This document shows, piece after piece, positions 1-64,000 of a stretch of 64,000 nt of DNA (the stretch's first letter is position 1; each line of letters begins with the position of its first letter). Under the pieces are notes generated by a model. The model was not told the DNA's origin. It ran no database searches and was given only the letters and a program-made list of their open reading frames with translations. The stretch covers positions 9,724,501-9,788,500 of the forward strand of contig JAPNXP010000001.1 in the NCBI GenBank assembly GCA_028753945.1, read 5' to 3'. Both the position numbers and the translations under genes were made by a program. This DNA comes from Hexactinellida sp. DTS-2022 (taxonomy: Eukaryota > Porifera > Hexactinellida).

Positions 1-102
1 ATGCCGAATCTCCCAAGAGATGGCCGAAAGACGTGGGATTTGAGGATCCGAACAAACTGAAGAAGGCTATATTAATAAAAGTTATAGCCTCAATGTTAAC
101 AG
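1..102 (+). pseudogene. Unrecognised exon-like block, copy 1
   Basis: One frame is open from the window edge to a splice-donor-like CAG/GTAATT at 102/103 and reads ...RWPKDVGFEDPNKLKK followed by ILIKVIASML. A diverged copy lies inverted at 2176-2308 and keeps the RWPKDV and DPNKL blocks as well as the donor. I do not recognise the family. It may be an exon of a host gene or of an intron-bearing transposon gene. The left end is cut by the window. Confidence 0.3.
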
Positions 103-249
103 GTAATTTGTATTACAATTTTAACCACAAACAATTATTTACTATTTGTTATACTTAGTCTCGTCAGTTAACATTATTTTCTTTTATCTTCTAGATCTAG
201 ATCCAAATATCATTATAATAAAAGACGAAATAATTTAATTAATAGATGT

Positions 250-870
250 ATGTATATTATTTTACTTGTTTGTTGTGTGTTCAGTTCTTTATTTATTAAA
301 TTAATTAGAAAAACTGCTTTAAATTATTTCGTATGACACTCCCGAGAGATAGCTATAGTAGAACCTCGTTAGTTACGAACACGGTTAATACGAATTTCCG
401 GATAAGACGAACAAATAGTTCCACAAAATCAGGTCCTTACAATGGCTATTCAATGGGTATTACTCCGGTTAATACGAACTCCGGATAAAGCGAACAAATT
501 TTTACCGTCCGTTGGTATTCGTACAAACGAGGTTATACTGTATGTGTTATCGAGTATGGTACAAAAGCACGGCAAGATAATCAATTCAGAGTTCTATTGG
601 TTATAATGAAATATAGTCGACACCGCTTAATACAGGGTTACGAAAACTTTCATTTATATCAGGCCACAAAATTTTAACAAAATTTCCTCAGGCCGCAAAC
701 AATATCGAGAAATTTTTCGAAATTTCCAACAAAACTATTATGTTGTTGTAATACTAGAACTATACTAATTACTAAGCATAAAGTGCATAAAGGCCTCTAG
801 TCAAAGGTACTACAGTTATGATAAAAGTAATGACAATAATATTTAGTGAGAAGGGTGGATTTGTCATTAT
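250..870 (+). repeat. Left arm of an old inverted duplication
   Basis: Diverged inverted copy of 2940-3385, recognisable over GACACTCCCGAGAGATA, ATATAGTCGACACCGCTTAA and the following 270 bp. A TA-type MITE (356-542) interrupts only this arm, so it inserted after the duplication or was lost from the other arm. Confidence 0.7.
356..542 (+). mobile_element. TA-type MITE, family A, copy 1
   Basis: Inverted ends TAGTAGAACCTCGTTAG and CAAACGAGGTTATACTGTA, with flanking TA. The CAGT-type ends and TA target are typical of pogo/Tigger-like Tc1/mariner elements. No coding sequence. Confidence 0.7.
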
Positions 871-1075
871 GTTGTCTGCACAGCTGTAATTTTAGATTTT
901 ATTTATATACTTTAACAAATCCTTCAATTGACTATGTTCAATAGATGCGAACCTTTCTCAATTGCTTTAGGAGCTAACTATATATACTGACTCCTTGTAT
1001 TATTCCTCGTGGGTTCTTTCCCTTGTTTGTTATAATGCTCGTATGAAAAAAGTATAAAACTGTTCCCCAATATAT

Positions 1076-1147
1076 TTAATACGAATTTCAGGCTAATACG
1101 AACATATTTAGACGGTCCCTTGGTGTTCGTACTAACGAGGTTCTACT
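1076..1147 (+). mobile_element. TA-type MITE, family A, 3' half
   Basis: Only the right half is seen, ending CGTACTAACGAGGTTCTACT; a hAT-type MITE starts directly after it at 1148. Confidence 0.6.
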
Positions 1148-1515
1148 TAGGGCTGAAACGAATATTCGAAATGTAACGAACGAACCTTTTTCTAAGCGAA
1201 CGAATATTCGAATATTCGTTCGTTTGGATGACTAAGCATTAAATCAATTTCTAGAGACAAAATACATTGGAAAAAAAGGTTTTTGATAATGTTACAGTAG
1301 TATAATAATAGTTCCAAAGTGTATTTATACACAAGTTCACTAATAATCAGCTAGTTTAAGTTGGAATTTATATTCACAATATCTCTAAGCTATACAAAAG
1401 TATTGTTGTTGTCCAAAATTAGTCAACGAATATCCGTTTCAATCTAATATTCGTCCAAACGCAAACGAACGAATATTCGTTCAATCATTTCGAACGAATA
1501 TTCGTTTCAGCCCTA
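1148..1515 (+). mobile_element. hAT-type MITE of the CGAATATTCG family, copy 1
   Basis: Inverted ends TAGGGCTGAAACGAATATTC / rc, 368 bp, rich in the palindrome CGAATATTCG near both ends. Same family as 1638-2050 and 37963-38349. The 8-bp target duplication is not clean here, but the element sits in the end of a family-A MITE. Confidence 0.8.
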
Positions 1516-1637
1516 AGTTACTTCTACTATACGTATATTGATAACTTTTATGTTTATTTTTTATGTTACTATTAACTAGAGCAGATTTTATAACAGATAA
1601 TAATAATTGTCAATTTACTGGTAATTACTATAATAAC

Positions 1638-2050
1638 TAGGGCTGAAACGAATATTCGAAATGTAACGAACGAACCTTTTTCTAAACGAACGAATATTCG
1701 AATATTCGTTCGTTTGGATGACTAAGCATTAAATCAATTTCTAGGGACAAAATACATTGGAAAATAGGTTTTTGATAATGTTACAATGGTATAATAACAG
1801 TTACGAAGTGTATTATATACAAGTTAACTAATAATCAGCTAGTTTAAGTGGGAATTTATAATTACGATATCTCTAACCTATACAAAAGTCTTGTTCTTGC
1901 CCAAAACTAGTCAACGAATATACGTTTCAATCTAATATTCGTCCAAACGAATATTCGTTTCGTAACGAATATTCGTTTGCAAACGAACGAATATTCGTTC
2001 AATCATTTCGAACGAATATTCGAATATTCGGTATATTCGTTTCAGCCCTA
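1638..2050 (+). mobile_element. hAT-type MITE of the CGAATATTCG family, copy 2
   Basis: 413 bp with ends TAGGGCTGAAACG / CGTTTCAGCCCTA and a perfect 8-bp target duplication ATAATAAC (1630-1637 and 2051-2058), as expected for hAT. Non-coding. Confidence 0.9.
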
Positions 2051-2175
2051 ATAATAACATTCAGATAGATACGTAATAGTCTAATAGATTCAATTCTAAA
2101 AGACCCATAAGCTCAGAAATGAAATTTAGACATAAATAAAAACCTACTTCAATTAAAATTTGTAATGCAAATTAC

Positions 2176-2308
2176 CTGCTACATTGATGCAATAACTTTT
2201 ATCAATTGAGCCTTCTCAATTTGTTCGGGTCTTGAAATGTTACATCCTTCGGCCATCTCTCAGGACATTGGGGGGAGTGCCAAACACATTTCCCCTCACT
2301 TGATCCTG
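2176..2308 (-). pseudogene. Unrecognised exon-like block, copy 2 (inverted)
   Basis: Read on the minus strand, this follows an acceptor-like ATATTCAG, gives a frame with CVWHSPQCPERWPKDV then DPNKL, and ends at CAG/GTAATT. The matching part of copy 1 (1-102) stays open further; here the frame closes shortly after DPNKL, so this copy looks broken. A possible 40-nt upstream exon lies at 2447-2486 (minus), between CTACAG and GTAAGT. Family unknown. Confidence 0.3.
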
Positions 2309-2527
2309 CTGAATATATTATATAACCTCAAATAGAATTTGGGATAAATGCCTGGGTATTAAATTCTAATAATATGGGCATAAAAAATTAATTAATAGTT
2401 TTAATTGAATTATTAAAGAATTGATGAATTAAATTAATGAACTTACTTTGCGAGAGCACACCAGTTCCCTCTCCTGAGTTCTTTCACTGTAGAATACATA
2501 ATTTGATAATACAGTGGATGCCGGTTA

Positions 2528-2673
2528 CATAGGCGTAGGCTCCGGTAGGGTTGGTGAGGCCATGGCCCTACCAATAATTTGTCAAGAGCCATCATCTTCT
2601 ATTAAGTATGATGCAAGTTAGCATAAATGGCCCTACCAATCCGGGCAATCCCCATCCCGAGTATACGCCCCTG
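2528..2673 (+). mobile_element. Short hAT-like MITE with 5-bp target duplication GGTTA
   Basis: Ends CATAGGCGTAGGCTCC and (rc) CAGGGGCGTATACTC; direct repeats GGTTA at 2523-2527 and 2674-2678. Removing element plus one repeat restores CCGGTTATAAGG of the host MITE. Confidence 0.75.
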
Positions 2674-2849
2674 GGTTATAAGGACATCGTCGGAAACTGC
2701 ACTTAATGTTCTTATAACCGACATAAATTATATAGGGTATATGGCAACCGTTATCCAACATAGTGTTCTTATAACCGGTGTGCTTATATTATAAAGTTTT
2801 TACGAGTTTTGACCCGATTAAGCGGAGAAATCTATTAACCGTATTAAGC

Positions 2850-3176
2850 CAGGGTTCCACAAACTAGGTTTTTCAGGTTGCATGCCCCTAAACAACCTTA
2901 TGTATGGCCTGATAGCCCAATTGCTATCATGCCACACATAATGACAAATCCACCCTTCTCACTAAATATTATTGTCATTACTTTTATCATAACTGTAGTA
3001 CCTTTTGACTAGAGCCTTTATGCACTTTATGCTTAGTAATTATTATAGTTCTAGTATTACAACAACATAATAGTTTTGTTGTAAAATTAGAAAAATTTCT
3101 CGATATTGTTTGTGGCCTGAGGAAAATTTTGTTAAGATTTTGTGGCCTGATATAAATGAAAGTTTGTGGAACCCTG
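2850..3176 (+). mobile_element. hAT-type MITE with 8-bp target duplication TATTAAGC
   Basis: Terminal inverted repeat CAGGGTTCCACAAACT at both ends; direct repeats TATTAAGC at 2842-2849 and 3177-3184. 327 bp, non-coding. Confidence 0.9.
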
Positions 3177-3385
3177 TATTAAGCGGTGTCGACTATATTT
3201 CAGTATAACTAATAGAGAACTATAAATTGATTATCTTGCTGTACTTTTGGACCATATATGAATTTAGGTATATAAGTGTACTCGATAATACATACGTACC
3301 TGGTATCTCTCGGGAGTGTCATTCGAAATAATTTAATGCAGTTTTTCTAATTAATTTAATAAATAAAGAACTGAACAAGTAAAAT
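2940..3385 (-). repeat. Right arm of the old inverted duplication
   Basis: Inverted partner of 250-870. It contains the end of a TA-type MITE (2512-3195) and most of the hAT-type insertion within that MITE. Because the left arm has the same MITE/insertion junction, the duplication came after the hAT insertion. Confidence 0.7.
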
Positions 3386-3490
3386 ACAGATTAATTATAT
3401 GGAGCACAGTTACTGGTACTGAACTGCCATATAAGAAATGTTTCAATTCTAAAAGACCCATAAGCTCAAAATGAGATTTAGACATAAATA

Positions 3491-5190
3491 AAAAATCCAA
3501 AATTGCAGCTGTGCCGACGCATGTTCCTTTGGTGGCACTATATTTTGGTGGTGGTCTATTGATAGTGCCTCCAAAAGAACATGCTGTCGGCACCAGAGTG
3601 GACCATGGGTCGATGGGTCATGGGTCATGGGTCAGATGGGTCACCTAAATCGATGGGTCAGATGGGTCATGGGTCACGGCTCCGTGACCCATGACCCATC
3701 ACCCATTTGGAATTTCAATGTATTCTTCAGTTAAAATACGAATCACTCCTCATCATCATTATTATAATAACATTCATGGGCATTGATATATTAAAAATAT
3801 TCTACATTGCAACAAGTAGGTTTGTTGAGGTAATTTATACTGTTATTCTGTTATTCTGTTAATGTACAGTATATTATTTAGATATTTAAAATTGTGAGAT
3901 GGGTCAATGGGTCACTCGATGGGTCATGGGTCAATGGGTCAATGGGTCATGGGTCAGAAATGGGATGGGTCAGATGGGTCATGGGTCACCAATGTTGACC
4001 CATGGTCCACTCTGGTCGGCACAGGCTGCAATTTTGGATTTTTTTCGCCATGTCATGAACGTCACATGGTGTTTACACCCATTTATCAATTTGTTATGGG
4101 AAAAAGGAACGTTTGATAAATTTCATGCTTCTTTCTATCTTAAACCATCTTGAGTTTAAGTTTATATTTCCATTATAAATGCGTTTTAGACCCCCTATCA
4201 CTCTAATACAATTCGGGCACCAAACAAGCACACAAGCGAATAGTGATAAACTAGAAATTCCATCTCAATAATCCATTGTTTATTATAAGTCAGTTATCGT
4301 TTTGAAATTGAAATCAGCATACTTGTTTAATTAGAATGACATATGGGATTAAGTTTATATTTCCATTATTAATTAATGCGTTATAAGCCCCCCCCCCCCC
4401 CCCTTACACTCTAATACCTATCGGGCACCAAGCACACACATAGACAAATATTTATACAAATAGATATTCCATGGATTTCCATCTCATTAATCCATTGTTT
4501 GAATATCAGAAATCGTTCTGAAATTGAATAACTATTGAGTGAAATTGAATTTTCAAATAGGAGAAAACTTCAATACAACTAGTATTAGAAATCGATTTAT
4601 ATAGTAGCAGCTATTTGAATCAAATTGAATTATTAATTTACAATAGAATACTTTATTGTAACTATGATATCAGAAATAGATTTGTATAGTAATAGCTATT
4701 GAATGTAAATTAGTTATTCATATATACTAGAATTCTTTATTGTGATTATAATATCAACAATAACTTTAATCGAAATAACACTGAATCTAATTGAATTATT
4801 AATAAATATTAAATAGTAGTTATTCATCGAAACCACGAAATAATTGCATAATTGAATATTAATGAATTTACGATTTTAGAAAGTTAAGGGTGAATTGTGG
4901 CAACTTTGAGCCTAATTCTCAGGAAAATGAGGACGGATTAAAAAGATCGTGAAGAGCTATCAGTTGCAAAATACTTTTCTGATACTAATGATTCTAAAAA
5001 ATTTCTTGTTATTGCATTTATTTTCTTGTGGGACAAAAAAAGCTAAAAGTCCCGTTAAAAATTTTCTCAAGTCGAAATTGAAAAATCAGGCCACGAAGTG
5101 CACATTAATCAACAACCAGACACCTATTCTGAAAATCTCAGAGCTCTAGCACTTATGGTTTAGCCTGGGGAGGCGACACGGAGAAAAAAA
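3491..5190 (+). repeat. Hairpin-headed A-tailed repeat, unit 1
   Basis: Begins with a long near-palindrome (ATCCAAAATTGCAGC ... GCTGCAATTTTGGAT, core GTGCCGAC/GTCGGCAC) and ends GGAGGCGACACGGAG followed by an A-run into which the next unit abuts. The palindrome is interrupted by the 421-bp GGGTCA element (3594-4014). No protein or recognisable RNA promoter boxes seen; class unknown. Confidence 0.85.
3594..4014 (+). mobile_element. hAT-type element filled with GGGTCA minisatellite
   Basis: Ends CAGAGTGGACCATGGGTC and its reverse complement; 8-bp target duplication GTCGGCAC (3586-3593 and 4015-4022) inside the palindromic head of unit 1. Large parts are irregular runs of (A)TGGGTCA. Confidence 0.9.
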
Positions 5191-6763
5191 AAAAAAAAAT
5201 CCAAAATTGCAGCCTGTGCCGACGCATGTTCCTTTTGTGGCACTATATTTGGTGGTGGTTTATTGATAGTGCCTTCAAAGGAACATGCTGTCGGCACAGC
5301 TGCAATTTTGGATTTTTTTCGCCATGTCATGAACATCACATGGTGTTTAGACTCATTTAATTAACAATTTGTTTGGGACAAAGGAATGATTGTTGAATTT
5401 GAAGTTTATTTCTATCTTAAACCATCTTGAGTTTAAGTTTTTACAGTAGAACTCGGTTAAGACGTACCACCTTGGGAGACAAGAAAAAGTACGTACTAAC
5501 CGAGGTACGTCTTATCCGTATGCATAATCCATAAGCCGAAATAATTACTTCTAGAGTACGTACTAACCGAATTAAAATACATACATTTTATTTAATTGGG
5601 AATATAAATTGGTACGTCTTATCTGAGGTACGTCTTATCCGAGTACGTATTAACCGAATCATTTATAATGGATCAAATAGGAGGAAAAATCGGTTATTAG
5701 AGAACAGTAAGTAATATCCGAGAGTACGTCTTAAGCCGAGTACGTACTAAGCGAGTTCCACTGTATTTCCATTATAAATTCGTTTTAGACCCCCCTATCA
5801 CTCTAATACAATTCGGGCACCAAACAAGCACACAAACGAATAGTAATAAACTAGAAATTCCATCTCAATTATCCATTGTTTATATATCAGTTATCATTTT
5901 GAAATAGAAATCAGCATACTTGTTTACTTAGAATGACATATGGGATTAAGTTATATTTCCATTATTTATGCGTTATAAACCCCCCCTTACACTCTAATAC
6001 ATTTCGGGCACCAAGCACACTCATAGACAAATATTTATACAAATAGATATTCCATCTCATTAATCCATTGTTTGAATATCAGAATTCGTTCTGAAATTGA
6101 ATAACTGTTGAGTGAAATTGAATTTTCATATAGGAGAAAACTTTAATACAACTATGTATTAGAAATCGATTTATATAGTAGCAGCTATTGAATCAAATTG
6201 AATTATTCATTTACAATATAATACTTTATTGTAACTATGATATCAGAAATTGATTTGTATAGTAATAGCTATTGAATGTAAATTAATTATTCATATATAC
6301 TAGAATTCTTTATTGTGATTATAATATCAACAATAACTTGAATCGAAATAACACTGAATCAATTGAATTATTCATAAATAGTAGATCTTCATCGAAACCA
6401 CGAAATAATTGCATAATTGAATATTAATGAATTTACGATTTTAGAAAGTTAAGGGTGAATTGTGGCAACTTTGAGCCTAATTCTCAGGAAAATGAGGACG
6501 GATTAAAAATATCGTGAAGAGCTATCAGTTGCAAAATACTTTTCTGATACTAATGATTCGAAATTTTTTCTTGTTATTGCATTTATTTTCTTATGGGACA
6601 AAAAAAGCTAAAAGTCCCGTTAAAAATTTTCTCAAGTCAAAATTGAAAAATCAGGCCACGAAGTGCACATTAATCAACAACCAGACACCTATCCTAAAAA
6701 TCTCAGAGCTCTAGCACTTATGGTTTAGCCTGGGGAGGCGACACGGAGAAAACAAAAAAAAAA
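5191..6763 (+). repeat. Hairpin-headed A-tailed repeat, unit 2
   Basis: Complete second unit: palindromic head at 5198-5330, C-run at about 5980, 3' end GGAGGCGACACGGAG plus A-run. Family-D MITE inserted at 5444-5763. Confidence 0.85.
5444..5763 (+). mobile_element. TA-type MITE, family D
   Basis: 320 bp, ends CAGTAGAACTCGGTTAAGAC / (rc) CAGTGGAACTCGCTTAG, flanked by TA on both sides. Other units of the host repeat give the empty site (AAGTTTATATTTCC). Confidence 0.85.
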
Positions 6764-6885
6764 CATCCAAGGCAGTAAGATTAGAACTGGGCCACTATAC
6801 TATAGTATAGTCGGCACAGTAAAAAAACATCCAAGGCACTAAGACCAATACTGGGCCACTATACTATAGTATAGTCGGCACAGTA
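6764..6885 (+). repeat. Pair of short (about 60-bp) palindromic repeats
   Basis: Two direct copies of ATCCAAGGCACTAAGACCAA...CTATACTATAGTATAGTCGGCACAG, each nearly self-complementary in the middle. The pair lies immediately after the A-tail of unit 2. Further pairs lie at 42072-42197, 45064-45186 and 46621-46736. Confidence 0.85.
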
Positions 6886-7140
6886 ATAAACCTAAAGGCT
6901 AGCTTTCAACGAGTATTATAGGTAAACAAGTATGCTGAATTCGAATTTCGCATTTACAATTTATAATATGAATATCTATTGTTGTTGTTGTTTGCAAAAA
7001 ATAGATAAAGAAGTTAATTAAATTCAAAATAAACCTAGAGGCTAACTTTCAACGGATATAATAGATAACAAGTATGCTGGATACCAATTTCCCATTTACA
7101 AATTTCTAATATTGGATATTATTCTTGTGATTTACAACTG
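6886..7140 (+). repeat. Two units of the 145-bp satellite family
   Basis: Two degenerate copies of the unit tandemly repeated at 27786-28465 (CTTTCAACG...AACAAGTATGCTG...TTGTTGTTGTTG). A solitary GACCGAAGGGCTCGT, part of the mini-hairpin cassette seen elsewhere, follows at 7150. Confidence 0.7.
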
Positions 7141-7302
7141 AAAAGTGAGACCGAAGGGCTCGTTTGTAATATTCCTCTTGTTGAGTAAACAAACTAAGGA
7201 TAAAGCTGATTTTCCATCTCACCCTAGATTCGACTGTTATTCAGCATTTTCATGATTTTAATTAATTAATATCTATATCTAAATAGTAGCACTTATTAAA
7301 GA

Positions 7303-8502
7303 ATGGAGTCCTCACTCACCAAGGAGGCTACGGCTGCTTATTCCTCTCGCTATTCCTGTGAGTGCAGCATAGTGGTTAGCGCTCCCGGCCGCGTTAACCT
7401 CATAGGGGAGCACACGGACTACAATGAAGGCCTCGTGCTGCCGATGGCTCTAGACCTGTGCACTGTGATAGTGGGAGGGGTGTCCACTGACCCGAGTGTC
7501 TGCACCCTCACCACCACGTCCCAGCAGGTCCCGGAGCCCGAGAGGACTCTCCAGTATCCGGCCTCCGCCTCGGGCGCCCCCCCGCCCGCCACGCCCGGCG
7601 CCTGGCACAACTACGTGCTGGGAGTGCTAGACCAGATCATCAAGCGCGCCGCACCCCTCTCGCTGCCCGCCTTCCAGCTGCTGGCGCACTCCAGCCTCCC
7701 CCTGGGGGGCGGACTCAGCAGCTCCGCCTCCCTGGAGGTGGCCACGCTGCTGTTCTTCCTCGCGCTGTGTCCGGGCCTCAGACAGGACCCCGCCCTCGCA
7801 GACCGCAAGCAGCAGGCCCTGCTGTGCCAGGCGGCGGAGCACCAGTATCCGCAGGTCCCCTGTGGGATCATGGACCAGTTCATATCCCTCATGGGGCAAG
7901 CGGCGCACGCTCTGCTCATAGACTGCCGCCCCCCCTTCGAGACCCGCCCTGTCCCTCTCGATGATCCCACTCTCGTTGTCCTGGTCACCGACACGCGGGT
8001 TAAGCACGCGCTCGCCGGCTCCGAGTACGGGGCTCGTCGGGCTCAGTGCGAGGCTGCTGCGGCAAAGCTAGGCCGGCCGTATCTCCGTGACGTCACGCCG
8101 GCACAGCTGGAGGCCGGCAGAGATCAGCTGAGCGCGGTAGAGTACCGGCGGGCCCTGCACGTGGTTAGCGAGATTCTGAACACCTCTCTCGCGGCGGAGG
8201 CTCTGGACAAGAGGGACTACTCTCTGTTCGGTCAGCTGATGCTCGCGAGCCACGCCTCGCTGCGGGACCAGTACCAGGTCAGCTGCGCGGAGCTGGACCG
8301 ACTGGTGGAGCTGGCCATGCAGTGCGAGGGCGTGTTCGGCTCTAGGATGACCGGGGGCGGGTTTGGCGGCTGCACCGTCACGCTACTGAAGCGGGAGGCG
8401 CTGGGGACCGTAACTGCTCACATAAGCAAGCACTACCCCACCGCCAGGTGCTACGCTACGGCGCCCAGCCCGGGGGCTAGCATCTTCCGTATGATAGATT
8501 AG
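7303..8502 (+). CDS. GALK1: Galactokinase
   Basis: Single-exon 399-residue protein, close to the roughly 390 residues of animal GALK1. It phosphorylates galactose at C1 with ATP, the first committed step of the Leloir pathway, in the cytosol. All three GHMP-kinase signatures are present: the galactokinase motif GRVNLIGEHTDYN at 29-41, the phosphate-binding loop LPLGGGLSSSAS at 132-143 and GSRMTGGGFGG at 346-356. The expected catalytic residues are Arg30 (in GRVNLIGEH) and Asp191 (in GIMDQF). The start is the first ATG of the frame (context AAGAATGG), 10-30 residues ahead of the first conserved motif as in relatives. The gene is much more GC-rich than its flanks. The next gene starts only 56 bp downstream on the same strand. 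GALK2 (GalNAc kinase) is the alternative, but length and motif spacing favour GALK1. Confidence 0.95.
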   Translation: MESSLTKEATAAYSSRYSCECSIVVSAPGRVNLIGEHTDYNEGLVLPMALDLCTVIVGGVSTDPSVCTLTTTSQQVPEPERTLQYPASASGAPPPATPGAWHNYVLGVLDQIIKRAAPLSLPAFQLLAHSSLPLGGGLSSSASLEVATLLFFLALCPGLRQDPALADRKQQALLCQAAEHQYPQVPCGIMDQFISLMGQAAHALLIDCRPPFETRPVPLDDPTLVVLVTDTRVKHALAGSEYGARRAQCEAAAAKLGRPYLRDVTPAQLEAGRDQLSAVEYRRALHVVSEILNTSLAAEALDKRDYSLFGQLMLASHASLRDQYQVSCAELDRLVELAMQCEGVFGSRMTGGGFGGCTVTLLKREALGTVTAHISKHYPTARCYATAPSPGASIFRMID

Positions 8503-8558
8503 ATACGTATATAGTTTTATTCTGTTTACATATTGACCCTAATCTCATAAGAGTAGCA

Positions 8559-11500
8559 ATGGCAGAGACCAGCACCTTCCTGCAGACCAAAGGCACCCTG
8601 CTGTCCTCCTACGGGGGCATGGCCTCTCTCTCCCCCGCCATTAGCGAGTTCAGGTTCGGCTCCGCGGGCCGGCTCTACTACTTCGGCTGCGCGTCTCCCC
8701 CGGACCCGGAGTCCATACTCCTGCTGGAGGCGGAGTTAAGCGCAGACGCAGAAGCAGATGCGGAGAGTGCGCAGCCGCTGCAGGTGCTGGAGTCCGACTG
8801 CGCCAGAGGCGTAGACAGGAACTGGACTCCTGAGCAGGTTAGCTGTCAGTGTTATAGGGATTTGAACCTGTAACCATATTTAGTATACAGAAAATTAGTG
8901 TGTAATGGTGTGGGCAGTGTGGCCTAAGTAAATATTCGTAGCCTATATCATTAATATGAACTGTCACTATAATTTTTTCCCAAATGAATTATGAATACAT
9001 AGTAGCAAACGAGTCTACCATTGCCAAATGTAGATTTTAATCGCAGAAAATTATATATTGCACTCCAATCTTCCTTAAAACACTACCTATTGAGTTCTAT
9101 TGTATCTAGGAACTGCTATTCGAGAGAAAGAGGGTATCTCCCAAGCCGACGGGAGTAGACAGTTTCGAGATAGAAGCCTCCTCGGGCCGGTTCCTGATGA
9201 CCGCGGGCACCAACCTCCTCCTGGGCACTCTCTCAGAGAGCGACTCTATGATCGTGTCGGAGAAGCTGTCCCTCGTACACGCCGTCAACCCCAAGCTCTG
9301 TCCGGGACACCCGGGGCTCATCGCTTTCGTGCGGCAAAGCAACCTGCATCTGTTCCACTTGTCGACAAGCCAGGAGTTCAGAGTTAGCGACATCCCTCCG
9401 GAGGAGGTGTCCGCGGGGGTCTCGGCCGGGATGGCCTCCTTCCTCGTGCAGGAGGACATGGACAGGTACCAGGGGTTCTGGTGGAGGCCCCTCGCTAAGG
9501 CAGAGAAGTCGCAAACCTATTCTCTGCTTTATGAGGTCGTCGATGATCATGACGTCAACGTAAAGCATCTCTACAACCCACTCAAGAACTCTGTCACCAA
9601 CCAGAGGTGAGATACCTGCCAGCCGTATCCATGGTTCAATTGGTACAATTGTAGGTATCCGATTCCAGGAGGCCCCATCAGCAACAGCGACTTGTTGCTG
9701 GCAGACTTCTCTCTCTCGGAGGAGTGCCCTGGGAGGGTGGGCATCTCTCTGAAGCGGAGACGACTGTCGCACCCGCTGTGGGAGCTGCTCCCGGGGGCGG
9801 GGTACCTGGCGCGGGCGGGGTGGGTGCCCGCCGGGGACTCCGTGTGGGTGCAGCTGATCAGTCGGAGCCAGCAGGAGCAGCGCCTGGTTGAGATCCCCCT
9901 GAGCTGCTTCCGCACTGCCGAGGAGTGGGAGACCTCCTCTCTGGACCCCCGGCCCGAGCTGAGACTGCTCTTCCTGGAGAGGAGCGAGTTCTGGATTAAC
10001 TGCAGCGACCTGCTCTCCTTCTTGCCAGCCGCAGGCGGCCTCCAGTTCGTCATAGCCTCCTCAGTAACCGACTTCCAACACCTCTACCACGTGTCTCTCC
10101 CGGCCGCCCTGCCCGCAGACCTCCGGAGCTCCCCTTGCGGCGCGTACGCCCTGCAGGACCTGACCGGCGCCTGCGAGGTGACTCAGCTCACTCAGGGGGA
10201 GTGGATGGTGGACAACGGGAACTTGTGGGTAGACAGTCTCAATAGGCTGGTGTATTACATGGCCTGCTCGGCCACACCCACGGAGCAGCACCTCCACGTG
10301 TCTTCCTACGGCAGCAAGCAGCCGCACAAGGTGCTCACTCAGCCAGGATTCTATGTGGAGTGCAATGCTATGGATTCCCTCTGCAAGTGAGCTCATAACT
10401 CCTGTTAATCTGCTATACTACACGTTTGTCGTTTAGGTATGCAGTGCTGACTTACTCCAACTTGACAACCTGTCCGGAGATCAGACTCTGCAAGATGAAT
10501 GCTTCCGTTAACGTCTCAGAGGTGGAGCTGCTCACACTCAGAGTCCTACACAAATCTGCTCCCTACCCCCACACCTACTCGATCCCACAGATTCACTCAT
10601 TCAAGAACTCAAAGGGAGTAGAACTCTACTGCATGCACTCTACTCCCAGAGACACGGATACGGATAAGAAGTGAGCTGACACCTTAGCTTGTTGGTACTG
10701 GTAGCTTAGAGGGATTAGCTCTAGCTATTAAGTATTACGAAGCATTGATCGATCGCTTAATAAGTGATAACTTAAGTTACTACTAGTTGGAAAATATTTA
10801 CAAAACCTGTAAATATTATCCTTCTTTACAAGTACACCCGTTGGAAGTTGGCTAAAAGCATTTCCCATTTCACTATCATATTATTATTTCTGTGCAGATA
10901 AAGCGTGCGTGAGAGTCCGATCGAAATAATCAGACGCTTTATCCGGAGTTCGTATTAACCGGAGTAATACCCATTCAATAGACATTGTAGGGACCTGATT
11001 TTGTGGATCTGTTAGTTCGTGTATCCGGAATTAGTATTAAATGTGTTCGTACTAACGAGGTTCTACTGTATATCTCACTGCTCCCTATACATAGGTACCC
11101 ACTGGTGGTGTATGTGTACGGAGGGCCGATGTTCCGCATGGTGAAGAACGAGTTCTCTGGCGAGGTGTTCAGGATGCAGATGCTGGTAGACCAGGGCTTG
11201 TCGGTTCTTATAACGGACAATACTGGGAGCTGTGGGCGGGGCCTGCAGTTCGAAGGAGCTATCAAACATAAAATGGGACAGGTAGCTATCTCACTCACTC
11301 ATTAATCGAGACTGTATTATCTATTTAATGCCTCTCCTAGATAGAGGTATTGGACCAAGTGGAGGCCATTGAGTATGTTGAGAATGCTACGCATAAGATC
11401 GACATGGACAAGATATCTATATTCGGCTGGTCGTACGGCGGATACATGTCCTTCCTCTCTCTCGCACAGAGACCCGACATATTCCGCGTCGCTGTGTGCG

Positions 11501-11844
11501 GGGGCACAGTGCAGGATTGGAGCATATACGAGAGTGCGTACACTGAGAAGTACATGGGGACCCCTGCCACCAACCCAGAGGGGTACGAGAGGGGGCGCGG
11601 GGAGCACTACGTGTCCGGGCTGCCAGAGGAGTCGGGGAGACTGCTGTTCCTGCATGGACAGATCGACGAGAATGTACACTTCACTCACGTGGAGAAACTA
11701 ATTTCTTCAATACTAGCGGCTGGCATTCCGTACCAGCTGAACGTGTTCCCCGGGGAGAGACACGGAGTTAGGAACTTCATGTCCAGGCTACATATGATGA
11801 CTTCCGTTATTTGTTTCATAAAAGACGGACTTAAGATATTTTGA
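8559..11844 (+). CDS. DPP9: Dipeptidyl peptidase 8/9-like serine peptidase, six exons
   Basis: Joining exons 8559-8837, 9110-9606, 9655-10386, 10437-10670, 11095-11281 and 11341-11844 gives an 810-residue protein with all junctions GT/AG and in frame. DPP8/9 are cytosolic S9B peptidases that release X-Pro dipeptides; no signal peptide or membrane anchor is seen, which separates it from DPP4/FAP. An N-terminal beta-propeller (WWRP, LLFLERSEFW) is followed by the alpha/beta-hydrolase domain. The triad is Ser674 (GWSYGG), Asp752 (HGQIDENVHF) and His784 (GERHGVR). The region FLVQEDMDRYQGFWW matches the DPP8/9 substrate-N-terminus segment, but has Glu-Asp where I expect Glu-Glu. Three introns are 48, 50 and 59 bp; the 424-bp intron 4 contains a family-A MITE. 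DPP8 versus DPP9 cannot be decided, and a single pre-duplication gene is likely. Confidence 0.93.
10929..11070 (+). mobile_element. TA-type MITE, family A, within a DPP8/9 intron
   Basis: Right end GTACTAACGAGGTTCTACTG is intact, left end degraded. It finishes 24 nt before the exon-5 acceptor, so it makes up about a third of intron 4. Confidence 0.7.
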
Positions 11845-12028
11845 GATATAATTGGTTGTTGCTGGCAGTAATTTGAATCATTTCTTAAATTGAAATATTT
11901 TAGAATTTGTATACTATTGAGTTTGTAACTTGTAGTATATTATTGTATTGTGTTTCTACCGGAAATTAATAGGTCGGCAGTCCATCATTAATCTTCATTC
12001 AACATTTTCGGAAAGTGTATAAACTAAT

Positions 12029-12190
12029 CAGTGAACTCCCGTTATAACGAAGTCGGATGATATAACGAAATACCCGCTTATAACGAAATGGAAAATTTCC
12101 CCCAGAGCACTAAATGTATTTATTATCATCCGCTTATACGAAGGAATTTACAGGTCCAAAGCAGTTGGTTATAAACGAGAGTTGACTGTA
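12029..12190 (+). mobile_element. TA-type MITE, family B
   Basis: Ends CAGTGAACTCCCGTTATAAC and (rc) TACAGTCAACTCTCGTTTAT; interior repeats TATAACGAA. Same family as 17158-17519. Confidence 0.75.
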
Positions 12191-12379
12191 GTTGTTCTCT
12201 GTTACAATTAATAACAGAGGAGTTTATACACTACATGGAGAGGTAGTCTAATAGACTTTCTATAGATTACTTGTCCATATTTGTTAATCCAACATTTTCC
12301 TAACAAATACGTAGTATTTCGTTTGTTAAGACTAGCTTATTGTTAACATGTAGTATAGATTGGCTGGATGGTATTATGA

Positions 12380-12517
12380 CAGGACCGGCGGAAGCAGTTA
12401 TAAAGTGGTCTGGCCATGGCTTGACCGGCCAACTAGTGACGTAAGAGTGGTAAGACTATTGGCCTGGCCACTTTAAAAAGTGGTTAGGCCATGGCCTGAC
12501 CGCTTCCGCCGCCCCTG
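12380..12517 (+). mobile_element. Short hAT-like MITE, 138 bp
   Basis: Ends CAGGACCGGCGGAAGC and (rc) CAGGGGCGGCGGAAGC, with a near 5-bp duplication TATGA/TATGG (12375-12379, 12518-12522). The interior is itself palindromic around GGCCATGGC. Confidence 0.7.
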
Positions 12518-12918
12518 TATGGTTATCCAGCACGCACCATTTATTACTAAAGACGCATTCTATACTATGCTGCGAGAGCTAGAATAGGAAACATTTTTCC
12601 CATAAGCGTGAACATAACCATCATTTTAGGCGTACTTAATTAATCCAGCCACTAAGCGCAATTTGAATATTGATCTAGTGTATACATATGTATGTTTGCA
12701 GTCCGAATACACCAAAATCGACTTGCATTGTAACATGTTTATGCTAATTAGGATATAATATCGATAGCTAATATGATGTTGTTTATTGAATATATTTGCA
12801 TGCAAATGTGAACAAGTTCTATTTATTTACTGATATGAACAACACGTAAATCACAGCAATGTTACTGTAGCACTCATCTAAACAGAAATGATTAACTAAT
12901 AATCTATTTCTTATTATT

Positions 12919-13107
12919 TTATAAGATTGAACAACAGGGGCCTGAACCTTTTTTGAAAGGATTATCTGCGTTTGTAACTCCGTCACGTAGCGCGTCAGCC
13001 TCCCTAGTGGTGAACTGGATAATTTCATGAGCAGAGTCTGATACCTTTGACCTGTCTCGAGAGAGTTCCTTCCTGTACTGTTCTATTTCATCCTGTGTGC
13101 GGTCCAT
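12919..13107 (-). CDS. G-protein gamma subunit, copy on minus strand
   Basis: 62 residues, the usual size for a heterotrimeric G-protein gamma subunit. It carries the N-terminal helix that coils with G-beta (MDRTQDEIEQYRKELSRDRS, then KVSDSAHEIIQ), the conserved NPFK element near the C-terminus and a CaaX end CSIL. The terminal Leu predicts geranylgeranylation, with an extra Cys before it. Starts at the only ATG. The paralogue at 13999-14181 is divergent and begins 892 bp away. Differences cluster in the C-terminal half (TTREADALRDGVTNADN versus TTVGADPLRDGVNNADN) and at the prenylated tail. No intron is visible. I cannot assign it to a vertebrate GNG number. Confidence 0.88.
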   Translation of the reverse strand: MDRTQDEIEQYRKELSRDRSKVSDSAHEIIQFTTREADALRDGVTNADNPFKKGSGPCCSIL

Positions 13108-13998
13108 GCCTTATTATTGCGTTGGGATTAGTAATGGAATATACTTATTTCTAGGGAAAGTTAGATAGAGGCGAACTCTTGATTAAACTTATTCAGCAGT
13201 AAAATAGATTCTTTATTAATTAATTAATCAATTTAATCTTTATTATACTGAACAAATATAAATAGTTCTTATCGGAGCCTATTGAATGGCTGAACTGAAA
13301 TATGAGACAGTTGATACCTGGAATACCTCCACCAGGTTTTGTACCTTATACATAGTGCATGTAACAATAAATTAAATACAATTGAATAGAAATTGATATT
13401 ATATTACTACATTAATACTCTGTGAAAGGAATTTCTAATTAGATTCGCTTGACTTATAAAATAATGGTTTTTATAATTGACTTATCATTCCCTGTGTGAA
13501 ATGTCCATAATCCTCACAAATGTCATTGAGATAGCTGATTAATTCAATTGTTTAGCAGCTTATAATCAACCAGAAATTAACCACCTTGGCATTGAGACAG
13601 AGTAGGTATATCCATTTACATAAAAGTATCAATTAATAACCAATGTAACTAGATAATTCTATCCTTCTCATTCCATTCTGAATTAATTAAGCACTACACA
13701 ATTACATATATATTGTCGTATTAAGAATTAACAACTAATAATTAACTAATTAATACCAATTAGTTCAAGAGATCCAACCAGTGTATTATACAGCCATTCG
13801 TAAATTCGCTCCTAATCCTGGTCTGATCCAATTATCATACGCCTAAACCACCAATTTATGTTACGGTATAGGAGAGGATTCCAAATTTTCGCGTCCTAAT
13901 TTCAGATTTTCCAAAAATCATACTCCAAAAGGAGCGTCTCGCGCTCCTGGATAATTCCTTGGATCCCACTGATATAATTATATGCATTTAGTTATACA
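13108..13998. other. Shared intergenic region of two divergent G-gamma genes
   Basis: AT-rich, no gene seen. It must hold both promoters. A hairpin AGGAGCG-TCT-CGCGCTCCT lies at about 13930, some 60 bp upstream of the plus-strand start. Confidence 0.5.
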
Positions 13999-14181
13999 AT
14001 GGACCGCACACAGGACGAGATAGAGCAGTACAGGAAGGAGCTGTCTCGAGACAGGTCAAAGGTGTCTGACTCCGCTCAGGAGATCATACAATACACCACT
14101 GTGGGAGCTGATCCGCTACGAGACGGAGTCAACAACGCAGATAATCCCTTCAAGCACTCAAAGAGTTGTAGTATTCTCTAA
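13999..14181 (+). CDS. G-protein gamma subunit, copy on plus strand
   Basis: 60-residue paralogue of the minus-strand gene at 12919-13107. The first 26 residues are identical; the C-terminal half has several substitutions and the tail is KHSKSCSIL instead of KKGSGPCCSIL. It keeps the beta-binding helix, NPFK and the CaaX box CSIL (geranylgeranyl expected). Single exon, starting at the first ATG. Its role is to anchor the G-beta/gamma dimer at membranes in receptor signalling. Confidence 0.9.
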   Translation: MDRTQDEIEQYRKELSRDRSKVSDSAQEIIQYTTVGADPLRDGVNNADNPFKHSKSCSIL

Positions 14182-14670
14182 CAGCCTAGTGCTAGATAGA
14201 GAAATACCAAATATCCTATTGTGTGTTAATATATGGAATCATTATGTGTATTATCTTGTTAGCACCTGTGTTGTATTGTTGTGAGCATGGACTGCATCTA
14301 GTCACGTATAATACAGGGATAAATCCAGACTGAGTTCAAGGGGGGTCGTACTATTTTATAGTACGATATATAGTACTAATATACATTTCTAGTAGTAGAT
14401 ATATAGTTCTCAGAGAGTTTTTCTCTAAAAAAATTACTGTTCCAAACATCAGTCGAACTCGTTTAATGGGACAGACACTGTTATTCGTTCAACACTTTAA
14501 CTAAGTGACTTTGCAAGAACATTAGTCAACCATATCCAATTTATTATTATCCATACAGTTACACAAAAATGGTTAAAAGGGTACAATCGATGTTAATTAG
14601 GTTAATTGTGTCCTTGTTAGTACAAGAGTCGCATTATATATTATGAGGAATAGTGTAGAAAATACGTATA

Positions 14671-15414
14671 CAGTAATACCTCGTTTTACGCGGTTTTTTT
14701 TACGCGTTTTCGTTTTACGCGGAACAATTTTACCAAAACTTTTTTTACGCGATCCTCAACTCGTTTTACGCGGTTTACCTATGATTTTCATACAATTAAT
14801 TCTCTTTTTTATGGAGATTTTAGATAATTTTTAATATTTAGTCGAAACAAAGCGATTCTACATTTCCAAAAAAACAAAAAATGATTATTTAGGGATAGTA
14901 GATAGTTAGCGATATGTATTTGTCATATAGTAAGTTCATCCAAATATATTATTGGTCAAATGAATACATATTTGCTTCACTATACACACTAAATATACCC
15001 GGTTGTGGGAGGTACCCGAAGGTGTAGGGTTGCGGTGTGAAGGAAATTTTAATTCCCTTCACAACACAATTCCCTTTCTGTGGGAATTCCCAAATATTCT
15101 CACAAGTTGGTTTCTTTCAGGATTCCCATAGGTTAAAATAATTTCCATTCAAATCCCATATTGGAAATCCCATGGGAATTCCCATGGGATTAACATACAC
15201 ACGTAAACCTTGGCTATCTGAGAGGTCCGGATGTTGGAGGTTTGAGTGTTTAAACACTAGGTATTTAAAATTTTATTCGATGTTGATAATTTTTGGAAAC
15301 GCATCTATTGGTTTAATATGTGTTACTATGAGAATATACCGTTTTTTTTACGCGATTTCGTTTTACGCGGGCTTTTCAAGGAACGCATCTACCGCGTAAA
15401 AAGAGGGATACCTG
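14671..15414 (+). mobile_element. TA-type MITE, family C (TTTTACGCG)
   Basis: 744 bp with ends CAGTAATACCTCGTTTTACG and (rc) CAGGTATCCCTCTTTTTACG, flanked by TA. Interior contains many TTTTACGCG motifs and, at about 15000-15190, an unrelated palindromic stretch built on GGGAATTCCC that may be a further insertion. Confidence 0.75.
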
Positions 15415-15756
15415 TATACTACTACAAGTTTTGCATTAATGCAAATAGTCGGCTAATTGTGTTGTCTCATAAATAGTCTATTATCGGGTAATCCTTGGCC
15501 GGGTCACCTACATAACTGATTACAATTATATTATCATATTAACTCCGCTGTATACTTAAGAATAACAATCCTTACCTCAAGTGTTCCTTGTAATAATTGA
15601 TTAATTACGATTAATGACTGAAAACAAGTCTTTAACCGTAAATTTTGTTTGAATCTATAACAATTTCTCTTATATTGTTGATAAAATACCCTATTGTAGA
15701 TTGAAAAGTTTTCTGCTTGGTTTTGGTATATTTACTAAGTCAGGCTAGAGTAGGTA

Positions 15757-15903
15757 TACAGTAGAACCTCGTTAGTACAAACACAATATTTTGGACCCTT
15801 CAAAGGATTTTAAATACAAATGACACCGGTTAATACGAATTTCGGATAAGGCGAACAAAGTTTGACGATTCCTTGGTGTTTGTAATAACGAGGTTCTACT
15901 GTA
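15757..15903 (+). mobile_element. TA-type MITE, family A, complete copy
   Basis: 147 bp with good ends TACAGTAGAACCTCGTTAG and CGAGGTTCTACTGTA. It ends 48 bp before the start codon of the TMEM223-like gene. Confidence 0.85.
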
Positions 15904-15951
15904 CTGTTAAGTTTGCAGACAGAATACTGCATCAATACCATTTGCAATAGA

Positions 15952-16578
15952 ATGCATATACTCTCTAAGCTGACTAGTCTGCCTAGTATAAACGCACCAA
16001 GAAACATAAATGGCATTAGGAGCCACAGACTCAGCACAAAGGAACGGCTCCTCTATCATAACACAACCAGTCGCTTCCCCGTGAGATTGCTAATGTTTGC
16101 TGGCTTCTCCCAGCTCTGTTTCTGGGTGTACCTCTCGTACATAATTATAAAAGATCTCAGGAAGGAGCGAAGCGCAGTGATGGGTCTGCGGTTTATCCTC
16201 CCCAACAGTCCAGTTAAGGAGGAGACCCCGGAGGCAACTCCCAAACTGAGGATAGCGCTTGCCATAGCATCCGTTGTTATCGGGGTATTCTTTTTCGACG
16301 TAGCCTTGTTCTACTCGACTCGGCAGATAGCTCGCATCTCCCTCCTGGAGGGAGACTCTGTCATTAGAGTGGTCACTAGAAGCGCGTTGGGGAACGTCAA
16401 GGAGATCAAGCGCCCAATCAATAGTGTTAAATCTCTGTATTCCCTGCAGCACTGCCCCGCCCATAGATCCTATATAACTGTAAAGATATCGAATAAATTG
16501 TTTCACTATGCTGTTCATAAGGATGGCCATTTCCCATCCAAACGACTCTTTGATGTATTTCTATACAAACCATTCTGA
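15952..16578 (+). CDS. TMEM223: TMEM223-like mitochondrial membrane protein
   Basis: 208 residues in one exon, near the length of human TMEM223 (about 200). The N-terminus is basic and lacks acidic residues, as in a mitochondrial presequence. Two membrane segments follow: LLMFAGFSQLCFWVYLSYII and, after a hydrophilic loop, IALAIASVVIGVFFFDVALF. The C-terminal region ends with HFPSKRLFDVF, matching my memory of the HFPN..LFD box of TMEM223. That family is linked to cytochrome c oxidase assembly and mitochondrial translation. The start is the ATG at 15952; the frame extends upstream to 15913 only without ATG. A MITE ends 48 bp before the start. The family call rests on topology and the C-terminal box, so it is moderate. 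Confidence 0.6.
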   Translation: MHILSKLTSLPSINAPRNINGIRSHRLSTKERLLYHNTTSRFPVRLLMFAGFSQLCFWVYLSYIIIKDLRKERSAVMGLRFILPNSPVKEETPEATPKLRIALAIASVVIGVFFFDVALFYSTRQIARISLLEGDSVIRVVTRSALGNVKEIKRPINSVKSLYSLQHCPAHRSYITVKISNKLFHYAVHKDGHFPSKRLFDVFLYKPF

Positions 16579-17157
16579 TCACTGTTTAGTTATAGAATAA
16601 TCATATTTAATTAACAAAACATTTTACGAAAGAATTATATAATGTGCAATGGGATAGATGTCGGTCTTGCTTTGCATGTGTCACTTATCTAGTCCCAGGA
16701 TCCTGGGCACCAAACTTCCCTGACTTATAATTATGGCTTACCATCATCTGAAAAGTATTAACATTTAAGTGCTAGTGATTCCTTATCATGTATGTCTAAA
16801 TTAATTCCTTAGAAGTATCAAACAAATTACAACATTTGTTTTAGAATAGCTGTTAAAAGCTGTTTATTAACAGCTATTCTAAAATATATGTCGTTAAATA
16901 ATAGCTCAATTTTAAATAGTAATTACTAATTAAGGATTCTCTCAAGTAGTATATAATTATAGTCCAAAAATTTATTTGTTATTAGCTGTGTACTATAATA
17001 AATTAGGTGTAAAAGAGACGAATACATTTTCTTGAACTATCTCTCTAACTGTCAAATTAATATTGGCTGCTAACAACTAATTTGATGTTAACAGCAGTGG
17101 CTGTTTCCAGCCTTGATAGCTAAAGAGCTAAAGTGTGATTTGCAATATACTGTATTA
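16579..17157. other. Intergenic, no gene seen
   Basis: AT-rich; the only structure noted is a perfect 18-bp stem at 16839-16884. Confidence 0.5.
16839..16884. repeat. Perfect 18-bp inverted repeat
   Basis: TTTTAGAATAGCTGTTAA (16839-16856) and its exact complement (16867-16884) around a 10-nt loop, 260 bp past the TMEM223-like stop. Function unknown. Confidence 0.8.
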
Positions 17158-17519
17158 TTACAATCAACTCCCGTTATAACGAAGTGCTCGGGACCGTGGT
17201 TTCATTTCGTTATAACCGTCCGGAGTTCGATCTTAAAAAGTTAATTACAGGTAGAATTCGTTGGAATCGGAGTTTCATATAAACTGATTTCGTTATAACC
17301 GGAGTTAGTTATAAGCAGAATTCGTTATAACCGGAGTAAAATCAATGGGCTATATGGGATTTAAATGACTTCGTATAAGCGGAATTTCGTTATATCCATT
17401 TCGTTGTAACCGAAGTTTAATAATGCAATAAGTCAGAAGGATTTCCGGACCATTGAATGACTTCGTTATAAGCAGGTACTTCGTTATATCCGACTTGGTT
17501 ATAACGAGAGTTGACTGTA
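17158..17519 (+). mobile_element. TA-type MITE, family B, abutting the STAMBP start
   Basis: 362 bp, ends CAATCAACTCCCGTTATAAC and (rc) TACAGTCAACTCTCGTTATA. The right end lies 12 bp before the STAMBP ATG, so the 5' leader of that gene must begin inside the element, unless it is trans-spliced. Confidence 0.85.
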
Positions 17520-17531
17520 AATAGAAACCGT

Positions 17532-19426
17532 ATGGATACTGCCAGTGTTGCAACTCCCGAGTCCGCCTACAAGGCTTGGTCTGAGTTTGTCCCGTCTGCG
17601 CACGTGCGTGAGCTGAGCAAGAGCGGCGCTAACGTAGCCATTGACTGCAACCTGACTCCTGCTCGCTACATCCGGGCCATGAACCAGATGGAGAAGACCA
17701 GCCACTTCTATCTGAAGGAAGGGAAGCAGGAGGAGGCCTATGTCCTGCTAAATAAACTGGTGACGATATTCGTGGAGAAGCTCCCCACCCACCCAGCCTA
17801 CAAGACTCTGGACAGCAAGTCCCGCGCTGAGGGAAACAGGATTGTTAAGCGAGCGTTCCCTATCGCAGAGGATCTGAAGACCAAATTAACGCACAAGTAT
17901 CTCCACCTGAAGGAGAGCTCTCTGAAGGAACTCGAGCAAGTGTGTGAATCTACCGCAGACCCTCCTCTACACGAGTCTGTAGCGGAGCAGGTGGTCACAG
18001 CTGAGCACGCTCCTGAGCTGAGTATGTCGCCAGCTGAGACACCTGGGCACATAGCCAGTGAGGAGGTGCGTATAGTAGCGAGTAATCTATTCTGTACTTA
18101 TATAGTAGTGTTTGTTATACTGTGTTATTTAGAGCATACAGCGGGACGAACTCTCTGATTCAGCTCTGATAGCACAACAACCAGCATCTGACCCTCCAAT
18201 TACCCCTGTCCCCCTTCCTGTCCCTGCTGTCTCTGCTGTATCTGCTGTCTCCGCTGTCCCTACGCCCTCCCCCTCGAGAGGGTCAGTCAAGAAGCTGGTG
18301 CACTCCTACTCCCAGCTGCTCACCGAGGCTGAGGGCGTTAACGCCTACATCAGACAGCCCCTCCCTCCCGCTTCTGACTCGCCGCAGAAGAATGACCACA
18401 GGAGCTCACAGATGCGAACCTTCGCAGTCGGTCCCCTGTCCAGTGCCGCCACTTGGGGGGCCGGGCCGCTGATTAACCCGCTCTACTCGCTGCCCTCTCA
18501 CCTCACAGCAAACGGAGTGGGCAGCCCTACAAGCAACCTCCTCACTTCTTCCATTAACTCCGGCCTGGCGGGGCTCAGGAGTGTTGTAGTCCCGCAGGAG
18601 ACCAGGCAGAAGTAAGTGAGCTATTCGCTGCTTGGTTACCTGAGTTATGCAGCTGTTGATAGGTTCGAATCAGTTTCCCGCTCGAACAGCGTCTCCAAGA
18701 TAGAGACCTGCGGCATCCTGTGCGGGGTCCTGAGGGACGGAGAGAGAGGGGAGACTCTCCAGGTCACACATCTGGTGCTGCCGAAGCAACGGGGAGGCCC
18801 CGACTCCTGTGACACTCTAGACGAACAGGAATTGTTCGAATTTCAGGTTAGTTTCTGTTAGTTTATCTCTACTTTTACTACTCATCTTAGAAGTTAGAAT
18901 ACTACTCATCCATCAATTATTATTTAACATTTCTGACTCTTGTTTGAACAGCGACATTATAAACTCAAATATTATTATACTATTTGCACAATCCTAAGTT
19001 AGAACGGAACTAACACTATACACCCTGTTATTCCCTCCCTGCACTTATAATAACTATTCATATTTAAACGCTATGAAACGGAGTTCTGCTTAACTGTTAC
19101 ACACAGCGTCTGATTAGGATACAAACGACTTGATAACGATTGGCTGGATACACACCCACCCCACGCAGACGGCCTTCCTCTCCAGTGTGGACCAGCACAC
19201 GCAGGCCTGCTACCAGATCCTGCTGGACGAGGCAGTGGCCCTCGTGCTGTCTCCCAAGTACGACGAGCTGGGCGTGTTCTCGCTCACACCGAATGGTCTG
19301 TTCTACGTGAACAGCTGTAGGAAATCCGGGTTCCATCCGCACCCTAGGGTCCCTCCTCTCTTCGACACCTGCTCACACGTACACTTCTCGTCTAGCGTGC
19401 CAATTCAAATAACAGATCTCAGATAG
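17532..19426 (+). CDS. STAMBP: AMSH/STAMBP K63-specific deubiquitinase, four exons
   Basis: Exons 17532-18065, 18133-18611, 18663-18846 and 19118-19426 join in frame with GT/AG borders to a 501-residue protein. AMSH is a zinc metalloprotease acting with ESCRT-0 at endosomes, trimming K63-linked ubiquitin from sorted receptors. The N-terminal USP8-dimer/MIT-like helical region ([34 protein letters not shown]) is followed by a low-complexity linker with a [13 protein letters not shown] run. The C-terminal MPN+ domain is complete: Glu352 ([11 protein letters not shown]) and the JAMM residues His411, His413, Ser421 and Asp424 in [24 protein letters not shown] supplies the AMSH-type zinc-finger segment. 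The linker makes it longer than human STAMBP (424). Two introns are 67 and 51 bp. CYLD follows 353 bp downstream. Confidence 0.93.
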
Positions 19427-19733
19427 TGCTCTTCTACAGATTTATATTTAAATAGGATATATATATACTATATTGCTTCTATGTTGGGTATAATTTATCA
19501 TTTATTTTGTAGTGCTGTTATTTTCACTGATACTTTTGCTAAATAATATTCAAATTGTATTATTGTCTGCTGTGCTTGGGAGGAGTAGTAATTCGTGGAG
19601 ATTAATTATTTATAGAAATGTAGATATTTAATTGTTTGCTTATAAATACGTATAATTTATATATACACGAAGGTGTAATGTAAACTAATTTCCCTCGGAA
19701 TGAGACATGTAGGCAGGGTTCCTATTTATCCAT

Positions 19734-19748
19734 GTTCGTACTAACGAG
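19734..19748 (+). mobile_element. Family-A MITE terminal-repeat remnant upstream of CYLD
   Basis: GTTCGTACTAACGAG matches the family-A end and lies 31 bp before the CYLD start. A pyrimidine-rich TTCTCTCTAG follows it at 19755-19764, which could be a splice (or trans-splice) acceptor. Confidence 0.5.
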
Positions 19749-19779
19749 TGTCCGTTCTCTCTAGATATACTATTAGCTG

Positions 19780-22494
19780 ATGAATACCGAATTATTTTCC
19801 TTCCTATCAGAGGGTGGTTTGGATGATCCTCACTTTTATATTCTCATTGAAAATGCGCACTTAGCTCATCTTGCAGAAGTTGAGTGGAAAAATATACTAG
19901 GAGAGTCTGAGTCTTATATGACCCAGTTCAAATCTTGGTGGAGTAATTCAGCAATTGACTTCAAGGGGGATTTTCTTAAAGGCGAAATAATAGCTACATC
20001 AAAGTCCTTAGAACCAAATAATAATGCCTGTATCTTGATTGACTCCTTCATAGAGAAAAAGAGAAATGGATTTCCTTGTATACAAGTTAGAATTTCTGAG
20101 TTAAAACTGAAGCAAATAAATTGTAAGCAAGAATTAGCAGCTCTTCTAACAATTTCTGATTTGGGTGAACGTTTTGTGTTATACAACGATAACTTTCATA
20201 TACTGCAACAATTTATTTATTTAAATTCTGACTACAAAGTAAGAATCTGTGACGTGGCAGCAAAACTGGAATATGTGGGGAAAATAACGAAAGCGCGATT
20301 TATTGACTTTCAATTATATTATTTTCTACAGCCTAATACTTGTGAATTAGCTGATGAAATCCAATTTGGAATTACTTCATTTAGGGAATTAATAATGGAT
20401 AAACCTGCTGCTAATAACAATTTCGTAGAGAATTCTCAAAAAGAAATTTACGATAAATTTTCTTCGGCCAATCAACATAAACAATTATCACCTAAAGGTG
20501 CAAGTCCAAATTCTCACAACAATCCTGTTGCTCCCCAAGCCTACCAACACAACCAGGGCCCCACGTTCGCAACTGCAAATCCAACTTTTCAGCCCCAAAC
20601 CTTGCCTGCCCATTCCCATATCAATCCCATTCAGTATCCTCAACTATCTTCAAAGTGGACCCAAGTAAGCACAGCCCCCTATACCCCTCCTCCTCAGAGC
20701 ACGGAGGTGGGGGTGGATGCAGTCCCTCTGAATGAGCTCCCTCCGGACCCCCTGCCTTCGTACGGCCTCGCAGAGGGCTGCTCAGTAAAGGTAAGCAGTT
20801 ATATTATTGATAGCTTATAAACATATGTTGTTATTCTCTTGTGATTGTTCGCAGGTAAAACTAAAGGAGAAGTTCCACTTTGGGAGAGTGGTCTGGGTGG
20901 GAACATTCAAAACCATCCCTGGCGCGTACTGGACACTGATAGAGACCACGGAGCCTCGTGACGAACCAAACTTGGATGAATCGAACGGAATTAAGTATAA
21001 AACGAAAATAGGAAATGTTAAACCAGGTCATGGGTTGTTTGTACCTGCTAAGTCCTGTATTATTTTGCCACCAGACGAGATCCGATGTGACCAGCTGCCC
21101 CAGTCCGCGCTAACGGGAGTGCCTAACAGGTTTGACAAGGCACAAGCCTATGTTATTGACAACGGGTTCGTGCCTCCTATTAAGGACGTGAAAGATATTA
21201 TTGGGATTAAGAAGGGAATCCAAGGACTGGACAACTCCTGCTATATGGACGCGTCTCTATTTGGTATGTTCTGCTTCAATGAGCGACTTGATGATATATT
21301 TCTCAAAAAATCAGATGAGGGTAGAGTTACCAATCCCAGGTGAGCATACCTTTATAATATGTCCCACATATAAGCAACCCAAATTATATAAAAATAAATT
21401 TAACGAGCACAACAACAACACTCTTTTAGTTTACTTTTAATTTTTCACTAATTTGTGAACAGAAACTTAGGTCGTATGATACACGTCCCTAAGTATCTAC
21501 TATCCTGTGTATATTGACCTGTTAATACTGTAGCACCGAGAGATACCTGGTGGTGCAGAAGATCCTCAAGGAGCGCATCGTGTACCCGCTCCGGAGGGAG
21601 GGCTTCGTGCGCGCAGACCAGATCCTGCTGCTGAGATACAAGCTGGACGAAGCGGGCGTAGTGGACGGGCTGCTGGGCAAGGAGAAGGACCCGGAGGAGT
21701 TCCTGACCTGTCTGCTGCAGCACGTGCTAAGTGTGCAGCCCTACCTAAAGATCCGGGGCGCCAGGAACGAGGATGGGTTCTTCTTCCAGATATTCACACA
21801 CAGACGGCCCTACATAAACCTGCCCACAGTGCAGCTGCTGCTGGAACACGCGTTTCGCGAGGACAAACTTATGCTGGCGGAGGTTCCGCAGTTCTTCCTG
21901 ATACAAATGCCGCGGGACGGAAAGCACTTCCGGCTGTACCCGCACATCGTCCCCAGCCTCACGCTGGACATCTCCAGCATAACCCAGTCAATCTACGCAC
22001 CCAAGTGCGTGCTCTGCGCCCGCCCGGCGCTCTACAGGTGCGAGTCCTGCGAGCAGGAGGAGCTCTACGACTACCGGAAGGCATACATTTACTACTGCCA
22101 GGATTGCGTAGACGCGCACGCCTCGCAAACCAAGCACGCGCCGGCTAAGCTGGAGTGCGAGACCAAGCAGCTGGGCCCGCCCTCCCAGCTGACCCTGTTC
22201 GCAGTGCTCACAATAGAGATCGGGCACTACGTGTGCTTCGCAAAGTGCGGGAAGAACCCCAGGGACTGGGTTATGTTCGACAGCATGCACGACCGGATCG
22301 AGGACGGAGACAGCAGCCGGAATATCCCAAGAGTTATCCCGGTCCCGGACCTAGAGGATTGGCTTTCAGACCCAAACAAACTCTGCAAAGTCTCCGATGT
22401 CGACGCCAGGAAGACTGTGCCGGAGTACGTGAGACGCCTGACCCGAGACGTGTACATCTGCATGTACTACTCGGAGGCTAGCGAGATGTTTTAA
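19780..22494 (+). CDS. CYLD: CYLD deubiquitinase, three exons
   Basis: Exons 19780-20790, 20855-21339 and 21534-22494 join in frame to 818 residues (human CYLD 956). CYLD removes K63- and M1-linked ubiquitin and restrains NF-kB/JNK signalling. Exon 1 encodes a poorly conserved N-terminal region and a Gln/Pro/Asn-rich linker. Exon 2 holds a CAP-Gly domain (FHFGRVVWVGTF...GHGLFVPAKSC) and the Cys box with Cys466 (GIQGLDNSCYMD). Exon 3 completes the CYLD-type USP fold: KDPEEFL, an inserted zinc-binding B-box-like module (CVLC, CESC, CQDC with His) and His730 (GHYVCF) with Asp748 (FDSM). Only one CAP-Gly domain is evident, where vertebrates have three. The 5' 860 bp of exon 1 are AT-rich, unlike the GC-rich exon 3. 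A family-A terminal-repeat remnant lies at 19734-19748. Confidence 0.95.
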
Positions 22495-22757
22495 CTGTAC
22501 CATTCTTATCTCATGATTCTCTAATGATATTGTAAATATAATAACTGTATGTTATTTAGGTTGTGCTGTGTGTTGACTTAAAGAATTTTCTATTTGCTCA
22601 TTTGTGGTTAATTAACTTATTTTTAGGTTATTAGTTTTTTTACTGATGACCAATTGAGGCATTTATTTATTTACTGTGTTATTACAGATAATCCACCTGT
22701 AGAAACAAGTACACAATTGATTATAATTCCCATCTATAGATAATTACTATAGCTTCC

Positions 22758-23417
22758 ATGGCAGAACAGCAGAAGCCTAAGCTGGGATATTGGGACATCA
22801 GAGGGCTGGCCCAGCCCATTAGACTGCTGCTGCACTACACTAACACTGCGTTTGAAGATGTGTTGTACGTCCATGGTCCTGACTGGTTCGATATCAAGTT
22901 CAGTCTGGGACTGGAGTTCCCCAATCTGCCCTACTACATGGCAGGGGACCTCAAGATAACGGAGAGCAGCGCGATCATTCGCTACATCGCAGATAAGAAC
23001 GACCTGCTCGGGAAAGACCCGGAGACAAGAGCCCGCGTTAAAATGATGGAAGATATAATCGTCACTTGGCGCGGACAAAATGCCAAGGCCGCATACAGCG
23101 CAAACTTTGCAGAAATGAGTGCTCAGCTGTTGGAAGCCGTGGAAAAATACATTCAACAGTTCCTGAGCATCCTGGCTACCAAGCCGTTCCTGGCTGGAGA
23201 CTACATTACCTATGTGGACTTCATGTTCTACGAATACGTCATCATAGCGATCGCAATGGAACCGAGTTTCCGCGATAAGTACCCTAAGCTTGTAGAGTTC
23301 ATCGAGCGGATCGAGGCACTGCCTGCCATCAAGAAGTTCATGGAGTCGAAGGAGTTTATAAAATACCCATTCAACGCTAGGCATGCTGCTTGGGGCGGGA
23401 AGGGAGAAGCTCCGTAG
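22758..23417 (+). CDS. Mu-class glutathione S-transferase, copy 1
   Basis: 219 residues, the mu-class length. It conjugates glutathione to electrophiles as a cytosolic dimer. The N-terminal thioredoxin-like domain opens with LGYWDIRGLAQPIRLLL, where Tyr11 is the expected catalytic tyrosine. FPNLPYY (the cis-Pro loop) and KITESSAIIRYIA (glutathione gamma-Glu binding) follow, then the all-helical domain with FLAGDYITYVDF. The C-terminus AAWGGKG resembles the mu-class end. No intron. AATAAA lies at 23521. It differs from copy 2 (32850-33509) at six residues: K95T, S121R, A127G, N206F, A207G and H209Q. Confidence 0.92.
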   Translation: MAEQQKPKLGYWDIRGLAQPIRLLLHYTNTAFEDVLYVHGPDWFDIKFSLGLEFPNLPYYMAGDLKITESSAIIRYIADKNDLLGKDPETRARVKMMEDIIVTWRGQNAKAAYSANFAEMSAQLLEAVEKYIQQFLSILATKPFLAGDYITYVDFMFYEYVIIAIAMEPSFRDKYPKLVEFIERIEALPAIKKFMESKEFIKYPFNARHAAWGGKGEAP

Positions 23418-23520
23418 AAAACCGAAATTAGTATTTCTGTATTAGATCTGTTATTAGGTCCCAACTGATACGTTTCGATAGTATTTTTGTATTTTGTAGG
23501 TAGTTCTATAGATAGTAGTT

Positions 23521-23526
23521 AATAAA
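23521..23526 (+). terminator. Polyadenylation signal of GST copy 1
   Basis: AATAAA about 100 bp after the stop, conserved in copy 2 at 33614-33619. Confidence 0.6.
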
Positions 23527-23639
23527 CTCGAATTATGGCCAGAAAAAATGAAGGTGTTGGCAATTGGTGGGTATTTGTAGTTTGAACGCAGCTTCAATTT
23601 TGCTTTTTAATTAAATACAGTCGACTCCACTTACCTGTT

Positions 23640-25024
23640 TTTCAAAAACATTTGTTCGGTTATTGTAATAGAAACTATCAAGAATTCATAATTGCGTTAA
23701 CGGACTATTAACGGACTTGCAAATGTAACGGAAGTTAATTAAGACCGTTAACGATTTCAAAGTTAACTTAAAAGGTAATCGTTAACGAAAAATTTGACTT
23801 CCGTTAATTAACGATTAACTGGATTAGTGCCCAGCTTTGTCGAATTTATAGCTACACGAAATCATCGATCCGATCAAAGTGTGCGTTTTTACGAGAAATA
23901 AAATAATGGAAGTGTGTGCTGCAAGTACAAGTGTCTACTTGAGATATTTTTCATCATTTATTTCGTTTTTTCATGAAAGTAATATCCCTCGTGCTTTCTT
24001 TTTGAAAAATACAAAGACTTAGAGCAAAGGATTTCAAGGTAATTTACACATTATTCTACGTAAATTGTCTATGCATATTGCAGTCAATTCGCGTTTCCAT
24101 TCAAAACGCGTAGGCATTAGTAAACTTATTATTAATGTTTTTTTCGTCAGTCCAGATTCCAGAATAATTTTACTTGCCTTAATTTTTGTCTATAGATTTC
24201 GATTATCTTGCTTGACATAAAAAATTCTTAAAAATGAAAAAAAAACACAAGCTCATGGTGAGTAAAATATTAAGGCGTGCAAAATGTGGAACTTCTATTT
24301 CCATCCTATGGTTAGTTCCATGGGCGTAGTTGTAGGGGGGGGGCGGGGCAGCATAGGTCTCCCCCCCCCAAATACAATAATGTTCCTAATAATATTACCC
24401 CTTTCAAGGCACATACAAAATAAGCAAAAAATAATAGACCGTCTATAAATTCTATTAACTATAAGCCCATGCCATATATGTTAATACTATTGAATTTATT
24501 GACGGTTTACATATAAGTTATTTCGTATTTTTCTGATTGTGCGCTATTATAACAGTTTGAATCGATTATACTTATTACATCAGTTCAGAACAGAAATACC
24601 ATCGTTAATATATTGGTGAATCTTGTGTAAAATTAAGCACTATAAAGCTTTTTTTTGCAAGATCAAAAATTAAACTTTTGTGACTCAGGGTTATTATATT
24701 GGTGTTGGCCGATATATAATTAATTGTTTGTATTTTAAGTACCGAAAAATATAATTGTGTTATAAACATTTCCCATAAACAATTGATAATTAAGATAGCT
24801 TTAATGGTGAAAAACAACATTGGGAGCAAAACAAGAATTAATGAGTAAATAGGAATAAATGAGCAACAAAAATGTATGTGTAATTAAAATAAATGTGGAA
24901 ACAAGATTGAATGAAAAGACAGAAAAACATCTAATTATACGAACTAACTTATTATTATGAGACAGTGTAGGGAATGCAGAATGCATGTGTAGACTTGAAG
25001 AAAATTAACTTGGGACAGATGGGG
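23640..25024. other. AT-rich intergenic region
   Basis: No gene seen. A CGTTAAC-rich stretch lies at 23690-23830, and a G/C-run remnant (GGGCGTAGTTGTAGGGG) of a hAT-like element at about 24320-24370. Confidence 0.5.
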
Positions 25025-27154
25025 TTAAATGGAGGTTTCACCGACATGATGATTATGGAAAGTCAGGTCTTTCTCTCCAGATTGCATTTTGGAGTCAGCA
25101 GCATCCGTGGAGGGAGATAAATGATGAGTAGAAGTTCTCTGCTTGTTCCTATCCATTTCTGCGAGGGAGAGAGCTGTGGGAGTGCGAGTATACTTCAGTT
25201 TGAGTATTTGGGACCTTAAGTAGAGAAATATTAGAAGTAGGAAAAGAAACAGGAGGATGATGGTAACAATGAAGATAAAACATACAAAGAGGAGGACATA
25301 TAAGGCAGTTGTTTTGGTGTTCGCATTCAGTTCTCCAGTCGCTACATTCAGATCGGTATCACAATGGCTGAAGTTCGATGGAGACACTTTAAAACCTTCT
25401 ACGCAGGAACAAGCATGGCCATATATGGTATGTGTACAGGTGTATTGACAACCCCCGTTGTTGGTGTTACAGGGATTCGGGAGAAAGCATTCTGTTGATG
25501 CATTCTTGACGTATCCTTGGAGACACGAACATTCATATGACCCGATTGCGTTGTTACAGAAATGGGAACAGTTTCCATTAGACAGAAGGCATTCATTGAT
25601 ATCCACACAATCAGAAAATCCCAGCTGTTGGTACCCGATTAGACACGAACATTCATATGAGCCAATTGCGTTGCTACAGTTGTGCGTACAGTTTCCGTTG
25701 GACACAAGGCATTCATTGATATCGACACAATCTGAGAAATTCTGCAGTTGGTACCCGATTAGACACGAACATTCATATGACCCGATTGCGTTGGTACAGT
25801 TGTGCGTACAGTTTCCATTGATGAGAAGGCATTCATTGATGTCGCTACAAAGAGTATCATTCTCATTATAGAATCCTTCTAGACAGGAGCATTTATAGGA
25901 ACCTGGCGTGTTAGTGCAGTTCCCCTGACAAATGGCACTATCCTCACACTCGTTAATGTCGTTACATATTTCACTGACGGAGTATGATTCATCCGGATAA
26001 ACGCACTCACAACCATCTACAGTATCGACTCTATTCCAGTTCTCTCCCACACACTCAATGGATTGGTTGAAGCATTGGTAGCTACGGGCTCCACAGCTGT
26101 TGTAGAGGGTAGCATCTTCGACTGTACGAGTTTCACCAACGCAAGTAGAACCTCCTGTCTCTACGGTAATCCCAAAAGAGGACAGTTTGCTAATCCACTC
26201 GGTATCGCAGGTACAGTTGAATTGTACAGAGTTTACTTTTAGTTTTCTGAGCTTATTTAGTTGCTGGATGATTTCAGGCAAAATATGCTTCGAATCGATC
26301 TTTCCTATATCCAGTTCTTGCAGATTCTTCAACACGGTTATTGCGGATAATGTCGTGAGTTGATTGTCGTTTATATACAAAATTTGTAGGATTTTTAAGC
26401 CAAGAAATGCATTGGGATGCACGGTTCTTATCCTATTACTGGATACATCCAACTCAAGTAGCTTTTCTAATCCTTCAAATGTGCAAGATTCCAACTCTTG
26501 AATCTCATTCAGGAAAAATGCCAATTCTGTGAGCTCACTTAATCCCTTAAACGATCCAGCTTTTATCCCAGTTATTCCTGCAAATGTCAAATCTAACTCT
26601 TCCAGTTTATCTAACCCTCCGAATATTGTGTGATTAATGAATCGACTCGGTACATTATCTATTTTTGAGTAACCCACGATGATTCTTGTAAGTTGTTTAT
26701 TTTGTGCGAAAATAGGAAAGAAAACAGCGCGTATATCATATACTTCGAAATATTCCAAGTTCGGGAAGAATGCAAAAAAGTTAACTTGGTTAATTCTTAT
26801 CTGATCGGTTTCCAAAATGATAGAATTCACACCGCTATTAACCGTATACGTTTCCACAGAAATTTCATCCCAGGTACTATTGTCTATAGTCAGTTCAGTT
26901 ATGTTGTCTGGTAAACTAATGTTCAATGTTACACCCGCTCCAGCTGAGTAAACTTTAATCCATAACTTCGTGATTACAGGTTCAAAAGAAGATTCGATCG
27001 TATTCTGTATATCATTTTTGTCAGTAGTCTTTATATCACATTTAAGAATGACCCCACTCCGTGTACAGAACATGGGCTCACCCGCACCCGCAAACGCTAA
27101 GAAACTCAATAGGAATACAAACAGGACAGTTGCGTCAATGTTGAACTTATTCAT
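25025..27154 (-). CDS. LRR and calcium-binding EGF type I membrane protein
   Basis: Intronless 709-residue protein from the ATG at 27154; the frame is open 45 nt further upstream but without ATG. A signal peptide (VLFVFLLSFLAFAG) precedes about six to eight leucine-rich repeats (such as LEELDLTFAGITGIKAGSFKG and LLELDVSSNRIRTVHPNAFL) and an LRR C-terminal cap (FNCTCDTEWISKL). Next come five or six EGF domains, at least four of them DINEC calcium-binding type and three nearly tandem duplicates (DINECL..NGNCTHNC.NAIGSYECSCLIGYQ). A membrane helix at about 612-645 and a 64-residue Ser/Thr-rich cytoplasmic tail follow. Many N-glycosylation sites. It looks like a surface receptor or adhesion protein; ligand unknown. 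Related to the gene at 59785. Confidence 0.85.
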   Translation of the reverse strand: MNKFNIDATVLFVFLLSFLAFAGAGEPMFCTRSGVILKCDIKTTDKNDIQNTIESSFEPVITKLWIKVYSAGAGVTLNISLPDNITELTIDNSTWDEISVETYTVNSGVNSIILETDQIRINQVNFFAFFPNLEYFEVYDIRAVFFPIFAQNKQLTRIIVGYSKIDNVPSRFINHTIFGGLDKLEELDLTFAGITGIKAGSFKGLSELTELAFFLNEIQELESCTFEGLEKLLELDVSSNRIRTVHPNAFLGLKILQILYINDNQLTTLSAITVLKNLQELDIGKIDSKHILPEIIQQLNKLRKLKVNSVQFNCTCDTEWISKLSSFGITVETGGSTCVGETRTVEDATLYNSCGARSYQCFNQSIECVGENWNRVDTVDGCECVYPDESYSVSEICNDINECEDSAICQGNCTNTPGSYKCSCLEGFYNENDTLCSDINECLLINGNCTHNCTNAIGSYECSCLIGYQLQNFSDCVDINECLVSNGNCTHNCSNAIGSYECSCLIGYQQLGFSDCVDINECLLSNGNCSHFCNNAIGSYECSCLQGYVKNASTECFLPNPCNTNNGGCQYTCTHTIYGHACSCVEGFKVSPSNFSHCDTDLNVATGELNANTKTTALYVLLFVCFIFIVTIILLFLFLLLIFLYLRSQILKLKYTRTPTALSLAEMDRNKQRTSTHHLSPSTDAADSKMQSGEKDLTFHNHHVGETSI

Positions 27155-27785
27155 GATTGCTGTGTTAAGGCAGTATAAATTGTTTTGTTCAACAGTCAAT
27201 TTATACTAGAGGAATATTATTATATAGATTTCCACTGTTTAATTAATTTATCCAACATACACGGTAAATCTTAATTTACTAGTTATTTAACAATTCCCAA
27301 ATTTGTTAATGTTATTCACCTCAAAAATTGAACAACAAAGTTACCGCTAAATATATTTTCGCATATGAAACCAATTGCGAATAAGGTTAAGGGATCGAGT
27401 GTATAATCCTTTATGGAATCAATTCTTAATTAAATAACCATTCTCTTTCGTATATATTTACGGACAGATAAATACAGTCAGAACAGTTATTTTATGATCG
27501 TATAGCTAATATCTTTGTATTTAATCTTAGAAATAAATTCTCGAAAGAATACCGTATATACTCGGATAATCGCCCCAAAAAGTAGAAATTAATATATATT
27601 ACCTCAAAACATGTAAACATGTTTGTTTATAAAAAATAGGTCTCAATTCGATTTCAACCGACTATCTATATTATTAAATCTCGATTGTTGTGTGTTTGTG
27701 TGTGTGTGTGTGTGTGTGTTTGTTTGTCCGGATTGTATTAAAGTGCGGGGGGATAGAAACCGCATTAATATATGAGATATTCACT
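27155..27785. other. AT-rich intergenic region
   Basis: No gene. A solitary MITE-like end ACCGTATATACTCGGATAAT is at about 27552 and a (TG)n microsatellite at 27690-27720. Confidence 0.5.
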
Positions 27786-28465
27786 AACTTTCAACTGTTA
27801 TAATATGTAAACAAGTATGCTGAACACGAATTTCCCATTTATTAATTTATAACATGAATATTTGTTGTTGTTGTTTACACAAAATAGGTAAACAAATTAA
27901 TGAAATTCAAAATCAACCTAGAAGTTTGCTTCCAACGGGGATTATAGGTTAACAAGTATGCTGAACACGAATTTCGCATTTACAAATTTATAATATGAAT
28001 ATTTGTTGTTGTTGTTGTTTACACAAAATAGGTAAACAAAATAATGAAATTCAAAATCAACCTAGAAGTTTGCTTCCAACGGGTATTATAGGTTAACAAG
28101 TATGCTGAACACGAATTTCGCATTTACAAATTTATAATATGAATATTTGTTGTTGTTGTTTACACAAAATAGGTAAACAAATTAATGAAATTCAAAATCA
28201 ACCTAGAAGTTTGCTTCCAACGGGGATTATAGGTTAACAAGTATGCTTAACACGAATTTCGCATTTACAAATTTATAATATGAATATTTGTTGTTGTTGT
28301 TTACACAAAATAGGTAAACAAATTAATGAAATTCAAAATCAACCTAGAAGTTTGCTTTCAACGGGGATTATAGGTTAACAAGTATGCTGAACACGAATTT
28401 CGCATTTACAAATTTATAATATGAATATTTGTTGTTGTTGTTGTTTACACAAATTAATGAAAAAT
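27786..28465 (+). repeat. Five tandem units of a 145-bp satellite
   Basis: Units begin ACTTTCAACTG or GCTTCCAACGG, carry AACAAGTATGCTGAACACGA and end in a (TTG)3-5 run plus ACACAAAATAGGTAAAC. Neighbouring units are almost identical except for the number of TTG. Related degenerate units lie at 6886-7140. Confidence 0.9.
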
Positions 28466-28511
28466 TCAAAATTATAACGTCCCTTTCTACCATTTTCATG
28501 GTAGAAATGTG

Positions 28512-28592
28512 AGGAGTAAGGCCGCACAGCGGCCGTTAACTTGAGGTGCATAGCACCGATCTGTCGCAAAGCGACCGAGACCGAAGGGCTCG
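28512..28592 (-). repeat. Mini-hairpin cassette, copy 1
   Basis: Four consecutive small stem-loops: GGCCGCACAGCGGCC, GGTGCATAGCACC, GTCGCAAAGCGAC and GAGACCGAAGGGCTC. Further copies at 29495, 30440, 54652 and 55567. Confidence 0.8.
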
Positions 28593-29174
28593 TAATAAAT
28601 TAAATTGTAAAGCATGTGACATTCTCGAATATTCCTAAAATACTAATAATTTGAAAATAATCACATTAATATAAAGGTTTGGGTCACTAATTTATATTAT
28701 AGCATCTGCATTATAATTAATACAGTTATAATATTATAATATAGCGTATAGTGGAAATCGAAGGGATTGCTTAATTAATGAACTCAACATATATTGTAAG
28801 AGCTCTTCGGTCTCTCATTTAACTTGTTTACCTATCTGTGTAAACAACAACAACAACAACAAATATTCATATTAGAAATTTATTAAATCAAAATTCGGAA
28901 TCAGCATACTTGTTTACCTATAATACCCGTTGTAAGTTGGTATAAATTCGGTTTTTGTATCCCCATCTCTTTAGTACATTCCGGACAAACAATCAAACAC
29001 TCGTTTGGGACCCAAAATCATTGCAATTATTGACTCGTGTTTGGTCATGCGTCTAATTATAACTATCTATGATTATGTAAATAATGTGATTAATATTGGG
29101 ATTAAATAGATTATCATATAATCAAAACAGGATTTGTTGTAATTTGTTAATTGAATTAAAAAAATTAGGTACAT

Positions 29175-29300
29175 CTTGTCAATTCTTGGAAAGACTACGA
29201 GTCCCAGAAAGCTGAAAATTTGTATACAGGGGTAATTTTGTACTGCGACAACGATCTATTGGTTTTTGAAGAGCAATATTCACATTTAAAGGTGACTAAA
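29175..29300 (-). repeat. Dispersed repeat R, fragment
   Basis: Contains GGAAAGACTACGAGTCCCAG and ACTGCGACAACGATCTATTG, in inverted orientation to 54977-55690 and 56330-57055. Confidence 0.75.
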
Positions 29301-29494
29301 TAGCTTAACCACAAATGTGAGATTCTCAAAAGTAGTTATAATGGACTCGCAATGGTTGATTACCCCATTTACAACCCAAATAACAACAATATGAGGCATA
29401 GTTTATCCTAGAATGAAAATTAGAAACTGGCCCCTTTGTTTTATGGCCTTCTCGGCGACATATATAGCCGTATATTAAGTAGGCCATGGGCGTA

Positions 29495-29572
29495 GTAAGG
29501 CCGTGCAGCTGCCGTCAATTGAGGCGTGAAGCGCCGAATAGTCGCGAAGCGACCGAGACCGAAGGGCTCGTA
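29495..29572 (-). repeat. Mini-hairpin cassette, copy 2
   Basis: Stem-loops GGCGTGAAGCGCC, GTCGCGAAGCGAC and GAGACCGAAGGGCTC, followed by (TG)n at 29591. Confidence 0.75.
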
Positions 29573-30134
29573 TAATTAAAACTCGATTGTTGTGTGTGTG
29601 TGTGTGTGTCAATTTTTAATTGAGATAGAAACTAACTTCCAATTGTTATAATAGGCAAACAAGTAAGCTGATTACGAATTTCGCATTTGTAAATTCATAT
29701 TTTGAATATTTATTATCGTTGTTTACAAAATAGGTAATCAAATTAATGAAAATTCCTGAATGACATTTTAATGTTCACTTTAGTTTGTTTTGGAATACAA
29801 TTTAACTCCATAGAGTTTATATGTTACTTAGGTAATTTGAGAATACCAATAAACTTCATTGGTTGTTATCGTAATACCTAGAGAGTTTGGTAATGTTATT
29901 GCCTGCAATTGTGTATGTGGTTACACAGTACAATAGTTAGACTCTACAGCTGTGGATTATCTTAGTATCAAAACACATACGTACACTATCCGAGCGAAAT
30001 CCTTTCAACAACATGAATTTTTTTCCAGACACAATAAGCTTCTTGTATCGTATTAACGACGGTTTAAACTACTCTACACCGACATTAAATATTTTGCTAT
30101 ACTTATAGTTATCAAGTCTTATATCCAGAATCCA

Positions 30135-30330
30135 TTAATTGGAAAGACTACGAGTCCTAGAAAGCTTAAAATTTGTACACAGGGGTAATTTTGTACTGCG
30201 ACAACGATCTATTGGTTTTTGAAGAGAAATATTCACATTTAAAGGTGACAAAATATGCTGGCCATTTTAATTCGAGGGTTTGCCATTAGACTTCATCAAT
30301 TAGTATAAATAGATTGTGCATGATAGAAAG
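30135..30330 (-). repeat. Dispersed repeat R, fragment
   Basis: Same core as 29175-29300 (AAAGACTACGAGTCC, ACTGCGACAACGATC), extending into TTCGAGGGTTTGCC and a cassette at 30440. Confidence 0.75.
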
Positions 30331-30439
30331 ATTTTCTGAGGCTGCAATTTGATTGATTGAAAATAAATATATCTAAGCGATCAATCATTTGTCTATTCTA
30401 TTCCATGTTTTTCTTTTAGTATTATTTCAATGGTTCAGT

Positions 30440-30517
30440 GAGTAAGGCCGCGTAGCGGCTGTCAACTTGAGGTGCGTAGCACCGATCTGTCGCAAAGCGA
30501 CCGAAACTAAAGGGCTG
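30440..30517 (-). repeat. Mini-hairpin cassette, copy 3
   Basis: Stem-loops GCCGCGTAGCGGC, GGTGCGTAGCACC and GTCGCAAAGCGAC, ending GAAACTAAAGGGCTGG. Confidence 0.75.
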
Positions 30518-31545
30518 GTATGCATAATGTCTAAACATATATCCAAAGCATAAGTACGTTTCAAAACACGAGCGATCACTGGATTAGCATTTCCAATTGA
30601 CTTACTTTGTCCCAATATGAGCCTAAAGCTGGGGTCTACAAGATGTCTATAACGGCTTAAGGGCACACAGCTCAAAATGGTTGGGATTCAACAAGAATGT
30701 TACGTGCTAATATGTTGTAGAATATAATCTGTTATAGCCACTTTATGCAAAGGTCATTTGCTGATAGGTTAGCGGCCAGTTAAAATAATTCCTAAATGAT
30801 TTCCGGTTCTATAATCAACAAATTATGGGCCTTCAAACCATCATTTTTAATACAAATTAGCAAAAAGGCGTGAAGTAGGGAAAGGTTTATATAAATTATA
30901 TCTAATGACATTTTAACGGCTCATATATCGGTCACATATTTAGGACAATCCTTTGGTGGACGACGGACGTTACTGTTGTACTTTTACATGCAAGTGGAAA
31001 ATAATTTGAAGAGTATACGCTTGAAATAGAAGCGAGGGCTGTAGGCCCGAGTGTAAGATGTAAGAACGCGTTTAGCGCGGACGAGCAGCTTGTTAATAAT
31101 TCTAATTATCCCATCAGTAATCTATAAAAGTAGTCTGTAAAGTTGTTTACTGGAAGTAAAATATGTGTTATTAGAATTGAGATAATCCACAGCAGTAGAG
31201 TCTAACTATTGTACTGTGTAACCACATACACAATTGCAGCCAATTAAATTAACAAATTCTTCAGGTATTACGATAACAACCAATGAGGTAGATTGGCATT
31301 CTCACATTACCTCTCTAAAAGATAGAGTCTGTGGAGTTAAATTGTATTCCAAAACAAAACAAATCTGAACAATAAATGCCATTCGGGAATTTTCATTAAT
31401 TTGATTACCTATTTTTGTAAACAACAATAATAAATATTCATATCATGAATGTATAAATGCGAAATTCGAAATCAGCATATAGTACTTGTTTACCTATAAT
31501 ACCCATTGTAAGTTAGTATAAATTGTTAAAAATTAGGTATATCTT
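30518..31545. other. Repeat-derived AT-rich sequence without a gene
   Basis: No gene supported. The part 31180-31500 is an inverted counterpart of 29640-29960 (AGATAATCCACAGC, TAACAACCAATGAGG and a microsatellite-like tail). Confidence 0.5.
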
Positions 31546-31549
31546 ATCA

Positions 31550-31745
31550 ATTCTTGGAAAGACTACGAGTCCCAGAAAGCTGAAAATTTGTAATTTTGTA
31601 CTGCGACAACGATCTATTGGTTTTTGAAGAGAAATATTAACCTTTGAAGGTGACAAAATATGTTAGCCAATTAAATTCGAAGGTTTGTTAGTATGGATTG
31701 ACTCGACTTCATCAATTAGCATAAATAGACTGTGTATATATATTT
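31550..31745 (-). repeat. Dispersed repeat R, fragment
   Basis: Third minus-orientation copy of the AAAGACTACGAGTCCCAG / CTGCGACAACGATCTATTGG repeat. Confidence 0.7.
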
Positions 31746-31796
31746 TTTGAATGAACAATTATAACAGTATAGGAACAATCTAAATCATTATCTTAT

Positions 31797-32060
31797 ACCG
31801 TATTTATTCGAATAGTAGCCTAGGCGATTATAGTTTTTTAGGCCATTTTCTGAACAATAATTTTTGTGACTTTTCGAGAATATCACATGTTGATACAATT
31901 TAATTTATAGTATAGTCGGTTGATAATCGTATTGCGACTAATATTAGATAAAGAAATTTACTCAGGGTACCGGTAGTAAATTTGTGTTTGCTAATTTGGG
32001 GGGGCTATTATTGGAGGTAGGAGATTATTCGAATAGGGGCTACTATTAGAGTATATACGG
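31797..32060 (+). mobile_element. MITE with ATACCGTAT ends
   Basis: Ends ATACCGTATTTATTCGAATA and (rc) ATACCGTATATACTCTAATA. About 264 bp, non-coding; superfamily unclear. Confidence 0.65.
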
Positions 32061-32079
32061 TATATTAAATCACAATGAT

Positions 32080-32350
32080 TTTTTGTTTGTTTGTTTGTTC
32101 AGAATTGATTGAGGAACTCGTAAGAGCTACAGACTTGAAATTTGGCAGGGGGATAGGAAATACTGTATCTAGAAACAAGTTCTAATATCTAAGAAAAATA
32201 TTCACATCTTCCCTCCCTAAAGATGACAAAACTTTTAGCCTATTAAATTCGAGGGTTTTCCAGTAGTATGGATTAGCAGCTAGCATTCAATTCGTATAAA
32301 AGGATGTTAGTGCCTCTATCAATTGTTAAGTGTGCGTTATAGAATGCCTA
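32080..32350 (+). repeat. Dispersed repeat related to R
   Basis: Starts in (TTTG)n and contains ACTTGAAATTTGGCAGGGGG and ATGGATTAGCAGCTAGCATT. An inverted copy of its right part lies at 50415-50525 inside the Harbinger element. Confidence 0.7.
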
Positions 32351-32849
32351 TCTGATACTGTGATTTAATTGGTCGAGAGGAGGTTCATTTATCCAATCAG
32401 TTATTGTGTTCCCTCTGTCTATCCATACATTTCTAACATTCCATTGTGTCTATTTGATTATTACCAATCAAATTACCAATCTCCACATCCCAAAGTCAGG
32501 CGTCCACAGAGTTGTACAGTTTCTTAGTGATATTTATTTTCTATTTGGAGTTAGTTTATTAATATATACGCGGACATGCAATATTATCTAGAAAACTGTC
32601 AGTTCTAATTAGCTTAAATATTCAACAATACAGGCGCTGATTAGTATTTCCCAATTTATTTTTTCTGTCCTTATACGTATATACCTATGACTAGGGCTCA
32701 CGGATATAAATAGACAGCTTAGGGGGGCACAGCCCTACTCTGAAACAATAGCATTACTGTTATGTGGGTCACTAGCGGTCACCTAAATATATGTAGAAAC
32801 TAGTACACAATTAATTATACTATTCCTATAGATTATTACTATAGCTTCC

Positions 32850-33509
32850 ATGGCAGAACAGCAGAAGCCTAAGCTGGGATATTGGGACATCAGAGGGCTG
32901 GCCCAGCCCATTAGACTGCTGCTGCACTACACTAACACTGCGTTTGAAGATGTGTTGTACGTCCATGGTCCTGACTGGTTCGATATCAAGTTCAGTCTGG
33001 GACTGGAGTTCCCCAATCTGCCCTACTACATGGCAGGGGACCTCAAGATAACGGAGAGCAGCGCGATCATTCGCTACATCGCAGATAAGAACGACCTGCT
33101 CGGGAAAGACCCGGAGACAAGAGCCCGCGTTACAATGATGGAAGATATAATCGTCACTTGGCGCGGACAAAATGCCAAGGCTGCATACAGCGCAAACTTT
33201 GCAGAGATGAGAGCTCAGCTGTTGGAAGGCGTGGAAAAATACATTCAACAGTTCCTGAGCATCCTGGCTACCAAGCCGTTCCTGGCTGGAGACTACATAA
33301 CCTATGTGGACTTCATGTTCTACGAATACGTCATCATAGCGATCGCAATGGAACCGAGTTTCCGCGATAAGTACCCTAAGCTTGTAGAGTTCATCGAGCG
33401 GATCGAGGCACTGCCTGCCATCAAGAAGTTCATGGAGTCGAAGGAGTTTATAAAATATCCATTCTTCGGTAGGCAAGCTGCTTGGGGCGGGAAGGGAGAA
33501 GCTCCGTAG
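32850..33509 (+). CDS. Mu-class glutathione S-transferase, copy 2
   Basis: 219-residue paralogue of the GST at 22758-23417, 97% identical, with the same intronless structure, catalytic Tyr11 in GYWDIRG, and AATAAA at 33614. Substitutions are K95T, S121R, A127G, N206F, A207G and H209Q. Three of the six fall in residues 206-209, in the C-terminal tail that lines the electrophile pocket in mu-class enzymes. Both frames are intact, so both copies are probably functional. The duplicated block spans about 32785-33722. Confidence 0.92.
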   Translation: MAEQQKPKLGYWDIRGLAQPIRLLLHYTNTAFEDVLYVHGPDWFDIKFSLGLEFPNLPYYMAGDLKITESSAIIRYIADKNDLLGKDPETRARVTMMEDIIVTWRGQNAKAAYSANFAEMRAQLLEGVEKYIQQFLSILATKPFLAGDYITYVDFMFYEYVIIAIAMEPSFRDKYPKLVEFIERIEALPAIKKFMESKEFIKYPFFGRQAAWGGKGEAP

Positions 33510-33729
33510 AAAACCGGAATTAGTACTTCTGTATTAGATCTGTTATTAGGTCCCAACTGATACGTTTCGATAGTATTTTTGTATTTTTGTAGGTAGTTCT
33601 AGAGATAGTAGTTAATAAACTCGAATTATGGCCAGAAAAGATGAAGTTGTTGGCAATTGGTGGGTATTTGTAGTTTGAAACGCAGCTTCAATTTTGCTTT
33701 AAATAAATACAGTCGACTCCACTTAATTC

Positions 33730-33890
33730 AGACAAATATCTACGAACTAAACGAATATTCGAATATTCGTTTGAACGAATATTAGGTTGAAACGAATATT
33801 TGTTTACTACTTTTGGTCAACAACATGATTTTTGTTTAGATGGGTGAGATCGTAAATATAAATTCCTACCTAAACTAGCTGATAAATAGC
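33730..33890 (-). mobile_element. Truncated hAT-type MITE of the CGAATATTCG family
   Basis: Inverted, 5'-truncated relative of 37963-38349: AACGAATATTCGAATATTCG followed by the TAAATATAAATTCCTACC and AGCTGATAA body. Confidence 0.65.
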
Positions 33891-34239
33891 TAAGGCCAGT
33901 GTTAATGACAATATTGTTTCAGCTCCACACGAAGTCTATCTGAGGTTGCGGGCGGTGGCATCTCATTACCATTATCTCATTATTTGATGACGACATAGTT
34001 AACAATTATCTGAGCAAATATTCTACAATATGCAATCTGTGGGTAATAATGTTTGTCATAGTTATTTTGTTACTAGCTAATTATGGCTGTTTTAGAGTGT
34101 GTTAATTAAGGAGATAATAGTTGTTCCTTGGAATAATATACATATATAATATTCCTTGTAGAACTTTGGAGGAATGTGGGTTTAATAATGGAAATAATGA
34201 CACATATTCATGCTGGAGTCTGCCAAAATTGGACTGGAC

Positions 34240-35308
34240 ATAGCATTCTATACATAAGGCAATGATACGCACTCAAAATTCTGGACCATGGATGAACTAG
34301 TATTGTCAACTAAATAGATGCAATTCAATTATTCTTCGAATTAAGTAATCCAGGGTGCTTCTACTTATGTAATTGAATTTTATAAAGGTGGTCATGTACA
34401 AGACGCATATTTTTGAGGTGCCACTTGGTCGAAATTACGTCACTGTAATGTCTAATAGTCCAAATATGCCAAAGCTTTGAACGCATGTAAAATGTTCAAT
34501 TTCGATTTTTAAAACAAATCGCTGTGACTAACCCATCTAGGAGTCATTTTATATAAAATATCTCAGAATCAAGTATGGAATGTTACCACATTCCTCTGTT
34601 GCCTTGGAAACGTGATTTCAATGCTTGAGGTCATATCTCGAGAATAAATATAGTTACAGCTTAGTCAATGGATCCAATTGATAGCCAGTCCTCAACTTCC
34701 TATTCAATGGTAATACATTTCGATGCTCTATCTCCAACCAATTTTGCGGAAAATGCGTATAACCGTTTGAATGTATATTACAATAATCACAATTCTCAGA
34801 AAATCGTTTGAGATAGAGCATCGAAATGTATTATCATTGAATAGGAAGTTGAGGACTGGCTATCAATTGGATCCATTGACTAAGCTGTAACTATATTTAT
34901 TCTCGAGATATGACCTCAAGCATTGAAATCACGTTTCCAAGGCAACAGAGGAATGTGGTAACATTCCATACTTGATTCTGAGATATTTATGTAAAATGAC
35001 TCCTAGATGGGTTAGTCACAGCGATTTGTTTTAAAAATCGAAATTGAACATTTTACATGTTTTCAAAGCTTTGGCATATTTGGACTATTACTATTAGACA
35101 ATACAATGACGTCATTTCGACCAAGTGGCACCTCAAAATATGCGTCTTGTACATGACCACCTTTATAAAATTCAATTACATAAGTAGAAGCACCCTGGAT
35201 TACTTATTTCGAAGAATAATTGAATTGCATCTATTTAGGTGACTATACTAGTTCATCCATGGTCCATAATTTTGAATGCGTTTCATTGCCTTATGTATAG
35301 AATGCTAT
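34240..35308 (+). mobile_element. Foldback element with arms of about 500 bp
   Basis: Two long inverted arms (34240-34735 and 34811-35308) around a roughly 75-bp loop, tips ATAGCATTCTATACATAAGG. A perfect 9-bp target duplication GGACTGGAC (34231-34239 and 35309-35317) points to a Mutator-like (MULE) foldback. No coding sequence; the arms are over 95% alike by eye. Confidence 0.9.
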
Positions 35309-35915
35309 GGACTGGACTTCAATTATGGAAGTTAGAGGATTTCTAACACCTTTAAAATGTGTCCCTTAAAGCATTAATGAAATGTGATCAATCATACACT
35401 AATTTCATTATAGAACAAAGGCTCAACAAACCCGCAAAGTTTTTACAATTTTGTATAAAATGCGCGATTAATGTTGCTATCGGCCCGACTAACACTGACT
35501 CAGTCTGACTGAGCAATGTATCGTATCCAGGCACTTGAATAGAATACTCCTACTCTAAACATCGACATAATGGACTTTGTGGGCGCAAAACAATTTGAAT
35601 GGAAAATTATTAAATAGAGCAAACAAGGAAAATTTAATTAGTAAAATAATGAAAGTAGAATTGGGAATAGTGAAAGTGAAAGCAAGTAAATTACTATTAA
35701 TTCATCTGAGTAAAGCAAAAAATTACTTTTACAAAAAGGGCTGTTTTTACAAAAAGGGCTCTGGCTCTAAAATGGCTCTGTTGTATGGACAATTCACTGC
35801 TTTTTGAACTATATCGGTGTCTATATACAGTAAGACGTTGCAGTTCTATTTGCTTGGTTTGTTTTATTGCCTAAAAATTATTTATTTATCTATCTCATGA
35901 CATCCACTTCCCTAA

Positions 35916-36443
35916 TAGTGGGGTCAAAAATTAAGATTCCGTGACCAACCTCTGGCAGAGTCTGGCTAGTTAAGTTTTATGCCTGATTCTGATACTTTAG
36001 GATATATCTCGCGATTTAAGCTCCCATGCCGCTCTGGAAAGTTTGGACAAACTTTTTTATAGCGACAAATTTGAGATTAGTGTGTTTTTGAACAGTATAC
36101 AATAAGTACTAGCTGCACTGAAAATTTCAACTCAATCGGGACTATACTTTTAATGTAATAACCTTTTGAAGATTCTTACGTCATTTGTCACCATGATGGT
36201 CCATTCTTAAAAAGTTTTTTTAAGGGATCTGAAGCATATCTTATCCTATATACATGCAATAACCTTTTAACTCGCTATGTAGTATGTCTCCATGTAAATC
36301 TCGGTAATAGACGTTTTGCCCAAACTTTCCAGAGCGGCGGCATGGGAGCTTAAATCGCGAGATATATCCTAAAGTATCAGAAACAGGCATAAAACTTAAC
36401 TAGCCAGAGGTTGGTCACGGAATCTTAATTTTTGACCCCACTA
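35916..36443 (+). mobile_element. Foldback MITE with TAA target duplication
   Basis: Inverted arms of about 135 bp beginning TAGTGGGGTCAAAAATTAAG, flanked by TAA at 35913-35915 and 36444-36446, consistent with PIF/Harbinger-type insertion. One arm has an extra 10-bp duplication AGAGTCTGGC. Confidence 0.75.
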
Positions 36444-36544
36444 TAAATATTTCTACATATTTTCAAATCTCCTTTTTTTGTTTGTCCACGATTATTTCTG
36501 TGATTCATAATTCAACTTTTTCTATTGTCCTCCCATTTATAGTA

Positions 36545-36645
36545 TTTTTACTGTGCCGACTATACTATAGTATAGGGCCCAGTTCTAATCTTACTGCCTT
36601 GGTTAGTTATAATAATACTGTGCCGACTATAATATAGCATAGATT
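36545..36645 (-). repeat. Short palindromic repeats, isolated inverted pair
   Basis: Two minus-oriented copies of the 60-bp unit (CTGTGCCGACTATACTATAG), the second diverged. Confidence 0.7.
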
Positions 36646-37679
36646 AGTATTCTCTACACAAGGCAATGGCGCGCTTATAAATTTTTGGACCAGGGATTGG
36701 TTAGTTACTTAGAGAATCCACTATTACTATCGTGGTTATATAATGTTTATGCTGAATATTCCATAATATCTAGGTTTATAATGCATATTATTGCATACGA
36801 TTAGTTTAGACTATTTAGAATCAAATAAGAGACAGTTTAATGTATTTCTAAACACTTACAATAAATGAAGAATAAATTAAAATCTATAATAATAAAATAA
36901 GTAGTAACAAAGATGTAGTATGTAGTAAAAATATACAAGTAGTATTGTCTTGAAATAGAAATTAGCGTTCACTTGCCTAGCAGTGAGAGCTGCGATCTTA
37001 ACTGGTTGGTGTCATCGCTCCTCGTCTAGTAGTTATAGTAAAGATGCAAACTTCTGAAGTATTTTTATTTGAATTTCTAGAAGGATAAGAAGTATATTAG
37101 GAAGAAAATTTCTGAAGTTTTGAATTATCGCGACCAACTACAATGTTATTAAAATTTTTAACTTTCTTAGATAAAATGCAATTAGCCACTGTTGTTAACA
37201 ATTTCTTAAGAATATCCCATTTTGATGCCATACATATACACCACCCCCTCCATATTTCACTGGAATTTCTTTCAATTTCGAGCAATGAAATGTCAACTAA
37301 TTTTCTACGGCAAGGTCCCTCATAAAATCAACGACTTAAATTAGGATGATTATCGATCTTAATAAATATTTCGTACATTGTTACAACAGATTGATAAACA
37401 TTTTCTGATGGATATTTAAGGGAACCTCTATCGAGCAGATAAATTAATGAAAACCCTGTATCGTTATTAATTTGAATCTTTTGGAGAAGTCAAAAAATCA
37501 TGGCAGACTGAACATTCAGAGGATTGTTTAAAAAAAATCCAAAATTGCATCCTGTGCCGACGCATGTTCCTTTTGTGGCACTATATTTTGGTGGTGGTCT
37601 ATTGATAGTGCCTCTAATGGAACATGCTGTCGACACAGGCTGCAATTTGGGATTTTTTTCGCCATGTCATGAACGTTAC

Positions 37680-37946
37680 CAGTGGCAGATCTAGACATGT
37701 TGAAAAGGGGGGGCTCAAGAAATAATGCGAGCGTAGTGAGCAACTTATAAGGGGGTATGGGGGGTAACCCCCCAGATTTTCTTTGGGTTATATACACTCA
37801 GAAGTCATTTTAAACGCTAATTTCTTTATAATGAGCCATAATTCAAACTTGAGGCTGAAGTTTCTTAATTATTTTGTCATTTTCAGCTAAATTTCAGTCA
37901 ATTTCATTTTTGAAGGGTGGGCCCAGGCCCCCTGGATCCGCCCCTG
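37680..37946 (+). mobile_element. hAT-like MITE with 5-bp duplication GTYAC
   Basis: Ends CAGTGGCAGATCTAGACA and (rc) CAGGGGCGGATCCAGGGG; flanks GTTAC/GTCAC (37675-37679, 37947-37951). Inserted in the first unit of the array. Confidence 0.8.
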
Positions 37947-37962
37947 GTCACATGGTGTTTAC

Positions 37963-38349
37963 TAGGGCTGAAACGAATATTCGAAATGTAACGAACGAAC
38001 CTTTTTCTAAACGAACGAATATTCGAATATTCGTTCGTTTGCATGACTAAGCATTAAATCAATTTCTAGAGACAAAATACATTGGAAAATAGGTTTTTCA
38101 TAATGTTACAATGGTATAATAATAGTTACAAAGTGTATTATGCACAAGTTAACTAATAATCAGCTAGTTTAGGTAGGAATTTATATTTACGATATCTCCA
38201 AGCTATACAAAAGTCTTGTTGTTGTCCAAAATTAGTCAACGAATATCTGTTTCTATCTAATATTCGTCCAAACGAATATTCGTTTCGTAACGAACGAATA
38301 TTCGTTCAATCATTTCGAACGAATATTCGGTATATTCGTTTCAGCCCTA
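37963..38349 (+). mobile_element. hAT-type MITE of the CGAATATTCG family, copy 3
   Basis: 387 bp; ends TAGGGCTGAAACG and rc; perfect 8-bp duplication GTGTTTAC (37955-37962, 38350-38357). Confidence 0.9.
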
Positions 38350-40422
38350 GTGTTTACACCCATTTGTCAATTTGTTACGGGACAAAGGAACGTTTGATAA
38401 ATTTCATGCTTCTTTCTATCTTAAACCATCTTGAGTTTAAGTTTATATTTTCATTATACATGCGTTTTAGACCCCCCTATCACTCTAATACAATTTCGGG
38501 CACCAAACACGCACACAGACGAATAGTCATTTAATAGATATACCAATTCATTAATCCATTGTTTGTATATCAGTCATCGTTTTAAAATTGAAATCAGCAT
38601 ACTCGCTTACTTAGAATGACATATGGGATTAAGTTTATATTTCCATTATTAATGCGTTATAAACCCCCCCTTATACTCTAATACATTTCGGGCACCAAGC
38701 ACACACATAGACAAATATTTATACAAATAGATATTCCATCTCATTAATCCATTGTTTGAATATCAGAAATCGTTCTGAAATTGAATAACTGTTGAGTGAA
38801 ATTGAATTTTCATATAGGATAAAACTTCAATACAACTAAGAAATCAATTTATATAGTAGCAGCTATCGAATCAAATTGAATTATTCATATAAATAGAATA
38901 CTTTATTGTAACTATGATATCAGAAATAGATTTGTATAGTAATAGCTATTGAATGTAAATTAGTTATTCATATATACTAGAATTCTTTATTGTGATTATA
39001 ATATCAAAAAAATCCAAAATTGCAGCTGTGCCGACGCATGTTCCTTTTGTGGCACTATATTTTGGTGGTGGTTTATTGATAGTGCCTCCAAAGGAACACG
39101 CTTGTGGCACAGCTGCAATTTTGGATTTTTTTCGCCATGTCATGAACACCTCATAGTGTTTAGTCTCATTTAACAAGTTGTACGGGACAAAGGAACCATT
39201 GTTGATTTTAAATTATTTCTATCTTGAACCATCTTGGGTTTAATGCCATTCATTCATTATGTATAGATAATAAATGATATAAATAGTTAATTATTTTAGC
39301 AATGTGAGTTGAGTTGAGTTAAGTAAACAAATTTCCAATTTAATTTAATTTGCTTTAATCCATTGAATATTAATATACTGTTTAAAATTGGAAATCAGCA
39401 TACTTGTTTACTTAGAATGACAAAAGGGATCTAGTTTATATTCCTATTATAACCCCCTATCACTCTAATACAATTCGACCACCAAACACGCACACAGACG
39501 AATAGTCATTTAATAGATATTCCATTTCATTAATCCATTGTTTGTATATCAGTCATCGTTTTAAAATTGAAATCAGCATACTCGCTTACTTTGAATGACA
39601 TATGGGATTAAGTTTATATTTCCATTATACGTAAATGCTTTATAAACCCCCCCCCCCCCTTACACTCTAATACATTTCGGGCACCAAGCACACAAATAGA
39701 CAAATATTTATACAAATAGATATCCCATCTCATTAATCCATTGTTTGAATATCAGAAATCGTTCTGAAATTGAATAACTGTTGAGTGAAATTGAATTTTC
39801 ATATAGGAGAAAACTTTAATACAACTATTGTATTAGAAATCGATTTATATACTAATGAATCAAATTGAATTATTCATATAAATAGAATAAATTATTGTAA
39901 CTATGATATCAGAAATAGATTTGTATAGTAATAGCTATTGAATGTAAATTAGTTATTCATATATACTAGAATTCTTTATTGTGATTATAATATCAACAAT
40001 AACTTGAATCGAAATAACACTGAATCTAATTGAATTATTCATAAATATTAAATAGTAGTTATTCATCGAAACCACGAAATAATTGCATAATTGAATATTA
40101 ATGAATTTACGATTTTAGAAAGTTAAGGGTCAATTGTGGCAACTTTGAGCCTAATTCTCAGGAAAATGAGGACGGATTAAAAAGATCGTGAAGAGCTATC
40201 AGTTGCAAAATACTTTTCTGATACTAATCATTCAAAAAAGATTTTTGTTATTGCATTTATTTTCTTGTGGGACAAAAAAAGCTAAAAGTCCCGTTAAAAA
40301 ATTTCACAAGTCGAAATTGAAAAATCAGGCCACGAAGTGCACATTAATCAACAACCAGACACCTATTCTGAAAATCTCAGAGCTCTAGCACTTATGGTTT
40401 AGCCTGGGGAGGCGACACGGAG

Positions 40423-40456
<34 letters not shown>

Positions 40457-41158
40457 AAAATTGCAGCTGTGCCGACGCATGTTCCTTTTGTGGCACTATA
40501 TTTTGGTGGTGGTTTATTGATAGTGCCTCCAAAGGAACACGCTTGTGGCACAGCTGCAATTTTGGATTTTTTTCGCCATGTCATGAACACCTCATAGTGT
40601 TTAGTCTCATTTAACAAGTTGTACGGGACAAAGGAATCATTGTTGATTTTAAATTATTTCTATCTTGAACCATCTTGGGTTTAATGCCATTCATTCATTA
40701 TGTATAGATAATAAATGATATAAATAGTTAATTATTTTAGCAATGTGAGTTGAGTTGAGTTAAGTAAACAAATTTCCAATTTAATTTAATTTGCTTTAAT
40801 CCATTGAATATTAATATACTGTTTAAAATTGGAAATCAGCATACTTGTTTACTTAGAATGACAAAAGGGATCTAGTTTATATTCCTATTATAACCCCCTA
40901 TCACTCTAATACAATTCGACCACCAAACACGCACACAGACGAATAGTCATTTAATAGATATTCCATTTCATTAATCCATTGTTTGTATATCAGTCATCGT
41001 TTTAAAATTGAAATCAGCATACTCGCTTACTTTGAATGACATATGGGATTAAGTTTATATTTCCATTATACGTAAATGCTTTATAAACCCCCCCCCCCCC
41101 CTTACACTCTAATACATTTCGGGCACCAAGCACACAAATAGACAAATATTTATACAAA

Positions 41159-41341
41159 GAGCATCCTTATATGTAGACCGTCTAGAAATAGACGGTCTAT
41201 AAAAGCCCATACAAATAAGCCAAAAATTTGTAGACCGTCTATAAATTCTGTAGACCACTTGCCCTGCTTTTTATGGGTAATACTAATGCATAGGGAATAA
41301 AACCTGGTCTATTTCTAGACGGTCTACATATAAGATATCTC
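41159..41341 (+). mobile_element. MULE-like MITE with 9-bp target duplication
   Basis: 183 bp, inverted ends with TTATATGTAGACCGTCTAG, flanked by TTATACAAA on both sides (41150-41158, 41342-41350). Present in one array unit only; sister units show the empty site. Confidence 0.9.
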
Positions 41342-42071
41342 TTATACAAATAGATATCCCATCTCATTAATCCATTGTTTGAATATCAGAAATCGTTCTG
41401 AAATTGAATAACTTTTGAGTGAAATTGAATTTTCATATAGGAGAAAACTTTAATACAACTATTGTATTAGAAATCGATTTATATACTAATGAATCAAATT
41501 GAATTATTCATATAAATAGAATAAATTATTGTAACTATGATATCAGAAATAGATTTGTATAGTAATAGCTATTGAATGTAAATTAGTTATTCATATATAC
41601 TAGAATTCTTTATTGTGATTATAATATCAACAATAACTTGAATCGAAATAACACTGAATCTAATTGAATTATTCATAAATATTAAATAGTAGTTATTCAT
41701 CGAAACCACGAAATAATTGCATAATTGAATATTAATGAATTTACGATTTTAGAAAGTTAAGGGTCAATTGTGGCAACTTTGAGCCTAATTCTCAGGAAAA
41801 TGAGGACGGATTAAAAAGATCGTGAAGAGCTATCAGTTGCAAAATACTTTTCTGATACTAATGATTCTAAAAAATTTCTTGTTATTGCATTTATTTTCTT
41901 GTGGGACAAAAAAAGCTAAAAGTCCCGTTAAAAATTTTCTCAAGTCGAAATTGAAAAATCAGGCCACGAAGTGCACATTAATCAACAACCAGACACCTAT
42001 TCTGAAAATCTCAGAGCTCTAGCACTTATGGTTTAGCCTGGGGAGGCGACACGGAGAAAAAAAAAAAAAAA

Positions 42072-42197
42072 AATCCAAGGCACTAAGACCAATACTGGGC
42101 CACTATACTATAGTATAGTCGGCACAGTAAAAAAAAAAACATCCAAGGCACTAAGACCAATACTGGGCCACTATACTATAGTATAGTCGGCACAGTA
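42072..42197 (+). repeat. Short palindromic repeat pair
   Basis: Two direct 60-bp copies between a long unit's A-tail and the next head. Confidence 0.85.
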
Positions 42198-45063
42198 AAA
42201 ATCCAAAATTGCAGCCTGTGCCGACGCATGTTCCTTTGGTGGCACTATATTTTGGTGGTGGTCTATTGATAGTGCCTCCAATGGAACATTCTGTCGCACA
42301 GCTGCAATTTTGGATTTTTTTTTCACCATGTCATGAACGCCTCATGGTGTTGAGACTCATTTAACAAGTTGTTACGGGACAAAGGAACGATTGTTGAATT
42401 TGCAGTGTATTTCTATCTAGAACCATCTTGAGTTTAATGCTATTCATTCATTATGTATTGATAATAAATTATATTATTTAGTTAATTATTTTAGCAATGT
42501 TATCCACTGTGAGTTGAGTTAAGTAAATAAATTCCCAATTTAATTTAATTTGCTTTAATCCATTGAATATTAATACACTGTTAAAAATTGGAAATCAGCA
42601 TACTTGTTTACTTCGAATACAAAAGGGATTAAGTTTATATTCCCATTATAACCCCCTATCACTCTAATACAATTCGGGCACCAAACACGCACACAGTCGA
42701 ATAGTCATTTAATAGATATTCAATTTCATTAATCCATTGTTTGTATATCAGTCATCTTTTTAAAATTGAAATCAGCATACTCGCTTACTTTGAATGACAT
42801 ATGGGATTAAGTTTATATTTCCATTATAAATGCGTTATAAACCCCCCCCTTACACTCTGATAAATTTCGGGCACCAAGCACACACATAGAAAAATATTTA
42901 TACAAATAAATATTCCATCTCATTAATCCATTGTTTGAATATCAGAAATCGTTCTGAAATTGAATAATTGTTGAGTGAAAATGAATTTTCATATAGGAGA
43001 AAACTTCAATACAACTAGTATTAGAAATCGATTTATATAGTAGCAGCTATTGAATCAAATTGAATTATTCATTTACAATATAATAACTTATTGTAACTTT
43101 GATATCAGAAATAGATTTGTATAGTAATAGCTATTGAATGTAAATTAGTTATTCATATATACTAGAATTCTTTATTGTGATTATAATATCAACAATAACT
43201 TGAATCGAAATAACACTGAATCTAATTGAATTATTCATAAATATTAAATAGTAGTTATTCATCGAAACCACGAAATAATTGCATAATTGAATATTAATGA
43301 ATTTACGATTTTAGAAAGTTAAGGGTGAATTGTGGCAACTTTGAGCCTAATTCTCAGGAAAATGAGGACGGATTAAAAAGATCGTGAAGAGCTATCAGTT
43401 GCAAAATACTTTTCTGATACTAATGATTCTAAAAAATTTCTTGATATTGCATTTATTTTCTTGTGGGACAAAAAAAGCTAAAAGTCCCGTTAAAAATTTT
43501 CTCAAGTCGAAATTGAAAAATCAGGCCACGAAGTGCACATTAATCAACAACCAGACACCTATTCTGAAAATCTCAGAGCTCTAGCACTTATGGTTTAGCC
43601 TGGGGAGGCGACACGGAGAAAACAAAAAAATCCAAAATTGCAGCTGTGCCGACGCATGTTCCTTTTGTGGCACTATATTTTGGTGGTGGTTTATTGATAG
43701 TGCCTCCAAAGGAACACGCTTGTGGCACAGCTGCAATTTTGGATTTTTTTCGCCATGTCATGAACACCTCATAGTGTTTAGTCTCATTTAACAAGTTGTA
43801 CGGGACAAAGGAACCATTGTTGATTTTAAATTATTTCTATCTTGAACCATCTTGGGTTTAATGCCATTCATTCATTATGTATAGATAATAAATGATATAA
43901 ATAGTTAATTATTTTAGCAATGTGAGTTGAGTTGAGTTAAGTAAACAAATTTCCAATTTAATTTAATTTGCTTTAATCCATTGAATATTAATATACTGTT
44001 TAAAATTGGAAATCAGCATACTTGTTTACTTAGAATGACAAAAGGGATCTAGTTTATATTCCTATTATAACCCCCTATCACTCTAATACAATTCGACCAC
44101 CAAACACGCACACAGACGAATAGTCATTTAATAGATGTTCCATTTCATTAATCCATTGTTTGTATATCAGTCATCGTTTTAAAATTGAAATCAGCATACT
44201 CGCTTACTTTGAATGACATATGGGATTAAGTTTATATTTCCATTATACGTAAATACTTTATAAACCCCCCCCCCCCCCCTTACACTCTAATACATTTCGG
44301 GCACCAAGCACACAAATAGACAAATATTTATACAAATAGATATCCCATCTCATTAATCCATTGTTTGAATATCAGAAATCGTTCTGAAATTGAATAACTG
44401 TTGAGTGAAATTGAATTTTCATATAGGAGAAAACTTTAATACAACTATTGTATTAGAAATCGATTTATATACTAATGAATCAAATTGAATTATTCATATA
44501 AATAGAATAAATTATTGTAACTATGATATCAGAAATTTATTTGTATAGTAATAGCTATTGAATGTAAATTAGTTATTCATATATACTATAATTCTTTATT
44601 GTGATTATAATATCAACAATAACTTGAATCGAAATAACACTGAATCTAATTGAATTATTCATAAATATTAAATAGTAGTTATTCATCGAAACCACGAAAT
44701 AATTGCATAATTGAATATTAATGAATTTACGATTTTAGAAAGTTAAGGGTCAATTGTGGCAACTTTGAGCCTAATTCTCAGGAAAATGAGGACGGATTAA
44801 AAAAATCGTGAAGAGCTATCAGTTGCAAAATACTTTTCTGATACTAATCATTCAAAAAAGATTTTTGTTATTGCATTTATTTTCTTGTGGGACAAAAAAA
44901 GCTAAAAGTCCCGTTAAAAGATTTTCCAAGTCGAAATTGAAAAATCAGGCCACGAAGTGCACATTAATCAACAACCAGACACCTATCCTGAGAATCTCAG
45001 AGCTCTAGCACTTATGGTTTAGCCTGGGGAGGCGACACGGAGAAAAAAAAAAAAAAAAAAAAA

Positions 45064-45186
45064 TCCAAGGCACTAAGACCAATACTGGGCCACTATACTA
45101 TAGTATAGTCGGCACAGTAAAAAACATCCAAGGCACTAGGACCAATACTGGCCCACTATACTATAGTATAGTCGGCACAGTAAAAA
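45064..45186 (+). repeat. Short palindromic repeat pair
   Basis: As at 42072; both copies intact with small differences (GGCACTAAGACC, GGCACTAGGACC). Confidence 0.85.
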
Positions 45187-46620
45187 AAATCCAAAATTGC
45201 AGCTGTGCCGACGCATGTTCCTTTTGTGGCACTATATTTTGGTGGTGGTTTATTGATAGTGCCTCCAAAGGAATACGCTTGTGGCACAGCTGCAATTTTG
45301 GATTTTTTTCGCCATGTCATGAACACCTCATAGTGTTTAGTCTCATTTAACAAGTTGTACGGGACAAAGGAACCATTGTTGATTTTAAATTATTTCTATC
45401 TTGAACCATCTTGGGTTTAATGCCATTCATTCATTATGTATAGATAATAAATGATATAAATAGTTAATTATTTTAGCAATGTGAGTTGAGTTGAGTTAAG
45501 TAAACAAATTTCCAATTTAATTTAATTTGCTTTAATCCATTGAATATTAATATACTGTATAAAATTGGAAATCAGCATACTTGTTTACTTAGAATGACAA
45601 AAGGGATCTAGTTTATATTCCTATTATAACCCCCTATCACTCTAATACAATTCGACCACCAAACACGCACACAGACGAATAGTCATTTAATAGATATTCC
45701 ATTTCATTAATCCATTGTTTGTATATCAGTCATCGTTTTAAAATTGAAATCAGCATACTCGCTTACTTTGAATGACATATGGGATTAAGTTTATATTTCC
45801 ATTAAACGTAAATGCTTTATAAACCCCCCCCCCCCCCCTTACACTCTAATACATTTCGGGCACCAAGCACACAAATAGACAAATATTTATACAAATAGAT
45901 ATCCCATCTCATTAATCCATTGTTTGAATATCAGAAATCGTTCTGAAATTGAATAACTGTTGAGTGAAATTGAATTTTCATATAGGAGAAAACTTTAATA
46001 CAACTATTGTATTAGAAATCGATTTATATACTAATGAATCAAATTGAATTATTCATATAAATAGAATAAATTATTGTAACTATGATATCAGAAATAGATT
46101 TGTATAGTAATAGCTATTGAATGTAAATTAGTTATTCATATATACTAGAATTCTTTATTGTGATTATAATATCAACAATAACTTGAATCGAAATAACACT
46201 GAATCTAATTGAATTATTCATAAATATTAAATAGTAGTTATTCATCGAAACCACGAAATAATTGCATATTTGAATATTAATGAATTTACGATTTTAGAAA
46301 GTTAAGGGTCAATTGTGGCAACTTTGAGCCTAATTCTCAGGAAAATGAGGACGGATTAAAAAAATCGTGAAGAGCTATCAGTTGCAAAATACTTTTCTCA
46401 TACTAATGATTCAAAAATTTTTTTTGTTATTGCATTTATTTTCTTGTGGGACAAAAAAAACTAAAAGTCCCGTTAAAAATTTTCCCAAGTCGAAATTGAA
46501 AAATCAGGCCACGAAGTGCACATTAATCAACAACCAGACACCTATCCTGAAAATCTCAGAGCTCTAGCACTTATGGTTTAGCCTGGGGAGGCGACACGGA
46601 GAAAAAAAAAAACAAACAAA

Positions 46621-46736
46621 CCAAAGCACTAAGACCAATACTGGGCCACTATACTATAGTATAGTCGGCACAGTAACAAACCAAAGCACTAAGACCAATA
46701 CTGGGCCACTATACTATAGTATAGTCGGCACAGTAA
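46621..46736 (+). repeat. Short palindromic repeat pair at the array end
   Basis: Last elements of the array, directly against the P-transposase frame. Confidence 0.85.
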
Positions 46737-46930
46737 TAAGAAAACTCTGCATACGCATACCCAGCAATATAGTTAAGGCATTCAATTTGAGAGTTATCAA
46801 ATATAGGGTTAGTAATGTCAAGCAACTCATCTGTAAAATATTCTAAATACATTTCTGAATGTCTTTCTTCGACATTATCATCTGCAAAACTTTTTAAATA
46901 TTCTTTAATACATATCGTATACCTTCTTTT

Positions 46931-47128
46931 CATAGGCGTCGAACCTGACGGGGCCAAAGCCACGTGGCCACGTCAGGTTTTGTTGATTTATAGTTGTGTC
47001 TTCTAGTAGTTTATGCTTTTGCTTAGTTTTTGTTGGCAAAATTTAAATTTCGACGTAATGAACCCCGAAGTCTAGTGGGCCTGGCCCCGTCAGCTTTAAC
47101 CCGAAATCTAAAAAGTTCGACGCCTATG
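46931..47128 (+). mobile_element. MITE with CATAGGCGTCGAAC ends inside the P transposase
   Basis: 198 bp, perfect inverted ends CATAGGCGTCGAAC. No clear target duplication. The transposase frames YVEQAQ and KRRYTICIKEYL flank it. Confidence 0.8.
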
Positions 47129-48990
47129 CTGAGCTTGTTCAACATATAGAAACTTAAGAAGGTTAGATAACTGAAGTTTACGCTCACTTTCTAAAATTTG
47201 ACAATATGATATGTTATAGTGGATCCAGACATTTGGCGATAAAGTCCAAAGTGATGTTCTAATGCGTCGTTTTGTATTCGGAATGTCAGCAAATATTCAT
47301 AACCACATTCTAAGGTTAGTCTATTAATTAAGAATGGAAGAGCCAGACAAGTGTGTCTGAAACTGGTAAACGTTTGAGGTGTAAGCTTACCCCTAGTTGA
47401 TGGAATAGCTCTCCAACAATCTAGCCATTTAACAACATTTTCCAAAAACACTAATCTTTCGTCGTTATAGTGGAGTGGGGCTAGATATGGATTATTGAAA
47501 CGTATGTCTTTCCCGGCCCAATTAACATTGAAGATGCTCCAAATATGATTTATTAAGTTTAGAAAATCAACAGTTTGAAGGGGGTTACCAATGCTAGCAT
47601 GGTTAATGAAACTAGATTCTAGAAAGACCTGCAGCTGTAGATTCATGAAAAATTCTCAGAGCCAAGTTCACATTCTGTCGCTCTAACTGAGATGGCCAAC
47701 ATGCTTTTGATGTTAATTTTGGGGCCCTCTTGATGATAGAAAATTTGTCAGCTTTGAACAAGGTCCGAAGATCGTCAAATGCTGCATAACATATTGTAGG
47801 ATATCTAGACCCCGTCAGCTGGCTGGGATTCAAAATAATGTTGGCAGTAGGTATATATATTCTTAACTGAGTGCAAGGTTGATTTAGGGATTTAGATGAT
47901 TCAATTGTACATTAATCAAACTTGGGATATATAAAAGTATTTTCAATATCTTTTAAATTCAGCCAATTATTACGAATTGACTTGATAATATGAACAATAT
48001 CAAAAAATAATACAAGATTACGATCTGGATTACAAGGATGTACAACCTTAGGATGTAATGTTTTCCCGTCATCTGAAAATAACTTATAAAGGTTAACATT
48101 TAACGGATAGTTGTCAGTACAAATTGCTTCGACAAAGAGACCACAAGTCTCGATATCAAATATATCTTTGGTAATTATTGGATGTAAATAAGCAGCAGAA
48201 GAAGAACACAAAGGAATGAGGCGCACGATGGTTGAAAACTTTCTCATTAAACTTGAAACCATCAGCGAAAAGACGGTTGTTGCAGGATCTCTAGGATTAT
48301 CAATTGCTCCCAAAAATCCTACCTCCTTTATTTGATACATCACTGCGTATATGAACTTCATCCATTTGAAGTATCACATGACGTTCCCTGTCACTAAACT
48401 TAGAGGTTATTTCCTTAAGAATTCGAAAATAGTCACCATCTATCCCCAGAGTGTTTTTAATATGAAGCAAGTTTCGCTCATGTGGCAAAATTAAACAACT
48501 AGATGACTGGATATTTCTATAACAAGCTGGTGATAATCCGTGAATTTTAAGTGAAAATTAATTAATATATCATACCGCTGGTTATTTTTTGAATGAATCA
48601 AATTTGTCAGTTGTCCTACAATATAAAATACAACAAAATTTTTATGGATTCAGTACTGGGGCCGTATTCACTAAGAAGTTAAGCACTAAGTTTGAACTTA
48701 ATTTCACTTTATTTCACTCAATTTCTATTCTGTTGGAGTTTGGAATCAGCCTCAAATAATAATATAGTTAAATATACCTAAATATTTACATAAATATTTG
48801 TTGCCTACAATGTTTTGTGGATCTCTTATTTATTAAAGAATACATATAAAATATCTTAGATTATACTTTAAATAATCAAAGTCAAAGTGCTTGTACGCGG
48901 TGAAAGGAATGTAAACACATTTCTTAATCACTACGCACATAACAATTGACATAAACGTTGTTAGATTATGATTAATTACTAGTGTATAGA

Positions 48991-49619
48991 TGTTACGGAA
49001 GATTTTGGCGATTGGAAGATGTTGGCTAAACGCCAACATCTTCCGCGGAAGATGTTGGCTCGGTTAATTTGTATGGCTTTTCTTCAGCACTAATGAGGTT
49101 TCAGTTAACCGCGGCACTTATCAGGTTTCCAGTTATGTAGCATTGATAAGGTTTCTGGTAACATTTGCAGTAATAAGGATTCCACAAATATGATTTTGTA
49201 AACGCCAACATCTTCCGTATTGGAAGATCTTGGCTCGGGAATTACAAATATAATTATGATCTGAAATTTAGATAATATGTAAATACTAGAAGTAAACATG
49301 AATATAAAGTGAACTCTCGCTATAACGAAGTGCTTAAGAACTGTAAATCCCTTCGTTATATCCGGATATAACGAAGGGATTTACAGTAATTATATTTGTA
49401 ATTCAAGAGCCAACATCTTCCAATACGGAAGATGTTGGCGTTTACAAAATCTTATTTGTGGAATCCATATTACTGAAAATGTTACCAGAAACCTTATCAA
49501 TGCTACATAACTGGAAACCTGATAAGTGCTGCGGTTAACTGAAACCTCATTAGTGCTGAAGAAAAGCCTTACAAATTAACCGAGCCAACATCTTCCAATC
49601 GCCAACATCTTCCGTAACA
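48991..49619 (+). mobile_element. Foldback element with GCCAACATCTTCC motif
   Basis: Inverted arms of about 230-265 bp, tips TGTTACGGAAGAT, flanked by TAGA (48987-48990, 49620-49623). AGATGTTGGC repeats are themselves palindromic in the arms. The loop holds a partial family-B MITE (about 49308-49390). Confidence 0.8.
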
Positions 49620-49704
49620 TAGACATGAGTATAAGATCAAATAATCAATACAAAATACCGTAAATACATCAAAAACTATATTAATTTTCGTAATTTATAT
49701 TCAA

Positions 49705-49999
49705 ATGGCGGGTTTGATTCCACTAATCATTTCTGAACAACAACAACAAGAATATCTAGCTCGGGATCGAGTTTTCAGGTCATTGTCTACATGGGGAGAT
49801 CCGAATGGCTCCAAACAAGGTTTGCACCATTATTGCTTCATGTGCTGTGCTACATAATATGGCTATAGTTTGGAAGCAACGAATGCTGGACGATTCGCCT
49901 ATTGACCAACTTATGGATGAACCTATTGTAATTGAAGAATTGGGACATTTGGCTGCTAAGCATTACAGAGACCAATTTGCTATTTATAATTTTGATTGA
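49705..49999 (+). pseudogene. Harbinger transposase, internally deleted
   Basis: The N-terminal piece from the ATG at 49705 (EYLARDRVFRSLSTWGDPN) is followed, one frame off, by the C-terminal end of a HARBI1/DDE_4 transposase (NKVCTIIASCAVLHNMAIVW...). The catalytic DDE core is absent, so an internal deletion removed most of the gene. Confidence 0.75.
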
Positions 50000-50044
50000 A
50001 TTTCTATATATAAATGAAGATAATTAGTTGAAGTATATTTAATT

Positions 50045-50200
50045 AATTCAAAAAATCCAAAATTGCAGCTGTGCCGACGTATTTCCCTTTGGTGGCACTA
50101 TCTATTGGTGGCTACCGGTTGGGTAATTGATAGTTCCTCCAAGGAAAATACTGTCGGCACAGCTGCAATTTTGGATATTTTTCGCCATGCCATCATCACT
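50045..50200 (+). repeat. Solitary palindromic head of the A-tailed repeat
   Basis: CCAAAATTGCAGCTGTGCCGAC...GTCGGCACAGCTGC, followed by CATCACTATGAAGGTGTTAA, which is shared with the solitary copy at 58430 but not with array units. Confidence 0.8.
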
Positions 50201-50757
50201 ATGAAGGTGTTAAACCATTTCAGAAAGTGAAATAATGAAAAAGATAACAATTATATAATTTGTATTTTAATTTATACTTCGCTAGAATTAATTTGTACTT
50301 CAATAGAATTAGCTAAACTGAAATTATTCAGGTGGAGTCATGCAGGTAATGACTAAACCTCAATTTGTGCAGTGAATTAAAGACTTCTTACTCTCGAACA
50401 ATTAAATTACAGCTTCGGTTAGGCATTCTATATGCACACTAACAATTGATAGAAAATCCTTTTATACTAATTGGATGCTAGCTGCTAATCCATACTGGGA
50501 CAACCCTCGAATTTAATTGGCTAAGCCATAATTGGATTAAATAGGTGTTAAAATTATTTGATCATAAATCGTAACCCCAGGTGCAAATTAGAAGGGGACT
50601 CCGCACCTACATGCCAAGTTTCAGCTCTCTATGTATAAAGTAGCTTTGATGCCCAAATAACAAATGCATATAATTCCATTGAAGATTAATTTTCATGATC
50701 AATGTTCTTTCTCCCATTTGTATAAATTGCTGTTGAACAAAACCAATTCTAAACGGA

Positions 50758-51273
50758 ATGGAAAAATCCAGGAAGATAAATTGGACTAAGGAAGAAGAGT
50801 GCGCGCTCATTGGTGAAATTGAATCTGCTGGCGACTTATTGAGAGGTTCAGGAAACAGCACTGACCTCAATAAGAAAAAGAAGGAACTGTGGAAAACCAT
50901 TACAGGAAGAGTAAACGATGTATATGGAAATAATAGAGGGGTAGAAGACTTAAGAAAAAAATGGAATAACTTGAAGTTAGCTGCCAAGTCAAAAGTTGAT
51001 GCTAGCTTCAGGGAATCTAGAATAACCGGAGGGGGCTCAAACTCCGCTGGAATTGTCGAAGACGAAGACGTATTTATTTTAGCTGCAGATAGGAGTATAA
51101 CTAATTCTGATAGAAGTAGAGAGATGTTTGAGACCACCCCAGCTTTTATCGGAATCTCAGGTGCTGTCGATAATTTCGTATCACCATCAACAGCAGCCAG
51201 CAGCGAACAGATTCCTCAGCTAGGTATAGGTACTGTAGACGATTTTGTATGCTCCCGAAGAACCCAACATTAA
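50758..51273 (+). CDS. Myb/SANT-like DNA-binding protein of the Harbinger element
   Basis: 171 residues. The N-terminal trihelix/SANT-like domain has regularly spaced tryptophans (INWTKEEECAL, ELWKTITGRVN, LRKKWNNLK) and resembles the second protein of Harbinger transposons, which helps bring the transposase to the nucleus and DNA. The C-terminal half is Ser/Thr-rich without clear motifs. Starts at the first ATG. The frame is intact although the neighbouring transposase is not. Confidence 0.75.
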   Translation: MEKSRKINWTKEEECALIGEIESAGDLLRGSGNSTDLNKKKKELWKTITGRVNDVYGNNRGVEDLRKKWNNLKLAAKSKVDASFRESRITGGGSNSAGIVEDEDVFILAADRSITNSDRSREMFETTPAFIGISGAVDNFVSPSTAASSEQIPQLGIGTVDDFVCSRRTQH

Positions 51274-51482
51274 CCTTTACAGCAGGAAGTGCTGTTACAA
51301 CAGATGGTTGTATTCGCAGCACAACTTCAGCTAATTGAAGAGCAGAGGGAGTACTACAGCTGAAACGCCAGAAGCTGTTAGAAAAATAATAAATGTTGTT
51401 ATTAGCTAGACTACATAGATAGTGTGCAGATATATAACAATTTACTTGTATTATGCCTACCAAATTAGAGAGTACAGCTATA

Positions 51483-51791
51483 CAATAGAAGCTCGCAAAC
51501 CGGGGCACCTTGGCGTTTCTGAAATATGCCCCACTTTGGGAGAGTGCCCCGGTTTGCGAGCTTATCTACAAAGCTAAATATACAAATATGAAAACAAGTT
51601 AAGTAATAAATCAATGAAAAGAGTGCCCCGGTTTGCGAGCTTTGCCCCGGTTCGAGAGCGGAATTTATATATGATAAAACCAAATTCGGAACTATCTGCC
51701 CCGGTTCGAGAGCGGAATTTATATATGATAAAACCAAATTCGGAACTATCTGCCCCGGTTTGCGAGTGCCCCGGTTTGCGAGCTTCTACTG
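51483..51791 (+). mobile_element. TA-type MITE, family E
   Basis: 309 bp, ends CAATAGAAGCTCGCAAACCG and (rc) CAGTAGAAGCTCGCAAACC, flanked by TA. Interior carries a tandem duplication of GCCCCGGTTCGAGAGCGG plus about 37 bp. Confidence 0.85.
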
Positions 51792-52506
51792 TACCCCCAT
51801 AAAATTATACTATTATTATTACGAATCCGAAGAAATTCTTAATTTAGTCTAATACTAAATTACTTAAGCAACCTCCCTAGCTTGCTTAAAGTTCGTACTT
51901 AAGTTCGAACTAAAATCTTAGTGAATACCAATCTTAGTGAATACGAGTTAAGTTCGAACTTAGTTCTTAAGTCTTAAGTTCCAACTTAACTTCGAACTTA
52001 ACTTCTTAATGAATACGGCCCCTGATGTCAAGATTTTCAGTTACGTCTAGATCTAGTGTGTCACATTCAACGAGGTTAATTGCGTTTTGTAGCTCATTGA
52101 TAGCTAATTTGACATAATTGTTTATCGAATGTTCAGTAGAGTGTGTTCACTATGAGTTGGTGTGGAAAAGTTATCTACCTCATAAAGTGACCATTTAATT
52201 TGGAAGGTGTCATTAATTGAAATTCTTGAAATACAAATCGGAATATTGTTAATGCCAAATGCTTTGATAAACAAATAATGGTCAATTAAAACTGAACGTT
52301 CAATTATAGGTCCGGAAAGTAATAAGAATTTTCAAAAAATGCAAAGAATTGTCCTCAGAATGGTGAGAAATCCAACCGTTCCTGAGATCAATCAAATGCA
52401 ACTTAGAAAGAAGGTCAGAAAATGAATGAATAAGAAACTTATCTACTGTTTCTTCGTTACCAGCTAGGTTGGGAATCCATATATAAATGCGGCGGTAGTC
52501 AAACAT

Positions 52507-52990
52507 CTGGCATTAGTTAAGTTAATTAATATGTTTGCTAATGAAAGTCAATTAGATTAGTTAGCATATGTTTAGGGGACAATTTTGACCCCTAGGGGGC
52601 AAATATTTTGTTCTACCAATATAAATTTAACTTAATGTAAACAAATACTTTTGTAATTAGTTAACAAATTGGAATTGTTAAATAGGAACTCAAATAATCG
52701 TTTCAATTGATTGGTAAAATAGACTTAAATAGTTTAATTATTTAAATTTAACATAAACAACAAATAATATCATTTGTAGCCTCTTTTATGGATATAAACA
52801 AACACCCTGAGTAAATCTAAACATATTTACAACCAACAATAAATAAACAACCCCAAAAGCCAGTTTATATAAACAATCCCCAAAACATCAAGTGTTAAAT
52901 TTATTATCTTTAAGGTTAGTAAGTTCTAATTCACTCAACAACATATAACTACATATAGTATCAAAAATAATGCAATGAAAGGGTGTGAAT
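52507..52990. other. AT-rich sequence, no gene seen
   Basis: Lies upstream of the P-type transposase N-terminal piece; no THAP zinc finger or terminal inverted repeat recognised. Confidence 0.4.
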
Positions 52991-53332
52991 TTATGAATAT
53001 ATAGGGACATCAATTTGTAGAATCTCGCTTTGATTGGGATAAGGAGATGTAGTGTAAATGTCATACACCCAACTTGTATATTGCATTATAGCATTTGCAT
53101 TGGAATTAAAACAAGCATAATTTCCAGATCGACTTCGTTTCCCTATAGATCCTAAAGTGAGCAAACGAGTTATAGTAGAACATTCAGGACCACTGTATTT
53201 ACTCGGATATTTACTGCTTGTAAAAGCGTATTTAGGGTTTATAGCTTTCAAAAACTCGTAACTGTTCGATTTCTGGCCAAGTCCACGATTTGATATTTTG
53301 TAGTGAGTCGATTGAATTTTAAAAAAAATCAA
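52991..53332 (-). pseudogene. Possible immunoglobulin-like exon fragment
   Basis: A 113-codon open frame without an ATG start. It contains LLTLGSIGKRSRSGNYACFNS, resembling the F-strand end of an Ig domain (SGNYxC..N). No splice sites are convincing and no neighbouring exons were found, so this may be a relic or a chance resemblance. Confidence 0.25.
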
Positions 53333-53887
53333 AAAAAAATTAAATTTTTTTTTTTCCAGAGTTTGAAATAGACCTTTAGAAAGTAAGCCTGGGCTTTTAG
53401 TATGGGAAAAAATCTGAACTCTACAAAGCTCAGCTCTATATAAGGATTCCCTTTCGGAAATATTGTAGGTGAAGATTAAATCATAAACCTCAATATATGC
53501 AATGATGCAGCAATTGGAGGTTACATTTTTGTTATTGCCTGGCTCAGATTAAAAGCGAAAATTATAAAAATTTCTAGAGACATGCAATACATTCTGTTTT
53601 ATAATGTGACAAAATTATTTGTCGATTGAAACAAAAGTGTAAGAGCTGTATCCAAATTAGTTCCTACGTGACGTCACATTCCCATAAATTGGTATACGTG
53701 TGTCTCATTGCATGTTGTGTTATTATCGGAAATTGTGGGCGAATCGAATAAAAACTGAATGAATTATTCCCAAATATGTGCGTTTATGACGTCATAATCC
53801 CGTTATTTCGCTTAGAAAACCAATAGATCGTTGTCAGCGTGTAAAATTACCCCTGCATGCCAATTTTCAGCTTTCTGGGACTGGTAG

Positions 53888-54571
53888 TGTTATGAGATGA
53901 GGCCACGGCTCAGTATGAAGACTAGCCGCTATCTCGGCCGACCTCATCCCATAGGGAAGTTATGTGTGTGGTTTCGTCCCATTGCAGGGACTCATCAGGA
54001 GGGTAACCCTCGACCTACTTATTGCACCTAGCACCAGGTACCTTTACGCATACCAGTTACCAGTCCGTACTGCCGGCCTGTGAATACATCACTAACTCAC
54101 ACTGCGTGAGTCTGCCCGCACTGCCAACCTACCCAGGGCTCCTCAACCCCAAGTACTCCCGAGGACTCCAGGTAATGTCTATAACATCACCCCCCTTGTT
54201 AGTCCTCCACACAACCTAGGTCCGACTCTTCACTACGAGCCCTGCACCACCTAGGTGTCAACTAGCCAACTCAACCAACCGGACCTCAGAGCCCTACGCT
54301 CGCGAGTCCAGTTGACTAGTTGACCATAACATATTTGTGAGAAGCTATCCGTGTGGTTTCGTCCCATTGTAGGGACTCATCAGGAGGGTAACCCTCGACC
54401 TACTTATTGCACCTAGCACCAGGTACCTTTACGCATACCAGTTACCAGTCCGTACTGCCGGCCTGTGAATACATCACTAACTCACACTGCGTGAGTCTGC
54501 CCGTACTGCCAACCTACCCAGGGCTCCTCAACCCCAAGTACTCCCGAGGACTCCAGGTAATGTCTATAACA
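53888..54571. mobile_element. LTR-retrotransposon-like fossil, TRIM-like or rearranged solo LTR
   Basis: 684 bp with TGTTAT...ATAACA ends and a 4-bp target duplication GTAG (53884-53887, 54572-54575), inserted in repeat R. Contains two direct copies of a roughly 225-bp segment (about 53960-54186 and 54345-54571), nearly identical, so probably young. No coding capacity; incomplete compared with a full element. Confidence 0.6.
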
Positions 54572-54651
54572 GTAGTCTTTCCAATCAATTACGGACAAAC
54601 ATCCAAACAAACAAACACACAAACACACAACAATTCCGCTTTTAATATACG

Positions 54652-54767
54652 AGCCCTTCGGTCTCGGTCGCTTCGCGACGGATCACTCTCTCACAAAGGT
54701 CGCTTCGCGACCTTTGTTCGTTCGTATTAGACACACGCAAAACAATTAACGGCCGCTTCGCGGCCTT
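54652..54767 (+). repeat. Mini-hairpin cassette, copy 4
   Basis: Stem-loops GAGCCCTTCGGTCTC, GTCGCTTCGCGAC, AAAGGTCGCTTCGCGACCTT and GGCCGCTTCGCGGCC in a row at the end of repeat R. Confidence 0.85.
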
Positions 54768-54976
54768 ACTCTCCTCAAATATAACTCATATTAAATAAGT
54801 TAAGCCTGTGACTGGTAAATTACACGTACTCAATTCAGTATGCTGCTATTTGGGACCCCAGTATGTCAAGTAATTAATTAATTCATTCATGTTATTTACT
54901 AACCCAGGATTTTAACAGCATAGTAGTAAATTGTTTGTAAATAGTTGAATTACTTTGATTGTAATATTATGCTTAT

Positions 54977-55690
54977 GTGATTGACGTAAGCTAAATACAT
55001 CACGAATAGAAATAAACTAATGGAAGCCAAACTGGATTAATCAAGTATGCAATTTCGGAAATAATGTAGGTGAGATTAAATCATCAAACCTCAATATTTG
55101 CAATGACGCAGCAATTGTAGGTTACATTTTTGTTATTGCCTGGCTCAGATTAAATGCGAAAATTATAAAAATTTCTAGAGCATGCAACACATTCTGTTTT
55201 ATAACGTGACAAAATTCTTTAACGATTGAATCAAAAATGTAAGAGCTGAATCCAAATTAGTTCGTACGTGACGTCACAATCCCATAAATCGGTATACGTG
55301 TGTCTCATTTCATGTTGTCTTGCCATCTAAATTGTGGCCGAATCGGATAAGAACTGAAAGAGTTATTCCCAAATATGTGCGTTTATGACGTCATAATCTC
55401 GTTATTTTGTTTAGAAAACCAATAGATCGTTGTCGCAGTACAAAATTACCCCTGTATACAAATTTTCAGCTTTCTGGGACTTGTAGTCTTTCCAATTAAT
55501 TCTGGACAAACACACAAACACACAAACAACAATTGCGCTTTTAATATAGAGATAGAAATTATATATACGAGCCCTTCGGTCTCGGTCGCTTCGCGACGGA
55601 TCACTCTCTCACAAAAGTCGCTTCGCGACTTTTGTTCGTTCGTGTTAGGCACTACGCGATACAATTAACGGCCGCTTCGCGGCCTTTCCC
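54977..55690 (+). repeat. Dispersed repeat R, full copy
   Basis: Starts TTGACGTAAGCTAAATACAT, contains GACGTCATAATC and ACCAATAGATCGTTGTCGCA, and ends in the mini-hairpin cassette at 55567-55684. Same start as 56330. No protein. Confidence 0.8.
55567..55684 (+). repeat. Mini-hairpin cassette, copy 5
   Basis: As copy 4, but the third stem reads AAAAGTCGC...GCGACTTTT, a paired change relative to AAAGGTCGC...GCGACCTTT. Confidence 0.85.
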
Positions 55691-55699
55691 TTCCCAAAA

Positions 55700-56330
55700 A
55701 GCTATAATATTACTAATGAGTTCACCTGTGGCTAGTGAATTACACACTGTGACTTAATAACGCGTGCCTAAAATTCATTTTGGGTTGTGATTACTGTAAT
55801 TTGTTTGGGGAATTATGTTGAGTAAGTTATTCTCATTGCTCAATAGTTATTAATTATTAGTTAATTAATAGCTCAATAGTTCTTAAGGGTAGCTCGTTCA
55901 GTTATATTAAAGGTTAGCTTGTTAGCTCAATTAAATTGAGACATGTGGTTGGTAAATTATACGCAATTAATTATTTCAGTAAATTGTATTGCAAAGTAAT
56001 TTACTAACTCTGGGTGTAATCTCTCCATAATAATGGTTTAAAGAGGAGTTGCAAAATATTTGATTTAATAGTAATAAACATTTATAGATCTCACCATAAA
56101 CAATTCATTTTGCAGGAGCTGGGTTAGTGAATTATTTAATTTAATTGATAGCAATAATTAACATAATAAATCTCATCGTTAGGCAGAACCAAAATCATAG
56201 ATTACTTAACTTAATTCATTTCTAGTAGATATCCTAGGTTCCATTGATAGTCTTATTATAGAAGCCAATATAGGTGTAATAAATAAACAATGCATTAGGG
56301 ACTCTAATATTATACTTATATGTCATTGAC
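55700..56330. other. AT-rich sequence, no gene seen
   Basis: No feature beyond AT-rich simple sequence and diverged pieces of the region around 54780-54970. Confidence 0.4.
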
Positions 56331-57055
56331 GTAAGCTAAATACATCACGAATAGAAATAAACTGATGGAAGCCAAACTGGATTAATCAAGTATGCAATTT
56401 CGGAAATATTGTAGGTGAAGATTAAATCATAAACCTCAATATATGCAATGATGCACAGGGCCGTAGCCACTGGTCAGGTTGGTCAGGTTTCAACCTGACC
56501 ACTTTTAGTTGGTTGGACAGGTTAACCTGAACCCTTGGCCCTGTTGGTACTGTATCCAGCCCGGTCTAACCTGACCACTTTTAATTGGTGGCTACGGCAC
56601 TGATGCAGCAATTGGAGGTTACATTTTTGTTATTGCCTGGCTCAGATTAAATGCGAAAATTATAAAAAATTCTAGAGACATGCAATACATTCTGTTTTAT
56701 AATGTGACAAAATTATTTATCGATTGAACCAAAAGTGTAAGAGCTGAATCCAAATTAGTTCCCACGTGACGTCACATTCCCATAAATCGGAACACGTGTG
56801 TCTCATTGTATGTAGTGTTATCATCTAAAATTGTGGGCGAATCGAATAAAAACTGAAAGAGTTATTCCCAAATATGTGCCTTTATGACGTCATAATCCCG
56901 TTATTTCGCTTAGAAAACCAATAGATCGTTGTCGCAGTACAAAATTACCCCTGTATAAAAATTTTCAGCTTTCTGGGACTCGTAGTCTTTTCAATTAATT
57001 CTGGACAAACACACACACACACACACACACAACAATTCCGCTTTTAATATACAGA
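56330..57055 (+). repeat. Dispersed repeat R, copy with nested MITE
   Basis: Same start as 54977; interrupted at 56456-56602; ends in (AC)n and TTCCGCTTTTAATATACAG without the hairpin cassette. Confidence 0.8.
56456..56602 (+). mobile_element. Short hAT-like MITE with 5-bp duplication ATGCA
   Basis: 147 bp, ends CAGGGCCGTAGCCACTGG and (rc) CAGTGCCGTAGCCACC; ATGCA at 56451-56455 and 56603-56607. Empty site visible in the other R copies (ATGATGCAGCAATT). Confidence 0.9.
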
Positions 57056-57059
57056 TTAG

Positions 57060-58425
57060 ATATCATAATAACAGTTGAGTATAAATTGATTATGGGATGT
57101 GGCTAACGGAAAATATACGATTCGGACAATAAATTCTTGCTTAGTCCCCCTCCTTCAAGGTGATAGGAAATATCGTGTCCAGGTTTATGGGGATTTTTTA
57201 GTGTTTTTAATATAAAGTAGACATATTTAACTTCAATATAAACCAAATTCCAGATTCCCAAAAATTTGCCCACAGATATTTTCTTTTAATATTAATTAAT
57301 TTATTAAGATAAGTGATTCAAGTACAAATTATACTCCATCAATTAAAATTATTTCTTATGCATAACAAGGAAGCTTTTGAATTTCTTAACTCGAATCCAG
57401 TGAGTTATGGATTACAATGAATTAGAATCTGACTAATATCAAACAATTCGGTGTCAATTTGATGAATTAAAGTTTAGCAGGGAGCTGAACTGTCGGCAAA
57501 TTAATGGAAACATACTTTTACATACTGAGATCTCAACAATATTGTCAAAACTAGGTTCTACTAGCTCTAAAACCTAGGTGATGTAATATTCTTATAAATA
57601 GTTTCTAAATGCGCGAAAAGGCGCGACGTAGATTACTTAATATCTTTGAACCATATATATTAGGATTTTTGAAAAAATTATACCTTGTTCAAGAAATATA
57701 ATCAATAATCATGGGTGAATAATAAAAAATTTGTTAACAAACCTAAAGTATAATTTATGATAGAATTAACATGAATTGTCTAGAACTACGTTTAGGAGAC
57801 TACGTACATCATTTCTGATAATGCCATTCAGTTTGCAGCTACCGATAACCTATATGTCAATAATACTTCATTAGAGTCTATCTAGCATAGTTTTCCTATT
57901 TCCACTTACACCCCTGAAATTCCCACTGTGTCCTATACTCCTTGCACTCCTCTCTCTACTCTTGCAAGCCTCAATTCTTTAAATCTCGTTAGGACTAACT
58001 CTATTTATTCTTATTTATTTTCTAAACTTATTTTATAGATACTATTCTTTTCGAATTTATTTCTTTTCTTCATTTCAATGATTTCATTGACCCCTCACTT
58101 TTCATAATTATTATTCTCTTTTTATTTGTTTCATTTGTGTTTCTCTATCTAAACTCACTAATATTTGAAGGGCCAGAACACAATTTTCGCTATAACTGAC
58201 GAACAAAGACAAAATTGAGAATTCAGGCTTCGAGGTGATCATCTCCAGGAAATTTTATATCTCCTGTCTAAATTTCAAATCTCTATCACCAATGGTATAG
58301 TTAGGCCATCGCGTACGGCCGGCCGGCCGGAAATGAATCAGAACTATTTCAATGATGTGCACTTAATGTATAAAACTATAATAGGACGCTACTATAACGT
58401 TTTTTCTAGAAGAAGCACACTAAAA
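57060..58425. other. AT-rich sequence, no gene seen
   Basis: No coding or repeat structure recognised apart from a pyrimidine-rich tract at 57890-58170 and a CCGGCCGGCCGG run at about 58317. Confidence 0.4.
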
Positions 58426-58429
58426 ATCC

Positions 58430-58600
58430 AAAATTGCAGCTGTGCCGACACATGTTGCTTTGGAGGCACTATATTTTGGTGGTTGGTTAACTAGTAGTGC
58501 CTCCAAAGGAAATGCTGTCGGCACAGCTACAATTTTGGATTTTTTAGCCATGTCCTAATCACTATGAAGGTGTTAAACCATTTCAGAAAGGTGTTCCGGA
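58430..58600 (+). repeat. Solitary palindromic head of the A-tailed repeat
   Basis: CCAAAATTGCAGCTGTGCCGAC...GTCGGCACAGCT, followed by ATCACTATGAAGGTGTTAAA as at 50045-50200. Confidence 0.8.
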
Positions 58601-59663
58601 AAGTAACGGCTCATAGTGAGTTGGAATTTCGTTTTCAGAGATATTCAAGTTTCAGTAGAAATAATAGGTGATGAGTCAGCGTTTTTTATGTGCGTGTTGG
58701 GTGTTCACCTAACACCAACAAACCCATTCGGTATATATAATTCACAAAATTGTAAGACACATTTTTTAGGCGATGTCATCATCATCTCACTCAAGGTGTC
58801 AAGACCCATTTGTAGAGGTGTCACGTGGCATGAGGGTCAATCGATAAATTGGATGTTTATTTCTATCTTCTATCGTCTTTGAGATTAATGATATTCAGCT
58901 AATTAGTTTAACACCAATTTCAATGTCAACTTACATAAATTTTAATTTAATAATTTGCTATAAATAGTAATTTAAAATCTATTTGATCACAATATTGGAA
59001 CACTCGTTAATCCCTATAAACAAATTGGAAGCGTCTCTATATGTTAAATAAATGTTGAATTAATTAGAATTAATTACGTGAGTAAATTTATAGTGTAAGA
59101 ATATTCTTGCAGAAGGAAATATACTCACATATTCTGTCGTTGTTATGGAATGTAGAATCTTAGTTTTCAATTAGAAAATAAGCCTACTCGATCTCACAAG
59201 TTGAAATCAATTTAATTATCACAAGTTGAACAATAGAATTATACTTAACACTTTAATTGAACTGAAGTGTTAGTAAACAAAGGAATTTTCAACTCAATTG
59301 TGGCACAAACTAAACCCAATTTGAAAATTCGCGCACTGTGAAAAGGTGTAGATCAAAATTCCCTATAGAATGCATATATATTGTATATTCAGGCACTAAT
59401 TATTGTTCCTGTTGTGACATTAAATTTGTGACATTAAATAAAAATGTGTCCCAAAAATGTAATAAAAAATCGTCTTGAAATTTTTGGCTCTTAGTAAATA
59501 AAACTCTATTCTGTGGAGAGGGTACGGAAGAATGATATTCCAAGGTAGTCATTTAGTACTGGGCCACTTTAGTATAGTATAGTCGGCACAGTCATAACTT
59601 GCAAATAGATCAATTGCTATTTGCAAACACAACTGTATTTTTAAACTACACAATCACGTAGAC

Positions 59664-59696
<33 letters not shown>

Positions 59697-59784
59697 CACT
59701 AATGTACAAGTTTTATGCAATAACAAATTTACATAAACTTCACCTTTCAATTTTTTTCTTGAATATTTAATATTCTATTATCTC
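58601..59784. other. Upstream region of the second LRR/EGF gene
   Basis: No gene. A diverged 60-bp short repeat is at 59553-59592 (ACTGGGCCAC, AGTCGGCACAG) and an (ATT)n microsatellite at 59664-59692. Confidence 0.5.
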
Positions 59785-61086
59785 ATGTTTCTATCGATCC
59801 TATTATCGATTCCTATTTTCCTGCTACTCTGCAGTTATACCCCTGGGGTACATGGAATTTGCGATGAGCCAGAATTATCTTGTAATATTTATACTACTAC
59901 TACCAGTTCCTGTTCAATCAGGGCAGATAACGGAACCAGGACAAGCTACCTTATAGCGAAGCGTTCTGGTGAAGTAGCAGAGACTGGAAGAACTGTTGTT
60001 ATATTTTATGTGTATTTGACGGAGAATATTGAAACTATCACACTGAATATAGCTGAAGGTATAACCACATTCAATTTGTCTGTTTATGATACAATCTCGA
60101 TTGAATTCAACAAAACTCAAATTGACATCCGATTTCTAACTTTATATGCACTCAGTCCGGCTGATATATATTGTTCTTATGATTTCATAAACCATTTCCC
60201 AAGCGTTGCACACCTCACTATACAGAATGTTGTATTCGATCGCTTTCCATACTTAAACTCGACACTTGTAACACAACTGTATCTCGACTACCTTACGCTA
60301 CCTAATGTCGTAACCATTCTGCCGTCAATGCTTATTCTACCTAACTTGTATAGATTAAATATGACTCAATTAGAAGACGCACTGTTGTATCACGCTATTC
60401 CCAGCAGTTTCGATAACACTCGTATTGAGTATTTATCTCTGGAAGGAATACAACACCTATATAGTAACCAGTTTGCTAACTTGATACATTTGAGAAGATT
60501 GTATTTGTCCAAATTTTTCACTGATTTCACATTTGAAGAGAACGCACTAACTGGATTGGATGGATTGACACATTTTTATATTCTATACTACTTGCATACA
60601 AATTTAGATTTCCTTTCCAAAGAGACCTTTCCTAGTCTAACATATTTCGATTTACGCTCTTCTTCTATAACTACACTAGATCAAAGATTTTTTGAGAAAC
60701 AAAAAGAATTATCCAGCTTTTCCAGTGATTCTGTTCCATTCCATTGTGATTGTCGGATGGCATGGATTATTCATGTGATTGATAATCTAGGCTGGTCAGT
60801 TACAGGCACGTGTGCAACCCCTCCCACTGTTAATGGGAACCCATTAAGTGATCGTTCCAATTACTTTAACTGTCCGCACCAATCCTACCATTGCTTTAAT
60901 GATACTTTCATTTGTCCTTGGGAGAGTATCTGTGTTAACACAGCAGACAGTGCCTACTGTGAATGAGTAGAAGGTTACACTCTACAATCTGATCTACTAA
61001 CCTGTATTACGTCCGGAGTAAGTCAGCTTAAGTCTTCGCTATATTTCGCTATAATCTCTCTCTTGCTTATGTCCCTCCTCGTATAG
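59785..61086 (+). CDS. LRR/EGF surface protein with an in-frame UGA at an EGF cysteine
   Basis: From ATG 59785 the frame runs 393 residues: signal peptide (ILLSIPIFLLLCSYTPGVHG), irregular leucine-rich repeats (YLSLEGIQHLYSNQFANLIHLRRLYL), an LRR C-terminal cap (FHCDCRMAWIIHVI) and the start of an EGF domain (CPWESICVNTADSAYCE). A TGA at 60964-60966 follows. The same frame continues VEGYTLQSDLLTC, which completes the EGF fold, then a Ser/Gly-containing spacer and a hydrophobic end (LYFAIISLLLMSLLV) to TAG at 61084. That end has no cytoplasmic tail and looks like a GPI-anchor signal. UGA occupies the fifth EGF Cys position. It may be a recent nonsense change, giving a truncated secreted protein, or a recoded codon. 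AT-rich and intronless like the relative at 25025-27154. Confidence 0.8.
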
Positions 61087-62140
61087 GATAGTACATAAGT
61101 AACTTCTCTATTTATCACTATTTACTTATTTATATTCTTATTTTGTTAGTTTCTAATTTTAGTTTTTTGTTAGTTTCTAACTTAATTTTTTTTCACGTCC
61201 TATACCTATAAATCTCTTTTTATTAGTTTTTATCATTTATTACTCTTTCTACACTCATTAAGTTATTTATTGTCACAAGGTTGGATTCGATTAACTGTTG
61301 CTAAAATCGGTTAGCGGTTGCAGATTTCATTAACCAGTTGGACGGTTTGTTGAATTTCAGCAGAATAATTCGAAATTATGTATAAATAATTCAACTTTTT
61401 GTGTATTTTGTTAGAAAAAGATAATCTTCAATTCATTTCCCATCACCACATTATATATTATCTGCATCTACACTGTTTCTAGATTAAGAAATAGATCAGT
61501 TAATGTACTCGTGGGGTACTACTACCCCATAACTAGTTACTAGATAATACAGTCTTATTCTTATATATAAACAAAATTGAGAGGGTAACCGGTTTCCGCG
61601 GCGAGAAATCAAATCTTACAACGGTTAACCAACCCAATCTTGATTAAATATATAGTGCTGGGAGCTTCTAAGCTACTTGTGCATTCGTCAAAAAGTATTT
61701 TAGGACAGTCCAGGTGCTTTGCTTAGGCAAAGTGTCTTGAGATTTCTATACGCGAAATTCGTAATCCACGACTTGTTTACCTATAACAGAATACTCAAAG
61801 ACAGTTCCAGTTCCAATGATACCTATCTTCATAATGTGATGGTGTGAAATAGAGTGCAACCTTTATTAATATTATCGAACTCATTGAGACTAGAAGTTGG
61901 GTTACTCTGGTAGCTATAGGATAGATAGTATAAACACTAAGTATTAGGAGAACTAATTGAAAGATAAATTACTCGTTGGGACCTGTCAAACATTTTCCCC
62001 TGGTGTGTTCAGAAATAGAGGCTGCACTGTACAGAAAGCATGTCATATGGGGTTCCACGCTACACCACAGTCTGTCTTTTGAGAAAATGCGTTCATAAAT
62101 TTGAGATGGTCACTCATCGCAGGTGAATAAGTATTGTAAT
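61087..62140. other. AT-rich sequence, no gene seen
   Basis: 3' flank of the LRR/EGF gene. No convincing SECIS-type stem-loop was seen by eye in the first few hundred bases; no other feature. Confidence 0.4.
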
Positions 62141-62563
62141 CAGCGGCGAATCCAGGATTTGATGCAGGGGGTGCTCTTAGGATACGAGACATCAAAATGT
62201 GCACATAAGGCACTCGAATTTTACTGCGTCGCCAACGCTTACTTTGACTTTCCCGACAGATAATCGATTGTTATTTCCCTAGAGTAGGCCAGTGCCCGTA
62301 TTGCGGTATTGGAATCGGACCGGCCATGGGATCCAAAGTGAGCAATTATAAAGGGTTGGGTTTGCACCCAGAAATTTTTAGAACTCATTAGGCTCATCTT
62401 ATGATAAAAGACTGATTGCGCGGACTTTGGCACAGAGATCTGAGTTGTAGAGCGAAACAGGAAAACACGAATATTGTCCTCATAAAGACTCTGGTTTTGC
62501 AGGAATTGGGTGCTCGACTTTCCGGCCACGTCCCTACCGTCTGTACTCTGTGCTACGGCCCTG
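62141..62563. mobile_element. Probable non-autonomous hAT-like element
   Basis: Ends CAGCGGCGAATCCAGG and (rc) CAGGGCCGTAGCACAGAG resemble the hAT-like ends elsewhere in the window. No target duplication found. A 116-codon minus-strand frame spans it (62239-62589) but matches nothing I know. Confidence 0.4.
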
Positions 62564-62877
62564 TTAAGGAATGAAGGAATGTCCATCAATGTTTAATATT
62601 ACCAGGTCTGGACTGTAAGTAAGTATACACATTTAAAATAGTAGATAACTAGCTTGCTCTCTCTTTATACGAATGCTGGAGGAGTTTTATGGTTCAGAGG
62701 TTAGAGAAGCTATTTTAGTGACATTTCTTGAATTCGTTACAAAGAAGTGCATATCTTCCGTCTTAAGTCTGTGGGAAATGTGAAACGTTATGTCCAGGTA
62801 CTCGTCGATTAGTAGTTAATACCTCATTTACTAAATACCTCTCTGTCTCTCACCTTTTAATTGACCTGGTTATAATA

Positions 62878-63343
62878 CATAGGCGTCGACCATGCCGGGG
62901 CGGTCGGGGCGTGCCCCGGCATGAGAAAATCATGCCGGGGCGGCCACTGCTCCGCCCCGGCATAAATTCGATTGGACATTGGACAGTTGAAATTCATCCT
63001 CGGGAAAAGTTTCTTTGATCCTAGTTCATACGAACTTATTTGATTCGGATGAACCTATTTAGTTCGTTGAGAACTAAACTAATTAGGTTTGTCCGAACTT
63101 AATTCGAACCGCTAAAGCCGCCATGTTTATAGCAATAATGCAATGTATTTGTTCTGTCAGAAAGATTAAAGAAAGCTATTTATCGGGAAATTTTCATCAA
63201 GATAAACCCAACCTTTGGAAAAAGTTCTACAATAGGTAAAACAACTTTTCTGATACACGTTTTATACTAGGTGATATTTTTAAAAATTCGTAGCTCGCCC
63301 CGTCATGATTTTTCGAAAAATGGAAAAGTGGAAAACGCCACTG
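62878..63343 (+). mobile_element. hAT-like element with 8-bp duplication TTATAATA
   Basis: Ends CATAGGCGTCGACC and (rc) CAGTGGCGTTTTCC; TTATAATA at 62870-62877 and 63344-63351. The left part is a GC-rich foldback of ATGCCGGGGCGG. Confidence 0.85.
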
Positions 63344-63544
63344 TTATAATATCATCAGACAATTTGGAATATTTTAGGATATGCCGATACTCTAGTCCCC
63401 AACAAGTGGGAAGAGGCATGTACATGATGAGAGTGACACGCGTCTAGGTGTTTCTGCATTTGTAGTCATCTCAGAGGGTAAAGAGAGAGCATGATACAGA
63501 GTTTGCCCGTCCATTTGATAAATTTGCTAAATAGAAAAAATTGC

Positions 63545-63675
63545 ATTAAATTACGGTCATGGAAATTAATGCTCCATGAAATTAAGGTCATGGAAATTAA
63601 CGCTCCATGAAATTAAGGCATGGAAATTAACGCGAAATGGAGCAATTCGCGTTAATTTCATGGCGCGTAAATTTC
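63545..63675. repeat. Local direct and inverted repeats of CATGGAAATTAACGC
   Basis: Three direct copies of CATGGAAATTAA(C/T)GC followed by inverted GCGTTAATTTCATG. Confidence 0.7.
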
Positions 63676-63786
63676 CTATAATAAGGTATATACTACAGCA
63701 TCTACGTAGAACGTATACTCCTATTACAATACACCCATATCACTAATGTACAAGTTTCCTACAATAACCAAATTGGGTATCTAACA

Positions 63787-64000
63787 TGTTTTTATTTTAA
63801 CATGTTTTTATTTTAACACGTTTTTTTTTTAACATGTTTTTATTTTAACATGTTTATATTTTAACATGTTTTTATTTTAACATGTTTTTATTTTAACATG
63901 TTTTTTTTTAACATGTTTTTATTTTAACATGTTTTTATTTTAACATGTTTTTATTTTAACATGTTTTTATTTTAACATGTTTTTTTTTTAACATGTTTTT
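63787..64000. repeat. 16-bp minisatellite running off the window
   Basis: About 13 copies of TTTTTATTTTAACATG, a few with TTTTTTTT variants; cut by the window end. Confidence 0.95.

Follow-up and report, generated by a model that had tools for sequence, protein, structure and literature searches.

The locus and its interrupted frame

The locus raises the question of whether an in-frame TGA standing where an EGF-like module should have a cysteine is a recent nonsense mutation or a codon recoded as selenocysteine. We analyzed a window of 64,000 nucleotides (contig C1, C1:9724501-9788500) together with the genome that contains it, 112.4 Mb in 18 contigs. On the plus strand of the window, a frame is open from 59737 to 60963, with its first in-frame Met at 59785; the TGA occupies 60964-60966, equivalent to C1:9785464-9785466, and is followed by 39 open codons and a TAG at 61084-61086. 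The reading ...SAYCE, TGA, VEGYTLQSDLLTC and then a hydrophobic tail agrees in coordinates and frame with what the initial annotation had described. From Met to TAG the frame is otherwise unbroken. The TGA is thus the sole disabling change in the window copy, which ends just 39 codons early.

The coding part from Met to TGA (393 codons plus the TGA, 59785-60966), delimited from the frame, its paralogs, and Pfam and PDB matches, contains a hydrophobic N-terminus that looks signal-like by eye, an LRR region, a cysteine cap, and the first four cysteines of an EGF-like module. Pfam LRR_8 matched this part with E=2.2e-5 and 24.6 bits, which is below the curated cut-off of 27, and a phmmer search of PDB with the same part gave LGI1 as the best match (E=7.4e-7), followed by LRIG1 (1.3e-6) and more weakly by other LRR proteins. 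The cap, at 60736-60873 with Cys codons at 60745, 60751, 60811 and 60871, was delimited from the sequence and from PDB LRR-chain matches, which extend over residues 371-402; we take it to be an LRRCT-like module, although LRRCT was not matched in a Pfam scan of the window protein. The single EGF-like module, placed at 60892-61005 by paralog alignment, is broken by the TGA, and a Pfam scan of both sides of the TGA separately did not match EGF. Beyond the TGA, the open tail (60967-61086) contains the last EGF cysteine, after which a short hydrophobic stretch that by eye resembles a GPI signal forms the C-terminus and runs up to the TAG.

The TGA codon in related copies

The EGF cysteines of the frame are encoded at 60892, 60913, 60931, 60958 and 61003, which makes the TGA the fifth of six positions. 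The initial annotation had assigned the TGA to the Cys place of a CxC pair by aligning it with a distant LRR-EGF gene on the minus strand (25025-27205), which is only 24% identical. To place the site on closer relatives, we ran tblastn over the LRRCT-EGF stretch, which gave 49 rows, 43 of them reaching the TGA site. The codon was TGT or TGC in 38 of the 43 rows, corresponding to 37 distinct copies since L002 and L009 contain one copy twice, and it was TGA in one row, the window itself. The four remaining rows had TAT, GTG, AGA and TGG. The TAT belongs to the distant gene, where the alignment is one residue off and the gene's own CEC pair lies one residue earlier; L031 (GTG) and L032 (AGA) are already out of frame at the site, and L022 (TGG) has lost two bases. 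Six of the 49 rows stop well before the site, and three of these (L016, L017 and L022), which follow a wrong frame, read TGA when continued in it; the right-frame codons of these loci are TGC, TGC and TGG, respectively.

A 17-base signature immediately before the codon, RACAGYGCNTAYTGYGA, occurs at 34 places genome-wide. It is followed by NTGY (TGT or TGC) at 32 of them, by NTGA at one, the window, and at the last, C1:9797672 within L022, by the TGG of the copy that lost two bases. Both the paralog codons and this census show that the cysteine alignment is correct and that the TGA is specific to the window copy among relatives in the same genome, so the assignment to the CxC pair stands, and on better grounds than those first given for it.

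A nonsense change that hits a Cys codon is not especially unlikely. The nearest intact copy offers 184 single-base changes that create a stop of any kind, 50 of them creating TGA, and 16 in each set begin at a Cys codon; thus about 1 in 11 random nonsense changes, and about a third of those making TGA, would fall on a cysteine. We also considered two ways in which the family itself might have supplied the TGA. A habit of turning Cys codons into TGA was rejected: the family alignments show 46 in-frame stops after the Met, many lying where the frame is wrong, and one falls on a Cys, namely a TGA that replaces the EGF cysteine at residue 393 of the broken copy at C1:10152 kb. We likewise rejected gene conversion as the source of the TGA, as no other signature-bearing copy has it.

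A dispersed LRR and EGF gene family

A DNA search with 60700-61090 returned at least 48 matched pieces on eight contigs, some of them two pieces of one gene, and these define a dispersed family of at least 42 loci. The regions of all 48 listed pieces were used; further family members, at C1:17436084, C2:477616, C5:994260, C18:5420826, C5:4452127 and C5:1280111, lie outside the 42-locus set. Members share one layout and show no introns in their frames: an LRR part and the LRRCT-like cap precede the EGF modules, which number from one to many and are each ∼39 residues long, and the C-terminus is short and hydrophobic. The window gene has both the layout and the sequence of its dispersed paralogs, with 56-79% protein identity in single-frame matches spanning ∼400 residues. 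The PDB relatives LGI1, LRIG1, LRRC4C, Slit and FLRT resemble the window protein in having an LRR region with a C-terminal cysteine cap; however, the similarity is low (best E=7e-7), and the window family adds EGF modules and a hydrophobic tail. Literature listings showed no publication on this family.

By a mechanical rule for a complete frame (a recognizable tail, with more than 290 residues ahead of the LRRCT module), 21 of the 42 examined loci have one, and the window copy is among the 21 that do not. With half of the examined loci disabled, loss by stop or frameshift is common in the family, and a new stop in one member is ordinary. Nonsense and pseudogene copies of this kind are a feature of tandem and dispersed multigene families that undergo birth-and-death evolution. 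The family is like such multigene families in its many copies, half of the 42 examined loci being incomplete, in a near duplicate with shared flank, and in one new stop; it differs in that the window copy carries one disabling change alone and stops 39 codons short. We consider that the gene family merits more attention than the stop codon: it is dispersed, one in two of the examined loci is disabled, and coding sequence is more diverged than flank in the pair of copies compared below. One further member, L009 (C16:279.8 kb), has a single open frame of 1418 codons with a very long run of EGF modules.

Search for selenocysteine signals

On the recoding reading, a SECIS element in the 3′ UTR would direct Sec insertion at the UGA, and the protein would be full-length and anchored, with Sec in its EGF module. 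The position of the UGA at a conserved Cys is what this reading predicts, and the organism has the means: a tRNA-Sec at C12:6529816-6529901 (L037; 75.8 bits, above cut-off), SECIS elements, and a GPx with an in-frame TGA at C1:11537806-11538381 (L042), whose matched domain is otherwise one uninterrupted frame. We used the GPx locus as an internal control. A permissive Rfam scan found SECIS_1 there, 187 bases past the matched domain, at 30.9 bits (E=0.0022; below the curated cut-off of 35), but the same kind of scan, with E up to 10, found no SECIS in 59700-64000. A whole-genome SECIS_1 search with E up to 10, in which 133 of 1239 candidates were scored, gave seven matches, none in the window; the best, at C6:4873482 with 41.9 bits, was the one match above cut-off.

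Two home-made scans of 60967-64000 were also negative. A structure-rule scan of the plus strand gave 0 candidates, against 0-3 in ten shuffles; it recovers three of five reference places (GPx, C1:1113671 and C11:13777011) and misses C6:4873482 and C5:5110044, the latter a match of 27 bits that may not be real. An earlier scan, which recovers one of three controls, gave 0 as well. These scans are not exhaustive, and the region they treat as the 3′ side is the genomic sequence up to 64000. The 3′ flank, moreover, is that of a Cys-bearing copy, so that a SECIS would have to be new, and the replaced cysteine is structural, as EGF cysteines are engaged in disulfides. The window gene is therefore like the eukaryotic selenoproteins, here the organism's own GPx, in having an in-frame UGA where relatives have Cys in a Sec-capable organism, but unlike GPx it has no SECIS that we could find. 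With no SECIS up to 64000 and a control that the Rfam scan does find, we rejected the Sec reading, which we regard as extremely improbable, and recoding, the other half of the choice offered by the initial annotation, is left unsupported. A UGA aligned with Cys, even in an organism that makes selenoproteins, is insufficient to call a selenoprotein, and a paralog census combined with an in-genome GPx control provides a cheap answer to the question.

Comparison with the copy on contig C16

The Cys-bearing copy that shares this flank lies on another contig, at C16:285.4-289.1 kb on the minus strand, and matches 59693-63779 of the window plus strand, that is, the gene and ∼2.7 kb of 3′ flank. The coding part, 59785-61083, corresponds to C16:287.4-289.1 kb. 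Relative to the C16 copy, the window has lost 172 bases at 61942 and gained an insertion of 469 bases at 62872. Flank identity is 96.9% over 61087-62210 (1.1 kb) and 94.1% over 61087-62860, whereas coding identity before the TGA is 90.3%, a significantly greater divergence than that of the flank at 94.1% (p=0.0002). Identity also varies along the gene. The closest matches to the tail (60973-61083) lie in the C16 cluster, at 97% for the copy at C16:287.7 kb and 95% for another, and the EGF stretch around the TGA is nearest to a TGC-bearing copy at C1:10385 kb (90%, against 85% for the C16 copy). In 59931-60290 the C16 copy, at 85%, scores behind eight other places with 86-88%.

Among 1173 aligned coding bases we counted two insertion or deletion events, each 3 bases long, compared with 22 events in 1738 bases of flank (Fisher p=0.001); at the flank rate, ∼15 coding events would be expected. 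This scarcity of coding indels, and their being in frame, suggests that selection acted on the frame during most of the period after the two copies separated, and that the TGA itself is young. The dN/dS ratio against the C16 copy, from our own Nei-Gojobori script and on small counts, is 0.92, with 0.94 before the TGA, and rises to 2.4 and 1.4 in two 150-base LRR bins of 59935-60234. The tail is less informative. The initial annotation had taken the intact downstream frame as a sign that the change is young or tolerated, but at the indel and substitution rates of the flank the chance of the 117-base tail staying open is ∼0.45 over the whole time since the duplication, a rough figure that uses one copy pair, takes the flank as neutral and includes flank indels partly in simple sequence. 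If the TGA is younger than the duplication, the chance would be higher. The intact tail thus has little power, and we rejected it as a means of dating the TGA.

Excess coding divergence is what diversifying selection or exchange would be expected to produce in proteins of recognition or adhesion. The eight places closer than the C16 copy over 59931-60290 suggest that exchange between copies fits the excess at least as well as diversifying selection does. This bears on the possibility that the truncation was adaptive, with loss of the anchor creating a soluble LRR decoy or ligand that was then kept by selection. The frame kept up to the TGA with two in-frame indels, the dN/dS values near and above 1 and the coding divergence in excess of the flank are all consistent with such a history. 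However, the frame was inherited from anchored ancestors, and the selection on it can for the most part be older than the TGA; exchange may account for the excess divergence; and the EGF fold of the product would be left incomplete, with four of its six cysteines present. We consider an adaptive truncation unlikely. It is a touch less likely still that the whole of a broader proposal holds, in which the family consists of fast-diversifying, sequence-exchanging, anchored LRR recognition proteins and the single-base TGA made one member a soluble decoy or ligand that was kept.

Interpretation of the TGA

Taken together, these data indicate that the TGA very probably arose by a recent nonsense mutation that struck a single gene of a large LRR and EGF family, whose genes duplicate, show no introns and encode cell-surface proteins. 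In the choice between nonsense and recoding, the former is supported: TGA is confined to the window copy, 37 other distinct copies have Cys, the flank is recently shared with a Cys-bearing copy, and half of the examined loci are disabled. By this account, the TGC or TGT of the fifth EGF cysteine would have changed to TGA after the window and C16 copies parted. If the gene is transcribed, the ribosome would stop at the UGA and release a product with signal peptide, LRR and LRRCT-like parts that ends after EGF Cys 4 and has no hydrophobic tail; it would probably be secreted or misfolded instead of membrane-anchored. With no visible intron and the TGA only 120 bases before the normal stop, strong nonsense-mediated decay would not be expected. 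The window copy would be becoming a pseudogene or represent a tolerated truncated form. Compared with functional relatives it has one disabling change, the TGA, and its dN/dS is close to 1, yet indels were avoided. The frame is undamaged on both sides of the TGA, unlike that of an old neutral pseudogene, and judged from the sequence the copy must be either young in its change or still in use.

Other accounts of an intact tail behind a stop were weighed against the nonsense mutation. Termination could be leaky: if a near-cognate tRNA sometimes read the UGA, most of the protein would be soluble and some of it anchored. UGA leaks more than the other stop codons, and the tail frame is intact. That intactness is nevertheless expected ∼45% of the time with no translation at all, the stop is not conserved, as no relative read at the site in the same genome has a stop there in the right frame, and the bases after it are GTAGAA. 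They match neither CUAG nor CARYYA, which are given as readthrough motifs in mammalian data (PMC4132726). We consider leaky termination very unlikely. Removal of the TGA by splicing was rejected, because the only tight GT...AG pair around it (GTGAATGAGTAG, by eye) is 12 bases apart, too short for an intron. The TGA may also be a consensus error or a minority allele, as it is seen in one assembly and differs from the codon at the 32 places with the same signature. A single-base sequencing or assembly error is nonetheless highly improbable: the site lies outside any homopolymer or tandem repeat, and the bases directly after the TGA are unlike those of the C16 copy and like those of other paralogs (GTA follows the codon in L016, L017, L019 and L024), which argues against a mere miscopy of the C16 gene.

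Other features of the window

Several further features were noted in the window. Two plus-strand frames, at 22740-23417 and 32832-33509, which we take to encode glutathione-S-transferase-like proteins, are identical at 666 of 678 bases and lie ∼10 kb apart; the pair flanks the distant LRR-EGF gene mentioned above and points to a recent duplication. A hairpin-like inverted repeat at 58422-58544, with 50-base arms that are 88% complementary and 23 bases apart, is MITE-like and has partial matches in the C16 cluster. The 469 bases absent from the C16 copy (62872-63340) contain several G+C-rich inverted repeats of the CATGCCGGGGCG type and look like a young insertion. Finally, an array of the 16-base unit TAACATGTTTTTATTT occupies 63782-64000, with 13.8 copies up to the end of the window.
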